Below are positions 1 through 64,000 of a stretch of 64,000 nt of DNA, piece by piece. How positions within the stretch are numbered: the first letter of the stretch is position 1; each line of letters begins with the position of its first letter. Below the pieces are notes generated by a model, which saw only the letters and a list, made by a program, of their open reading frames with translations, made no database searches and was not told the origin of the DNA. The DNA lies in NCBI RefSeq assembly GCF_001542625.1, contig NZ_CP016279.1:868001-932000 (forward strand), read 5' to 3'. Origin of the DNA: Streptomyces griseochromogenes. Lineage in GTDB: Bacteria > Actinomycetota > Actinomycetes > Streptomycetales > Streptomycetaceae. Both the position numbers and the translations under genes were made by a program.

Positions 1-605
<605 letters not shown>

Positions 606-621
606 GCGAGCAGCTTGAGTT

Positions 622-658
622 GAAGGGCGGTCACTCCGTTGAGGGGTGGCCGCCCTTC
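622..658 (+). terminator. Terminator after rpoC
   Basis: Inverted repeat GAAGGGCGG (622-630) and CCGCCCTTC (650-658), extended inward by three more pairs including one G-T. It starts 17 bases after the rpoC stop. There is no long T-run, which is usual for streptomycete terminators. Confidence 0.7.
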
Positions 659-749
659 GGCGTTCCCATGTGTGTGAAGCGAGGGCCGTGCCGGGGGTCG
701 GATCGCTACGATGGAGCGGTTCCGTGTGGTTCGGGGGGCGGGTAGGCCT

Positions 750-1208
750 ATGGGGGCGTGCGGGCGGTGCCGCGGCTGCGGGACCGAGGTGGAGCGGCCG
801 CGGCAGCTGGTGTGCCGCTCATGTCTGACACCGCTGTCGCTGACCGCGGGCCCGGTGCACGGGCAGGCGGGGACACCGACGGTTCGAGAGCAGCACGTGC
901 GCGGTCTGCGGCTGGAGTTCGGGGCGGGAGTGGTGCGGGTACCGGTCGGCGGCCGGGTGCTGCTGGGGCGTCGCGACGAAGGTTCCTCGATGGTCCTCAA
1001 TGCGCACCGGAACCTCTCCCGCACCCATGCCACCGTCGGGGTGGACGAGGACGGCACCGCCTGGATCCGGGACGAGGACTCCACCAACGGCACGTTCCTC
1101 GACGACCGCCGCCTCACTCCCCATGCCAGGACCACGTTCCGCCCGGGGGCCCGGCTGCGGCTGGCGAAGGACGTCGAGGCGCGGGTCGTCCTGGACGGTG
1201 ATCGCTGA
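750..1208 (+). CDS. Zinc-ribbon and FHA-domain protein
   Basis: 152-residue protein, probably a phosphothreonine reader in a kinase pathway. The N terminus carries two CxxC pairs (CGRC-RGC and CRSC) that look like a zinc ribbon. The C-terminal ~90 residues are an FHA domain: GRR near residue 82, then SRTHA and the signature STNGTF. The stop overlaps the ATG of the downstream kinase by one base (TGATG), so the two are translationally coupled. An in-frame ATG at 711 would add 13 residues, but the sequence just before it (CTACGATGG) looks more like a -10 box than a ribosome site; 750 also starts right at the zinc ribbon. Function beyond FHA binding is inference. Confidence 0.82.
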   Translation: MGACGRCRGCGTEVERPRQLVCRSCLTPLSLTAGPVHGQAGTPTVREQHVRGLRLEFGAGVVRVPVGGRVLLGRRDEGSSMVLNAHRNLSRTHATVGVDEDGTAWIRDEDSTNGTFLDDRRLTPHARTTFRPGARLRLAKDVEARVVLDGDR

Positions 1209-4057
1209 TGCGGTTACCTGAACCTCTCTCGTCCTATGACGTCCTGGAGCAGATCGGCAGCGGTGGGGAAGCGGTCGTCTACCGGGCCCGGGACCGGTCG
1301 GGCCGGGAATGGGCGCTGAAGATCTACCACCAGGAGGGCGCGGCCGACCAACGGGTCTGGAACCGCCTCCGACTGCTCACCCACCGCGCCCTGATGCAGA
1401 TCGAGCACACCGGGCATCTGGAGGACGGGCGCGACTACGAGGTCATGCCGTACTTCCCGGGCCACAGCCTCCACGGGCAGGGCCCGATGCCGCAGGGCGA
1501 ACTGCTCGCGGTGGTGTGCGAACTCATCGGCGGCATCAACCAGTTGCACATCGCCGACATCGTGCACCGCGACCTCAAGCCGTCCAACATCCTCTACGAC
1601 CGCGCCGTAAGGGCCGTGAAGATCGCCGACTTCGGCATCAGCCGGGCACCGCGCCAGCAGACCCGCGTCGCCTGCACCGTCGGATACGCGCCGCCCGAGG
1701 CGTACGACCAGCTCATCACGCCGGCCTGGGACTGGTGGTCGCTGGGAACCATCGTCTACGAGCTGGCCACCGGGGCCGTCCTCTTCGCGGGCCGCAGCTC
1801 CGCGCAGATCGAGGCGCTGGTGCGCAAGGGAGAGGTCACCCACCTCGACAAGCTGCCACCCCGATGGCGAACGCTGTGCACGGGACTGCTGGTTGCCGAT
1901 CCCGAGCGCCGCTGGGGCAGCGGTGAGGCCCTGGCCTGGCTGCACGGGGAGGACGTGCCGGTCGTCGGGGCGGCCGGTACGACCCTGCCGGTCACGGTCC
2001 GCGACCCCGTTCCCGTGAAGCCCGCGGCGGGCCCGCAGCAGCCGAAGGCCGGTCCGGCCGAGCAGCCCGAGGCCAAGGGTTTCGAGTACGACGGCGAGTA
2101 CTACCGGTCCGCACAGGGACTGGCCGCCGCGCTGACCAAGCGGCCCAAACGCGCGGCCGAGATCTTCTTCGGACCGCCCGGTGCCGGCGCCGACCACGAC
2201 GCCCAGTTGCGCGCGCTCGGCACCTGGGCCGGGAAGAACGGGAAGAAACTGCCCCCGCACATCATCTCGGGCAGCCAGGAGCCGATCGTGCGGCTCAACC
2301 ACCTGTTGTACTGGCTCGACCCGATGAGCCCGCCCGTCCTGGACGCCGGACCGCTCCGGCCGGCCACTCTGGTCAGGCTCTGTGTCCTGGCCGGTGAAGC
2401 CGTGGCCACCCCCTCCGATCGCCGGGCGATGGCCGTCATCAGGAGCGGCGATCTGCTGGCGCACTGGGGGCACTGTCCCGGGTTCGAGGGGCTCAAAAAG
2501 GTCCACCGCGCGTGGCGGTCCGGCCTGGCCGAATGGGAGCGGGCCGTCGCCGACCAGGGCCCGCACGTCCAGCGTCTGCTCGAACCCGCGCGGCCGGTCG
2601 TGGACGCGCTCATGCTGCTGGCCCTGCTGCCCTACCCCGGGGCCGAGGGCGCGCTGTGGCGGCGGGCACATGCACAGTCCGCTCCCGCCGGGACCGTGGT
2701 GGACTGGTACGACGCCCTGGTCCAGAGGTTCGGTGGGAGCGGCACCCCGATGGGCATGGTCGTACGGGCCGTCTGTGGGCCCGCCGCGCTGACGGCCGCC
2801 CACGAGAGTGTCGTGGCGAAGCAGAAGGCGAAGAAGGCAGCAGCCACCAAACCCAAGTCGAACACACAACCGAAGGCGCAGCCGGAGGAGCAGCAGCCCA
2901 AAGCACCACCCAAAGCACAGCCGAAGGCGCAGGCCCAGCCCGCCTCCTCGTCGGTCCTCGACTTCCACGGCCAGCACCGCAAGGGCGCAGCACTGGCGCA
3001 GGCGCTGCGGACGCACAAGGCGGAGGCGATGAGCGTCTTCCTCGAGGCGTCCGGTGCTCCCCGCGCGGGCGAGCTGGCGGCATGGCTGCGCACCCTGAAG
3101 GAGACCCCGACGGGCCGTGTCGACTCGCTCGACACGCTTCTCCAGCAACGGCTCGCCGGCGGAGCGAGTACGGATGTGAAGCTGCTGTATCTGCTGCGCT
3201 GGCTCCAACCGGGCGGGGCCGCCCCCTACGGCGGCCGCGACATCACCATGCAGCGAGTCGTCGACGCGTGCGTGACCGTCCTGGGCAAGCCGCCCGGGAC
3301 CAGTGCCCACACCTTCGTGCGGACGCTGGCCGCGCCCCATGCCCTGGACGCCCTGGGCGGCTTCTCGGCCCTCGCCGAGCTGGGGCCCGCGGGGAAGAGG
3401 CTGGTGGAGTTCCAGCGGACGGTCTGGCGCAGTCTGGGACGTCATGGGGTGGCCCCGGCCGAACGCATCGACCGGATACTGGCGGCCGGGTTGCTGCTCG
3501 GTCTGGGCTCGGACCTCGCCCGGAAGAGGCTGATCGAGGCGGCCGAGACGGCGGTCGCGAAGCAGGGACCGCAGAGTGCCTGGTTCGAGCCGGTCCTGGT
3601 AGAGCTGGGCGGACACGGCTCCCGGCAGGGCGCGGCCGTGGAAGCGGCCCTGCTCCCGCTGGCGCGACAGCACGCCATCGCCGAGGCCACGGCGGCCAAC
3701 GCGGCCAAGAAGGCCAAGAAAGCGCAGGCGGCCAAGACAGCAAAGGCGGCCAAGACGGCGCAGACCAGCAAGACGGCCCAGGCTGCCAAGACCACGAAGA
3801 CGGCGAAGAACGCCACTCAGCCGAAGCCCACTCAGCCGAAGCCGTCCCAGCCGAAGCCTCCGCAGGCGAAGGCGAAGAAGGCACAGCCCGCCGGGAGCCC
3901 GCAGCAGAAGGCGAAGAAGACACCGGCCAAGAAGGCGCAGACCGCCGGGAACGCGCAGAAGAAGCCCCAGAACAACGTCGTACAGCAGGCGCAGACGGCC
4001 TCCGGTTCCAAGCTGACCGAGCGCATCAGGGCCTGGTTGAGCAGCCGCGGCCTGTGA
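1208..4057 (+). CDS. Ser/Thr protein kinase with long lysine/alanine-rich tail
   Basis: 949 residues. The N-terminal ~250 residues are a Hanks-type kinase: glycine loop GSGGEAVVY, ATP lysine K38 (ALKIY), catalytic HRDLKPSN with D122, and DFG with D141. No transmembrane segment is visible, so it is probably cytoplasmic, unlike PknB-type receptors. The middle (about 290-520 and 590-830) is globular with a repeated theme (FEYDGEYYRSAQGLAAAL versus LDFHGQHRKGAALAQAL), so it may be a duplicated domain I do not recognise. Two linkers (about 535-590 and 830-930) are extremely rich in K, A, Q and P. The upstream zinc-ribbon/FHA gene overlaps by one base and is its likely partner. Substrate unknown. 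Confidence 0.85.
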   Translation: MRLPEPLSSYDVLEQIGSGGEAVVYRARDRSGREWALKIYHQEGAADQRVWNRLRLLTHRALMQIEHTGHLEDGRDYEVMPYFPGHSLHGQGPMPQGELLAVVCELIGGINQLHIADIVHRDLKPSNILYDRAVRAVKIADFGISRAPRQQTRVACTVGYAPPEAYDQLITPAWDWWSLGTIVYELATGAVLFAGRSSAQIEALVRKGEVTHLDKLPPRWRTLCTGLLVADPERRWGSGEALAWLHGEDVPVVGAAGTTLPVTVRDPVPVKPAAGPQQPKAGPAEQPEAKGFEYDGEYYRSAQGLAAALTKRPKRAAEIFFGPPGAGADHDAQLRALGTWAGKNGKKLPPHIISGSQEPIVRLNHLLYWLDPMSPPVLDAGPLRPATLVRLCVLAGEAVATPSDRRAMAVIRSGDLLAHWGHCPGFEGLKKVHRAWRSGLAEWERAVADQGPHVQRLLEPARPVVDALMLLALLPYPGAEGALWRRAHAQSAPAGTVVDWYDALVQRFGGSGTPMGMVVRAVCGPAALTAAHESVVAKQKAKKAAATKPKSNTQPKAQPEEQQPKAPPKAQPKAQAQPASSSVLDFHGQHRKGAALAQALRTHKAEAMSVFLEASGAPRAGELAAWLRTLKETPTGRVDSLDTLLQQRLAGGASTDVKLLYLLRWLQPGGAAPYGGRDITMQRVVDACVTVLGKPPGTSAHTFVRTLAAPHALDALGGFSALAELGPAGKRLVEFQRTVWRSLGRHGVAPAERIDRILAAGLLLGLGSDLARKRLIEAAETAVAKQGPQSAWFEPVLVELGGHGSRQGAAVEAALLPLARQHAIAEATAANAAKKAKKAQAAKTAKAAKTAQTSKTAQAAKTTKTAKNATQPKPTQPKPSQPKPPQAKAKKAQPAGSPQQKAKKTPAKKAQTAGNAQKKPQNNVVQQAQTASGSKLTERIRAWLSSRGL

Positions 4058-4070
4058 TATCGGTCACCGG

Positions 4071-5348
4071 TCAGGGCGCCTGGGGATCCCGGTGTCCCGC
4101 CACCGCGTGGGCGAGGGGATGCCCCTCGCCCAGGGCGGGCCCCACCCGCTGCCGGAGCCGCACCAGCCGCCGGGCCGCCTGGATCCGTCGTCCTCGCCGC
4201 TCCAGCGTGCGGACGCGCCCGTACAGGGCGGCGAAGAACGCCGCGTGCTCCTGCGCCCGTCCCCCTTCGGCGGTGATGTCGAGCGCGATGTCGCGGAACG
4301 CCTCGTCGGCCTGTTCGCAACAGCCGCGCACGAGCAGCTCCTCCGCCTCCTCCAGGCGCGGCCAGTACTTCTCGGTGAGGCCGTCGTACCGGGGGCCGGG
4401 CACTCCTGTCGGTACGTCCCGTTCGTCGACGCCGTCGGCCGGTGCCGATGCGCCCGGCTGACGTACCGGCTCCCGCACCGGACCGCGGACCGGGCCACCG
4501 ACCGGGCTCCGGCCGAGCCCCTCCAGCGTGGCGAGCACGTCCGGCAGGTGCGGGCGGTCCGCCGGCTCCCGCGTCATCATGTCGCTCAGCAGATCGCAGA
4601 GCGGGGCCGGGGCGTCCGGCCGCCAGTACGACACGGGCGGCGGGGTCTCGTCGAGCACCCGCATCCGAGCCCGCGCGGCGTCCTCGGCGGCGAACGGAGA
4701 CCCGCCCGCGAGGAGCGCGTACAACGTCACCCCCAGGGAGAAGACGTCGGAGCGATGGTCCCCGGGTCGACAGGCCGCCTGCTCGGGGGACAGGTAACCG
4801 GGGGAGCCCAGCACGCCCGCACCCTCCACGGTGAGCGGGGTGGCGCCCGGGCTCGGCCGCGTGACCAGGCCGAAGTCACAGATCTTGACCAGGCCCGCGC
4901 TGCTGATCAGCAGGTTGGACGGCTTGATGTCCCGGTGCGAGACCCCGGCCCGGTGCGCCGCGAGCAATCCGGTCGCCGTCTGCGCGCCCCAGGCCGCGAC
5001 CTCCGCCACCGTGGGCCGCACCGGGGCGGTCATGCGCTCGGCCAGGGACGACCCGGGCACGTATTCCATGACCAGCAGCGGCGTCCCGTCGTGTTCACCC
5101 CGGTCGTGCACCGTCACGATGTGGTTGTGGTGGAGATCGGCGAGGATCTCCACCTCGCGGTCGAACCGCCGGGCCATCATCCAGCGGTATGTGGTCGCAT
5201 CACCGCAGTCCGTGCGCAGGACCTTGACGGCGACGAGCCGGCGTTTCCCCAGTCGGGTGTCCCGTGCCCGATAGACCGTCCCCTGCCCGCCGTGCCCGAG
5301 TTCCCGCTCCACCTCGTACCGGCCGAGCAGCAGGGTTCCGGGTCTCAT
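4071..5348 (-). CDS. Ser/Thr protein kinase
   Basis: 425 residues, Hanks-type kinase in the first ~275: glycine loop GHGGQGTVY, lysine K42, HRDIKPSN with D140, DFG with D158, and an activation segment leading to GSPGYLSPEQ. No membrane helix is seen. A linker with VGGPVRGPVREPVRQP repeats leads to a ~100-residue C-terminal helical region (LEEAEELLVRGCCEQADEAF...) like a small tetratricopeptide-type helical hairpin. The start ATG overlaps the stop of the upstream NYN-FHA gene by 4 bases (ATGA), so the two form one reverse-strand operon. Its 3' end meets the forward kinase gene with only 13 bases between, without an obvious terminator. Confidence 0.88.
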   Translation of the reverse strand: MRPGTLLLGRYEVERELGHGGQGTVYRARDTRLGKRRLVAVKVLRTDCGDATTYRWMMARRFDREVEILADLHHNHIVTVHDRGEHDGTPLLVMEYVPGSSLAERMTAPVRPTVAEVAAWGAQTATGLLAAHRAGVSHRDIKPSNLLISSAGLVKICDFGLVTRPSPGATPLTVEGAGVLGSPGYLSPEQAACRPGDHRSDVFSLGVTLYALLAGGSPFAAEDAARARMRVLDETPPPVSYWRPDAPAPLCDLLSDMMTREPADRPHLPDVLATLEGLGRSPVGGPVRGPVREPVRQPGASAPADGVDERDVPTGVPGPRYDGLTEKYWPRLEEAEELLVRGCCEQADEAFRDIALDITAEGGRAQEHAAFFAALYGRVRTLERRGRRIQAARRLVRLRQRVGPALGEGHPLAHAVAGHRDPQAP

Positions 5349-6559
5349 CGCCTCCGCCTCCCGCCGCGTCCGGGCCGCTTCCCGCGGCTCCCGGCGGGCC
5401 GGGGCCCAGACGGCGCCAGCATGGTCGGCTGCTGCGACTCGCCCTCGGTCTCCGGCCGCGGCCGGGGCGGCGGCTCGCCTTCGGCCCGCTCCTCGTAGAG
5501 GAACGACTTTCCGCTGACCTCCAGCTGCACCGTGTCGTGCAGCAGCACCACGTGCCGGCGGCCGACGCTCCGGAAGGCGCCGGGCGGCACCCGATGGGTC
5601 TGCCCGTCGGGCAGCCGTAACCAGGTGCCGTTGGAGCTGACATCGCTGACCAGGAGGTTCCCCCCGGAGATTCGCAGCAGCACGTGGTCCCGGCTGATCC
5701 ACTCGAGGGACGGCGACCGCTCCGGCAGCCACGGTGCCAGGCGCTCGCCGGGTTCCGCGCGGGGATGACGCCCGACCACCAGGTCCTGCCCCTCGGTGAG
5801 CAGGAACCGGTGCCGTACCGTGCCGTCCACCCGGACCTTCAGCTGCATCTGGCGCGGCCGGGGCCCGAGGTCGGTCAGCTCGCGGAGGTGCTCGGGGCAC
5901 ACCACCCGCCCCGTCCGGCCCTGCCGTCGGGGCAGCGCGCCGCGTGCCGCCGGCCCGAACGCGGCGCAGTCCGGCTCCGGGCAGCGCCACCTGCGCAGCA
6001 GCAGCGCCGTCCGGGGACCGGTGCCGTCGCGGCGGTCGTACATCCCGGCCGCCAGCAGGGCGCTCTCCTCCTCCTTGCGGGACATCTGCCAGTCGTCCGG
6101 TTCCGGCATGATCCGGCGACGGACCGAGACGGCCCCGCCGGGGCCCGGGTACGGCTCCACGAAGCGGTCGCGGTTGCCGTACAGCCACGGGTGGCGCCGG
6201 TGGAAGTCGACGAAGCCGTCGTAGGTGACGACCTGAGCCCTCGTGGCCTCGGCGGCCTCGATGATCCGGTGGTCGGCGACGTCCCACACGGACAGCAGCC
6301 CCGCCCGGTGCCACTCGGCGAGGGTCTGCCGCTCCTCCCGGGTCAGCCGCCCGTCGCTGAGCAGTGAGCGGTCGCAGACCGCGTACACCTGTGTCGTCGC
6401 GTCCCCGGTGAACGCGACGAGCCCGTCGAGCAGCGCGAGGAACCGGCCGAGGTCCGCGCCCCGGTCGCCGCCGAGCGTCCGCTCCCGTACGACATTGGCG
6501 ACATCGACGACGAAATCCGCCAGGGAGGCGTCCGAGGTCAGCCTCGGGTGGGTGCGCAT
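5345..6559 (-). CDS. NYN/PIN-like nuclease domain fused to FHA domain
   Basis: 404 residues. Residues ~12-125 match the layout of NYN/Zc3h12a-type PIN nucleases: D19 in VVDVANVV, D63 in AVCDRSLL, D96 in VADHRIIEAA and D114 in VVTYDGF, an acidic set expected to hold a metal. A middle part with RWRCPEPDC...CPEHL may bind zinc. Residues ~250-350 are an FHA domain (VVGRHPR, SRDHVLL, SSNGTWL). The tail is Arg/Gly/Pro-rich. It lies first in a two-gene operon with a Ser/Thr kinase, so kinase-dependent control of an RNase is a reasonable inference; nuclease activity is not proven by sequence. The ATG at 6559 is the first good start after the intergenic region. Confidence 0.78.
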   Translation of the reverse strand: MRTHPRLTSDASLADFVVDVANVVRERTLGGDRGADLGRFLALLDGLVAFTGDATTQVYAVCDRSLLSDGRLTREERQTLAEWHRAGLLSVWDVADHRIIEAAEATRAQVVTYDGFVDFHRRHPWLYGNRDRFVEPYPGPGGAVSVRRRIMPEPDDWQMSRKEEESALLAAGMYDRRDGTGPRTALLLRRWRCPEPDCAAFGPAARGALPRRQGRTGRVVCPEHLRELTDLGPRPRQMQLKVRVDGTVRHRFLLTEGQDLVVGRHPRAEPGERLAPWLPERSPSLEWISRDHVLLRISGGNLLVSDVSSNGTWLRLPDGQTHRVPPGAFRSVGRRHVVLLHDTVQLEVSGKSFLYEERAEGEPPPRPRPETEGESQQPTMLAPSGPRPAGSRGKRPGRGGRRRR

Positions 6560-6638
6560 GGCCGGAGGCTATCGGGGGAGCCGGTCGCGCCGGGCCCGTT
6601 GTGCAGAACCGGTGTATGCGGGGGTGGCCCCCTATGTT

Positions 6639-6667
6639 TTGACCCAGCTCGACGCGGTAGGTACGCT
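6639..6667 (+). promoter_or_regulatory. HrdB-type promoter for the str operon
   Basis: -35 TTGACC (6639-6644), 17-base spacer, -10 TACGCT (6662-6667). This fits the streptomycete vegetative sigma consensus (TTGACN-17-TANNNT). It would give a leader of about 190 bases before the rpsL GTG at 6862. Confidence 0.75.
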
Positions 6668-6786
6668 CAGACCTTGTGCCTGGGGTGTGCCCTGGCTCTG
6701 GTGCGTGCCTTCACACCGCATCGCGAGCTATCACCGGCCACCGTAATCTGCGCCCTTTTCGCCTAGCGGCAAGGGTCCGCCGGATT

Positions 6787-6815
6787 CGACACACCCGACC
6801 GCGTGGGTCGGCGAA
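6787..6815 (+). repeat. Leader hairpin shared with the rpsJ leader, copy 1
   Basis: 29-base block CGACAC-N-CCCGACCGCGTGGGTCGG-N-GAA. Stem CCGACC (6795-6800) and GGTCGG (6806-6811) closes a GCGTG loop. The same block, differing at two positions, is at 22362-22390. It lies 47 bases before the rpsL start and downstream of the promoter, so it would be transcribed. Confidence 0.7.
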
Positions 6816-6861
6816 GTTCCAGGTTAGCTGTACCTATCGGCACACAGAAACCGGAGAAGTA

Positions 6862-7233
6862 GTGCCTACGATCCAGCAGCTGGTCCGTAAGGGCCGGCAG
6901 GACAAGGTCGAGAAGAACAAGACGCCCGCACTCGAGGGTTCGCCTCAGCGTCGTGGCGTCTGCACGCGTGTGTTCACGACCACCCCGAAGAAGCCGAACT
7001 CGGCCCTGCGTAAGGTCGCGCGTGTGCGTCTGACCAGCGGGATCGAGGTCACCGCTTACATTCCGGGTGAGGGACACAACCTGCAGGAGCACTCCATCGT
7101 GCTCGTGCGCGGCGGCCGTGTGAAGGACCTGCCGGGTGTTCGCTACAAGATCATCCGTGGCTCCCTCGACACCCAGGGTGTCAAGAACCGCAAGCAGGCC
7201 CGTTCCCGCTACGGCGCCAAGAAGGAGAAGTAA
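6862..7233 (+). CDS. rpsL: 30S ribosomal protein S12
   Basis: 123 residues, decoding-centre protein that monitors codon-anticodon pairing. The GTG start at 6862 follows GGAGAAG at the usual spacing and gives [12 protein letters not shown], the family N terminus. Signature [19 protein letters not shown] is present. Both positions where streptomycin-resistance changes usually occur are wild type (K43 in TPKKPNS, K88 in GRVKDLPG), so this copy predicts drug-sensitive ribosomes. First gene of the str operon; rpsG starts two bases after its stop. Confidence 0.98.
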
Positions 7234-7235
7234 GA

Positions 7236-7706
7236 ATGCCTCGTAAGGGCCCCGCCCCGAAGCGCCCGGTCATCATCGACCCGGTCTACGGTTCTCCTCT
7301 GGTCACGTCGCTCATCAACAAGGTGCTGCTGAACGGCAAGCGCTCCACCGCCGAGCGCATCGTCTACGGCGCCATGGAGGGTCTGCGTGAGAAGACGGGC
7401 AACGACCCGATCATCACGCTGAAGCGCGCGCTGGAGAACATCAAGCCGACCCTCGAGGTCAAGTCCCGCCGTGTCGGTGGTGCGACGTACCAGGTTCCGA
7501 TCGAGGTCAAGCCCGGTCGCGCCAACACGCTCGCGCTGCGCTGGCTGGTCGGTTACTCGCGCGCCCGTCGCGAGAAGACCATGACCGAGCGTCTGCTCAA
7601 CGAGCTTCTCGACGCTTCGAACGGCCTCGGTGCGGCCGTCAAGAAGCGCGAGGACACGCACAAGATGGCCGAGTCCAACAAGGCCTTCGCGCACTACCGC
7701 TGGTAG
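7236..7706 (+). CDS. rpsG: 30S ribosomal protein S7
   Basis: 156 residues, the usual bacterial length. S7 nucleates assembly of the 16S rRNA 3' (head) domain and lines the E site. N terminus [11 protein letters not shown]; conserved core [20 protein letters not shown] and the C-terminal helix segment [13 protein letters not shown]. It begins two bases after rpsL and lies 39 bases before fusA, in the standard str operon order. Confidence 0.98.
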
Positions 7707-7745
7707 TCGCTACCCACATCGAGACCGAGAGAAGACTGAAGCCTT

Positions 7746-9872
7746 ATGGCTACCACTTCACTTGACCTGGCCAAGGTCCGCAACATCGGGATCATGGCCC
7801 ACATCGACGCGGGCAAGACGACCACCACCGAGCGGATCCTGTTCTACACCGGTGTGTCTTACAAGATCGGTGAGGTCCACGACGGCGCTGCCACCATGGA
7901 CTGGATGGAGCAGGAGCAGGAGCGTGGCATCACGATCACCTCTGCTGCCACCACCTGCCACTGGCCGCTGGAAGACGTCGACCACACCATCAACATCATC
8001 GACACCCCGGGCCACGTCGACTTCACCGTCGAGGTGGAGCGCTCCCTGCGCGTCCTCGACGGTGCCGTGACGGTGTTCGACGGCGTCGCCGGTGTTGAGC
8101 CTCAGTCCGAGACGGTGTGGCGTCAGGCGGACCGCTACGGCGTTCCGCGTATCTGCTTCGTCAACAAGCTCGACCGGACCGGCGCCGAGTTCCACCGCTG
8201 CGTCGACATGATCTCTGACCGCCTGGGCGCTCAGCCGATCGTGATGCAGCTGCCGATCGGTGCCGAGGCCGACTTCAAGGGCGTCGTCGACCTGGTGACG
8301 ATGAAGGCCCTGGTCTGGTCCGCCGAGGCCACCAAGGGCGAGATGTACGACGTCGTCGACATCCCGGACACGCACACCGAGGCTGCCGAGGAGTACCGCG
8401 GCAAGCTGCTCGAGGCCGTGGCCGAGAACGACGAAGAGATCATGGAGCTGTACCTGGAGGGCACCGAGCCTTCCGTGGAGCAGCTGTACGCCGCGATCCG
8501 TCGTATCACCATCGCGTCCGGCAAGTCGAAGGACACCACGGTCACCCCGGTGTTCTGCGGTACCGCCTTCAAGAACAAGGGCGTCCAGCCCCTGCTCGAC
8601 GCGGTCGTGCGCTACCTCCCCTCCCCCCTGGACGTCGAGGCCATCGAGGGCCACGACGTCAAGGACCCGGAGACGGTCGTCAAGCGCAAGCCGTCCGACG
8701 AGGAGCCGCTGTCCGCGCTGGCGTTCAAGATCATGAGCGACCCGCACCTCGGCAAGCTCACCTTCGTCCGGGTCTACTCGGGCCGCCTGGAGTCCGGCAC
8801 CTCGGTGCTGAACTCCGTCAAGGGCAAGAAGGAGCGCATCGGCAAGATCTACCGCATGCACGCGAACAAGCGTGAGGAGATCGACTCGGTGGGCGCCGGC
8901 GACATCATCGCCGTCATGGGTCTGAAGCAGACCACGACCGGTGAGACGCTGTGCGACGACAAGCAGCCGGTGATCCTGGAGTCCATGGACTTCCCGGCGC
9001 CGGTCATCCAGGTCGCCATCGAGCCCAAGTCGAAGGGCGACCAGGAGAAGCTGGGCGTCGCGATCCAGCGCCTGGCCGAGGAGGACCCGTCCTTCCAGGT
9101 CCACTCGGACGAGGAGACCGGCCAGACCATCATCGGTGGCATGGGCGAGCTGCACCTCGAGGTGCTGGTCGACCGTATGCGCCGTGAGTTCAAGGTCGAG
9201 GCCAACGTCGGCAAGCCGCAGGTCGCCTACCGCGAGACGATCCGCAAGGCCGTCGAGCGCGTGGACTACACCCACAAGAAGCAGACCGGTGGTACCGGTC
9301 AGTTCGCCAAGGTGCAGATCGCGATCGAGCCCATCGAGGGCGGCGACGCCTCGTACGAGTTCGTGAACAAGGTGACCGGTGGCCGTATCCCGAAGGAGTA
9401 CATCCCTTCGGTGGACGCCGGTGCGCAGGAGGCCATGCAGTTCGGCATCCTCGCGGGCTACGAGATGACCGGCGTGCGCGTCATCCTCATCGACGGTGGC
9501 TACCACGAGGTCGACTCCTCCGAGCTCGCCTTCAAGATCGCCGGTTCGCAGGCCTTCAAGGAGGCCGCGCGCAAGGCCAGCCCCGTGCTGCTCGAGCCGA
9601 TGATGGCCGTCGAGGTCACCACGCCCGAGGACTACATGGGTGAGGTCATCGGCGACATCAACTCCCGCCGTGGCCAGATCCAGGCCATGGAGGAGCGGGC
9701 CGGTGCCCGCGTCGTGAAGGGCCTCGTGCCCCTCTCGGAGATGTTCGGTTACGTCGGCGACCTGCGCAGCAAGACGTCCGGCCGTGCGAGCTACTCCATG
9801 CAGTTCGACTCCTACGCCGAGGTTCCGCGGAACGTCGCCGAGGAGATCATCGCGAAGGCCAAGGGCGAGTAA
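7746..9872 (+). CDS. fusA: Elongation factor G
   Basis: 708 residues. Translocase GTPase that moves tRNA-mRNA after peptide transfer and works with RRF in recycling. G1 is [13 protein letters not shown]2 includes [12 protein letters not shown]3 is DTPGHVDF, G4 is NKLDR. Domains II-V follow, with [13 protein letters not shown] and the domain IV loop region around [15 protein letters not shown]. Length is normal for fusA. It sits 39 bases after rpsG; the gap to tuf holds a strong stem-loop. Confidence 0.98.
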
Positions 9873-9903
9873 CGCACCGCGTTCCCACGCCTTAGGCTTG
9901 ACT

Positions 9904-9958
9904 CCGGAGCCTCGCGGGGCAAACAGCCGCAAACACGGATGTTTGCCCCGGGTTCCGG
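9904..9958 (+). promoter_or_regulatory. Large stem-loop in the fusA-tuf gap
   Basis: Outer arm CCGGAGCC (9904-9911) pairs with GGTTCCGG (9951-9958, one G-T). After a 3-base bulge, inner arm CGGGGCAAAC (9915-9924) pairs perfectly with GTTTGCCCCG (9941-9950). About 18 pairs in all, in a 156-base gap. It could be a partial terminator, an mRNA processing or stability element, or a tuf leader element; a separate tuf promoter near the fusA end is known in streptomycetes. Confidence 0.65.
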
Positions 9959-10028
9959 GACTTAACAGCAAAGATCACCTGGCGCCGATGAACCAAGGCG
10001 TACAGAACCACTCCACAGGAGGACCCCA

Positions 10029-11222
<1,194 letters not shown>

Positions 11223-11266
11223 TCTTGAGCTGATCCGGACCGGGTCTTCGACCTGGTAGCTGTCGG

Positions 11267-11300
11267 AAGGGCCCGTACGACTTCGGTCGTACGGGCCCTT
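11267..11300 (+). terminator. str operon terminator
   Basis: Perfect 15-bp stem (AAGGGCCCGTACGAC, 11267-11281, and its complement 11286-11300) closed by a TTCG tetraloop, followed by TTCGCGTT. The 144 bases after it, up to the next gene at 11445, show no other feature I can support. Confidence 0.92.
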
Positions 11301-11444
11301 TCGCGTTGTCGGTGCCCGTTGCCCGGTGACGACGCGCCCCGGAAGACGTCAACGCGACGGCCGCGAAACACACCGTGACGAAGATCGGAATGAACCGGTT
11401 GAAGTATTCGACGGTGGATCCGACGGTACGACGAGGGGTGAGCG

Positions 11445-11786
11445 GTGGGCGGCCAGACGGACTTGGTGTCCTCGCCCGCACAGAAGCGGGCGGCGGCGAA
11501 GGCCGTGGGAGACCACATCGAACCGCACACCCGCAGGGCCGGGGCGTGGGCGGACGACGAGACAGGGGCCGCGGTGAAGGCGTTCGGCGCGCGGGACGGG
11601 GACGGCTGGCAGACCTCGGCGGCGCTGCGGAAGGCCCACGAGACCTGGGGTGACCAGGTGAAGAACCTGATGGACCGGCTGGGCGCGGAGAAGGATTCGC
11701 TGCGCGGCGCGAACACGGTGCTGACGGGCACGGACCTGGCCGTCGGGTCGCGGCTGCGGCAGCCGTCGGCGCTGGACCGGTACTGA
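11445..11786 (+). CDS. Small WXG100-like helical protein
   Basis: 113 residues, predicted to be mostly helical and without a signal peptide or membrane segment. The motif DGWQTSAALRKAHETWGDQVKNL, near the middle, resembles the helix-turn-helix of ESX/WXG100 type VII substrates, though the exact W-x-G is not there (W-x-T). GTG start with GAGGGG about 8 bases upstream. It lies 14 bases before a 678-residue protein that does carry a W-T-G motif, suggesting a co-exported or co-folded pair. Function not established. Confidence 0.65.
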   Translation: MGGQTDLVSSPAQKRAAAKAVGDHIEPHTRRAGAWADDETGAAVKAFGARDGDGWQTSAALRKAHETWGDQVKNLMDRLGAEKDSLRGANTVLTGTDLAVGSRLRQPSALDRY

Positions 11787-11800
11787 CGGGCGCGCCGGCC

Positions 11801-13837
11801 ATGCCTACCTACCACGAGATCATGAGCACCGACCTCTCCGCGCTGACCACCGCGGCCGAGCGCTGGGAGGGCATGGCGGCCGAGTTCGCGAAGCAGGAGA
11901 AGGCGTACCACCGGGATGTGTACGGCATCACGATGGGGCCCGCCTGGACGGGCATGAGCGCGGAGGCCGCCCACGGCCGCTTCGACGTCACGCTCAAGGA
12001 ATTCCGGTACGCGCAGACGGAGGCGAAGGCGATCGCTTCCCTGCTGCGGGACGCGCACGCGCAATTCGCGGAGCTGAAGGGCCGGTTGACGACGGCGCGC
12101 CGGGAGGCGGTGGCGGCCGGCCTGCGGGTCTCGGACCGTGGCCTGGTGAGCGTGGGTCCCGACCATGGCGACGAGAAGCGGGACGAGTCGGCGCTGCGGG
12201 CCTGGCAGCACCGGATCGACCGGGCGGTACGGGACGTGACGGACGCGGACACGGGCGTCCACCTCGCGCTGACGTCGGCGGTCGTGGACTCGGACCCGCT
12301 GGTCGCAGGCCGGGGCTTCAACGCCCGGGCGATGGGGGACATCGAGAAGTACGAGGCGCTGGAGGCGGAGGGAACGCTGGAGAAACTGAGCCGCGGTGCC
12401 CCTGTGCCGCTGCGTGAACTCGCCGAGCTGAAGCGCGTGTTCCGCGACAACTCCGACGACGAGGCGTTCGGGCGCACCCTGCTGGACGACCTGGGTACGA
12501 CGGGCACGATCAGCCTGACGAACGAACTGAACGATCTGATCCATGTGCGGGGCGGCGAGCGGGCCGGCGACTACTCGACGATCGAGTCGGGCCTGGCGGA
12601 CACGCTGGCGACAGCGACGAGGGACACGGACTCGCCCTGGTACAAGCGCTGGCGCGCCGGGATGCGCGGCACCGGCGTCGAGCGATACGCCACGGACGCG
12701 CAGGGGGCGCGGCTGGACAAGGCGGTCGGCTACCAGTCGCTGGTGACTCTGATGAGCAAGGGCCATGGATACGCGCCGCGCATGCTCGAGGACCTCACCG
12801 ACGACATGATCGCGGCGGAGCGGAGGGAGCCGGGGATCTGGCGGGTGAAGGGGGAGTGGGGCGGCAGGCGCGACGGATGGTTCGCCAACGACCCCGTGGA
12901 CGGCGCGCTGGGCATCATGAGCCGTGACCCGCACACCGCCGCGGACTACCTCGGCTCCGATGCCCGCATGAAGTACCTGATGAAGGAACGGGACTGGAAC
13001 GTGGTCCTCCACGAACACGAGGGCCCCAAGGTCAGCACATACGCCCCTGCCCTGGACAAGGACGACCGCAACGGCTTCGGCAAGGCCCTGCAGGCGGCGA
13101 CGACGGGGATCGATCCGTCCGATGGGCGCGCGCACTATGTCGCGCATACGAAGCAGAACGATGCGATCTTCAGGTCGACACTGGGGTATCTGGCGGACAG
13201 CGGCGACAAGTTTCCTCCCTCGCTGAGGCAGCCCATGGCCCACATTCTCGTGAACCATGGGGAGACTGTGCACGCCTCTATGAGCGAGATCGACATGTCG
13301 AAATCCCCCCTGGACCAGGGCAACCTCTTCGAAGTCGCGAAGCAGGTTTCCAAGGGCAAGGATGCCTATAGTGCATTGAACGGAGGGTTAAACCAGGCGA
13401 TGGTGTCGAGCATCCATGGCGACCACTCCAAGTCGGCAGAATCCCTGCTTCGCGCGGGCCGTACGGTCGGTTTTCTGGAGGAGGCGCGAATTAAGGCGCA
13501 GGGTGACCCCAAAACGGCCGAATTTGAAGCGAAGCCGGTCTTCGATAAGGCGATCAGCTATATTCCGGTCGCGAGTGATGATGTCCAGGCGAGTTTCGAC
13601 TATGTCACGGAGAAGTGGTTGGAGGATGAACAGAGGAGATTGGACGAGCAGCAGACCAAACACAACACTGAGGCATACGAAGCAAGGAATGGGCAGTTGA
13701 TGGCTCTTGCGGACGAATGGCACAAGGCTCATGTGTCGCACGGTCAGGCGAGCTTCGGCACCAGGGCTATGATCACCGAGGCATCCGAGAGCGGCGCCGC
13801 GCAGGCCGCTGGCGTTTCAGGAGAGCAGCCCAAGTGA
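11801..13837 (+). CDS. Large protein with N-terminal WXG-type domain; TTA codon
   Basis: 678 residues, no signal peptide. Residues ~1-110 look like a WXG100 fold: two amphipathic helices around WTGMS, then a long heptad-rich helix (ELKGRLTTARREAVAAG). The remainder is a long, charged, mostly helical region I do not recognise; a streptomycete family of type VII-like secreted proteins (perhaps DUF6571) is possible. Residue 530 is encoded by TTA (13388-13390), so translation should need the bldA tRNA. The last third (from about 13130) is visibly richer in A/T and in codons such as TTT, ATA and AAA than neighbouring genes. GTGA overlap couples it to the lipoprotein gene. Confidence 0.72.
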   Translation: MPTYHEIMSTDLSALTTAAERWEGMAAEFAKQEKAYHRDVYGITMGPAWTGMSAEAAHGRFDVTLKEFRYAQTEAKAIASLLRDAHAQFAELKGRLTTARREAVAAGLRVSDRGLVSVGPDHGDEKRDESALRAWQHRIDRAVRDVTDADTGVHLALTSAVVDSDPLVAGRGFNARAMGDIEKYEALEAEGTLEKLSRGAPVPLRELAELKRVFRDNSDDEAFGRTLLDDLGTTGTISLTNELNDLIHVRGGERAGDYSTIESGLADTLATATRDTDSPWYKRWRAGMRGTGVERYATDAQGARLDKAVGYQSLVTLMSKGHGYAPRMLEDLTDDMIAAERREPGIWRVKGEWGGRRDGWFANDPVDGALGIMSRDPHTAADYLGSDARMKYLMKERDWNVVLHEHEGPKVSTYAPALDKDDRNGFGKALQAATTGIDPSDGRAHYVAHTKQNDAIFRSTLGYLADSGDKFPPSLRQPMAHILVNHGETVHASMSEIDMSKSPLDQGNLFEVAKQVSKGKDAYSALNGGLNQAMVSSIHGDHSKSAESLLRAGRTVGFLEEARIKAQGDPKTAEFEAKPVFDKAISYIPVASDDVQASFDYVTEKWLEDEQRRLDEQQTKHNTEAYEARNGQLMALADEWHKAHVSHGQASFGTRAMITEASESGAAQAAGVSGEQPK

Positions 13838-14373
13838 AGGCCCATCTACGGCCCGCGCTGGTGATCCTTACCGCCCTTTCGCTGACGGCTGTCACCGTGG
13901 CCTGTGCTACTTCCTCTCGCCAGGCATTACCCAAGGTTATTTGTGGAACGCGTATCGACCCAGATCTCACACGTAGGCTAGTGGCCCCGGGAAACACTTT
14001 GCATGAGTTCAACAGAGTTGACCGGTCCGAAGCCGTAGCGGCTCCGTGCGTACTGCTCTGGGGAAAAGACCCTGTCATCAAACTGCACTTCTGGTGGGCT
14101 GATGGTCCGGCGAACCTCAGGTACATGGCCGAGGAGACTGGGTCGGTGTCACGTGTGACAGATGCGCGAGAGATCAATTTCAAATACGAGACACTTGTCG
14201 GCACCGATGGTGCAGTTGCCGCAGCTCGATGCAAGACCAAGACCGGTGACCATTTTGCGCTCACCCTCCAACTCCCCCAGATCGAGCCGACGGACCAATC
14301 CCACCGCAAGGACATCGAAAAGTTCATGCGTGCCTACTTCCCGGCCACCGTCAAAACCCTCGGTTGTGCGTAG
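13834..14373 (+). CDS. Putative lipoprotein with TTA codon
   Basis: 179 residues. Signal peptide VKAHLRPALVILTALSLTA ends in the lipobox TVAC (C24), predicting a lipid-anchored exported protein. The mature part has five further cysteines, including WGKDP..., CKTK and a C-terminal GCA, but no family I can name. Residue 32 is a TTA codon (13927-13929). GTG start overlaps the stop of the upstream WXG-type gene by four bases, so the pair is one operon. Codon use is less GC-biased than in the housekeeping genes, consistent with acquired or weakly expressed DNA. Confidence 0.72.
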   Translation: MKAHLRPALVILTALSLTAVTVACATSSRQALPKVICGTRIDPDLTRRLVAPGNTLHEFNRVDRSEAVAAPCVLLWGKDPVIKLHFWWADGPANLRYMAEETGSVSRVTDAREINFKYETLVGTDGAVAAARCKTKTGDHFALTLQLPQIEPTDQSHRKDIEKFMRAYFPATVKTLGCA

Positions 14374-14402
14374 ACGCTCCCGTGGTGGGCAGGTCGGTAG
14401 CC

Positions 14403-14924
14403 GTGAGAGATGTGCGGAGTTACCGGTATGTGGGTCCCGTCGAGCTGCGGGATGCTGTACGGCCGGGCGCCGGTGGGTGGCTGGTCCGCTCGGGTGGTGA
14501 CTTCGATGCCTGGGCCGAACGGCAGGCGGATGCCGAGCTGATCGAACCCTTCACCTTCGTGGTCGGTCTCGACGGCCTGCTGCGCCTGGCCCCGCGCCTC
14601 AGTGAGCACGTGGCGTGTGCGGAGGGCGAGCCGGTGCTGAGCGCCGGCGAGATCGGGTTCGTCAGGGAAGTGCGGCATTGGGCCGTGTCCGAGGTCAGCA
14701 ATCAGTCGACCGGGTACTGCCCGGACGGCGCCTCCTGGTCGGCCGTCGCCCAGGCCCTCGACCGCGCCGGACTCGCCCACCCGGCCGGCTTCACCCACGA
14801 AGTGGTGTTCCGGCGCTGTCCCGACTGCCAGGAGCACAACATCGTGCGCGAGGGCGACTTCGTCTGTGTCTTCTGCGGCGCCGATCTGCCCGCGCACTGG
14901 AACGTCGACCCCGGGAGCCCCTAG
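14403..14924 (+). CDS. Hypothetical protein with C-terminal zinc ribbon
   Basis: 173 residues. Starts VRDVRSYRYVGPVELRD; the last ~35 residues contain CPDCQEHNIV and FCGADLP, i.e. CxxC...CxxC, a likely zinc ribbon. The rest has no motif I recognise. The GTG at 14403 is chosen over an in-frame TTG at 14364 because the latter overlaps the lipoprotein 3' end and lacks a ribosome site. A homologous-looking single-gene family is common in streptomycetes, but I cannot assign a role. The 181-base gap to the PQQ dehydrogenase shows no clear promoter. Confidence 0.6.
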   Translation: MRDVRSYRYVGPVELRDAVRPGAGGWLVRSGGDFDAWAERQADAELIEPFTFVVGLDGLLRLAPRLSEHVACAEGEPVLSAGEIGFVREVRHWAVSEVSNQSTGYCPDGASWSAVAQALDRAGLAHPAGFTHEVVFRRCPDCQEHNIVREGDFVCVFCGADLPAHWNVDPGSP

Positions 14925-15105
14925 CGGCTCCTCACCCCCGTGGCTCACCCCAGTGGCAGCTCGGCTGCTCATCGTCAAGATTTCATTGCAGAGCGTGGCC
15001 GCCCCGAGAGGACCGCTGCTCTTCGCGGGCGTGCGGACACGCCGCTCCACGACGGCTCACCTGAGGAACCACAAAGGGTGTCGACATGACAGATCCAGGC
15101 CGCTC

Positions 15106-16239
15106 ATGCGTTATTCGTCCAGGTTCGGCATAGCCTCGCTCTCCGTCGTCGCCGCCGCGCTGCCGGCGGCCGGCCTGGCGCAGCCGGCGCCCGCGGCCGT
15201 GAGGACGTCCACCGCCGCCCCGTCCACCGCCCCCACGCATGCCACCGCCGCCGACGGCGGTGGCATGCCGGCCCGCGTCACCACGTTCTCCACGGGTTGG
15301 CAGACGCCCTGGGGCATCTCGTTCCTGCCGGACGGGCGCTCGGCACTGGTGACCGAGCGGCTCTCGTACCAGGTCTACCGCCTCTACCGCGACGGTACGA
15401 AGAAGCGGGCCGGCGAGGTGCCGTACACGGTCCCCGAGCCCTACACGGACGGCCCGGGCGGGCTGCTGGGTGTCGCTCCGTCGCCGACCTGGAACGGCAC
15501 GACGGACAAGCAGGTGTTCTTCGTGCACACCACGGAGACCGAGACCCGGGTCGTGAGGATGGACTACGACGGCACGTCACTCAGCGGCTACACGCCCGTG
15601 CTCACCGGCATCAAGCGGGTCGGGAACCACAACGGCGGCACGATCGCCTTCGGCCCCGACGGATACCTCTACGTCTCGACCGGCGAGGCCTACCAGCCCG
15701 AGCTCGCGCAGGACAAGGACTCGCTCAACGGAAAGATCCTCCGCATCACCAGGACCGGAGCCGCGGCCCCCGGCAATCCGTTCGGCAACCGCGTCTACAG
15801 CTACGGCCATCGCAATCCGGAGGGACTGGCCTGGGACCGCAAGGGCCGGCTGTGGTCGGTGGAGATCGGCAACCAGACGTGGGACGAACTCAACCTGATC
15901 AAGCCGGGCGCCAATTACGGCTGGCCCGTCTGCGAGGGCCCCTGTGAAGTCAAGGGCATGACCAACCCGAAGACCACCTTCACCCCGGAACAGGGCGTGC
16001 CCTCCCAGCTCGCCGTCGTGAACAACGTGCTGTACGTGTCCTCGCTGCGCGGCCAGCGGCTGTGGCGCGTCCCGATCGACGGGGACCACGAGCGCGTCGG
16101 CACCAAGACCGACTTCTACGCCGGCCGGTACGGCCGGCTGCGCGCCATCGCCAAGGTCCCCGGCACGAACGAACTGTGGCTCGGCACCAGCGACCTCGGA
16201 TACGGCAAGGACAAGATCCTCCGCGTGTCCGTCAAGTGA
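15106..16239 (+). CDS. Secreted PQQ-dependent aldose sugar dehydrogenase
   Basis: 377 residues. Signal peptide MRYSSRFGIASLSVVAAAL then an Ala/Thr/Pro-rich linker. The catalytic part is a soluble glucose dehydrogenase (GSDH) beta-propeller: TPWGISFLPDG, GGLLGVAPSP, HNGGTIAFGPDGYLYVSTG (the histidine serving as base in the family), YSYGHRNPEGLAW (Arg-Asn contacting PQQ) and NYGWPVCEG. It should oxidise sugars outside the membrane with PQQ as cofactor. The ATG at 15106 is the only start that gives a signal peptide. It stands 48 bases before pqqA, so enzyme and cofactor genes likely form one unit. Specific sugar unknown. Confidence 0.88.
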   Translation: MRYSSRFGIASLSVVAAALPAAGLAQPAPAAVRTSTAAPSTAPTHATAADGGGMPARVTTFSTGWQTPWGISFLPDGRSALVTERLSYQVYRLYRDGTKKRAGEVPYTVPEPYTDGPGGLLGVAPSPTWNGTTDKQVFFVHTTETETRVVRMDYDGTSLSGYTPVLTGIKRVGNHNGGTIAFGPDGYLYVSTGEAYQPELAQDKDSLNGKILRITRTGAAAPGNPFGNRVYSYGHRNPEGLAWDRKGRLWSVEIGNQTWDELNLIKPGANYGWPVCEGPCEVKGMTNPKTTFTPEQGVPSQLAVVNNVLYVSSLRGQRLWRVPIDGDHERVGTKTDFYAGRYGRLRAIAKVPGTNELWLGTSDLGYGKDKILRVSVK

Positions 16240-16287
16240 CCGCCGCCCCAGCAGGAAAGCACCCTCCGGAGAAAGGACGCAGCACCC

Positions 16288-16428
16288 ATGAACGAAACCA
16301 CGGAACAGGTCAAGCCGGTCGAGCGGATCGTCTCGGAGGACGCGGGCACCACCACCTGGCAGGCGCCCGGCTACGAGGTCGTCGACACCGCGCTCGAGGT
16401 CACCGCCTACTCCCTCGCCTCTCGCTAG
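16288..16428 (+). CDS. pqqA: PQQ precursor peptide PqqA
   Basis: 46-residue peptide beginning MNETTEQVKPVERIVSEDAG and ending in the PqqA pattern TWQAPGYEVVDTALEVTAY, then SLASR. The Glu-x-x-x-Tyr in LEVTAYS is the pair crosslinked by PqqE to make PQQ; the upstream W-x-x-P and E-V also fit the family. A good ribosome site (GGAGAAAGGA) precedes the ATG. Most PqqA are 22-39 residues, so this one has ~20 extra at the N terminus. It is followed by a pqqB remnant, then pqqC, pqqD and pqqE. Recognition rests on the motif plus context. Confidence 0.87.
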   Translation: MNETTEQVKPVERIVSEDAGTTTWQAPGYEVVDTALEVTAYSLASR

Positions 16429-16436
16429 CCGCTGCC

Positions 16437-16546
16437 GCATACCTCAACAACACAACGCCCTCGTCGCCCCGGCGGCGTCCGAGCGCGAGCCGCTCGCGCC
16501 GCCGGGCATCGAGGCGGCGTACGACGGGATGGTGATCGAGCTGTGA
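16437..16546 (+). pseudogene. pqqB: C-terminal remnant of pqqB
   Basis: Only the last ~36 codons of a pqqB are visible between pqqA and pqqC. Reading YLNNT in one frame (16440-16453) and, after a 1-base loss, NALVAPAAS...PPGIEAAYDGMVIEL in the next gives the typical PqqB end (H-L/I-N-N-T-N ... G-I-E-V-A-Y-D-G-M). A complete PqqB is about 300 residues; the N-terminal ~85% including its metal-binding histidines is absent, and no start serves the remnant. The TGA still overlaps the pqqC GTG, the trace of the original coupling. PqqB is the iron-dependent oxygenase/hydroxylase of the pathway. Confidence 0.8.
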
Positions 16547-17265
16547 CCACGGCACTCGCCCCGCTCGCGGAGCCCTGGAGCCCCGCGGAGTTCGAGGCAC
16601 GACTGCGCGCGGTGGGGGAGGAGCGGTACCACGACCGCCATCCCTTCAACCTCCGGATGCACAGCGGCGATCTCAGCCCGGACGAGCTGCGCCGCTGGAT
16701 CGTCAACCGCTTCCACTACCAGCGCCACATCCCCGTCAAGGACGCCCTGATCACCGCGAAACTGAACACCTCCGCGCTGCGCCGGATGTGGCTGCGGCGC
16801 ATCCAGGACCATGACGGGCAGCAGCAGGGCGAGGGCGGCATAGAGCGGTGGCTGCGGCTCGGTGAGGCGGCCGGCCTGAACCGCGAGACGCTGCTGCGCG
16901 CCGACACCGTTCTGCCGGGTGTACGGCTGGCGGTGGAGGGATACGTCAACTTCTGCCGCCTGCGCCCGCCCCTGGAAGCCGTCGCCGCGTCGCTGACCGA
17001 ACTGTCCGCACCGGACCTGATGCGCACCCGCATCGACGCCTTCGAACGCCACTACCGGTGGATCGAACCCGACGGCCTCGCCTACTTCCGCGCCCGTGTC
17101 TCCCAGGGCCGGCGCGACAGCCGTGAGGCGCTCGACCTCGTGCTGAGCTGGGCTCGTACCCGGGACGACCAGCAACGGGCCGTGGCCGCGCTGCGCTTCA
17201 AATGCGACGTCCTGTGGTCGCTGCTCGACGCCGTGGACCGCGCGGGCCACCGGGAGCGGGCATGA
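16543..17265 (+). CDS. pqqC: Pyrroloquinoline-quinone synthase PqqC
   Basis: 240 residues. Cofactor-free oxidase that performs the last ring closure and eight-electron oxidation to PQQ. Family motifs are all present: RYHDRHPFNLRMHSG, WIVNRFHYQRHIPVKDA, RRIQDHDGQQQGEGGIERWL, VLPGVRLAVEGYVNFC, SLTELSAPDLM and HYRWIEPDGLAYFR. Length is normal. GTG start overlaps the stop of the pqqB remnant (GTGA), and its own stop overlaps the pqqD ATG (ATGA). Confidence 0.95.
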   Translation: MTTALAPLAEPWSPAEFEARLRAVGEERYHDRHPFNLRMHSGDLSPDELRRWIVNRFHYQRHIPVKDALITAKLNTSALRRMWLRRIQDHDGQQQGEGGIERWLRLGEAAGLNRETLLRADTVLPGVRLAVEGYVNFCRLRPPLEAVAASLTELSAPDLMRTRIDAFERHYRWIEPDGLAYFRARVSQGRRDSREALDLVLSWARTRDDQQRAVAALRFKCDVLWSLLDAVDRAGHRERA

Positions 17266-17534
17266 GCGCGGAACCCGAAACCGACTGGCGGCCCGTGCCG
17301 GCCCCGGCCATCGTGCGCCGGCACGACCCCGTGCGCGACGCCGACCTGCTGGTCCTCCCCGAACGCGTCGTCGTCCTGACCGGCCGGGCCGAAGCCGTCC
17401 TCGCCCTGTGCGACGGCACGCGCAGCGTCCGCGGCATCGTCGACGAACTGGCCGCACGCTACCCCGGCGCCCCCGTGGCCACCGACGTCCCCCCTTTCCT
17501 GGAGCGCCTGCGCGAGGAGGGCTGGCTCCGATGA
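17262..17534 (+). CDS. pqqD: PQQ peptide chaperone PqqD
   Basis: 90 residues, usual PqqD size. It binds PqqA and presents it to the radical SAM enzyme PqqE. Conserved features: W-R-P near the start, VLPERVVVLTGRAEAVLALCDGTRSV, and ELAARYPGAPVATDVPPFLERLREEGWL, the small winged-helix fold. ATGA overlap with both neighbours (pqqC stop, pqqE start) shows tight coupling. Confidence 0.93.
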   Translation: MSAEPETDWRPVPAPAIVRRHDPVRDADLLVLPERVVVLTGRAEAVLALCDGTRSVRGIVDELAARYPGAPVATDVPPFLERLREEGWLR

Positions 17535-18643
17535 CCCCCGCCGCGTCCGCACCCGCCCGCCCCTGGGCGCTGCTGGCCGAACTCACCCATGCCTGTCCGC
17601 TGCACTGCGGGTACTGCTCCAACCCGCTGGAGCTGACGCGGCGCTCGCGCGAGCTGACCACCGCGCAGTGGACGGACGTGATGCGCCAGGCGGGGGAGTT
17701 CGGCGTGGTCCACACCCATCTCTCGGGCGGCGAGCCGCTGCTGCGCCGGGACCTCGCGCAGATCGTCGCCGCGGCCGAGGCCGCCGAGATCTACACCCAG
17801 CTGGTCACCAGCGGTGTGGGCCTGGACCGGGCCCGGCTGTCCGCGCTCGCCGCCGCCGGACTGCGCAGCGTCCAGCTGTCCGTCCAGCACGCCGACCCGC
17901 GTGCCTGCGACCGGATCGCCGGGCGCCGTTCCTTCGCCGAGAAGGAACGGGCCGCCGAACTCGTACGGGCCGCCGGCCTCCCCCTGGGCCTCAACGTCGT
18001 CCTGCACCGCGGGAACCTCGACGCCGTCGACGCCCTCATCGAGCTGGGCCTGTCCTGGGGCGTGGACCGCATCGAACTGGCCAACACACAGTTCTACGGC
18101 TGGGCCCTGCTCAACCGCGCCGCGCTGCTCCCCACCCGTGACCAGCTCGCCCGGGCCCGGGACGCCGTGGAGCGCCGGCGGGAGATGCTCACCCCGGACG
18201 GCCCCGAGCTGGTCTGGGTCGTCCCCGACTACTTCGACGGTGTCGCCAAGCCGTGCATGGGCGGGTGGGGAGCGGTCTCGCTCACTGTCACCCCCGACGG
18301 CACCGTCCTGCCGTGCCCGGCCGCGGCCACCCTGCCGGACCTGGACCCCCCGAACATCCGTGACCACCCGCTGGCCTGGATCTGGGACCACTCCACGGCG
18401 TTCACCCGCTACCGCGGGACGGGCTGGATGCCCGAACCCTGCCGCGGCTGCTCCCACCGCGAGGCGGACTTCGGCGGCTGCCGCTGCCAGGCGTACGCCC
18501 TGACCGGCGACGCCACCCGCACGGACCCCGCGTGCCGGCTGTCCCCGGACCACGGTCTGATCCGGTCACTGGCCGACGACGGCAGGGACGGGACGAGGGT
18601 GATCAGACGAAGGGCACCGAGCCGGACCGAGACCGTTGGGTAG
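17531..18643 (+). CDS. pqqE: PqqA peptide cyclase PqqE (radical SAM)
   Basis: 370 residues. Radical SAM/SPASM enzyme that makes the Glu-Tyr carbon-carbon bond in PqqA. The SAM-cluster motif is CPLHCGYC, followed by LSGGEPLLRRDL (SAM-binding GGE). The C-terminal SPASM part supplies cysteines in KPCMGGWG, LPCPAAA, EPCRGCSHRE and GGCRCQAYAL. Length and order agree with known PqqE. It ends the pqq genes; a perfect 11-bp stem terminator follows at 18815. No pqqF/pqqG peptidase genes lie nearby. Confidence 0.95.
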   Translation: MTPAASAPARPWALLAELTHACPLHCGYCSNPLELTRRSRELTTAQWTDVMRQAGEFGVVHTHLSGGEPLLRRDLAQIVAAAEAAEIYTQLVTSGVGLDRARLSALAAAGLRSVQLSVQHADPRACDRIAGRRSFAEKERAAELVRAAGLPLGLNVVLHRGNLDAVDALIELGLSWGVDRIELANTQFYGWALLNRAALLPTRDQLARARDAVERRREMLTPDGPELVWVVPDYFDGVAKPCMGGWGAVSLTVTPDGTVLPCPAAATLPDLDPPNIRDHPLAWIWDHSTAFTRYRGTGWMPEPCRGCSHREADFGGCRCQAYALTGDATRTDPACRLSPDHGLIRSLADDGRDGTRVIRRRAPSRTETVG

Positions 18644-18814
18644 AGCGGTCTCCAGGGGGACGGGTCGGCGTAGGTGACCACAGAGATGAGCCATGGGCAC
18701 CGTGCTCGTACCGCCCCTGCTCGTACCGCCTCCGCCTGCGTGGCCTCCTGAGCGTGGTGTCCGCGGACGGGGCCTCGGGCGCTCCGGAGGCGACTCGCGC
18801 CGGTCGCAGCGGTG

Positions 18815-18844
18815 ACTGCGGGCCACTCGGGCGTGGCCCGCAGT
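18815..18844. terminator. Bidirectional terminator between pqqE and the reverse gene cluster
   Basis: Perfect inverted repeat ACTGCGGGCCA (18815-18825) and TGGCCCGCAGT (18834-18844), loop of 8. It lies ten bases from the 3' end of the reverse gene at 18854 and could serve both converging units. The 170 bases between pqqE and this stem include a short direct repeat (TGCTCGTACCGCC twice, near 18703 and 18718) but no gene. Confidence 0.75.
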
Positions 18845-18853
18845 GCGGTTCCG

Positions 18854-19402
18854 TCAGGGGAGCACCTGTTCACCCGAGCCCTGCATGATCTCCGATCCTG
18901 AGCACCGCAGCTCCAGCCACGTCGGCAGGTGCTTCTCGGCGTTCTCGGCCAGGCGCCAGTTGTACTCGCCGTGGGCGATCTCGTAGGCGCGTCGTGCGCC
19001 CAGCACCCGGTAGAAGCTCTGCTCGATGAAGAGGCTGTGCACACCGCCCAGGCAGGGGACGGGCGCGCCTTCCCTGGGGCGGAGGGGAACGCAGCGGCGG
19101 CGGTGGTGGTCCAGCATCCGCCTGATTTCCTGTTCTTGCGCGGACGGGTCGGTGGTGCGCTCCCGCTTCAGCCGGTCACGGCTGATCCACATACGCCTCC
19201 ACCAGCGCGGCCTCCTGGCAGTGGAGTCCGAAGACGGGATCTCGTCCACGTCGAGCACGATCAGGACGATCAACGGGAGACGGGTCAGCAGCCAGAGCGG
19301 CGGCCCCCACAGCCACTGCACGCAGTAGCGCGTCCAGAGCCGCGAGGCCGACTTGGGCGCTTGGGGGCCCCAGGCGCGGTTCGCTGCTTCCGTGGAGGTC
19401 AT
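18854..19402 (-). CDS. Small membrane protein at the end of a type VII-like cluster
   Basis: 182 residues. One hydrophobic stretch (WLWGPPLWLLTRLPLIVLIV, residues ~29-48) predicts a single membrane helix or short hairpin near the N terminus; the rest is basic and soluble (RRPRWWRRMW, HHRRRCVPLRPRE). No family recognised. Its ATG overlaps the stop of the 476-residue putative secreted protein by 4 bases, so it is made together with it and could be an immunity, anchoring or export partner; that is inference from context only. Confidence 0.65.
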   Translation of the reverse strand: MTSTEAANRAWGPQAPKSASRLWTRYCVQWLWGPPLWLLTRLPLIVLIVLDVDEIPSSDSTARRPRWWRRMWISRDRLKRERTTDPSAQEQEIRRMLDHHRRRCVPLRPREGAPVPCLGGVHSLFIEQSFYRVLGARRAYEIAHGEYNWRLAENAEKHLPTWLELRCSGSEIMQGSGEQVLP

Positions 19403-20829
19403 GACAGCCCCAGCCCGCGGTCGAGGATGCCCTTGTACTGCTCGTACTTGCCGTGCACCTCGTCGGAGAAGGCCGTCTCCGCCTTCTCCACCAGCTTGTA
19501 TCCGCGGTACGCGGCCTCGGGGGCACGCGAGACCCACGAGGTGGGGTCGATGAACTTCTTCCCGTCGCCGTGCACCACGGCATCGGCCAGAGCGGGGATC
19601 TTGCGCAGCGGGGTGCCCTCGATGAGCTTCGGGGTGAGGTGCTGGTCGAGCCACCTCACGGGGCTGATCAGCGGTCGCTCGTAGCGGACGGCGTCGTTGA
19701 ACACGCGCTCCGAGGCCATGGCGAAGCGGCCCTTGAGGGAATCCGCGGTGACCCGGAAGACGCCCTTCTCCTCGCCGAACATCCCGAGGAGCTTCTTCGA
19801 CCCCACAGTGATGTCGGCCTTGCCCGCCTTCCTGGCGATTTCCACGATGCGGTCGGCCGCCTTGAAGGAGTCGGCCCCTATCTCCACCCCCCTGAAGGTC
19901 TGCCAGGCCACTTTGCCGCCCTTGATGAGGTCACCGAAGGGCACGAAGCCGACGAGGTCGAGACCGATGTCGGCCCAGGACCCCTTCTTGGCCCCGGCGG
20001 CCCAGCCCACCCCGTGGAACGCGAGGGCGCCGGCGTTCAGCACGCGGCCGAGGATCTCGAAGACGGCGGCGCCGATGATCGTCTCGGAGAAGACGATGGC
20101 CAGGACGTCGCACGCGGCGGCAGCCATGCCCAGCCAGTCGCCGATCTTGTAGATCGAGTCCGCGTGCTTCTGGATCCAGTGCCACAGATCGCCCGCGAGG
20201 TCCTTGATCTGGTCGCCGATGCTCGACAGCAGGTCGCCGAGCTTGTCGAGCAGGGACTCGTCGGGTGCGACCTCGGCGGCCCTGCGGATCAGCTTGGCCG
20301 CGGCACGGGCCGCCTCGCCGTGGTGGGTCAGCAGCCTCTGTGCCTTCTTGATGATGGCGTTCAGCTCGGCCTGGGCGTCGTTCACCCGCGTCGTCGCGTG
20401 GTCCAGGCGCTGCTGTGCGTCGTGCAGGGCCGAATCCGTGTCGAAAGTACGGCCCGCGAGCTTCAGGTCCGGGTTGTTCTCCGCGGCCGTCAGCGCCTTC
20501 CGGGCCGCGGCGGCCTCGTCCTCGTAGTGGCGGGCCAGTGTCTGGAACTCCTGCAGGCTCGTCTCCCAGCCGTGCAGCGCGTGCGCCGCGTCGGCCAGCG
20601 AGCTGTGCCCGACGGCCAGGTACTTCGGCAGGGAGCCGGTCTTCTCGGCGAAAGCCGATGCCGCCTCGCCCGCCCAGGCCGCGTCCGCCTTGCCCAGCCG
20701 GGTCAGCGTCGCGTGCGCGTCGTGGAGCTGCTTTCCCACGCTGGTCAGGGCGGTGACCAGGTGGTGCACCGACGCGGGTACGCCGGGTGCGGGGTCGAAG
20801 CCGAGTGCCTCGAAGGTCTGGGTGCTCAT
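19399..20829 (-). CDS. Putative type VII-secreted protein (WXG-type N terminus, membrane-active middle)
   Basis: 476 residues, no signal peptide. Residues ~1-130 match the layout of actinobacterial T7SS-signal domains: LGFDPAPGVPASVHHLV, W-A-G in the helical turn (ADAAWAGEAASAF), LP...SLADAAHALHGWE and a long coiled-coil. A middle segment (about 255-300, MAAAACDVLAIVFSETIIG...) is strongly hydrophobic. The C-terminal ~170 residues are charged and unrecognised; no toxin motif is evident. It lies third in a four-gene reverse cluster starting with a WXG100 gene. The ATG at 20829 fits the domain start. Confidence 0.75.
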   Translation of the reverse strand: MSTQTFEALGFDPAPGVPASVHHLVTALTSVGKQLHDAHATLTRLGKADAAWAGEAASAFAEKTGSLPKYLAVGHSSLADAAHALHGWETSLQEFQTLARHYEDEAAAARKALTAAENNPDLKLAGRTFDTDSALHDAQQRLDHATTRVNDAQAELNAIIKKAQRLLTHHGEAARAAAKLIRRAAEVAPDESLLDKLGDLLSSIGDQIKDLAGDLWHWIQKHADSIYKIGDWLGMAAAACDVLAIVFSETIIGAAVFEILGRVLNAGALAFHGVGWAAGAKKGSWADIGLDLVGFVPFGDLIKGGKVAWQTFRGVEIGADSFKAADRIVEIARKAGKADITVGSKKLLGMFGEEKGVFRVTADSLKGRFAMASERVFNDAVRYERPLISPVRWLDQHLTPKLIEGTPLRKIPALADAVVHGDGKKFIDPTSWVSRAPEAAYRGYKLVEKAETAFSDEVHGKYEQYKGILDRGLGLS

Positions 20830-20852
20830 GGGAGTCGGTCTCCTCGGCGCGA

Positions 20853-21581
20853 TCAGTAGGAGCTGAGGGAGGAGGGGGCATCGGACCCCTCGTCGGCTGC
20901 CGGGGCATCGGCCTCGCCGAAGGAGACGGTGTCGGCGATGTCCGCGAGGACCGCCTGGTAGTGGTAGAGGTCCTGGACGTCGGGCGTGCTCAGGCAGAGC
21001 AGCAGCAGCCGGTCCTCGTCGGGGAACGGCAGCCAGACCTCGATCCGGACGAAGAACTGTTCCTGTTCGCCTCCCGGAAGCTCCCACACCGCGCGGGACC
21101 CGACGATGCGTACGACCGCGGGTCCGGCCGGGAGGGCCACCGGCTGGACCTCGCCCGCCTCACCGTTCCACGCGCCCTTGTCCAGCACCTCCGCGATGCC
21201 CGCGGCGGTCAGATGCGGGTCGGGGTTCTCCATCTCGCGCACGGTGACGGTGAGCGTGGCGCGGCTGATGCGCTCGGGCGGCTCGGAGCCGTCCGAGCTG
21301 CCGCCGATGGGGAAGATGCCGAGCGCGTTGTAGACGGCGCCGCCCGCGACGAGGTCCTGGGCGTTCGCCTCGTACATGGCCGCGGTCAGCGCGCGCAGGG
21401 GTCCGAGCTCCTCGCGCTCGCCCCAGTAGTCCCGGGCGAACTGCTCCAGCTGCTCTTCGTAGGCGTCCTCGTCCTCCCCGATACCGAGGGGGACGGCGTG
21501 GAACTCGGACTGGAGCTGGAAGCGGAACCCGGGCGGCGCGGTGTCGGCGGCCTCGGGCTCCTCGGTTATGGGCGCCGTCAC
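20853..21581 (-). CDS. Hypothetical protein in a WXG100 cluster
   Basis: 242 residues, soluble and acidic (ends ADAPAADEGSDAPSSLSSY), no signal or membrane segment. Predicted alpha/beta with strands such as RATLTVTVREME and RLLLLCLSTPD. Not a family I can name; in type VII loci such genes are often chaperone- or EspG-like, but no motif proves this. GTG start overlaps the stop of the upstream WXG100 gene (GTGA), showing translational coupling, and the next gene begins 23 bases after its stop. Confidence 0.68.
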   Translation of the reverse strand: MTAPITEEPEAADTAPPGFRFQLQSEFHAVPLGIGEDEDAYEEQLEQFARDYWGEREELGPLRALTAAMYEANAQDLVAGGAVYNALGIFPIGGSSDGSEPPERISRATLTVTVREMENPDPHLTAAGIAEVLDKGAWNGEAGEVQPVALPAGPAVVRIVGSRAVWELPGGEQEQFFVRIEVWLPFPDEDRLLLLCLSTPDVQDLYHYQAVLADIADTVSFGEADAPAADEGSDAPSSLSSY

Positions 21582-21883
21582 CGGTCGGCGACCTTCACGG
21601 AGTGGACCTGGGCGGCGACCTTGTCCTCCAGGTGCTGGAAGAGCCGGCCCGACTCGGCCACCTTCTCGGTGATGCCGCCCGTGGCCTCGGCGATCAGTTT
21701 GATGCCGTAGCCCCACTTGTCCTGGAAGTGGTCACAGGCCTCCTCCAGCTCGGCGGAGCCGGAGCCCTTGGGGCCGATGTCCTTCAGCTGTTTCATCGCG
21801 GACTGCATCCCGCCCGCGCACCCGCTGAGATCCTTGATGAGCCGGGACAGTGCCTCGAACTCCACCTTGCAGTAGCCGGCCAT
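21578..21883 (-). CDS. WXG100-family protein
   Basis: 101 residues, two predicted helices separated by a turn at DKWGYGIKLI (W-G-Y in the W-x-G position), the usual size and shape of ESX/WXG100 type VII substrates. The helix ends carry GGITEKVAESGRLFQHLEDKVAAQV. ATG at 21883 is chosen because GGGGG lies ten bases upstream; an ATG at 21892 would sit too close to it. First gene of a four-gene reverse operon with a putative secreted protein. No secretion ATPase (EccC type) is in this window. Confidence 0.75.
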   Translation of the reverse strand: MAGYCKVEFEALSRLIKDLSGCAGGMQSAMKQLKDIGPKGSGSAELEEACDHFQDKWGYGIKLIAEATGGITEKVAESGRLFQHLEDKVAAQVHSVKVADR

Positions 21884-22037
21884 CGCCGTCATACCCCCGA
21901 ATAAGTCGGCCGATGGCCGACTCTGGCACGGCGCGCACGGCGCGGGGGAAACCGCCCCGGGGCGGGTGCAAGGCGTCCACACAAGCTCCGCGACCGCTCC
22001 ACGGGCCGGTCCCGGCCCGCTCGGCCCGGCCCCGTGT

Positions 22038-22065
22038 TTGACCTGCGTCACTCTCGGGGTATTCT
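22038..22065 (+). promoter_or_regulatory. HrdB-type promoter for the S10 operon
   Basis: -35 TTGACC (22038-22043), 16-base spacer, -10 TATTCT (22060-22065), directed toward rpsJ. The same hexamers, with an 18-base spacer, precede rplM at 40802. Confidence 0.7.
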
Positions 22066-22361
22066 CTCCGCCCCGATTGGCCAGCCCCCCGCCCCATATG
22101 GCAGACTGTCCGAGTTGCTCGGTCGAGTGTTGATGCTGCACGCCTCCCGCCGGGAGGACCGGAAGCGAGTCCCACAGTACTCGTCGTCCTAACTGCCTGA
22201 GGGCAGCACTGGGGCGGACGTACGGGAATCTTCCGGGAAGTGTGGGCGCGGCACCGGCCAGGCGCCCGGTGGGCCTTCCGCCCCCGGCTTGCGGTTCCGG
22301 TAGGGCCGTGTGCAGTCCCGCAGGGATGTTCGAACAAGGGGCATCTGTGTCAGCGGGAGCG

Positions 22362-22390
22362 CGACACGCCCGACCGCGTGGGTCGGAGAA
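22362..22390 (+). repeat. Leader hairpin shared with the rpsL leader, copy 2
   Basis: Same block as 6787-6815 with two differences; stem CCGACC (22370-22375) and GGTCGG (22381-22386), loop GCGTG. It ends 56 bases before the rpsJ ATG. Confidence 0.7.
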
Positions 22391-22446
22391 ACGGATAGGG
22401 AACTCCGGGTTCCAGAGCGTTACAGAGACAGGACTACTGAGTAGCC

Positions 22447-22755
22447 ATGGCGGGACAGAAGATCCGCATCCGGCTCAAGGCCTACGACCACGAGGTCATC
22501 GACTCCTCGGCGAAGAAGATCGTCGAGACGGTGACCCGCACTGGTGCGTCGGTCGCGGGCCCGGTGCCGCTGCCCACTGAGAAGAACGTGTACTGCGTCA
22601 TCAAGTCGCCGCACAAGTACAAGGACTCGCGCGAGCACTTCGAGATGCGCACGCACAAGCGCCTGATCGACATTCTCGACCCCACCCCCAAGACCGTTGA
22701 CTCTCTGATGCGACTCGACCTCCCGGCCGGTGTCGACATCGAGATCAAGCTCTGA
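22447..22755 (+). CDS. rpsJ: 30S ribosomal protein S10
   Basis: 102 residues, standard length. S10 sits in the 30S head and, as NusE, joins transcription antitermination complexes with NusB. N terminus [19 protein letters not shown]; conserved [21 protein letters not shown] stretch and the loop [18 protein letters not shown]. First gene of the S10 operon after a long leader; rplC follows 17 bases downstream. Confidence 0.98.
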
Positions 22756-22772
22756 GGGTCGGTGAGCTGAGA

Positions 22773-23417
22773 ATGGCTAAGCAGATCAAGGGCATCCTGG
22801 GCGAGAAGCTCGGCATGACGCAGGTGTGGGACGAGAACAACCGTGTTGTTCCGGTCACCGTCGTCAAGGCCGGCCCCAACGTCGTCACCCAGGTTCGTAC
22901 GAACGATGTCGACGGCTACGAGTCGGTCCAGATCGCCTTCGGCGAGATCGACCCGCGCAAGGTGAACAAGCCCCTCAAGGGCCACTTCGCCAAGGCCGAC
23001 GTCACTCCCCGCCGCCACCTCGTCGAGATCCGTACCGCTGACGCCAGCGAGTACACCCTCGGCCAGGAGATCACCGCCGAGGTGTTCGAGGCCGGCATCA
23101 AGGTCGACGTGACCGGCAAGAGCAAGGGCAAGGGCTTCGCCGGTGTCATGAAGCGTCACAACTTCAAGGGCCTCGGCGCCGGACACGGCACCCAGCGCAA
23201 GCACCGCTCGCCCGGTTCCATCGGTGGCTGCGCCACCCCGGGCCGTGTGTTCAAGGGCCTCCGCATGGCGGGTCGCATGGGCAACGAGCGGGTCACCACC
23301 CAGAACCTGACCGTCCACGCCGTTGACGCGGAGAAGGGTCTGCTGCTCATCAAGGGCGCGGTTCCCGGTCCGAACGGCGGCCTCGTCCTGGTCCGCACCG
23401 CGGCCAAGGGGGCCTGA
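22773..23417 (+). CDS. rplC: 50S ribosomal protein L3
   Basis: 214 residues. L3 starts 50S assembly and its extended loop reaches the peptidyl transferase centre, where changes give pleuromutilin or oxazolidinone resistance. Recognised by [36 protein letters not shown] and the central loop [23 protein letters not shown] at 22773 gives the family N terminus. Second gene of the S10 operon, 8 bases before rplD. Confidence 0.98.
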
Positions 23418-23425
23418 GGTAACCG

Positions 23426-24076
23426 ATGAGCACTGTTGACATCCTTTCGCCGGCGGGCGACAAGGCCGGTTCCGTCGAGCTCCCCGCGGAGATCTTCGAC
23501 GCCAAGGTCAGCGTTCCGCTGATCCACCAGGTCGTCGTCGCGCAGCTGGCCGCTGCCCGTCAGGGCACGCACAAGACGAAGACCCGTGGCGAGGTCCGTG
23601 GTGGCGGCAAGAAGCCGTACCGCCAGAAGGGCACCGGTCGCGCCCGTCAGGGTTCGACCCGCGCGCCGCAGTTCGCCGGTGGTGGCGTCGTGCACGGTCC
23701 CGTGCCGCGTGACTACTCGCAGCGGACCCCCAAGAAGATGAAGGCCGCCGCCCTGCGCGGTGCCCTCACCGACCGGGCGCGTCACAACCGCATCCACGTC
23801 GTTTCCGGCGTGGTCGAGGGTGCGATCTCCACCAAGGCCGCCAAGAGCCTGTTCGGCAAGATCTCGGAGCGCAAGAACCTGCTCCTGGTCGTCGAGCGCT
23901 CGGACGAGGCCGCGTGGCTGTCCGCCCGCAACCTGCCCCAGGTCCACATCCTGGAGCCGGGCCAGCTGAACACGTACGACGTTCTCGTCTCGGACGACGT
24001 GGTCTTCACCCAGGCCGCTTTCGAGTCCTTCGTGTCTGGCCCCAAGGCCGCTGACACCGAAGGGAGCGAGGCCTGA
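23426..24076 (+). CDS. rplD: 50S ribosomal protein L4
   Basis: 216 residues. L4 binds 23S domain I and its loop lines the exit tunnel; in enterobacteria it is also the repressor of the S10 operon. The tunnel loop is intact: [20 protein letters not shown] then [12 protein letters not shown]. The C terminus has [19 protein letters not shown]. Its stop and the rplW start share one base, so translation is coupled. Confidence 0.98.
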
Positions 24077-24495
24077 TGGCTACGCGTCACCCGAGCATTG
24101 CCTCGAAGGCCGCCAAGGCCGCCAAGGCCGCGCGCGTCGCCAAGGCGAAGCGCCACGCCACCGAGGGCAAGAACACCGTCGAGACGCCGCTGAGCAAGTC
24201 CTTCACGGACCCCCGTGACGTGCTGCTCAAGCCGGTCGTCTCGGAGAAGAGCTACGCGCTCCTCGACGAGAACAAGTACACGTTCGTCGTCGCCCCGGGC
24301 GCCAACAAGACCCAGATCAAGCAGGCCGTCCAGGCGGTCTTCGACGTCAAGGTCACCGGGGTCAACACGATCAACCGCCAGGGCAAGCGCAAGCGGACCC
24401 GCACCGGTTTCGGCCAGCGTGCCGCGACCAAGCGCGCGATCGTGACCCTCGCCGAGGGCGACCGTATCGACATCTTCGGCGGTCCGACCGCCTAA
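24076..24495 (+). CDS. rplW: 50S ribosomal protein L23
   Basis: 139 residues. L23 sits at the tunnel exit and docks trigger factor and SRP. The conserved core starts at [20 protein letters not shown]; a ~45-residue N-terminal extension rich in Ala/Lys ([20 protein letters not shown]) is longer than in E. coli but typical of streptomycetes. Starts on the last base of rplD. A 40-base gap precedes rplB. Confidence 0.97.
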
Positions 24496-24535
24496 GGGCG
24501 GTCCGGATCGTCCGATATCGGACGAGGACTGAGAA

Positions 24536-25372
24536 ATGGGAATCCGCAAGTACAAGCCGACTACGCCGGGCCGTCGTGGCGCCAGCGTCGCCGACTTCGT
24601 CGAGGTCACGCGGTCCACGCCGGAGAAGTCGCTGGTCCGCCCCCTGCACAGCAAGGGCGGCCGTAACAACGCCGGTCGTGTGACCGTTCGCCACCAGGGT
24701 GGCGGACACAAGCGCGCCTACCGAGTGATCGACTTCCGTCGTCACGACAAGGACGGCGTGCCGGCGAAGGTCGCGCACATCGAGTACGACCCCAACCGCA
24801 CCGCGCGCATCGCGCTGCTGCACTACGCCGACGGCGAGAAGCGCTACATCCTCGCCCCGCGCAACCTGCAGCAGGGTGACCGCGTCGAGAACGGTCCCGG
24901 GGCCGACATCAAGCCGGGCAACAACCTGGCCCTCCGCAACATCCCGGTCGGTACCACGATCCACGCGATCGAGCTCCGTCCCGGTGGCGGTGCCAAGTTC
25001 GCCCGCTCCGCCGGTGCCTCCGTGCAGCTGCTCGCGAAGGAGGGCTCGATGGCCCACCTGCGCATGCCGTCCGGCGAGGTTCGCCTGGTCGACATCCGCT
25101 GCCGCGCCACCATCGGTGAGGTCGGCAACGCCGAGCAGAGCAACATCAACTGGGGTAAGGCCGGCCGTAAGCGGTGGCTGGGCGTTCGCCCGACCGTCCG
25201 TGGTGTCGTGATGAACCCGGTTGACCACCCGCACGGTGGTGGTGAGGGCCGGACCTCCGGTGGTCGCCACCCTGTGTCCCCGTGGGGCAAGAAGGAAGGC
25301 CGTACTCGTTCGCCCAAGAAGGCGTCGAACAAGTACATCGTCCGCCGCCGCAAGACGAACAAGAAGCGCTAA
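24536..25372 (+). CDS. rplB: 50S ribosomal protein L2
   Basis: 278 residues. L2 is the most conserved 50S protein, needed for subunit joining and peptidyl transferase activity. Signature at the C terminus [21 protein letters not shown] is complete, including the histidine implicated in activity. N terminus [18 protein letters not shown]. Normal length and operon position between rplW and rpsS. Confidence 0.98.
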
Positions 25373-25384
25373 GGACGGGTTGAG

Positions 25385-25666
25385 ATGCCTCGTAGCCTGA
25401 AGAAGGGGCCCTTCGTCGACGACCACCTGATCAAGAAGGTGGACGCCCAGAACGAAGCCGGCACCAAGAACGTCATCAAGACCTGGTCCCGTCGCTCCAT
25501 GATCGTCCCGGCCATGCTGGGCCACACGCTCGCGGTGCACAACGGCAAGACCCACATCCCGGTGTTCGTCACCGAGTCGATGGTCGGCCACAAGCTCGGC
25601 GAGTTCTCGCCGACCCGCACCTTCCGGGGCCACGTCAAGGAAGACCGGAAGTCGAAGCGCCGCTAG
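25385..25666 (+). CDS. rpsS: 30S ribosomal protein S19
   Basis: 93 residues. Head protein that pairs with S13 and forms an intersubunit bridge. [19 protein letters not shown] and the signature [28 protein letters not shown] are intact. GAG-rich ribosome site ahead of the ATG; 12 bases after rplB, 44 before rplV. Confidence 0.98.
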
Positions 25667-25710
25667 TAGCGGATCGCATTCAGACACGTAAGTAACTGAG
25701 AGGGACAACC

Positions 25711-26058
25711 ATGGAAGCCAGGGCCCAGGCGCGGTACATCCGCGTTACGCCCATGAAGGCCCGCCGCGTGGTGGACCTTATCCGTGGCATGGATGCCACG
25801 GAGGCTCAGGCTGTTCTGCGATTCGCTCCGCAGGCAGCCTCCGTGCCGGTCGGCAAGGTGCTCGACAGCGCCATCGCCAACGCCGCGCACAACTACGACC
25901 ACACCGACGCCGACAGCCTCTTCATTTCCGAGGCGTACGTCGACGAGGGTCCGACCCTGAAGCGGTTCCGGCCGCGTGCCCAGGGCCGTGCCTACCGGAT
26001 CCGCAAGCGGACCAGCCACATCACCGTGGTCGTCAGCAGCAAGGAAGGAACCCGGTAA
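25711..26058 (+). CDS. rplV: 50S ribosomal protein L22
   Basis: 115 residues. Contacts all 23S domains; its beta-hairpin lines the exit tunnel with L4 and is a site of macrolide-resistance changes. Sequence [22 protein letters not shown], hairpin region [19 protein letters not shown] then [11 protein letters not shown], all wild type in appearance. ATG preceded by GAGAGGGACA. Stop and rpsC start share one base. Confidence 0.98.
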
Positions 26059-26879
26059 TGGGCCAGAAGGTAAACCCGCATGGGTTCCGGCTCGGTGTCA
26101 CGACCGACTTCAAGTCGCGTTGGTACGCCGACAAGCTGTACAAGGACTACGTCAAGGAAGACGTCGCCATCCGTCGGATGATGACGTCCGGCATGGAGCG
26201 CGCCGGTATCTCGAAGGTTGAGATCGAGCGCACCCGTGACCGCGTGCGGGTGGACATCCACACCGCTCGTCCGGGCATCGTCATCGGCCGCCGTGGCGCC
26301 GAGGCCGACCGCATCCGCGGTGACCTCGAGAAGCTCACGGGCAAGCAGGTCCAGCTGAACATCCTCGAGGTCAAGAACCCCGAGACCGACGCTCAGCTGG
26401 TTGCCCAGGCCGTTGCCGAGCAGCTCTCCTCCCGCGTCTCCTTCCGCCGCGCCATGCGTAAGAGCATGCAGTCGGCGATGAAGGCGGGCGCCAAGGGCAT
26501 CAAGATCCAGTGCGGTGGCCGCCTCGGCGGCGCCGAGATGTCCCGCTCGGAGTTCTACCGCGAGGGCCGTGTGCCCCTGCACACGCTCCGCGCGAACGTG
26601 GACTACGGCTTCTTCGAGGCCAAGACGACCTTCGGCCGCATCGGTGTGAAGGTCTGGATCTACAAGGGCGACGTCAAGAACATCGCCGAGGTCCGCGCCG
26701 AGAACGCTGCCGCCCGTGCGGGTAACCGCCCGGCCCGCGGTGGCGCCGACCGCCCGGCCCGTGGTGGCCGCGGTGGCGAGCGGCGCGGTCGTAAGCCGCA
26801 GCAGGCTGCCGGCGCCGAGGCCCCCAAGGCCGAGGCTCCCGCGTCCGCTCCGGCTGAGAGCACCGGAACGGAGGCCTGA
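26058..26879 (+). CDS. rpsC: 30S ribosomal protein S3
   Basis: 273 residues. S3 shapes the mRNA entry channel. [22 protein letters not shown] domain with [17 protein letters not shown], and SKFYREG-type motif [23 protein letters not shown] are present. The C terminus is extended by ~55 residues with repeats of RPARGG and an Ala/Pro/Glu-rich end, a low-complexity tail usual in actinobacteria. Overlaps rplV by one base; rplP starts five bases later. Confidence 0.98.
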
Positions 26880-26884
26880 CCGAC

Positions 26885-27304
26885 ATGCTGATCCCCCGTA
26901 GGGTCAAGCACCGCAAGCAGCACCACCCGAAGCGCGACGGTATGTCGAAGGGTGGCACGCAGGTTGCGTTCGGCGAGTACGGCATCCAGGCGCTGACCCC
27001 GGCCTACGTGACGAACCGCCAGATCGAGGCGGCTCGTATCGCGATGACCCGCCACATCAAGCGTGGCGGCAAGGTCTGGATCAACATCTACCCGGACCGT
27101 CCGCTGACCAAGAAGCCGGCCGAGACCCGCATGGGTTCCGGTAAGGGTTCGCCGGAGTGGTGGATCGCGAACGTCAAGCCCGGTCGGGTGATGTTCGAGC
27201 TGTCCTACCCGAACGAGAAGATTGCGCGTGAAGCTCTGACTCGTGCGGCCCACAAGCTGCCGATGAAGTGCCGGATCGTCAAGCGCGAGGCAGGTGAAGC
27301 GTGA
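26885..27304 (+). CDS. rplP: 50S ribosomal protein L16
   Basis: 139 residues. Organises the A-site region of the 50S and is a target site for orthosomycin resistance. N terminus [17 protein letters not shown]; conserved [41 protein letters not shown]. Its TGA overlaps the rpmC ATG (TGATG). Confidence 0.98.
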
Positions 27305-27528
27305 TGTCGGCCGGTACCAAGGCGTCCGAGCTGCGCGAGCTGGGCAACGAGGAGCTTCTGGCGAAGCTCCGCGAGGCCAAGGAAGAGCTGTTCAACCTCC
27401 GCTTCCAGGCGGCCACGGGACAGCTCGAGAACCACGGCCGTCTCAAGGCGGTCCGCAAGGACATCGCGCGGATCTACACCCTGATGCGCGAGCGTGAGCT
27501 GGGCATCGAAACGGTGGAGAACGCCTGA
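27304..27528 (+). CDS. rpmC: 50S ribosomal protein L29
   Basis: 74 residues. Small helical-hairpin protein near the tunnel exit. [41 protein letters not shown] with the family signature NLRFQ.ATGQLEN. A GTG three bases upstream (27301) is an alternative start, but the ATG at 27304 fits the TGATG coupling. Stop overlaps the rpsQ ATG. Confidence 0.97.
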
Positions 27529-27812
27529 TGAGCGAGAAGAACGTGACTGAGAACGCAGAGGCGCGCGGCTTCCGCAAGACCCGTGAGGGTCTCGTCGTCA
27601 GCGACAAGATGGACAAGACCGTCGTCGTCGCCGTCGAGGACCGCGTCAAGCACGCGCTGTACGGCAAGGTCATCCGCCGTACGAACAAGCTCAAGGCGCA
27701 CGACGAGCAGAACGCCGCGGGTGTCGGCGACCGCGTCCTCCTCATGGAGACCCGGCCGCTGTCCGCGACGAAGCGCTGGCGCGTCGTCGAGATCCTCGAG
27801 AAGGCCAAGTAA
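27528..27812 (+). CDS. rpsQ: 30S ribosomal protein S17
   Basis: 94 residues. OB-fold protein binding the 16S 5' domain. An N-terminal ~12-residue extension ([15 protein letters not shown]) precedes the core [23 protein letters not shown] and [18 protein letters not shown]. It is the last gene of the S10 part; a 95-base gap with two strong hairpins separates it from rplN. Confidence 0.98.
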
Positions 27813-27814
27813 TT

Positions 27815-27879
27815 CCTGCGGGCATCCCCGCAGGACAGTTCCGCCAGGCTCCGGGAGCCGCTCACTGAGCGGTTCCCGG
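27815..27879 (+). promoter_or_regulatory. Tandem stem-loops between S10 and spc operons
   Basis: Hairpin 1: CCTGCGGG (27815-27822), loop CATC, CCCGCAGG. Hairpin 2: CCGGGAGCCGCTCA (27851-27864) against TGAGCGGTTCCCGG (27866-27879), one G-T pair and a very short loop. They fill most of the only sizeable gap between rpsJ and rpsZ and may act as attenuator, terminator of S10 transcripts, or processing site. Confidence 0.65.
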
Positions 27880-27907
27880 GGAACCGGCAGACAAACAGGA
27901 GATAGAC

Positions 27908-28276
27908 GTGATCCAGCAGGAGTCGCGACTGCGCGTCGCCGACAACACTGGTGCGAAGGAAATCCTTTGCATCCGTGTGCTCGGTGGCTCCGGTCGCCGC
28001 TACGCGGGCATCGGTGACGTCATCGTCGCCACCGTCAAGGACGCGATCCCCGGTGGCAACGTGAAGAAGGGTGACGTCGTCAAGGCGGTCATCGTTCGCA
28101 CCGTCAAGGAGCGCCGCCGTCCGGACGGCTCGTACATCCGCTTCGACGAGAACGCCGCCGTCATTCTGAAGAACGACGGCGACCCTCGCGGCACCCGCAT
28201 CTTCGGCCCGGTCGGCCGTGAGCTGCGCGAGAAGAAGTTCATGAAGATCATCTCGCTCGCGCCGGAGGTGCTGTAA
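27908..28276 (+). CDS. rplN: 50S ribosomal protein L14
   Basis: 122 residues, standard. L14 forms intersubunit bridges and is the landing site of RsfS. GTG start after AGGAGATAGAC gives [31 protein letters not shown]; signature [11 protein letters not shown] and [15 protein letters not shown]. First gene of the spc operon. rplX begins two bases after its stop. Confidence 0.98.
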
Positions 28277-28278
28277 GC

Positions 28279-28602
28279 ATGAAGATCAAGAAGGGCGACC
28301 TGGTCCAGGTCATCACCGGCAAGGACAAGGGCAAGCAGGGCAAGGTCATCGCTGCCTTCCCCCGCGAGGACCGTGTCCTGGTCGAGGGTGTCAACCGGGT
28401 CAAGAAGCACACCAAGGCCGGCCCGACCGCCAGCGGTTCGCAGGCCGGCGGCATCGTCACGACCGAGGCGCCGATCCACGTCTCCAACGTCCAGCTGGTC
28501 GTTGAGAAGGACGGCAACAAGGTCGTCACGCGTGTCGGTTACCGCTTCGACGACGAGGGCAACAAGATCCGCGTTGCCAAGCGGACGGGTGAGGACATCT
28601 GA
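28279..28602 (+). CDS. rplX: 50S ribosomal protein L24
   Basis: 107 residues. Assembly initiator binding the 23S 5' end. KOW motif at the start: [30 protein letters not shown]; then [12 protein letters not shown] and the C-terminal [20 protein letters not shown]. Stop overlaps the rplE ATG by one base. Confidence 0.98.
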
Positions 28603-29159
28603 TGGCTACCACCACCACTCCGCGTCTGAAGCAGAAGTACCGCGAGGAGATCGCGGGCAAGATGCGTGACGAGTTCAAGTACGAGAACGTCATGCAGATC
28701 CCCGGCCTCGTCAAGATCGTGGTCAACATGGGTGTGGGCGACGCCGCCCGCGACTCCAAGCTGATCGAGGGCGCCATCCGCGACCTCACCACGATCACCG
28801 GCCAGAAGCCGCAGGTCACCAAGGCTCGTAAGTCCATCGCGCAGTTCAAGCTGCGTGAGGGCCAGCCGATCGGTGCCCACGTCACGCTTCGTGGCGACCG
28901 CATGTGGGAGTTCCTGGACCGCACCCTGTCGCTCGCGCTGCCGCGCATCCGCGACTTCCGCGGCCTGTCCCCCAAGCAGTTCGACGGCCGTGGCAACTAC
29001 ACCTTCGGTCTCACGGAGCAGGTCATGTTCCACGAGATCGACCAGGACAAGATCGACCGCGTCCGGGGTATGGACATCACCGTGGTCACCACGGCGACCA
29101 ACGACGCTGAGGGCCGCGCGCTCCTTCGTCACCTCGGCTTCCCGTTCAAGGAGGCGTGA
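28602..29159 (+). CDS. rplE: 50S ribosomal protein L5
   Basis: 185 residues. Binds 5S rRNA and contacts P-site t[20 protein letters not shown]; signature [40 protein letters not shown] and the end [15 protein letters not shown]. Overlaps rplX by one base; rpsZ five bases downstream. Confidence 0.98.
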
Positions 29160-29164
29160 GCGAG

Positions 29165-29350
29165 ATGGCGAAGAAGGCTCTGATCGCTAAGGCTGCTCGC
29201 AAGCCCAAGTTCGGTGTGCGTGGCTACACGCGCTGCCAGCGCTGCGGCCGTCCCCACTCCGTGTACCGCAAGTTCGGCCTGTGCCGCGTGTGCCTTCGTG
29301 AGATGGCTCACCGTGGCGAGCTGCCGGGCGTGACCAAGAGCTCCTGGTAA
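29165..29350 (+). CDS. rpsZ: 30S ribosomal protein S14, zinc-binding type Z
   Basis: 61 residues, the short S14. [49 protein letters not shown]: CxxC-x12-CxxC forms the zinc ribbon, so this is the zinc-dependent (C+) paralogue; streptomycetes usually carry a zinc-free copy elsewhere under Zur control. ATG at 29165 chosen since GAGCGAG gives the ribosome site and the family starts MAKKAL. A 212-base gap follows. Confidence 0.97.
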
Positions 29351-29562
29351 TTCCCGTAATAGGGGATTCCGGAAGCTCTCGGTAAGCATCTGGGTCGGCA
29401 GGGGCCCTTCTCCGCATGCCGTAGGCTTGTGGGGTTGGGCGTCTGCCGCGCCCGTACGACTTACTACGCCGTAGGTCCACCGCGCCGCACCCGTCCCGTC
29501 TCGGATCGGGGAGAGGGATGGCGCACCAGGAAACCCCGGCGAGAGAGGCCGAAGGCCAATTC
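29351..29562 (+). other. rpsZ-rpsH intergenic region
   Basis: 212 bases, the longest gap inside the spc operon. Visible elements: CCGTAATAGGGGATTCCGG after rpsZ, a possible -10 (GTAGGCT near 29420) and a small inverted repeat CTACG-C-CGTAG at 29465-29475. An internal promoter for rpsH onward is possible but the -35 is unclear. Confidence 0.4.
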
Positions 29563-29961
29563 ATGACCATGACTGATCCGATCGCAGACATGCTTACGCG
29601 TCTGCGGAACGCGAACTCGGCATACCACGACTCCGTGACGATGCCGGCATCGAAGATCAAGTCTCACATCGCGGAGATCCTCCAGCAGGAGGGCTTCATC
29701 ACGGGCTGGAAGATCGAGGACGCCGAGGTCGGCAAGAACCTCGTTCTCGAGCTGAAGTTCGGCCCGAACCGTGAGCGCTCCATCGCGGGCATCAAGCGGA
29801 TCTCCAAGCCCGGTCTCCGGGTGTACGCGAAGTCCACCAACCTGCCGAAGGTGCTGGGCGGCCTCGGCGTGGCGATCATCTCCACGTCGCACGGGCTCCT
29901 CACCGACAAGCAGGCCGGCAAGAAGGGCGTGGGTGGGGAAGTCCTCGCCTACGTCTGGTAG
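29563..29961 (+). CDS. rpsH: 30S ribosomal protein S8
   Basis: 132 residues. Central-domain assembly protein and, in E. coli, the spc operon repressor. Start ATG at 29563 gives [20 protein letters not shown] as in other streptomycetes; an in-frame ATG at 29518 would add 15 non-conserved residues. C-terminal signature [20 protein letters not shown] is intact. rplF follows after 24 bases. Confidence 0.97.
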
Positions 29962-29985
29962 CGGAAGGGAACGGAGGAAACAGCT

Positions 29986-30525
29986 ATGTCGCGTATTGGC
30001 AAGCTCCCCATCACGGTTCCCGCCGGCGTGGACGTCACCATCGACGGCCGTACGGTCTCGGTCAAGGGCCCCAAGGGCACGCTGACCCACACCGTCGTCG
30101 CGCCGATCGACATCGTCAAGGGTGAGGACGGCGTTCTGAACGTCACCCGCCCGAACGACGAGCGTCAGAACAAGGCCCTGCACGGCCTGTCCCGCACGCT
30201 GGTGGCGAACATGATCACCGGCGTGACCCAGGGTTACGTGAAGAAGCTCGAGATCAGCGGTGTCGGTTACCGCGTGACGGCCAAGGGCTCGAACCTCGAG
30301 TTCGCGCTCGGCTACAGCCACCCGATCGTCGTCGAGGCGCCCGAGGGCATCACCTTCAAGGTGGAGACCCCGACCCGCTTCCAGGTCGAGGGCATCGACA
30401 AGCAGAAGGTCGGCGAGGTTGCGGCCAACATCCGCAAGCTGCGCAAGCCCGACCCGTACAAGGCCAAGGGCGTCAAGTACGAGGGCGAAGTCATCCGCCG
30501 CAAGGTCGGAAAGGCGGGTAAGTAA
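29986..30525 (+). CDS. rplF: 50S ribosomal protein L6
   Basis: 179 residues, two repeats of the L6 fold near the sarcin-ricin loop and GTPase centre. [21 protein letters not shown], then [18 protein letters not shown] and the signature [25 protein letters not shown] ribosome site. rplR begins three bases after its stop. Confidence 0.98.
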
Positions 30526-30528
30526 GCC

Positions 30529-30912
30529 ATGGCATACGGGCAGAAGATCCTCAAGGGCGACGCCTACAAGCGCGCCGCGATCAAGCGCCGTCACATCCGG
30601 ATCCGCAAGCGGATCGCCGGTACGGCGGAGCGTCCCCGTCTGGTCGTGACCCGCTCCAACCGCCACATCGTGGCGCAGGTGATCGACGACCTCAAGGGCC
30701 ACACCCTGGCGTCCGCGTCCACCCTGGACGCGTCCGTCCGCGGTGGCGAGGGCGACAAGTCCTCGCAGGCCAAGCAGGTCGGCGCCCTGGTCGCCGAGCG
30801 TGCCAAGGCCGCCGGTGTCGAGGCTGTCGTGTTCGACCGTGGTGGCAACCAGTACGCCGGGCGCATCGCCGCCCTGGCGGACGCCGCCCGCGAAGCCGGG
30901 CTCAAGTTCTGA
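30529..30912 (+). CDS. rplR: 50S ribosomal protein L18
   Basis: 127 residues. Binds and delivers 5S rRNA with L5. Basic N terminus ([20 protein letters not shown]), core [20 protein letters not shown] and the end [20 protein letters not shown] with AREAGLKF. Located three bases after rplF and 39 before rpsE. Confidence 0.98.
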
Positions 30913-30951
30913 GCCTGCCGTAGCTAGCGGAAACAGAGAGAGGTAATTCCA

Positions 30952-31557
30952 ATGGCTGGACCCCAGCGCCGCGGTGGCGGTGCCGGTGGCGGCGAGCGGC
31001 GGGACCGGAAGGGCCGTGACGGCGGCGCTGCTGCCGCCGAGAAGACCGCGTACGTTGAGCGCGTCGTCGCGATCAACCGCGTCGCCAAGGTTGTGAAGGG
31101 TGGTCGTCGCTTCAGCTTCACCGCGCTGGTCGTGGTGGGCGACGGTGACGGCACCGTGGGTGTCGGTTACGGCAAGGCCAAGGAGGTGCCGGCCGCCATC
31201 GCCAAGGGCGTTGAGGAGGCCAAGAAGCACTTCTTCAAGGTCCCCCGTATCCAGGGCACCATCCCGCACCCGATCCAGGGTGAGAAGGCTGCCGGCGTCG
31301 TGCTGCTCAAGCCCGCGTCCCCCGGTACCGGTGTTATCGCCGGTGGCCCGGTGCGTGCCGTGCTCGAGTGCGCCGGTATCCACGACATCCTGTCGAAGTC
31401 GCTCGGCTCCGACAACGCGATCAACATCGTGCACGCGACCGTGGAGGCCCTGAAGGGCCTGCAGCGTCCCGAGGAGGTCGCGGCCCGCCGCGGTCTGCCG
31501 CTCGAGGACGTCGCTCCCGCGGCTCTGCTGCGTGCGCGTGCCGGGGCGGGTGCGTGA
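30952..31557 (+). CDS. rpsE: 30S ribosomal protein S5
   Basis: 201 residues. Affects decoding fidelity and is the spectinomycin-resistance locus. A Gly/Arg-rich N-terminal extension (~35 residues, [20 protein letters not shown]) precedes the core [20 protein letters not shown] and [23 protein letters not shown]. The C terminus ends in an Ala-rich tail. Overlaps rpmD by one base. Confidence 0.98.
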
Positions 31558-31739
31558 TGGCTCAGCTCAAGATCACGCAGGTCAAGTCCTACATCGGTAG
31601 CAAGCAGAACCACCGCGACACCCTGCGGTCCCTTGGTCTCAAGGGCATCAACACGCAGGTCGTCAAGGAGGACCGCCCCGAGTTCCGCGGCATGGTGCAC
31701 ACCGTCCGCCACCTCGTGACGGTCGAGGAGGTCGACTGA
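31557..31739 (+). CDS. rpmD: 50S ribosomal protein L30
   Basis: 60 residues. [39 protein letters not shown], the classic small L30. ATG overlaps the rpsE stop (TGATG). rplO starts two bases after its stop. Confidence 0.98.
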
Positions 31740-31741
31740 TC

Positions 31742-32197
31742 ATGGCGGAGCAGAACCCGCTCAAGATCCACAACCTCCGTCCCGCCCCGGGCGCCAAGAC
31801 CGCCAAGACCCGTGTCGGTCGTGGTGAGGCGTCGAAGGGTAAGACGGCCGGTCGTGGTACCAAGGGTACGAAGGCCCGTTACCAGGTTCCGGAGCGCTTC
31901 GAGGGTGGCCAGATGCCGCTCCACATGCGCCTCCCGAAGCTGAAGGGCTTCAAGAACCCGTTCAAGACCGAGTTCCAGGTCGTGAACCTCGACAAGCTGG
32001 CCGCGCTCTACCCCGAGGGTGGCGAGGTCACGGTCGAGGGTCTGGTGGCCAAGGGTGCCGTTCGCAAGAACAGCCTCGTCAAGGTCCTCGGCCAGGGCGA
32101 GATCTCCGTGGCGCTGCAGGTGACGGTCGACGCCGTCTCCGGCTCCGCCAAGGAGAAGATCACCGCCGCCGGCGGTACGGTCACCGAGCTCGTCTGA
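31742..32197 (+). CDS. rplO: 50S ribosomal protein L15
   Basis: 151 residues. Late-assembly 50S protein. Gly/Lys/Arg-rich N-terminal half ([34 protein letters not shown]) and [20 protein letters not shown] are family hallmarks. Last ribosomal gene before a strong terminator-like hairpin; secY lies 188 bases downstream. Confidence 0.98.
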
Positions 32198-32222
32198 GTC
32201 CTTCAGACGCCTTGATGACGTA

Positions 32223-32273
32223 AACGATCCCGACCGGGGATACCTCACAATGGGGTATCCCCGGTTGGTCGTT
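32223..32273 (+). terminator. Terminator-like hairpin between rplO and secY
   Basis: Perfect inner stem CCGGGGATACC (32234-32244) and GGTATCCCCGG (32254-32264), with outer AACGA/TCGTT arms (32223-32227, 32269-32273). It implies that secY onward has its own promoter; TAAGGT at about 32296 could be a -10 but the -35 is weak. Confidence 0.8.
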
Positions 32274-32385
32274 CCAAGGTGGGCAGGGTCGCCGGTAAGG
32301 TGGCCTGCACTGCTCTTTTTCCTTATCCGTCGAATCTCACGACCGTCACCCTTGACGCAGTTGCGCGGGGGTCGCAGGAGGCACC

Positions 32386-33699
32386 GTGCTCACCGCGTTC
32401 GCCCGGGCGTTCAGGACGCCCGACCTGCGCAAGAAGCTGCTCTTCACGCTGGGCATCATCGTGGTCTACCGGGTCGGTACCCACGTCCCGATCCCCGGCG
32501 TCAACTACAAGGCCGTCCAGCAGTGCGTCAGCGAGGCAGGCGCCAATCAGGGCCTGTTCGGTCTCGTGAACATGTTCAGCGGTGGTGCGCTGCTGCAGAT
32601 CACGATCTTCGCGCTCGGGATCATGCCGTACATCACGGCCAGCATCATCCTTCAGCTGCTCACCGTGGTCATCCCGCGCCTGGAAGCCCTGAAGAAGGAG
32701 GGCCAGGCCGGTACGGCGAAGATCACGCAGTACACCCGCTACCTGACGGTGGCGCTCGCCATCCTGCAGGGCACCGGCCTGGTGGCCACCGCCCGCAGCG
32801 GCGCTCTCTTCAACGGCTGCTCGGTCGCCTCGAGCATCGTTCCGGACCAGGCGATCTTCACGACCATCACGATGGTCGTCTGCATGACCGCCGGTACGGG
32901 CGTCGTCATGTGGCTCGGCGAGCTGATCACCGACCGCGGCATCGGCAACGGCATGTCGATCCTCATGTTCATCTCGATCGCGGCGACCTTCCCGTCCGCG
33001 CTGTGGGCCATCAAGAAGCAGGGCTCGCTCGCCGGTGGCTGGATCGAGTTCGGCACGGTCATCCTGGTCGGCCTGGTCATGGTCGCGCTCGTCGTCTTCG
33101 TCGAGCAGGCCCAGCGGCGCATCCCGGTCCAGTACGCGAAGCGCATGATCGGCCGTCGTTCCTACGGTGGTACGTCCACGTACATCCCGCTCAAGGTGAA
33201 CCAGGCGGGTGTGATTCCGGTCATCTTCGCCTCCTCGCTGCTCTACATCCCGGCCCTGGTGGCGCAGTTCGCGGGGGGCAATTCGAGCTGGACGGTCTGG
33301 ATCAAGAACAACCTGACCAAGGGCGACCACCCGATTTACATCACTCTGTACTTCTTGCTCATCGTTTTCTTCGCGTTCTTCTACGTGGCTATCTCCTTCA
33401 ACCCCGAGGAAGTCGCGGACAACATGAAGAAGTATGGTGGCTTCATCCCGGGCATCCGGGCTGGCCGACCGACCGCTGAGTACCTCAGCTATGTGCTCAA
33501 CCGGATCACCTGGCCGGGTTCGCTGTATCTGGGTCTGATTGCTCTCGTGCCAACAATGGCGTTGGTCGGGTTCGGGGCGACGAACAACTTCCCGTTCGGC
33601 GGGACGAGCATCCTGATCATCGTGGGTGTCGGTCTCGAGACGGTGAAGCAGATCGAGAGCCAGCTCCAGCAGCGCAATTACGAAGGGTTCCTCCGCTGA
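32386..33699 (+). CDS. secY: Preprotein translocase subunit SecY
   Basis: 437 residues. Channel subunit of the Sec translocon, ten predicted membrane helices. N terminus MLTAFARAFRTPDLRKKLLFTLGIIVVYRVG, plug/TM2 region GLFGLVNMFSGGALLQITIF, ALGIMPYITASII, and cytoplasmic loops SYGGTSTYIPLKVNQAGVIP and GIRAGRPTAEYL. GTG start with a near-perfect GGAGG seven bases before. Stop overlaps the adk ATG (TGATG). Confidence 0.98.
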   Translation: MLTAFARAFRTPDLRKKLLFTLGIIVVYRVGTHVPIPGVNYKAVQQCVSEAGANQGLFGLVNMFSGGALLQITIFALGIMPYITASIILQLLTVVIPRLEALKKEGQAGTAKITQYTRYLTVALAILQGTGLVATARSGALFNGCSVASSIVPDQAIFTTITMVVCMTAGTGVVMWLGELITDRGIGNGMSILMFISIAATFPSALWAIKKQGSLAGGWIEFGTVILVGLVMVALVVFVEQAQRRIPVQYAKRMIGRRSYGGTSTYIPLKVNQAGVIPVIFASSLLYIPALVAQFAGGNSSWTVWIKNNLTKGDHPIYITLYFLLIVFFAFFYVAISFNPEEVADNMKKYGGFIPGIRAGRPTAEYLSYVLNRITWPGSLYLGLIALVPTMALVGFGATNNFPFGGTSILIIVGVGLETVKQIESQLQQRNYEGFLR

Positions 33700-34364
33700 T
33701 GCGTATCGTCCTCGTCGGGCCGCCGGGTGCCGGTAAGGGAACGCAAGCCGTCCGCCTCGCAGAGAAGCTGGCCATCCCGCACATCTCCACGGGTGACCTG
33801 TTCCGGGCCAACATCAGCCAGCAGACCGAGCTGGGCAAGCTCGCCAAGTCCTACATGGACGCGGGCAACCTCGTGCCCGACGAGGTCACGATCGCGATGG
33901 CCAAGGACCGCATGGAGCAGCCCGACGCGGAGAACGGCTTCCTGCTGGACGGCTTCCCGCGCAATGTCTCGCAGGCCGAGGCCCTGGACGCGCTGCTGGA
34001 GTCCGAGAGCATCAAGCTGGACGCCGTTCTGGACCTGGAGGTCCCGGAGGACGAGGTCGTCAAGCGCATCGCCGGCCGGCGTATCTGCCGCAACGACTCG
34101 TCCCACGTCTTCCACGTGACGTACAGCCCGCCGAAGCGGGAGGGCGTGTGCGACGTCTGCGGCGGTGAGCTGTACCAGCGCGACGACGACTCCGAGGGGA
34201 CCGTCCGCAAGCGGCTGGAGGTCTACCACACGCAGACCGAGCCGATCATCGACTACTACAAGGCGCAGGGCCTGGTCGTGACCATCTCCTCCCTGGGTCC
34301 GGTGGACGAGATCACGCAGCGGGCCCTGGAGGCCCTCAAGCGCGAGAAGGCCGAGAACAAGTAG
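33699..34364 (+). CDS. adk: Adenylate kinase
   Basis: 221 residues. Interconverts ATP + AMP and 2 ADP. P-loop GPPGAGKGTQAV, AMP-site ISTGDLFR and DGFPRNVSQAEAL. A long lid has C-R-N-D...C-D-V-C-G, which can bind zinc as in Gram-positive long-form enzymes. Immediately downstream of secY, overlapping by one base, the common secY-adk-map-infA order. Confidence 0.97.
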   Translation: MRIVLVGPPGAGKGTQAVRLAEKLAIPHISTGDLFRANISQQTELGKLAKSYMDAGNLVPDEVTIAMAKDRMEQPDAENGFLLDGFPRNVSQAEALDALLESESIKLDAVLDLEVPEDEVVKRIAGRRICRNDSSHVFHVTYSPPKREGVCDVCGGELYQRDDDSEGTVRKRLEVYHTQTEPIIDYYKAQGLVVTISSLGPVDEITQRALEALKREKAENK

Positions 34365-34377
34365 ATCGCGGTCCTTC

Positions 34378-34410
34378 CGGCCGCGGTGCCCTCCCGGGGC
34401 GCCGCGGCCG
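34378..34410 (+). terminator. Hairpin between adk and map
   Basis: Stem CGGCCGCGG-T-GCC (34378-34390) with GGC-G-CCGCGGCCG (34398-34410), loop CTCCCGG; one T-G pair. 14 bases after adk. The following 53 bases before map may hold a promoter (GTAGTGTTGTG), not well resolved. Confidence 0.6.
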
Positions 34411-34463
34411 TAGTGTTGTGTACGTAACCCAGTCGACGTGAGTGACGGAGAGCGCAGGCCCCC

Positions 34464-35300
34464 ATGGTGCAGATCAAGACCCCCGAGCAGATCGCCAAGA
34501 TGCGTGCGGCGGGCCTGGTCGTAGCCGCCATCCACGCGGCCACGCGCGAAGCCGCGGTGCCGGGCGCCTCCACCAAGGACCTGGACGAGGTCGCCCGCAA
34601 GGTGCTCGCGGAGCACGGCGCCAAGTCGAACTTCCTGGGGTACGGCGGTTTCCCCGCGACGATCTGCACCTCGGCCAACGAGGTGGTCGTCCACGGCATC
34701 CCCACGGAGGACGTCGTTCTGAAGGACGGCGACATCATCTCCATCGACGCGGGTGCCATCGTCGACGGCTGGCACGGTGACGCGGCCTACACGGCCTTCG
34801 TGGGCTCCGGTCACGCTCCGGAGCTGATCGAGCTGTCCCGGGTGACCGAGGAATCGATGTGGGCCGGCATCGCGGCCATGAAGCAGGGCAACCGCCTGGT
34901 CGACGTCTCCCGGGCCGTCGAGACGTACATCCGCCGCCAGCCCAAGCCGGGCGGCGGCAAGTACGGGATCATCGAGGACTACGGCGGCCACGGCATCGGC
35001 ACCGAGATGCACATGGACCCGCATCTGCTGAACTACGTCGACCGCCGCCGTGGCAAGGGCCCCAAGCTGGTCCCCGGTTTCTGCCTCGCCATCGAGCCGA
35101 TGGTCTCCCTCGGCACCCCGCGCACCGAGGTCCTCGAGGACGACTGGACGGTCATCACCACGGACGGCACCTGGTCCTCCCACTGGGAGCACTCGGTCGC
35201 GCTGACCGAGGAGGGCCCCCTCGTACTGACCGCTCCGGACGGCGGCAAGGCCAAGCTGGCCGAGTACGGAGTGACGGCCGCGCCCGACCCCCTGGCATAA
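34464..35300 (+). CDS. map: Methionine aminopeptidase, type I
   Basis: 278 residues. Removes N-terminal methionine during translation. Two-metal site residues: SIDAGAIVDGWHGDAA (two Asp), GGHGIGTEMHMDP (His), CLAIEPMV (Glu) and SSHWEHSVALTEEGP (Glu). N-terminal region HGAKSNFLGYGGFPATICTS and NEVVVHGIP fix the family. Starts ATG after GGAGAGCGCAGG. Part of the secY-infA stretch. Confidence 0.97.
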   Translation: MVQIKTPEQIAKMRAAGLVVAAIHAATREAAVPGASTKDLDEVARKVLAEHGAKSNFLGYGGFPATICTSANEVVVHGIPTEDVVLKDGDIISIDAGAIVDGWHGDAAYTAFVGSGHAPELIELSRVTEESMWAGIAAMKQGNRLVDVSRAVETYIRRQPKPGGGKYGIIEDYGGHGIGTEMHMDPHLLNYVDRRRGKGPKLVPGFCLAIEPMVSLGTPRTEVLEDDWTVITTDGTWSSHWEHSVALTEEGPLVLTAPDGGKAKLAEYGVTAAPDPLA

Positions 35301-35330
35301 GGATCAGGGGCACGGGGCAGACTCCCTCGA

Positions 35331-35360
35331 TTCGTGTTTCCTGGTGCGCTGACGTAGACT
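35331..35360 (+). promoter_or_regulatory. Candidate promoter for infA
   Basis: TTCGTG (35331-35336), 18-base spacer, TAGACT (35355-35360). The -10 is good, the -35 poor. It lies about 100 bases upstream of infA and after the map stop. Confidence 0.4.
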
Positions 35361-35462
35361 GACTCGTCGGCTCTCGTGCACCCGCATGTCCGCATGCGCT
35401 CGCACTTGTCCTCCGCGGCAAGGGAGAGAGTCGATCAAGGTAGTCGATTCGAAGGGCGAAGC

Positions 35463-35684
35463 GTGGCCAAGAAGCAAGGTGCCATCGAGATCGAGGGCAC
35501 TGTCGTCGAGTCTCTGCCGAACGCCATGTTCAAGGTCGAGCTCCAGAACGGCCACCAGGTCCTGGCACACATCAGCGGCAAGATGCGTATGCACTACATC
35601 CGCATCCTCCCTGACGACCGGGTCGTGGTGGAGCTGTCTCCGTACGACCTGACGCGTGGCCGGATCGTCTACCGCTACAAGTAG
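35463..35684 (+). CDS. infA: Translation initiation factor IF-1
   Basis: 73 residues, single OB fold that occupies the A site during initiation. The GTG start yields [20 protein letters not shown], then [20 protein letters not shown] and [30 protein letters not shown] gives the ribosome site. rpmJ follows 59 bases later. Confidence 0.98.
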
Positions 35685-35743
35685 ATCTTGCCCGCACCCC
35701 GGCTCTCATCGGGGTGATGGCACTGACCCGGAGAACCTCACCC

Positions 35744-35857
35744 ATGAAGGTCAAGCCGAGCGTCAAGAAGATCTGCGACAAGTGCAGGGTGATCCGCCGT
35801 CACGGCAGGGTCATGGTCATCTGCGAGAACCCGCGCCACAAGCAGCGCCAGGGCTGA
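35744..35857 (+). CDS. rpmJ: 50S ribosomal protein L36, zinc-ribbon type
   Basis: 37 residues: [20 protein letters not shown], then [18 protein letters not shown]11, C14, C27 and H32 make the zinc site, so this is the C+ form. Standard length; ATG preceded by GGAGAACCTCACCC. Located between infA and rpsM as in most bacteria. Confidence 0.97.
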
Positions 35858-36045
35858 CGCACGACCGATCCCTCTGCACCCATCGCAGAGATTCGCGCGA
35901 CGCAAGCTGAATTGTTCATACGCAGAACCCGAGCCATCCAGCTCGACACCCCCGGTTCGGAGGCCGGGGACCCGGTTCGTACCTGGTACGGCGGTCGGGA
36001 TCCGGTTCTGTGGAAGACCTCCGAAGATTCACCAGGAGCCATTGA

Positions 36046-36426
36046 ATGGCACGCGTTTCCGGTGTTGACATCCCGCGCGAAAAGCGCGTGGAGGTCGCCC
36101 TCACCTACGTGTTCGGCATCGGCCGGACCCTCTCCCAGCAGACGCTGGCCGAGACCGGTATCGACCCGAACACCCGCGTTCGCGACCTGACCGAAGAGCA
36201 GCTGGTCGCCATTCGCGAGTACGTCGACAACAACATCAAGACCGAGGGTGACCTCCGTCGCGAGATCCAGGCCGACATCCGCCGCAAGGTCGAGATCGGC
36301 TGCTACCAGGGTCTCCGTCACCGTCGCGGTCTGCCCGTCCGCGGTCAGCGCACCAGCACCAACGCTCGCACCCGCAAGGGCCCGCGTCGCGCCATCGCCG
36401 GCAAGAAGAAGCCGGGCAAGAAGTAG
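36046..36426 (+). CDS. rpsM: 30S ribosomal protein S13
   Basis: 126 residues. Head protein touching P-site tRNA and 50[27 protein letters not shown] and [23 protein letters not shown] are the family signatures; Lys-rich end KKKPGKK. CAGGAGCC ribosome site. The 188-base upstream gap contains CTCTGC/GCAGAG and other small inverted repeats but no clear promoter. Confidence 0.98.
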
Positions 36427-36491
36427 TCCGCAGCGGACACCTGTCCACGGTCTTCGCTGTAGGACCGACCACCTCCCGTAGGAGTTAGTAG

Positions 36492-36896
36492 ATGCCCCCC
36501 AAGGGACGTCAGGGCGCTGCCAAGAAGGTGCGCCGCAAGGAAAAGAAGAACGTCGCTCACGGCCACGCGCACATCAAGAGCACGTTCAACAACACGATCG
36601 TCTCGATCACGGACCCGTCCGGCAACGTGATCTCCTGGGCCTCCGCCGGCCACGTCGGCTTCAAGGGCTCCAGGAAGTCCACGCCGTTCGCCGCGCAGAT
36701 GGCCGCCGAGTCGGCTGCCCGCCGCGCCCAGGAGCACGGCATGCGCAAGGTCGACGTGTTCGTCAAGGGCCCGGGCTCCGGTCGTGAGACCGCGATCCGC
36801 TCCCTGCAGGCCACGGGCCTCGAGGTCGGCTCCATCCAGGACGTCACCCCGACCCCGCACAACGGCTGCCGGCCGCCGAAGCGTCGTCGCGTCTGA
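36492..36896 (+). CDS. rpsK: 30S ribosomal protein S11
   Basis: 134 residues. Platform protein next to the Shine-Dalgarno helix. [39 protein letters not shown] and the end [15 protein letters not shown] are intact. ATG at 36492. In E. coli rpsD follows; here the next gene is rpoA, so S4 must be encoded elsewhere. Confidence 0.98.
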
Positions 36897-36918
36897 CGCA
36901 CGGTTGCTCTGAGGATTC

Positions 36919-36954
36919 GGGCGGTACGGCTCCGTACACGGGGCCGTATCGCCC
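36919..36954 (+). promoter_or_regulatory. Stem-loop between rpsK and rpoA
   Basis: GGGCGGTACGGC (36919-36930) pairs with GCCGTATCGCCC (36943-36954) with one G-T. A second, shorter stem CCGCAC/GTGCGG follows around 36969-36989. They occupy the place where rpsD sits in other bacteria and may tune rpoA relative to rpsM-rpsK. Confidence 0.55.
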
Positions 36955-37044
36955 GTACCCTTGCAGTACCCGCACTTTTCACGGGTGCGGATTCCGTCGG
37001 GTGTCAAATAGCGGGCGCCCACGAATGAAGGATCTGATCCACGC

Positions 37045-38067
37045 ATGCTGATCGCTCAGCGTCCCTCGTTGACCGAAGAGGTCGTCGACGAGTTCCGCTC
37101 CCGGTTCGTGATCGAGCCGCTGGAGCCGGGCTTCGGCTACACCCTCGGCAACTCCCTGCGCCGTACGCTCCTGTCCTCGATCCCGGGTGCCGCTGTCACC
37201 AGCATCCGCATCGACGGTGTCCTGCACGAGTTCACCACCGTGCCGGGCGTCAAGGAGGACGTCACCGACCTGATCCTCAACATCAAGCAGCTGGTCGTCT
37301 CCTCGGAGCACGACGAGCCGGTCGTGATGTACCTGCGCAAGCAGGGTCCGGGTCTGGTCACCGCCGCCGACATCGCGCCCCCGGCCGGTGTCGAGGTGCA
37401 CAACCCCGACCTGGTCCTGGCCACGCTGAACGGCAAGGGCAAGCTGGAGATGGAGCTGACCGTCGAGCGCGGTCGCGGTTACGTCTCCGCCGTGCAGAAC
37501 AAGCAGGTGGGCCAGGAGATCGGCCGTATCCCGGTCGACTCCATCTACAGCCCGGTGCTGAAGGTCACGTACAAGGTCGAGGCGACGCGTGTCGAGCAGC
37601 GCACGGACTTCGACAAGCTGATCGTCGACGTCGAGACCAAGCAGGCGATGCGTCCCCGTGACGCCATGGCGTCGGCCGGTAAGACGCTCGTCGAGCTGTT
37701 CGGTCTCGCCCGCGAGCTGAACATCGACGCCGAGGGCATCGACATGGGTCCGTCCCCGACGGACGCCGCGCTGGCGGCCGACCTCGCGCTCCCGATCGAG
37801 GAGCTCGAGCTGACCGTCCGCTCGTACAACTGCCTCAAGCGTGAGGGCATCCACTCCGTGGGTGAGCTGGTCGCGCGCTCCGAGGCCGACCTCCTCGACA
37901 TTCGCAACTTCGGTGCGAAGTCGATCGACGAGGTCAAGGCGAAGCTGGCCGGCATGGGCCTGGCCCTCAAGGACAGCCCGCCCGGATTCGACCCCACGGC
38001 CGCCGCGGACGCGTTCGGTGCGGACGACGACGCGGATGCCGGGTTCGTCGAGACCGAGCAGTACTGA
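37045..38067 (+). CDS. rpoA: RNA polymerase alpha subunit
   Basis: 340 residues. N-terminal domain (~1-230) dimerises and assembles [54 protein letters not shown]. Linker then C-terminal domain (~255-315) that touches UP elements and activators: [20 protein letters not shown] and [18 protein letters not shown]. Acidic tail ends VETEQY. Preceded by a 148-base gap with hairpins. Confidence 0.98.
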
Positions 38068-38108
38068 GGGCTCGGGACCGACGGTCCGATTGTGGGTGCG
38101 GGTGCGCT

Positions 38109-38140
38109 GTGGCTTGTCGCGCAGTTCCCCGCGCCCCTTC
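38109..38140 (-). repeat. Dispersed streptomycete repeat, copy in rpoA-rplQ gap
   Basis: On the reverse strand it reads GAAGGGGCGCGGGGAACTGC then GCGACAAGCCAC. It matches 29 of 32 positions with 62573-62604. I recall this core as a very frequent dispersed element in Streptomyces genomes. It is immediately followed by a hairpin. Confidence 0.65.
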
Positions 38141-38169
38141 CGAGCAGGCCCCTTCGGGGCTCCGCTCGG
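38140..38169 (+). promoter_or_regulatory. Stem-loop between rpoA and rplQ
   Basis: Outer CCGAGC (38140-38145)/GCTCGG (38164-38169) and inner GCCCC/GGGGC around TTC. Strong GC stem 73 bases after rpoA, abutting the dispersed repeat; may act as terminator or mRNA-stability element, leaving rplQ partly dependent on read-through. Confidence 0.6.
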
Positions 38170-38248
38170 ATCTCCGACGGGCAACCGCTCGCTCGGATAC
38201 TGACTCCGGTACCTGACACGGCCGGGGCAGACACACAGGAGAAGAACT

Positions 38249-38743
38249 ATGCCGAAGCCCACCAAGGGTGCCCGTCTGGGCGGCAGCGCCGCGCACGAGA
38301 AGCTGCTCCTCGCGAACCTCGCGAAGTCGCTGTTCGAGCACGGCCGTATCACCACCACCGAGGCGAAGGCCCGCCGCCTGCGCCCGTACGCCGAGCGTCT
38401 GGTCACCAAGGCGAAGAAGGGCGACCTTCACAACCGCCGTCAGGTGCTCCAGGTCATCACGGACAAGAGCATCGTCCACACGCTCTTCACCGAGATCGGC
38501 CCGCGGTACGAGAACCGTCCCGGTGGCTACACCCGCATCACCAAGATCGGTAACCGCCGTGGCGACAACGCGCCCATGGCCGTCATCGAGCTGGTCGAGG
38601 CGCTGACCGTCGCCCAGCAGGCGACCGGTGAGGCCGAGGCCGCCACCAAGCGTGCGGTCAAGGAGGCCGAGGAGGCCAAGGCTGCGGAGACCACCGAGGC
38701 TCCGGCCGAGGAGGCCGCTGCCGAGGAGTCCAAGGACGCCTGA
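38249..38743 (+). CDS. rplQ: 50S ribosomal protein L17
   Basis: 164 residues. [41 protein letters not shown] is the L17 signature; [20 protein letters not shown] and [20 protein letters not shown] follow. A ~45-residue Ala/Glu-rich C-terminal tail ([20 protein letters not shown]) is longer than in E. coli but typical for streptomycetes. AGGAGAAGAAC ribosome site. A terminator follows. Confidence 0.98.
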
Positions 38744-38760
38744 GGCTCTGCCTTGCAGTG

Positions 38761-38790
38761 AACGGGTCCGCCCCTCGGGGCGGGCCCGTT
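38761..38790 (+). terminator. Alpha operon terminator after rplQ
   Basis: 14-bp stem AACGGGTCCGCCCC (38761-38774) with GGGGCGGGCCCGTT (38777-38790), one T-G pair, very short loop, then CCGCGTTTCC. Confidence 0.85.
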
Positions 38791-38815
38791 CCGCGTTTCC
38801 TGAGAGGATCCAGGA

Positions 38816-39679
38816 GTGAGTGACGAAGTACAGCCCGGGTACGTCCGTGTCCGCCTCGACATCTCCTACGACGGCACCGACTTCCACGGCTGGGCCAAGC
38901 AGGCCGGCGGCAAGCGGACGGTGCAGGGCGAGATCGAGGACGCCCTGCGCACGGTGACGCGGTCGCGGGAGACGTATGAGCTGACCGTCGCCGGGCGGAC
39001 CGATGCCGGGGTGCACGCGCGGGGGCAGGTGGCGCATGTGGATCTGCCCGAGGGAGTCTGGCGGGAGCACAACCAGAAGCTGCTCAAGCGGCTCGCCGGG
39101 CGTTTGCCCAAGGACGTGCGGGTGTGGGCCCTCAGGCCGGCGCCGAGCGGCTTCAACGCCCGTTTCTCCGCCGTCTGGCGCCGGTACGCCTACCGGGTCA
39201 CCGACAACCCCGGTGGCGTCGACCCCATCCTGCGCAATCACGTCCTCTGGCACGACTGGCCGCTCGACGTCGACGCCATGAACGAGGCGGCGCGGGAGCT
39301 GCTGGGGGAGCACGACTTCGCCGCGTACTGCAAGAAGCGGGAGGGGGCCACGACGATCCGGACCCTCCAGGAGCTGAGCCTCGTGCGCGGCGCCGACGGG
39401 ATCATCACGGCCACGGTCCGCGCGGACGCTTTCTGTCACAACATGGTGCGCTCGCTGATCGGCGCGCTGCTGTTCGTGGGCGACGGGCACCGCGGCCCCG
39501 AGTGGCCCGGGAAGGTGCTGGCCGCGGGCGTCCGGGACTCGGCCGTGCATGTCGTGCGGCCGCACGGGCTGACCCTGGAGGAGGTCGGCTACCCCGCCGA
39601 CGAGCTGCTGGCCGCGCGGAACCTTCAGGCGCGGAACAAGCGCTCGCTTCCGGGCGCGGCAGGTTGCGAAACCTGTTAG
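38816..39679 (+). CDS. truA: tRNA pseudouridine(38-40) synthase TruA
   Basis: 287 residues. Makes pseudouridine in the tRNA anticodon arm. [17 protein letters not shown], then the catalytic aspartate in [23 protein letters not shown], and [37 protein letters not shown] near the end. GTG start after AGGATCCAGGAGTGA. Downstream of rplQ in the usual actinobacterial order. Confidence 0.96.
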
Positions 39680-39833
39680 TCACGTTCCACTTCGGGTCAC
39701 CGAGCTGATCGCACGGCACACCGCGAGCGGTCGGCTGCCGCGCGGGTCGGACGACCCCCGCGCACCCAGCCGGAGTCCGCGGTGGTGCCCTTGCGGCTGC
39801 GGCCGAGGCGGCGCAGGGGCCAGCGCCCCCGGG

Positions 39834-40709
39834 CTACTGGGCGGCGGCCGACGCCTGGGCCTCGCCGCGGCGCCTGATCTGGCGGAAGGTGAACTCCGCC
39901 AGGTCGTCCCCGACGGCGAAGGCCTTCGTGTCCTTGTCGGTGACGCTCTTGCCGTTGAGGAAGCCGGTGATCGTGAAGTAGCCGTAGCGGCCGTAGGCGT
40001 TGCGGGTCGAGCGGCAGAACCCGCCGTCGCAGAAGGGCTTGACGCCCTTGCCGAACAGCGAGCGCACGATGCTGTGGTCGTCGGTCTGGGCCTTGGCCTT
40101 CGCGGCCTGGGCCTCGTTGTCGAAGACGGCGACGCCGACGGTGACCGCGATGCCGCCGTTGGTGTAGGTGGCGCGGATCATGCGGGTGCAGCCGTTGGCG
40201 CCCAGGACCTTGGGCAGGGTGCCGCCGGCGACGGAGCCGCAGTTCTTGGTGTCGGCCGTCGGGCCCTTCTTGTACACCGTCTCGCCCATGGTCAGCTGCG
40301 TGCCCGGGAACAGGGTCCCGGGGCTGAGCGGGGCGGTGTCCTTCTTCACGTCGGAGATGAAGTCCTTCGGGTCCAGCGGCGGCGGGGCGCTGGTGGGGGC
40401 GAAGGACGGCGCCGATGCCGAGTTGCCGGGCAGAGACGCGCTGGCGGGCAGACTGGTGGGGTTGCCCGAGGCGTGGTTGCCGCTGTTCGCGGAGACGACG
40501 GCCATGGCGACGGCGGTGCCTATCCCGATCGTGGCCAGCGCGCCGCCGCCTATGAACAGCAGCTTGCGGCGCTTGTTCCGCGTCTCCGAGGCCTCGGCGA
40601 GCGCGGCCCAGTCCGGAGACCCGTCGTCACCGCCGCTGCTCCAGGGCTGCTGGGAATGCGGTTTCCAGGGATCCCACTGAGACTGGGGTCCCCCCTGCCC
40701 GTAACTCAT
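39834..40709 (-). CDS. Membrane-anchored hypothetical protein
   Basis: 291 residues. An N-terminal Gln/Ser/Trp-rich cytoplasmic segment (MSYGQGGPQSQWDPWKPHSQ) is followed by a basic stop (RNKRRK) and one membrane helix (LLFIGGGALATIGIGTAVAMAV, ~49-70), then a Ser/Pro/Ala linker and an extracytoplasmic domain (~115-285) with two cysteine pairs (NCGSVAG, NGCTR; PFCDGGFC). No known family recognised; similar proteins are common beside truA in Streptomyces. ATG at 40709; an alternative ATG at 40718 would add MRP. Divergent from rplM. Confidence 0.75.
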   Translation of the reverse strand: MSYGQGGPQSQWDPWKPHSQQPWSSGGDDGSPDWAALAEASETRNKRRKLLFIGGGALATIGIGTAVAMAVVSANSGNHASGNPTSLPASASLPGNSASAPSFAPTSAPPPLDPKDFISDVKKDTAPLSPGTLFPGTQLTMGETVYKKGPTADTKNCGSVAGGTLPKVLGANGCTRMIRATYTNGGIAVTVGVAVFDNEAQAAKAKAQTDDHSIVRSLFGKGVKPFCDGGFCRSTRNAYGRYGYFTITGFLNGKSVTDKDTKAFAVGDDLAEFTFRQIRRRGEAQASAAAQ

Positions 40710-40801
40710 GGGGCGCATCTTAGACGGGGGCCGGTGGGTGCTGGAGCGCGTCGGGCGGCATGCCTTGTTTGTCCGGCGTGTGTTCGTCGGCATGCCTCGT
40801 T

Positions 40802-40831
40802 TTGACCCGTCCAGGGGCGCCCAGGTATTCT
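40802..40831 (+). promoter_or_regulatory. HrdB-type promoter for rplM-rpsI
   Basis: -35 TTGACC (40802-40807), 18-base spacer, -10 TATTCT (40826-40831). About 175 bases of leader precede the rplM GTG at 41008. The 298-base region 40710-41007 holds nothing else I can support. Confidence 0.72.
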
Positions 40832-41007
40832 GCTTCTTCGTTGTGTATTGGCTTGCTCATTCTCACGGGACGGGCCCTTACACCGGTCCGCCGGGCCGAT
40901 GACCAGCGACCAGCACGCGGTTTGCGTCACCGTGGTGCGGTCAAGGCTGTCGTGATCGTTTCGGTGACCTGTTCAGGACCATTCACTCGAAGCGAAGGCT
41001 ACGAACC

Positions 41008-41451
41008 GTGCGTACGTACAGCCCCAAGCCCGGCGATGTGACGCGCCAGTGGCACGTCATCGACGCTCAGGACGTTGTCCTGGGCCGTCTCGCCACCACC
41101 GCGGCCTCCATCCTGCGGGGCAAGCACAAGCCGATCTACGCGCCCCACGTCGACACCGGTGACTTCGTCATCGTCATCAACGCCGACAAGGTGCACCTGT
41201 CCGGCAACAAGCGGACCCAGAAGATGGCGTACCGCCACTCCGGCTACCCGGGTGGTCTGCGCTCCGTCCGCTACGACGAGCTGCTGGACAAGAACCCCGA
41301 GAAGGCCATCGAGAAGGCCGTCAAGGGCATGCTCCCCAAGAACTCCCTGGGCCGTCAGATGCTCTCGAAGCTGAAGGTCTACAAGGGTGACCAGCACCCG
41401 CACGCTGCCCAGCAGCCGGTGCCGTTCGAGATCACCCAGGTCGCGCAGTAA
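41008..41451 (+). CDS. rplM: 50S ribosomal protein L13
   Basis: 147 residues. Early 50S assembly protein. GTG start yields [20 protein letters not shown]; then [36 protein letters not shown] and [33 protein letters not shown] ribosome site. Cotranscribed with rpsI, 42 bases downstream. Confidence 0.98.
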
Positions 41452-41493
41452 GTCCGGCCACCCCCTAAGACTGAAGAGAATCTGAGGAGAATC

Positions 41494-42015
41494 GTGGCCG
41501 AGACCACTGCCGAGCAGCCGCTCGAAGAGACCGAGCTTGTCGACATCGACAGCTACACCACCGAGTCCGAGGTTCCGGTGGAGGGTGAGTACACCTCCGA
41601 GTCCCTCGCCTCGCGCTTCGGTGAGCCCCAGCCCGCCGCCGGCCTGGGCCGCCGCAAGAACGCCATCGCCCGCGTCCGGATCGTTCCGGGCACCGGCAAG
41701 TGGAAGATCAACGGTCGCACCCTCGAGGACTACTTCCCGAACAAGGTGCACCAGCAGGAAGTCAACGAGCCCTTCAAGGTGCTCGAGCTCGACGGCCGTT
41801 ACGACGTCATCGCCCGCATCGCGGGTGGCGGTGTCTCCGGTCAGGCCGGTGCGCTCCGTCTCGGTGTCGCCCGTGCGCTGAACGAGGCCGACGTCGACAA
41901 CAACCGCGGCCCGCTCAAGAAGGCCGGCTTCCTCAAGCGCGACGACCGTGCGGTCGAGCGCAAGAAGGCCGGTCTGAAGAAGGCCCGCAAGGCTCCGCAG
42001 TACAGCAAGCGCTAA
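41494..42015 (+). CDS. rpsI: 30S ribosomal protein S9
   Basis: 173 residues. Its C-terminal arginine (…APQYSKR) touches P-site tRNA. Core from ~52: [20 protein letters not shown], then [20 protein letters not shown]. An acidic ~45-residue N-terminal extension ([20 protein letters not shown]) is specific to actinobacteria. GTG start after TGAGGAGAATC. A strong terminator follows. Confidence 0.98.
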
Positions 42016-42040
42016 CCAAGAGCTGCCTGCTCGTACTCCG

Positions 42041-42079
42041 AACGCCCCGGCGGCACGCCACATGTGCCGTCGGGGCGTT
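42041..42079 (+). terminator. Terminator after rpsI
   Basis: 16-bp stem AACGCCCCGGCGGCAC (42041-42056) with GTGCCGTCGGGGCGTT (42064-42079), one G-T pair, loop GCCACAT, then CGTTTAT. Confidence 0.9.
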
Positions 42080-42194
42080 CGTTTATCCCGGTCAAGGGCG
42101 TATAACGACACAAGACGCTCAGAGGCTGGTGTGATCGGATGTTCAGCCGCCTGCCAACATTCCTGGCAGCAAGGACGCTTCCTCGGGAGGACAA

Positions 42195-43553
42195 GTGGGA
42201 CGACTCTTCGGTACGGACGGTGTGCGCGGTGTCGCCAACGCGGACCTGACGGCTGAGATGGCGCTCGGTCTGTCCGTCGCGGCGGCGCACGTGCTGGCCG
42301 AGGCGGGCACCTTCGCGGGCCACCGGCCGACGGCGGTGGTCGGGCGGGACCCGCGCGCGTCCGGAGAGTTCCTTCAGGCGGCCGTGGTCGCGGGCCTGGC
42401 CAGCGCCGGTGTCGACGTGCTGACGGTGGGCGTCCTGCCGACGCCCGCGGTGGCCCACCTGACCGGTGCGCTCGGCGCCGACCTGGGTGTGATGCTCTCC
42501 GCGAGCCACAACGCCATGCCGGACAACGGCATCAAGTTCTTCGCCCGCGGCGGCCACAAGCTCGCCGACGAGCTGGAGGACAAGATCGAGGCCGTGTACG
42601 AGTCCCACCGCCACGGCGAGCCCTGGGAGCGGCCCACCGGTGCCGGGGTCGGGCGCGTGCGGTCGTACGACGAGGGCTTCGAGCAGTACGTCGGCCATCT
42701 GCTGTCGGTGCTGCCCAACCGTCTCGACGGCCTGAAGATCGTCCTGGACGAGGCGCACGGAGCGGCCGCGGGGGTCTCGCCGGCGGCGTTCGCGCGGGCC
42801 GGCGCCGAGATCGTCACCATCGGCGCCGAGCCGGACGGGCTCAACATCAACGACGGCTGCGGCTCCACCCACCTGGACCGGCTGAAGGCCGCGGTCATCG
42901 AGCACGGCGCGGCCTTCGGCATCGCGCACGACGGGGACGCCGACCGCTGCCTGGCCGTGGACCACACCGGCGAGGAGGTGGACGGCGACCAGATCCTCGC
43001 CGTACTCGCGCTGGCGCTGCGCGAGCGGGGCGAACTGCGCTCCGAGACGGTCGTCGCCACGGTCATGTCCAACCTGGGCTTCAAGCTGGCGATGGAGCAG
43101 GCCGGTATCCGGTTCGTGCAGACGGCCGTGGGTGACCGTTACGTGCTGGAGGAGATGAAGGAGCACGGGTTCGCCCTCGGCGGCGAGCAGTCCGGGCACG
43201 TGATCATCCTCGACCACGCGACGACCGGTGACGGCACGCTGACCGGCCTGCTGCTGGCGGCCCGGGTCGCTCAGACCGGCCGTTCGCTGCGGGACCTCGC
43301 CTCCGTGATGGAGCGGCTGCCGCAGGTCCTCATCAATGTGCCGGACGTGGACAAGTCGCGGGTGAGGACGTCCGCGGATCTCGCCGCCGCCGTGGCCGAG
43401 GCGGAGCGGGAACTGGGGTCGACGGGGCGGGTGTTGCTGCGGTCGTCGGGTACGGAGCCGCTGGTGCGGGTGATGGTCGAGGCCGCGGACATCGATCAGG
43501 CCCGGTCCGTTGCCGGGCGACTGGCCGATGCGGTGAAGTCGGCGCTGGGCTAG
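42195..43553 (+). CDS. glmM: Phosphoglucosamine mutase GlmM
   Basis: 452 residues. Converts glucosamine-6-P to glucosamine-1-P for UDP-GlcNAc and cell wall. [12 protein letters not shown] terminus; phosphoserine loop [16 protein letters not shown] with S104; metal loop AHDGDADRC; sugar loop [10 protein letters not shown]-terminal phosphate loop [15 protein letters not shown] start with GGGAGGACAA. Pairs functionally with glmS 3 kb downstream. Confidence 0.97.
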
Positions 43554-43622
43554 TTCCCGGTGACGCTGTCACTCGAAGCACGTAACAGAGAGTGCGCAAC
43601 TGATCGCTGATTGTTTCACTTG

Positions 43623-43658
43623 CGTCGAGGGCGCCCTGGGCGGCGCCCTACCTCGACG
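43623..43658 (+). terminator. Hairpin between glmM and the secreted RTX-like gene
   Basis: Outer CGTCGAGG (43623-43630)/CCTCGACG (43651-43658) and inner GCGCC/GGCGC. It lies 18 bases before the next ATG, so it could instead be a leader element of that gene. Confidence 0.6.
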
Positions 43659-43675
43659 AAAGCGAGAAACACAGC

Positions 43676-44203
43676 ATGAAGATCGTGAGCATAGCCCTGA
43701 GGCGAGCGGCCGGTCCGGCCCTGGCCGCGGGGCTCGTCGTCTCGTTCGCCACGCCGGCCGCCGCCCAGACACCGGGCTCCACGGCGTTCCGCCTCTTCGG
43801 CAGCCTCGTCGGGCTCCAAGCGCGTGCCGGTGTGCAGAACCAGGTCTCGTCCGCCGTCTCCGCCGCCAACCATCTGCTCCTCACGGACACCGCGGGCATC
43901 GCGATCGGCCCGGGCTGCGCCCGGGTGTCCGACACCACCGCCGACTGCGGCAGCATCAGCACCGGCACCCGGCTCCTCATAGCACTGGGCGACCAGAACG
44001 ACAGTGCCAAGGCCGACGCCCCGGTCAACACCACCGTCGACGCCGGCACGGGCGTCGACAGCGTGAGCACCGACGGCGGCAACGACACGATCAGCGTGCA
44101 GGACAATGCCGGCGGTGACACGGTGACCTGCGACGGCGGCAACGACGTGGTGTTCGCCGACCCCGGCGACAACATCGCCACGGACTGCGAGCGTCGGTTC
44201 TAG
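43676..44203 (+). CDS. Secreted protein with RTX-like calcium repeats
   Basis: 175 residues. Clear Sec signal peptide (MKIVSIALRRAAGPALAAGL, cleavage near AAAQT). The mature protein has a ~90-residue N-terminal region and a C-terminal part with Gly/Asp-rich repeats: TGVDSVSTDGGNDTISV, NAGGDTVTCDGGNDVVFAD, PGDNI, close to the GGxGxDxUx beta-roll unit that binds calcium. One cysteine pair in CARVSDTTADCG. Function unknown; similar hypothetical proteins occur in Streptomyces. Confidence 0.75.
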   Translation: MKIVSIALRRAAGPALAAGLVVSFATPAAAQTPGSTAFRLFGSLVGLQARAGVQNQVSSAVSAANHLLLTDTAGIAIGPGCARVSDTTADCGSISTGTRLLIALGDQNDSAKADAPVNTTVDAGTGVDSVSTDGGNDTISVQDNAGGDTVTCDGGNDVVFADPGDNIATDCERRF

Positions 44204-44287
44204 GAGCCGCCTGCCCTCGCCGTACGCTCGCGCCGCCCGGCCCGGAGCCACTTCTGGGCCGGCGGAACGACGGGTGGCCGGGTGGCC

Positions 44288-45277
44288 CTACAGCTTGCGC
44301 AGGCGCAGCCGCTGCACCTTGTGGTCCGGGCCCTTGCGCACGATGAGGGTGGCGCGGCCCCGGGTGGGGGCGATGTTCTCCACCAGGTTGGGCCTGTTGA
44401 TGGTGCGCCACAGGGTGCGGGCGTAGTCGAGGGCCTCCTCCTCGGAGACCTGGGTGTACTTGCGGAAGTACGAGTTCGGGTTCTGGAAGGCGGTCTGGCG
44501 CAGCTTCTTGAAGCGGTTGAGGTACCAGCGCTCGATGTCCTCGCCGCTCGCGTCGACGTACACGCTGAAGTCGAAGTAGTCGGCGAGACCGACCCGGGTG
44601 CGGCCGTCCTTGCCGGGCAGGGCGGGCTGGAGGACGTTCAGGCCCTCGACGATCAGGATGTCGGGGCGGCGGACGGTGAGCTTCTCGCCCGGGACGATGT
44701 CGTAGATCAGGTGGGAGTAGACGGGGGCCGACACCTCGTCCTTGCCGGCCTTGATGTCCGCGACGAAGCGGGTCAGTGCCCGGCGGTCGTACGACTCGGG
44801 AAAACCTTTCCGCGACATCAGGCCGCGGGCTTCCAACTCCTTGGTGGGCAGCAGGAAGCCGTCCGTGGTGACCAGTTCGACACGCGGATGCTCGGGCCAG
44901 CGGGACAGGAGGGCCTGCAGGAGGCGGGCCACGGTGGACTTGCCCACCGCCACGGATCCGGCGACGCCTATGACGAACGGGGTGCCGGACTGGGAGCCCT
45001 GCTCGCCGAGGAAGGTGTTCAGGGCGCCGCGCAGGCCGTCCGTGGCGCCGACGTAGAGGTTGAGGAGGCGGGAGAGCGGGAGGTAGATGTCCCGCACCTC
45101 GTCGAGGTCGATGACGTCGCCGAGGCCGCGCAGCTTCTCGACCTCCTCGGCGGTGAGGGGGAGCGGGGTCTTGTCGCGCAGAGCGCTCCACTCCGCGCGG
45201 GTGAGGTCGACGTAGGGAGTCGCCTCCGGCCTTGACCGGTGGGCGCTCCGGGGCATCGAAGAGACCGGAGAGATCAC
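44288..45277 (-). CDS. coaA: Pantothenate kinase, type I
   Basis: 329 residues. First step of coenzyme A synthesis. P-loop [57 protein letters not shown]; and [23 protein letters not shown] are family motifs. Start GTG at 45277. Reverse between glmM and glmS, as known in streptomycetes. Confidence 0.96.
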
Positions 45278-45459
45278 AGTCCATTGTTAACGGAGTTTGA
45301 ACAGCGTGGCGGGGTGGGGTGCGTCACTTACCGGGTTGGGCCGCTCCTGGATCACGCCGGTGTCACGGTCGGGTACCGGGTGGTAATTGCGTGATCAACT
45401 TTGGGCCCGCTGTGTCTAAAGTGCGAGCAAAGATCCACAGGAGAGAAAGAGTCACTCAC

Positions 45460-46230
45460 TTGAGACGCACCGTCGTTCGCCGTAGCGCCGTCGCCGCCTC
45501 CGTCGCCGCCCTCGCCCTGCTCGCCACCGCCTGCGGCGGTTCGTCCGACGGCGGCGACAAGGGGAAGGACGGCAAGCCGGCACAGGCGGCCCCCGGCAAG
45601 GCGCTGAGCGCCGCGGAGCTGGAGAAGGCCGCGCTCACGCAGGCGGACGTCAAGACCGGCAAGATCGTCACCAAGGTGCCGGCGCAGGACGACATCGCGC
45701 AGGACAAGGTGTCGGCGGACAACCCCGCCTGCAAGCCGCTGGCGTACCTCCAGGTCGGCTCCTACGTCGGCAAGCCCGCCGCCACGGTGAAGCGGTCGTG
45801 GACGGGCGACGCGAAGAAGCCCGCCGCGGGCGCGAGCTCCGAGGAGAAGATGCTCGCCATCACCGACCGGCCGAAGACCGTCGAGACGCTGGCCTCCTAC
45901 GACAACGGCGGCGCCGAGCAGGCCGTCAAGGACCTCCAGGCGGCCGCGAAGAAGTGCGCCGGCGGCTTCTCCTTCACCGTGGGCAGCGACAAGACCAAGA
46001 TCGTCAAGGTGGTCACGACCGCCGCGCCCCAGGGCGCCGACGAGGCCGTCGCCCTGACCTGGTTCATCGACGCCGAAGGGCAGGGCACGGCGCCGATGAA
46101 GGGCGTCGTCGTGCGCAAGGGCGCCACCCTCGCCTACTTCCCCGTCCTCAACATCGCGGCGGCCGCCACCGGCAAGGACTTCGACTTCCCGACCGAGATC
46201 GTCGACGCACAGCTCGCCAAGCTCGGCTGA
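45460..46230 (+). CDS. Putative lipoprotein
   Basis: 256 residues. TTG start gives MRRTVVRRSAVAASVAALALL with the lipobox ATAC and a Gly/Ser/Lys linker, so a lipid-anchored exported protein. AGGAGAGAAAG lies upstream, though 14-16 bases away; an in-frame GTG at 45421 is an alternative that would add a 13-residue charged start. The mature domain (~50-250) is a single alpha/beta region with one cysteine pair (NPACKP, KKCAGG). No recognised family; resembles sensor-type lipoproteins but this is weak. Confidence 0.7.
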   Translation: MRRTVVRRSAVAASVAALALLATACGGSSDGGDKGKDGKPAQAAPGKALSAAELEKAALTQADVKTGKIVTKVPAQDDIAQDKVSADNPACKPLAYLQVGSYVGKPAATVKRSWTGDAKKPAAGASSEEKMLAITDRPKTVETLASYDNGGAEQAVKDLQAAAKKCAGGFSFTVGSDKTKIVKVVTTAAPQGADEAVALTWFIDAEGQGTAPMKGVVVRKGATLAYFPVLNIAAAATGKDFDFPTEIVDAQLAKLG

Positions 46231-46327
46231 AAACGACCCGCCGGGGCCCTCGAACCCCGGCGGGAATTTCCGAAATCGGGCACCAGATAGCCACTTTGCG
46301 CGGCTGACGGCCCGTAGGCTGCCGCTC

Positions 46328-48175
46328 ATGTGCGGAATCGTGGGATACGTAGGGTCGCAGTCGGCGCTCGATGTCGTGATGGCCGGGCTGAAGCGGCTGG
46401 AGTACCGGGGATACGACTCGGCGGGCGTCGCCGTGCCGGCGGACGGCGGACTGGCCGCGGCGAAGAAGGCCGGGAAACTGGTCAATCTGGAGAAGGAACT
46501 GGTCGAGCGGCCGCTGCCGGCGGGCTCGACCGGCATCGGGCACACCCGCTGGGCCACCCACGGCGGCCCGACGGACGCGAACGCGCACCCGCACCTGGAC
46601 AACGCGGGCCGGGTCGCCGTCGTCCACAACGGCATCATCGAGAACTTCGCGGTGCTGCGCGCGGAGCTGGCGGAGCGGGGCCACGTCCTGGCCTCCGAGA
46701 CGGACACCGAAGTCGTCGCCCACCTGCTGGCCGAGGAGTTCTCGGCCTGCGCCGACCTGGCGGAGGCGATGCGGCTGGTGTGCCGACGCCTGGAGGGCGC
46801 GTTCACGCTGGTCGCCGCGCACGCCGACGCCCCCGACGTGGTCGTGGGCGCGCGCCGCAACTCCCCGCTCGTGGTGGGCATCGGCGAGGGCGAGGCGTTC
46901 CTGGCCTCCGACGTCGCCGCGTTCATCGCCCACACCCGCTCGGCGATCGAGCTGGGCCAGGACCAGGTGGTGGAGCTGCGCCGCGACGGCGCGACGGTGA
47001 CCGGCTTCGACGGCCGCCCCGCCGACGTCCGCTCGTACCACGTCGACTGGGACGCCTCGGCCGCCGAGAAGGGCGGCTACGACTACTTCATGCTCAAGGA
47101 GATCGCCGAGCAGCCCAAGGCGGTCGCCGACACCCTGCTGGGCCGCATCGACCCCTCCGGCTCGCTGACCCTGGACGAGGTGCGGATCACCCCGTCCGAG
47201 CTGCGCGAGGTGGACAAGGTCGTCATCGTCGCGTGCGGTACGGCCTTCCACGCCGGTCTGATCGCCAAGTACGCCATCGAGCACTGGACGCGGATCCCCT
47301 GCGAGGTGGAACTGGCCAGCGAGTTCCGCTACCGCGACCCGATCCTCGACTCCCGGTCCCTGGTGATCGCCATCTCCCAGTCCGGCGAGACCATGGACAC
47401 GCTGATGGCGCTGCGGCACGCGCGCGAACAGGGCTCCAAGGTCCTGGCCATCTGCAACACCAACGGTTCGACGATCCCTCGCGAGTCGGACGCGGTGCTG
47501 TACACGCACGCCGGCCCGGAGGTCGCCGTCGCCTCCACCAAGGCGTTCCTGACCCAGCTGGTGGCCTGCTACCTGGTGGCCCTGTACCTGGGCCAGGTGC
47601 GGGGCACCAAGTGGGGCGACGAGATCGGGGCCGTGATCCGGGACCTGTCGAAGATCTCGTGCGAAGTCGAGCGGGTCCTGGAGACCATGGAGCCCGTACG
47701 GGAGCTCGCGCGTTCCCTGGCCGACAAGGACACGGTGCTGTTCCTGGGCCGGCACGTGGGCTATCCGGTCGCCCTGGAAGGCGCCCTCAAGCTCAAGGAA
47801 CTCGCCTACATGCACGCCGAGGGCTTCGCGGCGGGCGAGCTGAAGCACGGGCCGATCGCGCTCATCGAGGAGGACGTCCCGGTGGTCGTGGTCGTACCGT
47901 CGCCCCGCGGCCGGTCCGTCCTCCACGACAAGATCGTCTCCAACATCCAGGAGATCCGGGCGAGGGGCGCGCGGACGATCGTGATCGCGGAGGAGGGGGA
48001 CGAGGCGGTGGCCCCGTACGCGGACCATCTCATTCGGATTCCCGCGACTCCGACGCTGCTGCAGCCGCTGGTGGCGACGGTGCCGCTCCAGGTCTTCGCG
48101 TGCGAGTTGGCCACCGCCCGGGGGAACGAGGTGGATCAGCCTCGGAACCTGGCGAAGTCGGTGACGGTGGAGTAG
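46328..48175 (+). CDS. glmS: Glutamine-fructose-6-phosphate aminotransferase GlmS
   Basis: 615 residues. Makes glucosamine-6-P from fructose-6-P and glutamine. Cys2 nucleophile right after Met (MCGIVGYVGSQSALDV), GHTRWATHG and NGIIENF in the glutaminase half; two SIS domains in the isomerase half with ACGTAFHAG, SQSGETMDTLMAL, and C-terminal NLAKSVTVE. Standard length. No ribozyme-like sequence was noticed upstream. Its last 40 bases overlap the reverse DUF397 gene. Confidence 0.97.
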   Translation: MCGIVGYVGSQSALDVVMAGLKRLEYRGYDSAGVAVPADGGLAAAKKAGKLVNLEKELVERPLPAGSTGIGHTRWATHGGPTDANAHPHLDNAGRVAVVHNGIIENFAVLRAELAERGHVLASETDTEVVAHLLAEEFSACADLAEAMRLVCRRLEGAFTLVAAHADAPDVVVGARRNSPLVVGIGEGEAFLASDVAAFIAHTRSAIELGQDQVVELRRDGATVTGFDGRPADVRSYHVDWDASAAEKGGYDYFMLKEIAEQPKAVADTLLGRIDPSGSLTLDEVRITPSELREVDKVVIVACGTAFHAGLIAKYAIEHWTRIPCEVELASEFRYRDPILDSRSLVIAISQSGETMDTLMALRHAREQGSKVLAICNTNGSTIPRESDAVLYTHAGPEVAVASTKAFLTQLVACYLVALYLGQVRGTKWGDEIGAVIRDLSKISCEVERVLETMEPVRELARSLADKDTVLFLGRHVGYPVALEGALKLKELAYMHAEGFAAGELKHGPIALIEEDVPVVVVVPSPRGRSVLHDKIVSNIQEIRARGARTIVIAEEGDEAVAPYADHLIRIPATPTLLQPLVATVPLQVFACELATARGNEVDQPRNLAKSVTVE

Positions 48176-48354
48176 TCCTTCACGCCACCGAGGAAGGCGG
48201 CGAAGGCTCCGGCCGGGAAGGTGAGGGTTGCTCTGGCCGGAGCCTTTGAGTCGCGGATGGCTATGTGGGTGGGGGAGTTTGCGATCTCGACGCATTCGTT
48301 GCCGTCGCCACCGCCGGAGTAGGACGACTTCCGCCAGTTGTCGGGATTGGTCAT
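48136..48354 (-). CDS. DUF397 protein
   Basis: 72 residues. MTNPDNWRKSSYSGGGDGNECVEIA, then IAIRDSK and LTFPAGAFAAFLGGVK, the DUF397 pattern. These small proteins pair with XRE regulators in streptomycetes (whiJ-type loci, proposed toxin-antitoxin-like partners). ATG at 48354 with GAGG eight bases upstream; a GTG at 48366 would overlap the regulator stop. It is unusual that the last ~13 residues (DYSTVTDFARFRG) are encoded antisense to the glmS 3' end. Confidence 0.88.
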   Translation of the reverse strand: MTNPDNWRKSSYSGGGDGNECVEIANSPTHIAIRDSKAPARATLTFPAGAFAAFLGGVKDYSTVTDFARFRG

Positions 48355-48362
48355 CGGGTGCC

Positions 48363-49214
48363 TCACAGCTCCTTCGCCAACCTGTTGATGAAGTCACGCG
48401 AGCGCTCGGGTTCGAGTGACACGGCCTCCAGTTTACGGAAGCGCGCTCGGAAGGCGCTGAGTTGAGCTTCGAAGTCTATGAAAACGGTGCCGTGAGGGGC
48501 GTCACGTACGACTGTGTCCAGCTTAGGGGCGGAACCACCGACGTAGGCCATTGCGCTTCCGGCTTGGGAGAAGCCGTCCAAGTCGAAAGGGATCACACGC
48601 ACCGTGACGTGATCCGTATCCGAGAGTTCCAGGATGCGGTCGAGTTGGGCTCGTGACACTACGCGATCGCGGACCCTGATGCGTAGAGCCGCTTCGTGGA
48701 TCACGACCTCGACGGGGATGGGTGCGGGGCCTTCGACAACCACGCGCCGGGCCATGCGGTGGCGGACGCGCAACTCAAGTTCTTCTTCGGTGAGTTCTGG
48801 GATCCTGTCGGAGAACACGGCGCGGGCGTAATTCGCCGTCTGCAAGAGGCCCGGCACGTATGTGATGGCCACGTGACGCTGGAATCGGGAGTGGTGATCC
48901 AGCTCGGCAAGATCGAGGAATGACGTCGGCAGCAGGCCCCGGTACTCCTCCCACCAGCCCCGTGTGCGGTCAGTGGCCATCGCGACCAGAGCGCCGATGA
49001 ACTCCTCGTCCGTGCAGGCGTAGTGAGATGCGAGGCGACGCAGGCGCTCCTCGCTCACTCCCGACAGGCCCGCCTCGATCTGGCTGATCTGGACGTTGCT
49101 CACGCCGAGCATGGCTGCCGCCTGCCGGGCGGTGAGGCCCGCAGCCTCACGGAGTCTGCGGAGTTCGACCGCCAGGCGCAGCTGCCGCGCCGTTGGTTCG
49201 CGCCTGGTGGGCAT
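48363..49214 (-). CDS. XRE-family regulator (WhiJ/Scr1-type, DUF5753)
   Basis: 283 residues. N-terminal helix-turn-helix: LRRLREAAGLTARQAAAMLG, then VSNVQISQIEAGLSGVSEERL. The ~180-residue C-terminal part (HHSRFQRHVAITYVPGLLQT, ANYARAVF, RQARL-like RHRMARRVV, AMAYVGGSAPKLDTVV) is the DUF5753 domain of WhiJ-like proteins. AGGAGCAG ribosome site. It is paired with DUF397 and stands opposite a broken ATPase gene of the same locus type. Likely autoregulatory via the divergent region. Confidence 0.88.
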   Translation of the reverse strand: MPTRREPTARQLRLAVELRRLREAAGLTARQAAAMLGVSNVQISQIEAGLSGVSEERLRRLASHYACTDEEFIGALVAMATDRTRGWWEEYRGLLPTSFLDLAELDHHSRFQRHVAITYVPGLLQTANYARAVFSDRIPELTEEELELRVRHRMARRVVVEGPAPIPVEVVIHEAALRIRVRDRVVSRAQLDRILELSDTDHVTVRVIPFDLDGFSQAGSAMAYVGGSAPKLDTVVRDAPHGTVFIDFEAQLSAFRARFRKLEAVSLEPERSRDFINRLAKEL

Positions 49215-49233
49215 TGGCTGCTCCTAACTCCAA

Positions 49234-49249
49234 CGCGCCTGTTGGCGCG
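49234..49249. promoter_or_regulatory. Candidate operator upstream of the XRE gene
   Basis: Perfect inverted repeat CGCGCC-TGTT-GGCGCG, 20 bases before the regulator start, in the divergent region. Position suggests autoregulation; no known site consensus matched. Confidence 0.4.
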
Positions 49250-49279
49250 GCTCGTTCGGGGTCAGATTACGCGACCGGC

Positions 49280-49309
49280 TTGTCGCGCCGAAACTTTCAG
49301 GTCTACCGT
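49280..49309 (+). promoter_or_regulatory. Candidate promoter for the broken ATPase gene
   Basis: TTGTCG (49280-49285), 18-base spacer, TACCGT (49304-49309), about 110 bases before the ATG at 49421. Reasonable vegetative pattern. Confidence 0.4.
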
Positions 49310-49420
49310 CAGTTATGCATCGCACACGCAGCGGAAGTGCACCGCTTCGTCCTGCCGTGACGGCTGCGGCAAATGCCGCAGCACGTCAAATCCCCCTCAC
49401 CGCACTGGAGTTGATGACGC

Positions 49421-49825
49421 ATGCCCGAAACCTGGGACTACACCCTCTACATCCCCAACGACCTCAGAGCGGTTACGGTCTGCCGCCGCACCCTGCGCCT
49501 GATCCTGACCCTGCACGGCCTGATCGGGCTGGTCGACACCGCGGAACTCCTCGCGACGGAGCTGGTCTCCAACGCCGTACGGCACACCAAGGGGCCGGCC
49601 GCCCTCAGGGTCCGGCGCAACCCGGAGGGCATGGTCTGGATCGGGGCGTAGGACACCGACCCCGAACCACCAGACCCGCCGAGGCCGTTGGAGCAGGCTG
49701 TCGAGCTGGAGGAGGGGCGGGGACTGGGCCTGGTCATGACGTGTGCGGACTACTGGGGCTGGCAGCCGTCGGCCAGGTTCGGGAACCGGGGCAAGTACGT
49801 GTGGTGCGAACTGGAGGCTGCGTGA
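49421..49825 (+). pseudogene. ATP-binding (HATPase/RsbW-like) protein, broken by an amber codon
   Basis: The frame reads MPETWDYTLYIPNDLRAVTV, N-box LLATELVSNAVRHTKGPAAL, VWIGA, then TAG (49649-49651), and continues in the same frame DTDPEPPDP...EEGRGLGLVMTCADYWGW...GKYVWCELEAA to TGA at 49823. The G2 box GRGLGL lies after the stop. The codon would be TGG (W) with one change (family members read V.W.DTDP), so a single G-to-A mutation explains it. 134 codons in total. These anti-sigma-like ATPases are regular partners of whiJ/DUF397 loci. Translational coupling to the next gene (TGATG) is preserved. Readthrough or a sequencing error cannot be excluded. Confidence 0.8.
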
Positions 49826-50414
49826 TGGTCGGCTCGTCGCACGAGGCGCTGCACGTCCCGTTTCCCGAGCCGCGGGAGATCGCGGCGCTGAACGTGGACC
49901 TGACCGAGACCGAGCCGGTCGAGCGCCGCGTGGACACGCTGCTGCGGGCGGAGACGGACGAGGGCACGTACCTGCTGGTGGTGTAGTCACAGGGGAAGGC
50001 GGACGACCGCAAGCGGGGCAGCTGGCCGTACTACCTGTCGTAACTGGAATCGCTGGCATCCGCCCTGCGGACCGTCGACCCCGACAGCGCCGCGGTCTTC
50101 GTGCAGTTCGTCGACTCGTGCCTGGCCGATCCCCAGGCGAAGCAGATGTGGAGGGATTTGATGACGGCGATCCAGTACTTCTGGCGGCACCCGCTGGCCG
50201 AACAGGTACGCGAAGAAGGCCGCGAAGAGGGTCGTATCGTCGTATCGAGGATCGCCGCGAGATGGTCCTCCGCATCCTCGAATGGCGCGGTATTCCGGTG
50301 ACCGACGCCGTCCGCGAGCAGGTGGAAGCCTGCACGGATCTGGACCGGCTCGAAGCCTGGGCGCAGCGTGCGGTGCATGCGACGGACGCGGCGGAGCTGT
50401 TCGTCGGGGAGTGA
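49825..50414 (+). pseudogene. Rpn/YhgA-like nuclease family gene, degenerate
   Basis: Starts MVGSSHEALHVPFPEPREIAALNVDLTETEPVERRV and ends LEWRGIPVTDAVREQVEACTDL...AAELFVGE, a streptomycete family of about 290 residues I recall as PD-(D/E)XK Rpn-type. Here: TAG at 49984 (after TYLLVV), TAA at 50041 (after YYLS), apparent loss of codons near the start and in the middle (PYYLS directly followed by LASALRTVDPDS), and an 8-bp tandem duplication GTCGTATC at 50231-50246 that shifts the frame before EDRREMVLRI. Clearly non-functional; family assignment is from memory. Confidence 0.78.
50231..50246 (+). repeat. 8-bp tandem duplication
   Basis: GTCGTATC GTCGTATC. Removing one copy restores the frame GRIEDRREMV across the site, so it is the frameshifting lesion of the pseudogene. 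Confidence 0.8.
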
Positions 50415-50472
50415 CAGGGAGGGGGAGGGCCCTCGGTCGGCTCTGTCTGCCGGTGGCCCTCACACTGTTGCG

Positions 50473-51177
50473 ATGGATCATGTCGAAGTCGCCGCGCAGC
50501 TGGTGCGTGACCGTTTCCCCGGGGCTCGGGCCGCCTTTCTGGCCGGCAGTGTGCTGACCCATCGCCGTACGGCCACCTCCGATCTGGACATCGTGGTGCT
50601 GCTGGCCGGGCCGCCCGCGCCGTTCCGGGAGAGCCTGGTGTACGAGGGATGGCCGGTGGAGCTGTTCGTGCAGACCGAGGCCGACTGGCGGGGCTTCGCC
50701 GAGCGGGAGACGGCCGAGCGCAGCTCTCCGTTGCTGGCGATGTGCGCGGAGGGTGTGCTGCTGTCGGACGCGGACGGACTCGGGGCCGCGTTGCGGGCCG
50801 AGGCCCGGGAACGGGTGGCTGCCGGGCCCCCTCCGGTGTCCGCGACGGAGTTGGAGGACCGGCGGTATTCGCTCACCGACACCCTGGACGATCTGCGCGG
50901 CTGCACCGATGCGCAGGAGCGGGCGTATCTCGTGGCCCATCTGCTCCAGCGGGCCTCCGAACTGGCGCTGTTGGCGGGCGGGCACTGGCTGGGCGGCGGC
51001 AAGTGGCTCTCGCGGAGGCTCGCCGCGGCCGATCCCGGGCTGCACGGGCGGCTGACGGCGGGTGCCGCCGCGGCGATCGCCGGCCAGGGTGAGGGGCCGG
51101 GGCGCTTCGTGGACGCGGTGAACGAGGTCCTGGAGCTGGCCGGTGGGCCCCTGTGGGCCGGATACAGCCGGGGATGA
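50473..51177 (+). CDS. Nucleotidyltransferase-domain protein
   Basis: 234 residues. N-terminal NT-beta fold: FLAGSVLTHRRTATSDLDIVVLL gives G-S and D-x-D, the metal site of this superfamily; a later acidic residue follows around VELFVQTE. The C-terminal half is helical (DTLDDLRGCTDAQERAYLVA, LALLAGGHWLGGGKWLSRRL), like kanamycin-nucleotidyltransferase or MNT/HEPN pairs fused. Substrate unknown. ATG at 50473 chosen since it starts the domain and lies just after the pseudogene. Confidence 0.75.
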   Translation: MDHVEVAAQLVRDRFPGARAAFLAGSVLTHRRTATSDLDIVVLLAGPPAPFRESLVYEGWPVELFVQTEADWRGFAERETAERSSPLLAMCAEGVLLSDADGLGAALRAEARERVAAGPPPVSATELEDRRYSLTDTLDDLRGCTDAQERAYLVAHLLQRASELALLAGGHWLGGGKWLSRRLAAADPGLHGRLTAGAAAAIAGQGEGPGRFVDAVNEVLELAGGPLWAGYSRG

Positions 51178-51186
51178 AGCCGGGCC

Positions 51187-52281
51187 TCAGTCGGTCTCCG
51201 ACGCCGCCAGTACGGTGACGCGGGTGCGGGTGGGGTCCAGGCAGGCGAAGGCCGTGTCCGTGAGGTCCCAGGTGAACCACTCGTTGTCGGTGTACCGCGG
51301 CAGGGCGAAGCGGATCCAGCGGTGGTCGGCGGCGGCGCGTATCGCGTCCTGGTGCGGGGGCTCCGGGGCTAGGTCCATCACCGCGTACAGGCTCTGCCAG
51401 GTGTGCAGGCGGGCGTAGGCGCCGTACTGGGGTTCGCCCCACATCCCTCCTGCGAAGTCGGCGAGGAAGAGGTCGGCGGCCAGGTCGTCCGCGGTGGTGT
51501 GGGCCGTGGTGAGCAGGTCGGACGTGGTGAATTCCAGGCACTCGGCGTCGAGTTCGGCGAGCAGGGCGCCATTGAGGTCGGCCGGGTCCAGGGGCTCGGG
51601 GAGGGTGTAGAAGGCGGCTTCGTACTGGCAGAGCTGAGCGAAGCCCGTGGTGGCCGCGTCGCCGCGGGTCTCATCGAGCACCCGGCGCGCGGTGCGGCCG
51701 GCGCGGGTGCCGCCGTCGGTGGACGGCGTCACCGGGTACGCGGCATGCAGCCGCTTCGGATTCTCGGAGCCGAGCATGCCGCCCTCGATCCTGCCGTAGC
51801 GGTTCATCCGGGACTCGAAGGCGAATGAGTTCAGCGGCAGCCAGGCGAGCGGGTGGCCGAGTTCACGCAGGCCGGCGCCGTAGGAGAGGTAGACGTCGTT
51901 GTCCCGGGGGTGGTTGAAGCCGTGCAGGCGGGCCAACTCGTGCAGGAGACAGGCCCGGAACTCCGTCCCGGGATCGTCCGGCGAGACGGGCGTACGGGAC
52001 TCGAACTGCGGCCTGAGGCCGACGATGCTCGGCCGCTGCACGAGCTGCCATGCGATCTGCCGCACCAGCCGCCGCCAGGACTCCGGCTCCCGTACCTCGC
52101 CCAGGTCCTCCGCGAGCCGGACGGCCCAGTCGGTGGCCTCCTGACTGCGCTGATCGGCCAGCATGCGGGAGAGCTTGGCGAACTGGAAGCGGTCGGCCGC
52201 CGCCAGCGCCAGGTCATGCAGGCGTTCGGGCTCGGTCGCGGCGTAGGCCTTCAGGGCGTCGTCGTCGGGGAGTTCGGGCAC
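51187..52281 (-). CDS. Hypothetical protein (possibly DUF6183 family)
   Basis: 364 residues, soluble, no signal. Starts MPELPDDDALKAYAATEPER; central HPRDNDVYLSYGAGLRELGH, PLAWLPLNSFAFESRMNRYG, and C-terminal FAGGMWGEPQYGAYARLHTW. I associate the pattern with a streptomycete-specific family (DUF6183), with moderate doubt. No catalytic motif is evident. Convergent with the nucleotidyltransferase gene, nine bases apart; GTG start. Confidence 0.6.
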   Translation of the reverse strand: MPELPDDDALKAYAATEPERLHDLALAAADRFQFAKLSRMLADQRSQEATDWAVRLAEDLGEVREPESWRRLVRQIAWQLVQRPSIVGLRPQFESRTPVSPDDPGTEFRACLLHELARLHGFNHPRDNDVYLSYGAGLRELGHPLAWLPLNSFAFESRMNRYGRIEGGMLGSENPKRLHAAYPVTPSTDGGTRAGRTARRVLDETRGDAATTGFAQLCQYEAAFYTLPEPLDPADLNGALLAELDAECLEFTTSDLLTTAHTTADDLAADLFLADFAGGMWGEPQYGAYARLHTWQSLYAVMDLAPEPPHQDAIRAAADHRWIRFALPRYTDNEWFTWDLTDTAFACLDPTRTRVTVLAASETD

Positions 52282-52427
52282 CGGATCACCGTAAACCGCG
52301 TCCCGGGCGTGCTCGGCAGCCCCGCTCCGCCGTGCGGGGGAGCGGGATACGACCTGTGCCCGATGGAACGGGCTGGGTCGCCGACAAGGGTGGGGTTCCT
52401 GGCCGGAGAGAAGAATGGGGACCCCGA

Positions 52428-53390
52428 ATGGATGTGGACCGGGTCGGGCGGGGAGCCGCGCACGGGGCGGCCCTGGCGATGACACCCTATGCGTTGATCA
52501 AGCTCTCCTGGGTCGTCGGAGCGGTTGCGGGACTGCTGCCGATCGGTCGGGGGTTCGACATGGCCGACTGGGTCGTGCTCAACACCGTGACCATCGGCAT
52601 GGCGGGCATCGGGATCGTCATGGCTCTCGCCCTGGTGCGGCCCTGGGGCATGCGGATACCCGGACCGCTGGTGGCGTTCGTCGCCTGGGTGGGCACGGGG
52701 TTCCTCGTCCCCCTGCTGCCGTATGCCGTTCTGGACGCGTTGCTGGGGCTGTCGGACGGCCGGCAGCGGCACCATGACGACGACGGCCCGTCGGTGCCGG
52801 GTTGGGAGGCCGCTCTGATCCAGATCAGCTTCGTGGGGATGGGACTCGGCCTGGCGGTCGCCCTGCCCGTCTATCTTCGGCGGCGTTGGCCGCAGGTGTT
52901 CGCCGGCCGGGTCGGCGATGCGGGCGGGAGCGGTTCGCGTCTTGTGCCGTGGGCGGTGGGGGCCGCGGCCGTGATCGGTGTGGTCTGGTGCTTCTGGGCA
53001 CTCGGCGGCACGGTCGGCATGGCACATCCGGCGGAACGGAGTCCCGGCGGGCGGCTGCTGGACGGGGTATGGGGAGTGTGGGCGCTGACCGCCTCCGCCG
53101 CCACCTGGACGGTCAGCCGCGGCCGGCCCTCTCGGCTGCCCCGCCGGCTCCCCTTGACGCTGGGCTGGTTGGGGACGGGCTCGCTCTTCGCGTGGAGCGC
53201 CTGGAAGCTGCCGCTCACGGTGTACCTGGCGGTGGCTCGTCCCGCCGCGGAGTCGTTGCCGGAGGACCTCGCTCTCGCGACCGTGCTGCACCTCGGCGCC
53301 GTGGTGGCGGGAGCGGTCATGCTGACGGCGCTCGTCCACCGTCGAGAACCCCTGCGCCCGAGCCCTCGGCCCGTAGGCTCGCCCCCATGA
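52428..53390 (+). CDS. Multipass membrane protein of unknown function
   Basis: 320 residues with about seven predicted membrane helices (e.g. [72 protein letters not shown] region, [18 protein letters not shown]). A cytoplasmic loop has [11 protein letters not shown]. No transporter or enzyme motif recognised. ATG at 52428; stop overlaps the acpS ATG (ATGA), so it may be cotranscribed with acpS. Confidence 0.72.
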
Positions 53391-53758
53391 GCATCATCGG
53401 AGTCGGCATCGACGTCGCCGAGATCGACCGGTTCCGGGCGTCGCTGGATCGGACGCCCGGGCTGGCCGATCGGCTGTTCCTGGAGAGTGAGTTGCTGCTG
53501 CCCAACGGGGAGCGGCGCGGTATCGCCTCCCTCGCGGTGCGGTTCGCCGCCAAGGAGGCGGTCGCCAAGGCGCTGGGCGCGCCCGGCGGGCTGCACTGGA
53601 CCGACGCCGAGGTGTACGTCGAGGACAGCGGGCAGCCACGGCTGCGGGTCAAGGGGACCGTGGCCGCGCGGGCGTCGGAACTCGGAGTGCGGTCCTGGCA
53701 TGTGTCGCTCAGCCATGACGCGGGGGTGGCGTCGGCCGTGGTGATCGCCGAGGGGTGA
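53387..53758 (+). CDS. acpS: Holo-acyl-carrier-protein synthase
   Basis: 123 residues. Transfers 4'-phosphopantetheine to [15 protein letters not shown] (Asp for magnesium), [13 protein letters not shown] (Glu) and [17 protein letters not shown] are the AcpS signatures. Length is typical. Four-base overlap with the upstream membrane protein; nnrD 46 bases downstream. Confidence 0.96.
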
Positions 53759-53804
53759 ACGGGCCGGGTGCGGTCACCGGCGTTTCCGGGGCAGACTCGA
53801 CCTC

Positions 53805-55235
53805 ATGCGTACTGCGTACAGCGTGGAGACGGTAAGGGCGGCCGAGCGGGAGCTGATGGCACGGCTGCCGGACGGGGCGCTGATGCAGCGGGCCGCCGCC
53901 GGGCTGGCCGCTGCCTGCGCGGAGTTGCTCGGGCGGGTGTACGGCAGCCGGGTGGTGCTGCTGGTCGGAAGCGGGGACAACGGCGGGGACGCGCTGTACG
54001 CCGGTGCCCGGCTGGCCCGGCGCGGCGCCGGGGTCACCGCCGTACTGGTCTCGCCCGAGCGCACCCATTCCGGTGGCCTCGCGGCGCTGCGCCGGGCGGG
54101 AGGCTCGGCCGTGGGTCCCGGGACCGCCGAGGAGGCGATCGCGCGGGCCGATCTCGTCATGGACGGCATCGTCGGGATCGGCGGCAAGGGCGGGCTGCGG
54201 CCGGAAGCGGAGGCGCTGGCCGGCGCCGTGGAGCGGTCCCGGGCCGCCGTCGTCGCCGTCGATCTGCCGAGCGGGGTCGAGGCGGACACCGGCGAGGTCC
54301 GCGGTGCTGCGATCCGGGCCGACCTCACCGTCACCTTCGGGACCCACAAGCCGGGGCTGCTCATCGATCCGGCGCGGGAGTACGCCGGGTCCGTGCGGCT
54401 GATCGACATCGGGCTCGAACTGCCGCCCGCCGCCGAGCTGGAGGCGTTGCAGCACGCCGATGTGGCGCGGCTGCTGCCGGTGCCCGCGGCGGAGAGCGAC
54501 AAGTACCGGCGGGGCGTCGTGGGCATCGCCGCCGGGTCCTCGCGGTATCCGGGGGCCGCCGTGCTCGCCGTCTTCGGAGCGCTGCGGGGCGGGGCCGGGG
54601 CCGTACGGTACGTCGGGCCCGCGAGCGGCGCCGTCATCGCCCGCTTCCCGGAGACGCTGGTCTCCGACGAAGGGCCCGGCAAGGCCGGACGGGTGCAGGC
54701 CTGGGTGGTGGGCCCCGGGGCCGGGGACGACGCGGCCACCGTGGCGGAGGTGCTGGACATCGACGTGCCGGTGCTGCTGGACGCCGACGGGCTGCGGCTG
54801 GCCGAGCGGGACGTGGTACGGGCGCGTACGGCGCCGACGCTGATGACCCCGCACGCCGGGGAGGCCGCCGCGCTGCTCGGGGTGCGGCGGGAGGAGGTCG
54901 AGGGGGCTCGGCTGGCCGCGGTGCGGGAGCTGGCGGCGGTGTACCGGGCGACCGTGCTGCTCAAGGGGTCGACGACGCTGGTCGCCGACTTCGGCGGAGG
55001 AGCGGTGCGGGTGAACGCCACCGGGACGGGGTGGCTGGCCACGGCCGGGAGCGGGGACGTGTTGTCGGGGCTGGCGGGATCGCTGCTGGCGTCCGGGCTG
55101 TCGGCGCTGGACGCGGGGAGTACGGCGGCGTATCTGCACGGGCTCGCGGGGCGGTTCGCGGCCCAGGGGGCGCCGGCGGGGGCGCATGACGTCGCTTCGC
55201 GGATTCCGGAGGCGTGGAGGGACGTGCGGGGCTGA
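53805..55235 (+). CDS. nnrD: Bifunctional NAD(P)HX epimerase/dehydratase
   Basis: 476 residues. Repairs hydrated NAD(P)H. The N-terminal half is the epimerase (YjeF_N): LVGSGDNGGDALYAGARLAR, VVAVDLPSGVEADTG. The C-terminal half is the ADP-dependent dehydratase: KYRRGVVGIAAGSSRYPGAA, MTPHAGEAAALLG, VLLKGSTTLVADFGG and NATGTGWLATAGSGDVLSG. Usual length for the fused enzyme; located after acpS as in S. coelicolor. Confidence 0.96.
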   Translation: MRTAYSVETVRAAERELMARLPDGALMQRAAAGLAAACAELLGRVYGSRVVLLVGSGDNGGDALYAGARLARRGAGVTAVLVSPERTHSGGLAALRRAGGSAVGPGTAEEAIARADLVMDGIVGIGGKGGLRPEAEALAGAVERSRAAVVAVDLPSGVEADTGEVRGAAIRADLTVTFGTHKPGLLIDPAREYAGSVRLIDIGLELPPAAELEALQHADVARLLPVPAAESDKYRRGVVGIAAGSSRYPGAAVLAVFGALRGGAGAVRYVGPASGAVIARFPETLVSDEGPGKAGRVQAWVVGPGAGDDAATVAEVLDIDVPVLLDADGLRLAERDVVRARTAPTLMTPHAGEAAALLGVRREEVEGARLAAVRELAAVYRATVLLKGSTTLVADFGGGAVRVNATGTGWLATAGSGDVLSGLAGSLLASGLSALDAGSTAAYLHGLAGRFAAQGAPAGAHDVASRIPEAWRDVRG

Positions 55236-55301
55236 GGGCTGCGGGGTCTCTTCGGCGCCCGGCACTGGGGGAGGCACGACCGCCCGCGGCCAGGGGCTCC
55301 G

Positions 55302-55946
55302 TCACCCCTTCAAGTACGCCAACACCGCCAGCACCCGTCGGTTGTCCTCCGGGGACTGCTCTATCCCCAGCTTGGCGAAGATCGAAGCGATGTGCTTGGC
55401 CACCGCGCTCTCGCTGATGTGCAGGGTCTGGGCGACGGCCGTGTTGGAGCGGCCCTCGGCCATGAGGGTGAGGACCTCCTGTTCACGGGGGGTCAGGGAG
55501 TCGGTCCGGCCCCGCTTCTCACTGCGGGTCAGGAGCCTCGCGATGACCTGCGGGTCCATCACCGTGCCGCCCGCGGCGACCGTGCGCAGGGCGTCGATGA
55601 ACTGGTCGGTGCGGGTGACCCGGTCCTTGAGCAGGTAGCCGACGGCGCCCTCGCCGGAGGCGAGGAGTTCATGGGCGTAGAGCTGGTCGACGTACTGGGA
55701 GAGGATCAGGACCGGCAGCCCCGGACGGCCGCGGCGGGCCTCCAGGGCCGCCTTCAGGCCCTCGTCCGTGTGCGTCGGCGGCAGCCGGATGTCGATCACC
55801 GCCACGTCCAGGTCGGTCTCCGCGAGCGCCCGGACCAGCGCGGGGCCGTTGTCCACCGAGGCGACGACCTCGCAGCCGTGCTCGCGCAGGGTGCGGGTCA
55901 GGCCGTCGCGCAGGAGGAAGAGGTCTTCGGCGAGGACGACGCGCAC
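55302..55946 (-). CDS. NarL/LuxR-family response regulator
   Basis: 214 residues. Receiver domain: VRVVLAEDLFLLRDGL, phosphoacceptor Asp in DVAVIDIRLPPTHTDEGL, and LLKDRVTRTDQF. C-terminal LuxR helix-turn-helix: SLTPREQEVLTLMAEGRSNT, AVAQTLHISESAVAKHIASI, FAKLGIEQSPEDNRRVLAVL. GTG at 55946. The 3' end of the kinase gene overlaps it by 49 bases in another frame, so the pair is cotranscribed. Signal unknown. Confidence 0.94.
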   Translation of the reverse strand: MRVVLAEDLFLLRDGLTRTLREHGCEVVASVDNGPALVRALAETDLDVAVIDIRLPPTHTDEGLKAALEARRGRPGLPVLILSQYVDQLYAHELLASGEGAVGYLLKDRVTRTDQFIDALRTVAAGGTVMDPQVIARLLTRSEKRGRTDSLTPREQEVLTLMAEGRSNTAVAQTLHISESAVAKHIASIFAKLGIEQSPEDNRRVLAVLAYLKG

Positions 55947-57193
55947 GGGATCTCCAGGGTCGCGGTGGTCGGTCCGCCCGGCGGGCTGTGCAGGGCGAGC
56001 GTGCCGTCGAAGGTATCCAACCGGCGCCGCACGCCGAGCAGTCCGGTCCCGGCCGAGGCGTCCGCGCCGCCGTGGCCGTCGTCCGTGACGCTCGCGCGCA
56101 GACGCGTGCCGTCGTGGGTGAGGGCGATGTCCACCCTCGTCGCGTCCGCGTGCTTGGCCGCGTTGGTGAGGAGTTCGGACACCGCGAAGTAGGCCGCGGA
56201 TTCGACGGGCGAGGGGAGGCGGCCCGGAGGCAGGTCCACGGCCACCTCGACGTCCAGGTGGCTGTCCAGCGCCAGGGAGCGGACCGCGTCGGCGAGGCCC
56301 CGGTCGGCCAGGACCGGGGGAAGGACACCGTGGACGAGGTCGCGCAGGTCCTGCAGCGCCCGTTCGGAGGCGGCCCGGACGTCCAGCAGGAGGGTGCGGG
56401 CACGGCCGGGGTCGGTCTCCAGCAGACGGGTCGCCTCGTCCAGGGTGAGGCCCAGGGCGACCAGGCGGGCCTGGGCGCCGTCGTGCAGGTCGCGTTCGAT
56501 GCGGGTGAGTTCGGCCGCGTGGACGTCCTGGGCGGCGGCCCGGGTGTCGGTGAGGCGGGCGACTCGCCTGGTCAGTTCGATGGTGCGCGGGGCGGAGAGG
56601 AGGCGGTGGGTGAGGCGGGCGTGCAGGGTCGTCATGACCGGTGCGAGGCGAAGGCCCACCGCGATGAGGGCCAGGCCCAGCAGCAGCGCCGTGACCATGG
56701 TGGCCGTGGAGGTGACCGGTACGAAGGCGTACCAGTTGCCGTCGCCCAGCCGGCGCCAGACGAAGGGCTGGACGAGGGCGCCGAACGCCCCGTACTCGAC
56801 CAGCGCGAGCGGAAGAGCCGCCAGCAGCCCGCCCGTCCACGGCTCCAGCCAGGCCCAGCGCAGGTCGTGCCAGAAGCCGTCGTCGCCGAGGATCGCGGCG
56901 CCGCCGCGGCGGGCCGAGGTGCCATGGGGGAGGGGATCGGGCGGGCTGAGGGGGCGTCCGGTCCAGCGGGCCGCCCGCGCGCGGTACCGGTCGGACAGGC
57001 GGCGCAGCAGCCCGGCCGCGGGAGGCAGCAGCCGGAAGCCGACGCCGACCGGCAACAGCGCCAGCGCCCCGCCGACCAGCATCCCGGCCCCGACCACGAG
57101 GAACCCGGCCAGCCCGAGCACCTGACACCGCCCGAGCGCGACCCACCGTCCACGCCCGGTCCACCCTCGCGCGAGCGCCGCTGCCGGGCTCAT
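55898..57193 (-). CDS. Sensor histidine kinase (HisKA_3 type)
   Basis: 431 residues. Two membrane segment groups (VLGLAGFLVVGAGMLVGGAL, ~25-52; LLAALPLALVEYGAFGALV and TSTATMVTALLLGLALIAV further on) frame a short extracytoplasmic part. Phosphoacceptor histidine in ELTRIERDLHDGAQARLVAL; HATPase domain has VSELLTNAAKHADATRVDI and GTGLLGVRRRLDTFDGTLAL. ATG at 57193. Overlaps the regulator gene by 49 bases. The DUF-like N terminus (SDRYRARAARWTGRPL) suggests a putative-sensor family without known ligand. Confidence 0.9.
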   Translation of the reverse strand: MSPAAALARGWTGRGRWVALGRCQVLGLAGFLVVGAGMLVGGALALLPVGVGFRLLPPAAGLLRRLSDRYRARAARWTGRPLSPPDPLPHGTSARRGGAAILGDDGFWHDLRWAWLEPWTGGLLAALPLALVEYGAFGALVQPFVWRRLGDGNWYAFVPVTSTATMVTALLLGLALIAVGLRLAPVMTTLHARLTHRLLSAPRTIELTRRVARLTDTRAAAQDVHAAELTRIERDLHDGAQARLVALGLTLDEATRLLETDPGRARTLLLDVRAASERALQDLRDLVHGVLPPVLADRGLADAVRSLALDSHLDVEVAVDLPPGRLPSPVESAAYFAVSELLTNAAKHADATRVDIALTHDGTRLRASVTDDGHGGADASAGTGLLGVRRRLDTFDGTLALHSPPGGPTTATLEIPCASSSPKTSSSCATA

Positions 57194-57389
57194 GACGCGG
57201 TTCCGGTGTGGCTGTGCGTCGGGTGCGGTGCGGGGTGGTCCAGCGGCCGTGCCCGATGCGCCCTCGCGTGGGTGCCCGCCGCGGTTGTCACGCCCCGCCC
57301 CCGTCCGCTCGAACCACCCGCCGCCCGGCCACCACCCCGAAGCACCCCGCCGTCATGCCCCGCCCCACCCACCGGTACCCCCGCCCCGC

Positions 57390-58166
57390 TCACCCCGCAG
57401 TCGCCGGGATCGTAACCGGCGGGCGGCGGTGGGAGCGCCGTATCCACGGGACCGCTGTCAGGGCGCAGGACAGGCCGAACAGGAGCATGGGGGACGGGGC
57501 GCCCGTCTCCTCGTTCATGAACAGGAGCATTCCGAGGTTGACCAGGGCGTGGAAGCCGCCCGCGAGGAGCAGGCGGTGGAGTCCGCCGAGTCGCTCCAGG
57601 GCCAGGCCCAGGGTGATGGACATCGTGACCGTCGCCAGCAGGAAGCCCGCCGCGTAGGCCGGACTCTGCGCCAGCACCTGGACGTGCCACAGGCCCCACA
57701 CCAGCCCGGTCGCCGACGATGCGGCCAGCGGACCGAGGCGGGTGCGCAGCAGGGGCTGGAGGAAGCAGCGCCAGCCGATCTCCTCGCCGCAGGCGCCGAT
57801 CAGCTGGGCGAGCGCGACGAGGAGGAAGGGGTGGTGCAGGGTGCGCGGGTCGGTGGCGTGGGCGGTGCCGGTGAGGAGGGCGTACGGGACCGCCGAGAGG
57901 AGGATGACCAGGAAGGGTGTGGCGAGGAGCGGGCGCCAGGGGGAGGACGTGCGGTCCGGGGCCCCGGCCGCGAGCAGGCCACGGGTCCGGGACGGCCACA
58001 GGAGGGCCGCGACGGCCACGCCCAGTGCTGGGCCGAACTGGGTCAGTTGGACGACCTCCGTGGGGATCCCGGTGGCCGGCTGTACGGCCCCCAGCGCTCC
58101 GGCCGCCACGAAGGCGACCGCCAGATAGACCCCTGCCCGCGTCTTCCACCGCTGTCTCGTCTGCAT
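57390..58166 (-). CDS. CPBP-family intramembrane protease
   Basis: 258 residues, about eight hydrophobic helices. The catalytic pair motif is GACGEEIGWRCFLQPLL (EExxxR), followed by ATGLVWGLWHVQVLA (His) and a later His-Asn pair LLAGGFHALVNLGML (FxxxH..N type). These are CAAX/Rce1-like membrane proteases. ATG at 58166. The 196-base gap to the histidine kinase (57194-57389) is C-rich and holds no gene or clear site. Confidence 0.86.
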   Translation of the reverse strand: MQTRQRWKTRAGVYLAVAFVAAGALGAVQPATGIPTEVVQLTQFGPALGVAVAALLWPSRTRGLLAAGAPDRTSSPWRPLLATPFLVILLSAVPYALLTGTAHATDPRTLHHPFLLVALAQLIGACGEEIGWRCFLQPLLRTRLGPLAASSATGLVWGLWHVQVLAQSPAYAAGFLLATVTMSITLGLALERLGGLHRLLLAGGFHALVNLGMLLFMNEETGAPSPMLLFGLSCALTAVPWIRRSHRRPPVTIPATAG

Positions 58167-58303
58167 GGCCTCGACGATGCCGGGCGGGCCGCGCACGCGG
58201 ACTGCACCTGATTGCCGGATCGGGCTGTACCCAGCTCCACCCACCGGGTGACCCGTCAGCGCGGCACCGGGGATCCGGCGCGGCCGCACGTTTGGCTGAT
58301 CGC

Positions 58304-59236
58304 ATGATCAGCAGACGAATCGCGTACCGGGGCGTCCACCGGAGCGTCGCGGTGCTGCTCGCCGCCGCGACCGCCCTCGCGGCGGCCGGAACCTCCATGG
58401 CCGCCCCCCTGCACGCCTCCAAGCCGGCACCCCCGGCACCCGCCCCGGCCCCCGCTCCCTCCACCGAACTGGTCCCGGGCGTCCCGCCCGGCCCGTCGCA
58501 GCCCTGGCAGATCGACACGCCCGACCAGATGCTGCCGCCGAAGGTCTACACGCCCACCAAGAGCGAGGACGCCGTGGAGCCCAAGGACGCGGCCCCGGGG
58601 GCGTACGACCTCATCGAGTACGTGCCGATCTACGACGCCGTCGCCAAGGTGACGTGCAGCAGGCAGGCCGGGCCCTACCAGCGGCAGGTGGAGCGCTGGC
58701 TGAAGCTGAAGGCGGACGGCAAGCAGTCCTCCGCCGACTGCAAGGCCATCCGCGCCTTCCAGGTCAAGAACAAGATCAAGCCCGCCATCGGCTTCGCCGG
58801 ACCCGTCACCTGGTCGCGGATGATGCTGCTCTCGGCCAAGAAGAATCCCAACGCGGCCAAGAAATGCCCCGTCCGGTCGTACCGCGTCGCCTGCGTCGAT
58901 CTGGACCGGCAGGTGACCTGGGTGCAGAAGGGCCGCAAGGTGGAGTTCGGCCCGGTCCCGATGCGCAGCGGGCGCACGGGGCACCTCACCAGGAAGGGCT
59001 GGCACACCATCTACTGGCGGCACAAGAACCATGTGTCGACCCTGTACAACCAGCCCATGCCGTACGCCCAGTTCTTCGACGGCGGCGAGGCCTTCCACGC
59101 CGTCTACGGCAGCATCTACACCACCGTCGGCTCCTGGGGCTGCGTCAATCTGAAGCTCTCCGATGCGCGCAAACTCTGGAACGTCCTGAAAAAGGGCGAC
59201 AAGGTCTATGTGTGGGGCCGGCGTCCGGGTACCTAG
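58304..59236 (+). CDS. L,D-transpeptidase (YkuD), secreted
   Basis: 310 residues. Signal peptide MISRRIAYRGVHRSVAVLLA ending near SMAAP, then a Pro/Ala linker. Residues ~120-175 look like a peptidoglycan-binding helical module (QVERWLKLKADGKQSSADCK, AIRAFQVKNKIKPAIGFAG). YkuD domain: GPVPMRSGRTGHLTRKGW, H265 in FHAVYGSIY and catalytic C280 in SWGCVNLKLSDA. It makes 3-3 crosslinks in peptidoglycan. Alanine racemase starts 48 bases downstream, so wall functions are grouped. Confidence 0.9.
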   Translation: MISRRIAYRGVHRSVAVLLAAATALAAAGTSMAAPLHASKPAPPAPAPAPAPSTELVPGVPPGPSQPWQIDTPDQMLPPKVYTPTKSEDAVEPKDAAPGAYDLIEYVPIYDAVAKVTCSRQAGPYQRQVERWLKLKADGKQSSADCKAIRAFQVKNKIKPAIGFAGPVTWSRMMLLSAKKNPNAAKKCPVRSYRVACVDLDRQVTWVQKGRKVEFGPVPMRSGRTGHLTRKGWHTIYWRHKNHVSTLYNQPMPYAQFFDGGEAFHAVYGSIYTTVGSWGCVNLKLSDARKLWNVLKKGDKVYVWGRRPGT

Positions 59237-59284
59237 GGCACTGCACCCGGGGTCCGTGCGGCCCTCTGAGACACTGGGGGCGCG

Positions 59285-60451
59285 ATGAGTGAGACTGCAC
59301 CTGTGCCGACCGCGCCCCTGCGCGCCCGGGCCGAGATCGATCTGGCCGCCCTGCGCGCCAATGTGCGGGCCCTGCGTGCCCGGGCGAAGGGCGCGGCCCT
59401 GATGGCCGTCGTCAAGTCCGACGGATACGGCCACGGGGCGGTGCCGTGCGCCCGCGCGGCCGTCGAGGCGGGCGCCTCATGGCTCGGCACGGCCACGCCC
59501 GAGGAGGCCCTCGCGCTGCGCGCCGCCGGTCTGGACACGCGCGTCCTGTGCTGGCTGTGGGTGCCGGGCGGGCCCTGGCGGCAGGCCGTCGAGGCGGACA
59601 TCGACGTCTCGGTCAGCGGGATGTGGGCGCTGCGCGAGGTGACGGAGGCCTCCCGGCAGGCGGGCCGGCCCGCCCGGGTGCAGCTGAAGGCCGACACCGG
59701 GCTCGGGCGCAACGGCTGCCAGCCCGCCGACTGGCCGGAACTGGTCGGCGAGGCTCTGCGTGCCGAGCGCGCGGGGCTGGTCCGGGTCACCGGTCTGTGG
59801 TCCCACCTCGCCTGCGCCGACGAACCCGGGCACCCCTCCGTCGCCGCCCAGCTCTCCCGGTTCCGCGAGATGGTGGCGTACGCCGAGGAGCAGGGCGTAC
59901 GGCCCGAGGTGCGGCACCTGGCCAACTCCCCGGCCGCGCTGACCCTTCCGGAGACCCACTTCGACCTGGTCCGTACCGGTATCGCCATGTACGGCATCTC
60001 GCCCAGCCCGGAGCTCGGCACCCCGGCCGACTTCGGCCTGCGGCCGGTGATGACGCTCAGCGCCTCGCTCGCGCTGGTCAAGCATGCGCCGGGCGGGCAC
60101 GGCATCAGCTACGGCCACCACTACGTCACCCCCGGCGAGACCACCCTCGGCCTCGTTCCCGTCGGCTACGCGGACGGCATTCCCCGGCATGCCTCGGGCA
60201 CCGGTCCGGTGCTGGTCGACGGCAAGTGGCGGACCGTCGCCGGGCGGGTCGCCATGGACCAGTTCGTGGTCGACCTGGGCGGCGACGAACCCGAAGTGGG
60301 CACGCGGGCGGTGCTGTTCGGCCCCGGCGACCGGGGCGAGCCCACCGCTGAGGACTGGGCGCAGGCCTGCGGCACGATCGCGTACGAAATCGTCACGCGC
60401 ATCGGAACACGCGTTCCTCGCGTCTATGTGAACGGGGAACAAGAGGGGTAA
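59285..60451 (+). CDS. alr: Alanine racemase
   Basis: 388 residues. PLP enzyme giving D-alanine for peptidoglycan. PLP lysine K44 in LMAVVKSDGYGHGAV, and the second-domain tyrosine in GISYGHHYVTPGE; RAEIDLAALRANVRALR N terminus, VGYADGIPR and GRVAMDQFVVDLG are family motifs. ATG at 59285. The gap to the next gene includes a 6-bp stem (GGGCGC-CTC-GCGCCC at 60465-60479) that could end the transcript. Confidence 0.97.
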   Translation: MSETAPVPTAPLRARAEIDLAALRANVRALRARAKGAALMAVVKSDGYGHGAVPCARAAVEAGASWLGTATPEEALALRAAGLDTRVLCWLWVPGGPWRQAVEADIDVSVSGMWALREVTEASRQAGRPARVQLKADTGLGRNGCQPADWPELVGEALRAERAGLVRVTGLWSHLACADEPGHPSVAAQLSRFREMVAYAEEQGVRPEVRHLANSPAALTLPETHFDLVRTGIAMYGISPSPELGTPADFGLRPVMTLSASLALVKHAPGGHGISYGHHYVTPGETTLGLVPVGYADGIPRHASGTGPVLVDGKWRTVAGRVAMDQFVVDLGGDEPEVGTRAVLFGPGDRGEPTAEDWAQACGTIAYEIVTRIGTRVPRVYVNGEQEG

Positions 60452-60573
60452 CCCCTTCAGAGCGGGGCGCCTCGCGCCCGGCTACACCTGTCACGACCGG
60501 CACACCACGCACCACACCGGCACCACCTGTTTCATTCACCCAGCGAACTGCAGTACGGCGAAGAGGAGCGGAT

Positions 60574-61830
60574 GTGAGCGAGAGCAGTGCGGAGGCCGTG
60601 GCGGACGTCGTCGCCTCGGCGGCCGTCGCCTCCGCCGCGGGGGCGGCGAGCTGGCGCAAGGCGACCGGCATCGCCGGTGCCGCGATAGGCGTCCTCGCCG
60701 CGGGTGCGGCCGCGGGTGTGGCCATCGAGCGGATGACGGTCGGCCGTGGGATGCGCCGCCGGGCCCGGCTGGCGCTGGACTCGACGGGCCCCTACGGCAC
60801 CCTGCGCGGCACCCCCGGCAAGGCGTACGCCGCCGACGGCACCGAGCTGTACTACGAGGTCGACGACGTCGACCCCGACCCCGGTCCACAGGTCTCCCCG
60901 CGCCGCCGGCGGCTCTTCGGCCGCAAGGCGCCCGCCCCGGTCACCGTCGTCTTCTGCCACGGCTACTGCCTCAGCCAGGACTCCTGGCACTTCCAGCGGG
61001 CGGCCCTGCGCGGGGTCGTCCGCACCGTGCACTGGGACCAGCGCAGCCACGGGCGGTCCGGGCGGGGCGTGGCCCAGACCCAGGACGGCGTGCCCGTCAC
61101 CATCGAGGAGCTCGGCCGTGATCTGAAGGCGGTCCTCGACGCGGCCGTGCCGGACGGCCCGATCGTGCTGGTCGGCCACTCCATGGGCGGGATGACGATC
61201 ATGGCGCTGGCCGCCGAGCACCCGGAGCTGATCCGGGACCGGGTCGTCGCCACCGCCTTCGTCGGCACGTCCTCCGGGCGGCTCGGCGAGGTCGACTTCG
61301 GGCTGCCCCTCGCCGGGGTCAACGCGGTGCGCCGGGTCCTGCCCGGCGTGCTGAAGGCGCTCGGGCAGCAGGCGGAGCTGGTGGAGAAGGGGCGCCGGGC
61401 CACCGCCGACCTGTTCGCCGGGATCATCAAGCGGTACTCGTTCGCGTCCCGGGACGTGGACCCGGCGGTCGAGCGGTTCGCCGAGCGGATGATCGAGTCC
61501 ACGCCGATCGACGTGGTCGCCGAGTTCTACCCGGCCTTCACGGACCACGACAAGACCGAGGCGCTCGGCTGTTTCCGGGACATCCCGGTGCTGGTGCTGG
61601 CCGGGGTGCGGGACCTGATCACGCCCAGCGAGCACAGCGAGGTCATCGGTGATCTGCTGCCGGACGCCGAGCTGGTGCTCGTGCCGGACGCCGGGCACCT
61701 GGTCATGCTGGAGCACCCGGAAGTGGTCACCGACCGGCTCGCCGACCTGCTCACCCGCGCGGGTGCCGTGCCCGCAGGGGCTACCGTAAGTGGCTATGGA
61801 AGCACCAGCAGCACCGCACAACCCCGCTGA
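60574..61830 (+). CDS. Alpha/beta hydrolase with N-terminal membrane segment
   Basis: 418 residues. N-terminal hydrophobic Ala/Gly stretch (ATGIAGAAIGVLAAGAAAGV, ~30-50) may anchor it. Catalytic part: FCHGYCLSQDSWHFQRAAL (oxyanion HG), nucleophile serine in VLVGHSMGGMTIMALAAEHP, acid around VLVLAGVRDLITPSEHS and His in PDAGHLVMLEHPE. GTG start after AGGAGCGGAT. Its 3' end overlaps tsaE by 41 bases. Substrate unknown. Confidence 0.88.
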   Translation: MSESSAEAVADVVASAAVASAAGAASWRKATGIAGAAIGVLAAGAAAGVAIERMTVGRGMRRRARLALDSTGPYGTLRGTPGKAYAADGTELYYEVDDVDPDPGPQVSPRRRRLFGRKAPAPVTVVFCHGYCLSQDSWHFQRAALRGVVRTVHWDQRSHGRSGRGVAQTQDGVPVTIEELGRDLKAVLDAAVPDGPIVLVGHSMGGMTIMALAAEHPELIRDRVVATAFVGTSSGRLGEVDFGLPLAGVNAVRRVLPGVLKALGQQAELVEKGRRATADLFAGIIKRYSFASRDVDPAVERFAERMIESTPIDVVAEFYPAFTDHDKTEALGCFRDIPVLVLAGVRDLITPSEHSEVIGDLLPDAELVLVPDAGHLVMLEHPEVVTDRLADLLTRAGAVPAGATVSGYGSTSSTAQPR

Positions 61831-62308
61831 GACCCGGCTGACCATCACCTCTCCCGAGCAGATGCGGGAGCTGGGCCGACGGCTGGCCAAGCTGCTGCGC
61901 GCGGGCGACCTGGTGATGCTCACCGGGGAGCTGGGCGCCGGCAAGACGACGCTGACCCGCGGGCTGGGCGAGGGGCTCGGGGTGCGCGGTGCGGTCACCT
62001 CGCCGACCTTCGTGATCGCCCGTGTGCACCCTTCCCTCAACGACGGTCCGCCGCTCGTCCACGTCGACGCCTACCGGCTCTCCGGCGGCCTCGACGAGAT
62101 GGAGGACCTCGACCTGGACGTCTCCCTGCCCGACTCGGTGATGGTCGTGGAGTGGGGCGAGGGCAAGGTCGAGGAGCTGGCCGACGACCGGCTGCGGGTC
62201 GTCATCCACCGGGCCGTCGGCGACACGACGGACGAGGTACGCCATGTGACGCTGACCGGGCTCGGCCGGCGCTGGACGGACGCGGACCTGGAAACACTCA
62301 CGGCCTGA
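61790..62308 (+). CDS. tsaE: tRNA threonylcarbamoyladenosine synthesis ATPase TsaE
   Basis: 172 residues. P-loop ATPase that drives the TsaB-TsaD complex for t6A37. Walker A GELGAGKTTLTRGLGEGLGV, SPTFVIARVHPS, HVDAYRLSGGLDEMEDLDLD, and VMVVEWGEGKVEEL. GTG at 61790 is preferred since GCAGGGG is nine bases upstream; an ATG at 61796 would start MEAPAAP. Overlaps the hydrolase gene by 41 bases. Confidence 0.95.
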   Translation: MAMEAPAAPHNPAETRLTITSPEQMRELGRRLAKLLRAGDLVMLTGELGAGKTTLTRGLGEGLGVRGAVTSPTFVIARVHPSLNDGPPLVHVDAYRLSGGLDEMEDLDLDVSLPDSVMVVEWGEGKVEELADDRLRVVIHRAVGDTTDEVRHVTLTGLGRRWTDADLETLTA

Positions 62309-62402
62309 GCGGACCCCACGGTCCGATCGGGCCCGTTTTCCGACAGGCCGTCGGCAAGATATTGCGCAGGACGTCCCGGGCGTGGTCACATGGTACCCAG
62401 CC

Positions 62403-62426
62403 CGTGGTTAGGTGTGCCTAACCACG
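62403..62426. promoter_or_regulatory. Perfect 24-bp palindrome upstream of a small ORF
   Basis: CGTGGTTAGG-TGTG-CCTAACCACG, ten-base arms with a 4-base centre, ending 26 bases before the ATG at 62453. Half-sites resemble DtxR/IdeR iron-box halves (TTAGG/CCTAA) but the spacing is wrong for a 19-bp iron box. Operator or hairpin. Confidence 0.55.
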
Positions 62427-62452
62427 CCGCCCCCGCACTTCAGGAGGCGTCC

Positions 62453-62659
62453 ATGTCCGCTTCTCGGCCCGCGGAGCAGCCACCCGAGCCGCCCGTGCCC
62501 ACCGGGGTGTCCATGCGCGAGCTACTGGCTTCGTGCGCGGCCGCGGACGCGATCTCCAGACCACCGCGCCCCGAAGGGGCGCGGGGAACAGCGCGACCAG
62601 CCGCAAGGGCGCCGCAGACGACCGACGACGCACAGCGGCACCTCAAGCGGAGCGCATGA
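62453..62659 (+). CDS. Small hypothetical protein
   Basis: 68 residues with an excellent ribosome site (AGGAGG, seven bases before ATG). N-terminal half MSASRPAEQPPEPPVPTGVS then MRELLASCAAADAISRPP looks gene-like; the C-terminal half PEGARGTARPAARAPQT is encoded by the dispersed repeat and reads as low-complexity Arg/Ala/Pro. The protein may therefore have lost its original end. Function unknown. Confidence 0.62.
   Translation: MSASRPAEQPPEPPVPTGVSMRELLASCAAADAISRPPRPEGARGTARPAARAPQTTDDAQRHLKRSA
62573..62604 (+). repeat. Dispersed streptomycete repeat, copy inside a small ORF
   Basis: GAAGGGGCGCGGGGAACAGC then GCGACCAGCCGC; 29 of 32 positions equal the reverse complement of 38109-38140. 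Flanked on its left by GCGCCCC so that a GCGCCCC-GAA-GGGGCGC hairpin forms (62566-62582). Confidence 0.65.
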
Positions 62660-62663
62660 GCGC

Positions 62664-63260
62664 CTAACGAATCACCACCACCGGCACGCCGATCGTCGCG
62701 AACCTCCACATCGCGTCGCCGTCCGCCCGGGTCTCCCGGATGCCGCCGGTCTTCACCGTCTCGTCGGCCAGTCCGGTGCCGCCGCCCACGGCCGCGCTGA
62801 AGCCGATCGTCACGCCGCTCACGGTGGTGAAGCGCACCACGTGCTCGATGGGGATGCCGTCCGTGCCGGTGGCCGTGTTGGAACGGGACGTGACCCAGTA
62901 CTTTCCGGGCGTCGGATCCACGGAGCCCGGGTGCACACCGAAGCCGTGCTGGACCCGGCCCCGCTCGTCGACCAGCCAGACCCGGTCGTCGTCCACCGAG
63001 TAGACGACCCGCTCACCCGCACCGGAACCGCGCGGCAGCGCGGCCGGATTGCGCCGGTCGCGCGGCGCCTTGGTGGCCGTCGCCGACGGTGACGCACCGG
63101 CGCCCGGCCTGCCGCCCAGGCTTGCCGGGACGGTCGCCTGGGCCTGGTAGGCGAGGAATCCGACGGCGGCGACGGCCGCGGCGGTGAGGCCGGCCACGAT
63201 CCCCGAGCTGCTCCTTGCCACGCGCACCGCCTCCGCATCGAGTGATATGTCGTACTTCAT
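62664..63260 (-). CDS. YkuD-like membrane protein without catalytic cysteine
   Basis: 198 residues. Membrane helix at ~19-42 (SGIVAGLTAAAVAAVGFLAY), Gly/Ala/Ser linker, then a ~115-residue domain resembling the L,D-transpeptidase fold: VVYSVDDDRVWLVDERGRVQ, HPGSVDPTPGKYWVTSRS, IPIEHVVRFTTVSGVTIGFS and KTGGIRETRADGDAMWRFAT with GVPVVVI at the end. The place of the S-H-G-C-I-R motif reads K-T-G-G-I-R; the protein has no cysteine at all, and the usual His-Gly is absent, so it is not an active transpeptidase. Convergent with the small ORF; fold call is by pattern only. Confidence 0.72.
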   Translation of the reverse strand: MKYDISLDAEAVRVARSSSGIVAGLTAAAVAAVGFLAYQAQATVPASLGGRPGAGASPSATATKAPRDRRNPAALPRGSGAGERVVYSVDDDRVWLVDERGRVQHGFGVHPGSVDPTPGKYWVTSRSNTATGTDGIPIEHVVRFTTVSGVTIGFSAAVGGGTGLADETVKTGGIRETRADGDAMWRFATIGVPVVVIR

Positions 63261-63333
63261 ACAGACCGTAGCAGTCAGTCACCTTCTGCCCCGGACGGCG
63301 ATGCACGAGCCGCGGGCGCCGTAGGCTGTTCGC

Positions 63334-63990
63334 GTGCTCTTGCTCGCTCTGGATACCGCCACACCCGCCGTCACCGTCGCGCTGCACGACGGCACGGACG
63401 TCATCGCCTCCTCGAGCCAGGTGGACGCGCGCCGGCACGGAGAGCTGCTGCTGCCGGCCGTCGACCGTGTGCTCGCCGAGGCCGGGCTCAAGCTGGACGC
63501 GGTCACCGGGATCGTCGTCGGCATCGGGCCCGGCCCCTATACCGGCCTGCGCGTCGGTCTGATGACCGCGGACACCTTCGGCCTCGCGCTCGGCGTCCCC
63601 GTGTACGGCCTGTGCACGCTGGACGGCCTCGCGTACGCCGCCGACATCGAGAAAGGCCCCTTCGTCGTGGCGACCGACGCCCGGCGCAAGGAGGTCTACT
63701 GGGCGACGTACGCCGACTCCCGCACCCGCCTGACCGGTCCGGCCGTCGACCGGCCCGCCGACATCGCCGAGCAGGTCGCCGGGCTCCCCGCGGTCGGCGC
63801 GGGCGCTCTGCTGTACCCGGACACCTTCCCGAGCGCCCACGAGCCCGAGCATGTGTCCGCCGCCGCCCTCGCCTCACTGGCCGCCGAGAAGCTGGCCGCG
63901 GGCGAGGAGCTGCCGGCGCCGCGCCCGCTGTACCTGCGCCGACCCGACGCCCAGGTCCCCAAGAACTACAAGGTGGTCACCCCCAAGTGA
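63334..63990 (+). CDS. tsaB: tRNA threonylcarbamoyladenosine synthesis protein TsaB
   Basis: 218 residues. Inactive ASKHA-fold partner of TsaD in t6A synthesis. GTG start gives MLLLALDTATPAVTVALHDG; RRHGELLLPAVDRVL, GIVVGIGPGPYTGLRVGLMT and DARRKEVYWATY are family motifs. Ends RRPDAQVPKNYKVV, common to actinobacterial TsaB. Stop overlaps the start of the next gene (GTGA). Confidence 0.95.
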   Translation: MLLLALDTATPAVTVALHDGTDVIASSSQVDARRHGELLLPAVDRVLAEAGLKLDAVTGIVVGIGPGPYTGLRVGLMTADTFGLALGVPVYGLCTLDGLAYAADIEKGPFVVATDARRKEVYWATYADSRTRLTGPAVDRPADIAEQVAGLPAVGAGALLYPDTFPSAHEPEHVSAAALASLAAEKLAAGEELPAPRPLYLRRPDAQVPKNYKVVTPK

Positions 63991-64000
63991 CTGAGCCGGC
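63987..64000 (+). CDS. rimI: Start of the next gene, probably rimI (partial)
   Basis: GTG at 63987 overlaps the tsaB stop (GTGA) and reads VTEP before the window ends. In streptomycetes tsaB is followed by rimI (ribosomal protein N-acetyltransferase) and tsaD; the assignment is by gene order only. Confidence 0.35.

Follow-up and report, generated by a model that had tools for sequence, protein, structure and literature searches.

The pqq operon of Streptomyces griseochromogenes described here retains only the end of pqqB, between pqqA and pqqC genes that are whole, and the same chromosome carries a full-length pqqB that stands far from any other pqq gene. The reading proposed, to which a probability of about 0.78 is assigned, is that the PQQ pathway of this strain would be split, with the solo PqqB supplying both of its B-less clusters (pqqACDE) in trans and the redundant operon pqqB having been lost. 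Comparison with other Streptomyces indicates that redundant copies of pqqB have been lost more than once, in part reciprocally.

According to excerpts of PMC10906245, PqqE together with PqqD cross-links a Glu and a Tyr of the precursor peptide PqqA; the resulting product is processed by a protease and hydroxylated by PqqB, the Fe-dependent hydroxylase of the pathway, and PqqC finishes PQQ. The pqqB gene is placed among the required genes in excerpts of PMC11858620 and PMC8533503. Among titles and the opening parts of abstracts, a scope outside which most subscription papers lie, no description of strains without an operon pqqB was found.

The pqq operon of the window and its pqqB remnant

The window is a stretch of 64,000 nucleotides, positions 868001-932000 of the single 10.76 Mb contig that makes up the whole S. 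griseochromogenes genome. The features of its pqq locus are as follows.

15106..16239, plus strand: GSDH, a glucose/sorbosone-dehydrogenase-like gene with a secreted-looking product, a possible PQQ user (PF07995, 203.7 bits)
16288..16428, plus strand: pqqA, precursor peptide of 46 residues with the core E-x-x-x-Y as EVTAY (TIGR02107, 20.7 bits)
16429..16440, plus strand: gap of 12 bases from the pqqA stop to the shard, left edge of the deletion of about 793 bp (alignment to six intact relatives, match coordinates)
16441..16546, plus strand: pqqB remnant, the final 107 nt minus one base, body decayed (86-87% identity to the pqqB of relatives)
16519..16546, plus strand: final 28 nt of the remnant, undecayed, overlapping the start codon of pqqC at GTGA (no mismatch to the consensus built from the 11 nearest clusters)
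16543..17265, plus strand: pqqC (TIGR02111, 286.5 bits, cut-off 240; 91/91 near-invariant residues kept)
17262..17534, plus strand: pqqD (TIGR03859, 63 bits, cut-off 46; 28/28 near-invariant residues kept)
17531..18643, plus strand: pqqE, radical SAM (TIGR02109, 489.5 bits, cut-off 381.35; 137/137 near-invariant residues kept)

The locus resembles the known pqqABCDE operon in the order of pqqA, pqqC, pqqD and pqqE and in the sugar-dehydrogenase-like gene that precedes them; the PqqA core is in place, and pqqC, pqqD and pqqE are intact. It differs in that its pqqB is reduced to 106 bases, the only full pqqB lying elsewhere on the chromosome. The four other pqq genes, which a preliminary description of this DNA had considered whole, all pass the curated NCBIfam cut-offs; pqqA, which ends in TAG, does so only just (20.7 vs 20). 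No RNA element was matched at the pqqA-pqqC junction in an Rfam scan of 15000-18700 at the gathering score.

The same description had reported a pqqB cut down to a C-terminal shard with a 1-base frameshift, and alignment to the pqqB genes of relatives bears this out. Its end point, 16546, stands, and its start, 16437, lies about four bases early. The sense strand of the shard corresponds to nt 794-900 of a 900-nt pqqB in the nearest relatives. All 66 full in-operon pqqB genes match it at 68-87% identity, 65 of them to their last base, and no match of these genes to the shard was found at any other part of pqqB. Six alignments at base level show a single missing base, in the Asn-Thr-Asn stretch, and no further gap within the shard. 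When its two translated pieces are joined, they align with TIGR02108, the PqqB model, solely at the C-terminal end (positions 265-298 of 298, E 6e-5). Chance similarity to pqqB is ruled out by this match and by those to all 66 in-operon genes. A DNA search of the genome with the shard returned the shard itself and one weak match of 40 bases.

The comparison with relatives carrying the full operon, suggested beforehand, gave a uniform picture. In the 11 nearest clusters, with PqqC proteins 86-91% identical, a full-length pqqB lies just upstream of pqqC in 11/11, at the place of the shard, and therefore about 793 bp of the pqqB of the window have been lost. The GSDH gene upstream of pqqB, as well as pqqD and pqqE, are likewise present in all 11, and pqqA was found in 10. 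On a tree of PqqC and PqqE the window cluster is the sister of these 11 (support 93, quick method). The best 80 PqqC relatives listed all come from Streptomyces except for one Streptosporangium.

Measured by the consensus sequence of the 11 closest intact genes, the shard has decayed. Of the 44 sites of codon positions 1 and 2 in its body, 10 differ from that consensus, where no single one of the 11 genes differs at more than 3 (range 0-3; binomial P 1e-7), and at codon position 3 the change (1/21) is like that of the 11 (1-2); the argument rests on this close set, since the 11 changes of the shard lie within the spread of all 66 intact copies (0-12). PqqC, PqqD and PqqE together keep 256/256 near-invariant residues, and their genes are about as far from those of the relatives as the relatives are from one another (nucleotide identity window-relative and relative-relative: pqqC 0.897 and 0.888, pqqD 0.814 and 0.828, pqqE 0.869 and 0.859). 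For the short pqqA the two values are 0.823 and 0.846, and its codon positions 1 and 2 are somewhat more diverged in the window (0.817 vs 0.860 among relatives). This pattern indicates that the pqqB loss in the operon is real and not fresh. A full pqqB hidden at the junction by a collapse of some 850 bases in assembly or sequencing, a caveat of the preliminary description, could look like a tidy deletion inside the gene accompanied by a frameshift of one base. The pqqB end beside a miscalled junction should, however, be conserved to the usual degree and not decayed next to undecayed pqqC, pqqD and pqqE, and such a collapse is therefore rejected as the explanation. The genome is moreover a single contig, and different pqqB remnants lie at the same place in other species; a complete gene at this junction is thus extremely improbable.

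The last 28 bases of the shard, where the pqqB stop and the pqqC GTG start overlap, carry no change from the consensus (the 11 intact rows carry 1-3), and they are probably retained as the translation start of pqqC. Three other clusters with pqqB loss (loci L091, L092 and L136) also keep the last 21-30 bases of pqqB. The end is unmatched in L196, the match stops a few bases short in L130, and no pqqB match at all was found in the L027, L202 and L210 clusters. The keeping of the pqqB 3' end is not a general rule.

As a side observation, tuf (end 11222) and rpsJ (start 22447), named from their translations, lie about 11 kb apart in the window, with the pqq operon between them. The same interval holds two long genes, WXG100/secretion-toxin-like by reading, at 11801-13837 (plus strand) and 19399-21087 (minus strand).

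The solo pqqB and the second B-less cluster of the chromosome

A second pqqB elsewhere in the genome, the check that had been recommended, was indeed found at 6.58 Mb. A profile search at E <= 0.001 gave exactly one pqqB, full-length, at 6576527-6577408 on the minus strand; none was found near the window at this threshold, the only one of the genome being 5.7 Mb away. It scores 348.4 bits with TIGR02108 (cut-off 245), covering model positions 1-297 of 298, and 93.6 bits with the metallo-beta-lactamase-like domain PF12706 (gathering score 27). The gene thus matches the full model and, over its full length, solved PqqB proteins (crystal structures 3jxp, 4z5y and 1xto; 3jxp at E 7e-56). In the conserved stretches D-x-E-x-D-H, MGH and HLNNTNP, 20 of 22 positions equal the in-operon consensus, and the others (24 and 27) are variable ones. 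The protein is 38-46% identical to the in-operon PqqBs compared.

Codon positions 1 and 2 of the solo pqqB are more identical than position 3, both against seven close solo relatives (0.93-0.94 and 0.71-0.80) and against four further ones (0.84-0.90 and 0.58-0.73), which indicates that the gene is under purifying selection. Its neighbours are genes for a membrane-like protein without a Pfam match, an SseB-domain protein, a glyoxalase-like protein and a MarR regulator. Since these recur at 16, 34, 36 and 37, respectively, of 40 lone-pqqB loci compared, its own included, the place of the solo gene is old and mostly fixed.

A tree of 64 PqqB proteins places the solo genes in a clade apart from in-operon PqqB (support 100/100, branch 0.51); it comprises full or near-full solo proteins and only part of the in-operon rows, and its 23 rows labelled in-operon include L193 of genome G007, a solo gene. 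The solo PqqBs thus differ from those known so far in forming a separate clade, and their conserved locus contains no further pqq gene. Two lone genes, of G339 and G378, are of in-operon type. The closest neighbours of the solo clade in the tree include the PqqBs of L221 and L222, two clusters whose pqqB has a downstream position.

The residues that hardly vary in in-operon PqqB were scored as motif residues in the solo clade. Where the genome has a B-less cluster, 15/17 proteins have them intact; the figure is 4/16 where pqqC is absent (P 0.0004) and 0/4 where all clusters are complete, counts that omit G007, G196, G154 and G105 and set aside G339 and G378. One altered form has LAD for LNN and lacks two residues before a conserved His. 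It is found in 4 of the 12 altered cases without pqqC, with a similar form (LTD) in G091, and also in G231, G343, G087 and G121, all of which have pqqC. The altered-form loci are L181-L188 and L191 (G121, G087, G128, G001, G357, G073, G091, G231 and G343), and L193 of G007 joins this group by tree position. This altered form may reflect slow decay, or else a paralogue that has acquired another function. The solo pqqB itself may have an additional role, because four genomes without pqqC keep one with an intact motif.

The chromosome holds a second cluster, at 3.32 Mb, in the order pqqA-C-D-E (pqqC at 3324447, pqqE at 3325585). Its pqqA runs nearly straight into pqqC, and no pqqB match was found between the two. 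Of the three GSDH genes in the genome, one lies about 9 kb from this cluster.

Solo pqqB, B-less clusters and pqqB loss across Streptomyces

The distribution of these genes was surveyed in 392 Streptomyces genomes, with the best 6 and best 5 candidates scored per genome; counts may be low on this basis, and neighbours can be hidden by contig ends. At least 102 pqqC loci were counted, 76 with a pqqB within 3 kb and 26 without. Among the best candidates per genome, a lone pqqB with no pqqC beside it was present in 18/22 genomes with a B-less cluster (one of them of in-operon type, G339, and two with an altered motif, G231 and G343), in 6/66 with complete clusters only (two fragments, G154 and G105, included) and in 19/304 without pqqC (two fragments, G007 and G196, included). 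The first group against all the rest gives a Fisher P of 7e-16, a value not corrected for descent. The count excludes eight pqqC rows that fell short of the curated cut-off, as well as pqqB rows that were weak or represented a second half, and it includes some pqqB fragments (G154, G105, G007, G196, G204 and halves of split genes).

The four B-less genomes without a lone pqqB are diverse. G217 has a complete second cluster, G181 is the case of a dead-looking cluster described below, and G282 has a pqqC-like gene with no pqqD or pqqE match nearby. In G243 the B-less cluster is diverged and no pqqB was found, its pqqC lying 1.2 kb from a contig end.

For 44 named genomes it was predicted beforehand that the 11 with an intact solo pqqB would carry a B-less cluster. 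Such a cluster was found in 9/11, the answer being already known for 7 of these 11, and in 3/33 of the others (G424, G426 and G433). Of the four open cases, two agreed with the prediction (G448 and G459) and two did not, G434 and G446 carrying an intact solo pqqB but no B-less cluster, so that the prediction adds little weight. In G424 and G426 the B-less cluster is accompanied by no solo pqqB, only by the pqqB of a complete operon. The 44 loci were taken from the 80 nearest PqqC loci, 7 of them having been chosen as B-less, and the figures become 3/5 vs 2/32 when these 7 are removed. This set is not independent of the 392 genomes, with which 13 of the 44 share coordinates.

The remnants themselves differ between lineages, which indicates that pqqB was lost from operons several separate times. 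Streptomyces olivochromogenes A53 (L130) keeps a C-terminal piece shorter than that of the window, S. filipinensis (L091) a stretch of the N-terminal part together with the final bases of the gene, and G188 (L196) an N-terminal piece; all three have an intact solo pqqB. In L092 only the last 21 bases remain. Weak traces are left in S. catenulae (L136); this species also carries a pqqB at a distance of 20 kb from its pqqC, and that gene resembles the solo type more (60% vs 44%). On the tree of PqqC and PqqE from 95 clusters (quick method), the label complete or B-less needs 7 changes, some of which may be regains, and 5 of them are forced by well-supported branches. This tree left out L114, L129 and L213 (from the same genomes as L201, L210 and L092) as well as L092 and L216. 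In it 17 B-less clusters, among them the second cluster of S. griseochromogenes, form one clade with many species.

Two further strains show other outcomes. Streptomyces sp. PKU-EA00015 (L092 of G433, the same place as L213) has a dead-looking pqq cluster at 3837-5079, in which the E-x-x-x-Y core of pqqA is changed and pqqE is a weak match of 27 residues; no pqqB match was found in this genome, and the cluster could serve as a negative control. Streptomyces sp. NRRL S-1022 has an intact pqqB in its operon and a solo pqqB (L233, 4040-4873) that is broken by two frameshifts. This is the reciprocal of the window case, and the two frameshifts may be sequencing errors.

A proposed split PQQ pathway and its alternatives

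Under the proposed split of the pathway, the ancestral pqq locus of the window would have been a GSDH-pqqABCDE operon of the ordinary kind. The deletion, some 800 bp long, starts directly behind pqqA, reaches nt 793 of pqqB and left only the pqqB end; it would have been tolerated because a diverged solo pqqB was present on the same chromosome. The shard no longer encodes a protein, its last ~28 bases being kept probably as the pqqC translation start. Once PqqA has been cross-linked and processed, the solo PqqB would hydroxylate the product in trans, both for the window operon and for the second pqqACDE cluster. Its hydroxylase activity, its action on these precursors and the production of PQQ are predicted from the gene sequences.

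The preliminary description had left three options, namely that the strain makes no PQQ, obtains PqqB from elsewhere or uses a PqqB-independent route. The supply of PqqB from elsewhere is favoured here, because an intact and constrained solo pqqB, well above its cut-off (348 bits vs 245), is present and such genes co-occur with B-less clusters. A dead or dying operon, yielding no PQQ from this locus and with pqqCDE drifting, is consistent with the loss of its pqqB, with excerpts of PMC4263746 in which a Rahnella pqqB deletion left no detectable PQQ, and with the dead-looking cluster of a relative, Streptomyces sp. PKU-EA00015. The decay of the shard is long-standing, yet PqqC, PqqD and PqqE keep all their near-invariant columns and have diverged from relatives about as much as the relatives among themselves; with pqqCDE still constrained while the shard decayed, the option of no PQQ is disfavoured and a dying operon unlikely.

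The route without PqqB, in which the B-less clusters would make PQQ or a PQQ-like cofactor and the solo pqqB would be unrelated, draws on the single clade of 17 B-less clusters from many species, on the small PQQ amounts that an older report, as cited in excerpts of PMC2294125, gives for a pqqB knock-out, and on G343 and G243, which hold B-less clusters without a normal PqqB. G343, whose only solo PqqB is of the altered LAD form, is an exception to the split-pathway reading as well, and so are G243, G424, G426, G434 and G446. Other points that weigh against that reading are the 38-46% identity of the solo PqqB to in-operon PqqBs, the intact-motif solo pqqB of four genomes without pqqC and the somewhat diverged pqqA of the window. 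Against such a route stand the co-occurrence of solo pqqB with B-less clusters, the conservation of its motif in those genomes and the role of PqqB described as the Fe-dependent hydroxylase (excerpts of PMC10906245). Given the solo pqqB, no such route is needed, and it is considered quite unlikely.

A broader version of the split pathway, in which the solo PqqB would be a shared Streptomyces hydroxylase for several pqqACDE clusters at a time, diverged ones with different PqqA peptides among them, and its LAD sister form would have taken up a new reaction, is put forward as a tentative and rather doubtful extension, the more so as the LAD form also occurs in genomes that have pqqC. The genomes bearing on the shared hydroxylase are that of S. 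griseochromogenes, with two B-less clusters, and G350, with three B-less pqqC loci and one pqqB.

In Methylorubrum, pqqFG is located apart from the main pqq cluster. The present arrangement is similar in that a pathway gene is encoded away from the main cluster. It differs in that pqqB, in the form of a diverged paralogue, is the one located separately, and in that the clusters have lost, or never show, a copy of their own.

The repeated loss of the operon copy, leaving the diverged solo copy, amounts to a natural test of what is required of PqqB, the hydroxylase of PQQ synthesis, and of whether it can act in trans. It also matters for annotation. PQQ calls based on a complete pqqABCDE operon alone would miss such strains, and calls based on any pqqB would wrongly include genomes with a solo pqqB but without pqqC (19 of the 304 genomes lacking pqqC here, some with fragments only).

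Unusual cluster arrangements were also seen in the survey. The three pqqC loci of G350 (L206, L208 and L217), two of them strongly diverged, have no adjacent pqqB, the genome holding one solo pqqB. The diverged clusters L221 (G380) and L222 (G078) are ordered pqqA-C-D-E-B, with pqqB downstream of pqqE.
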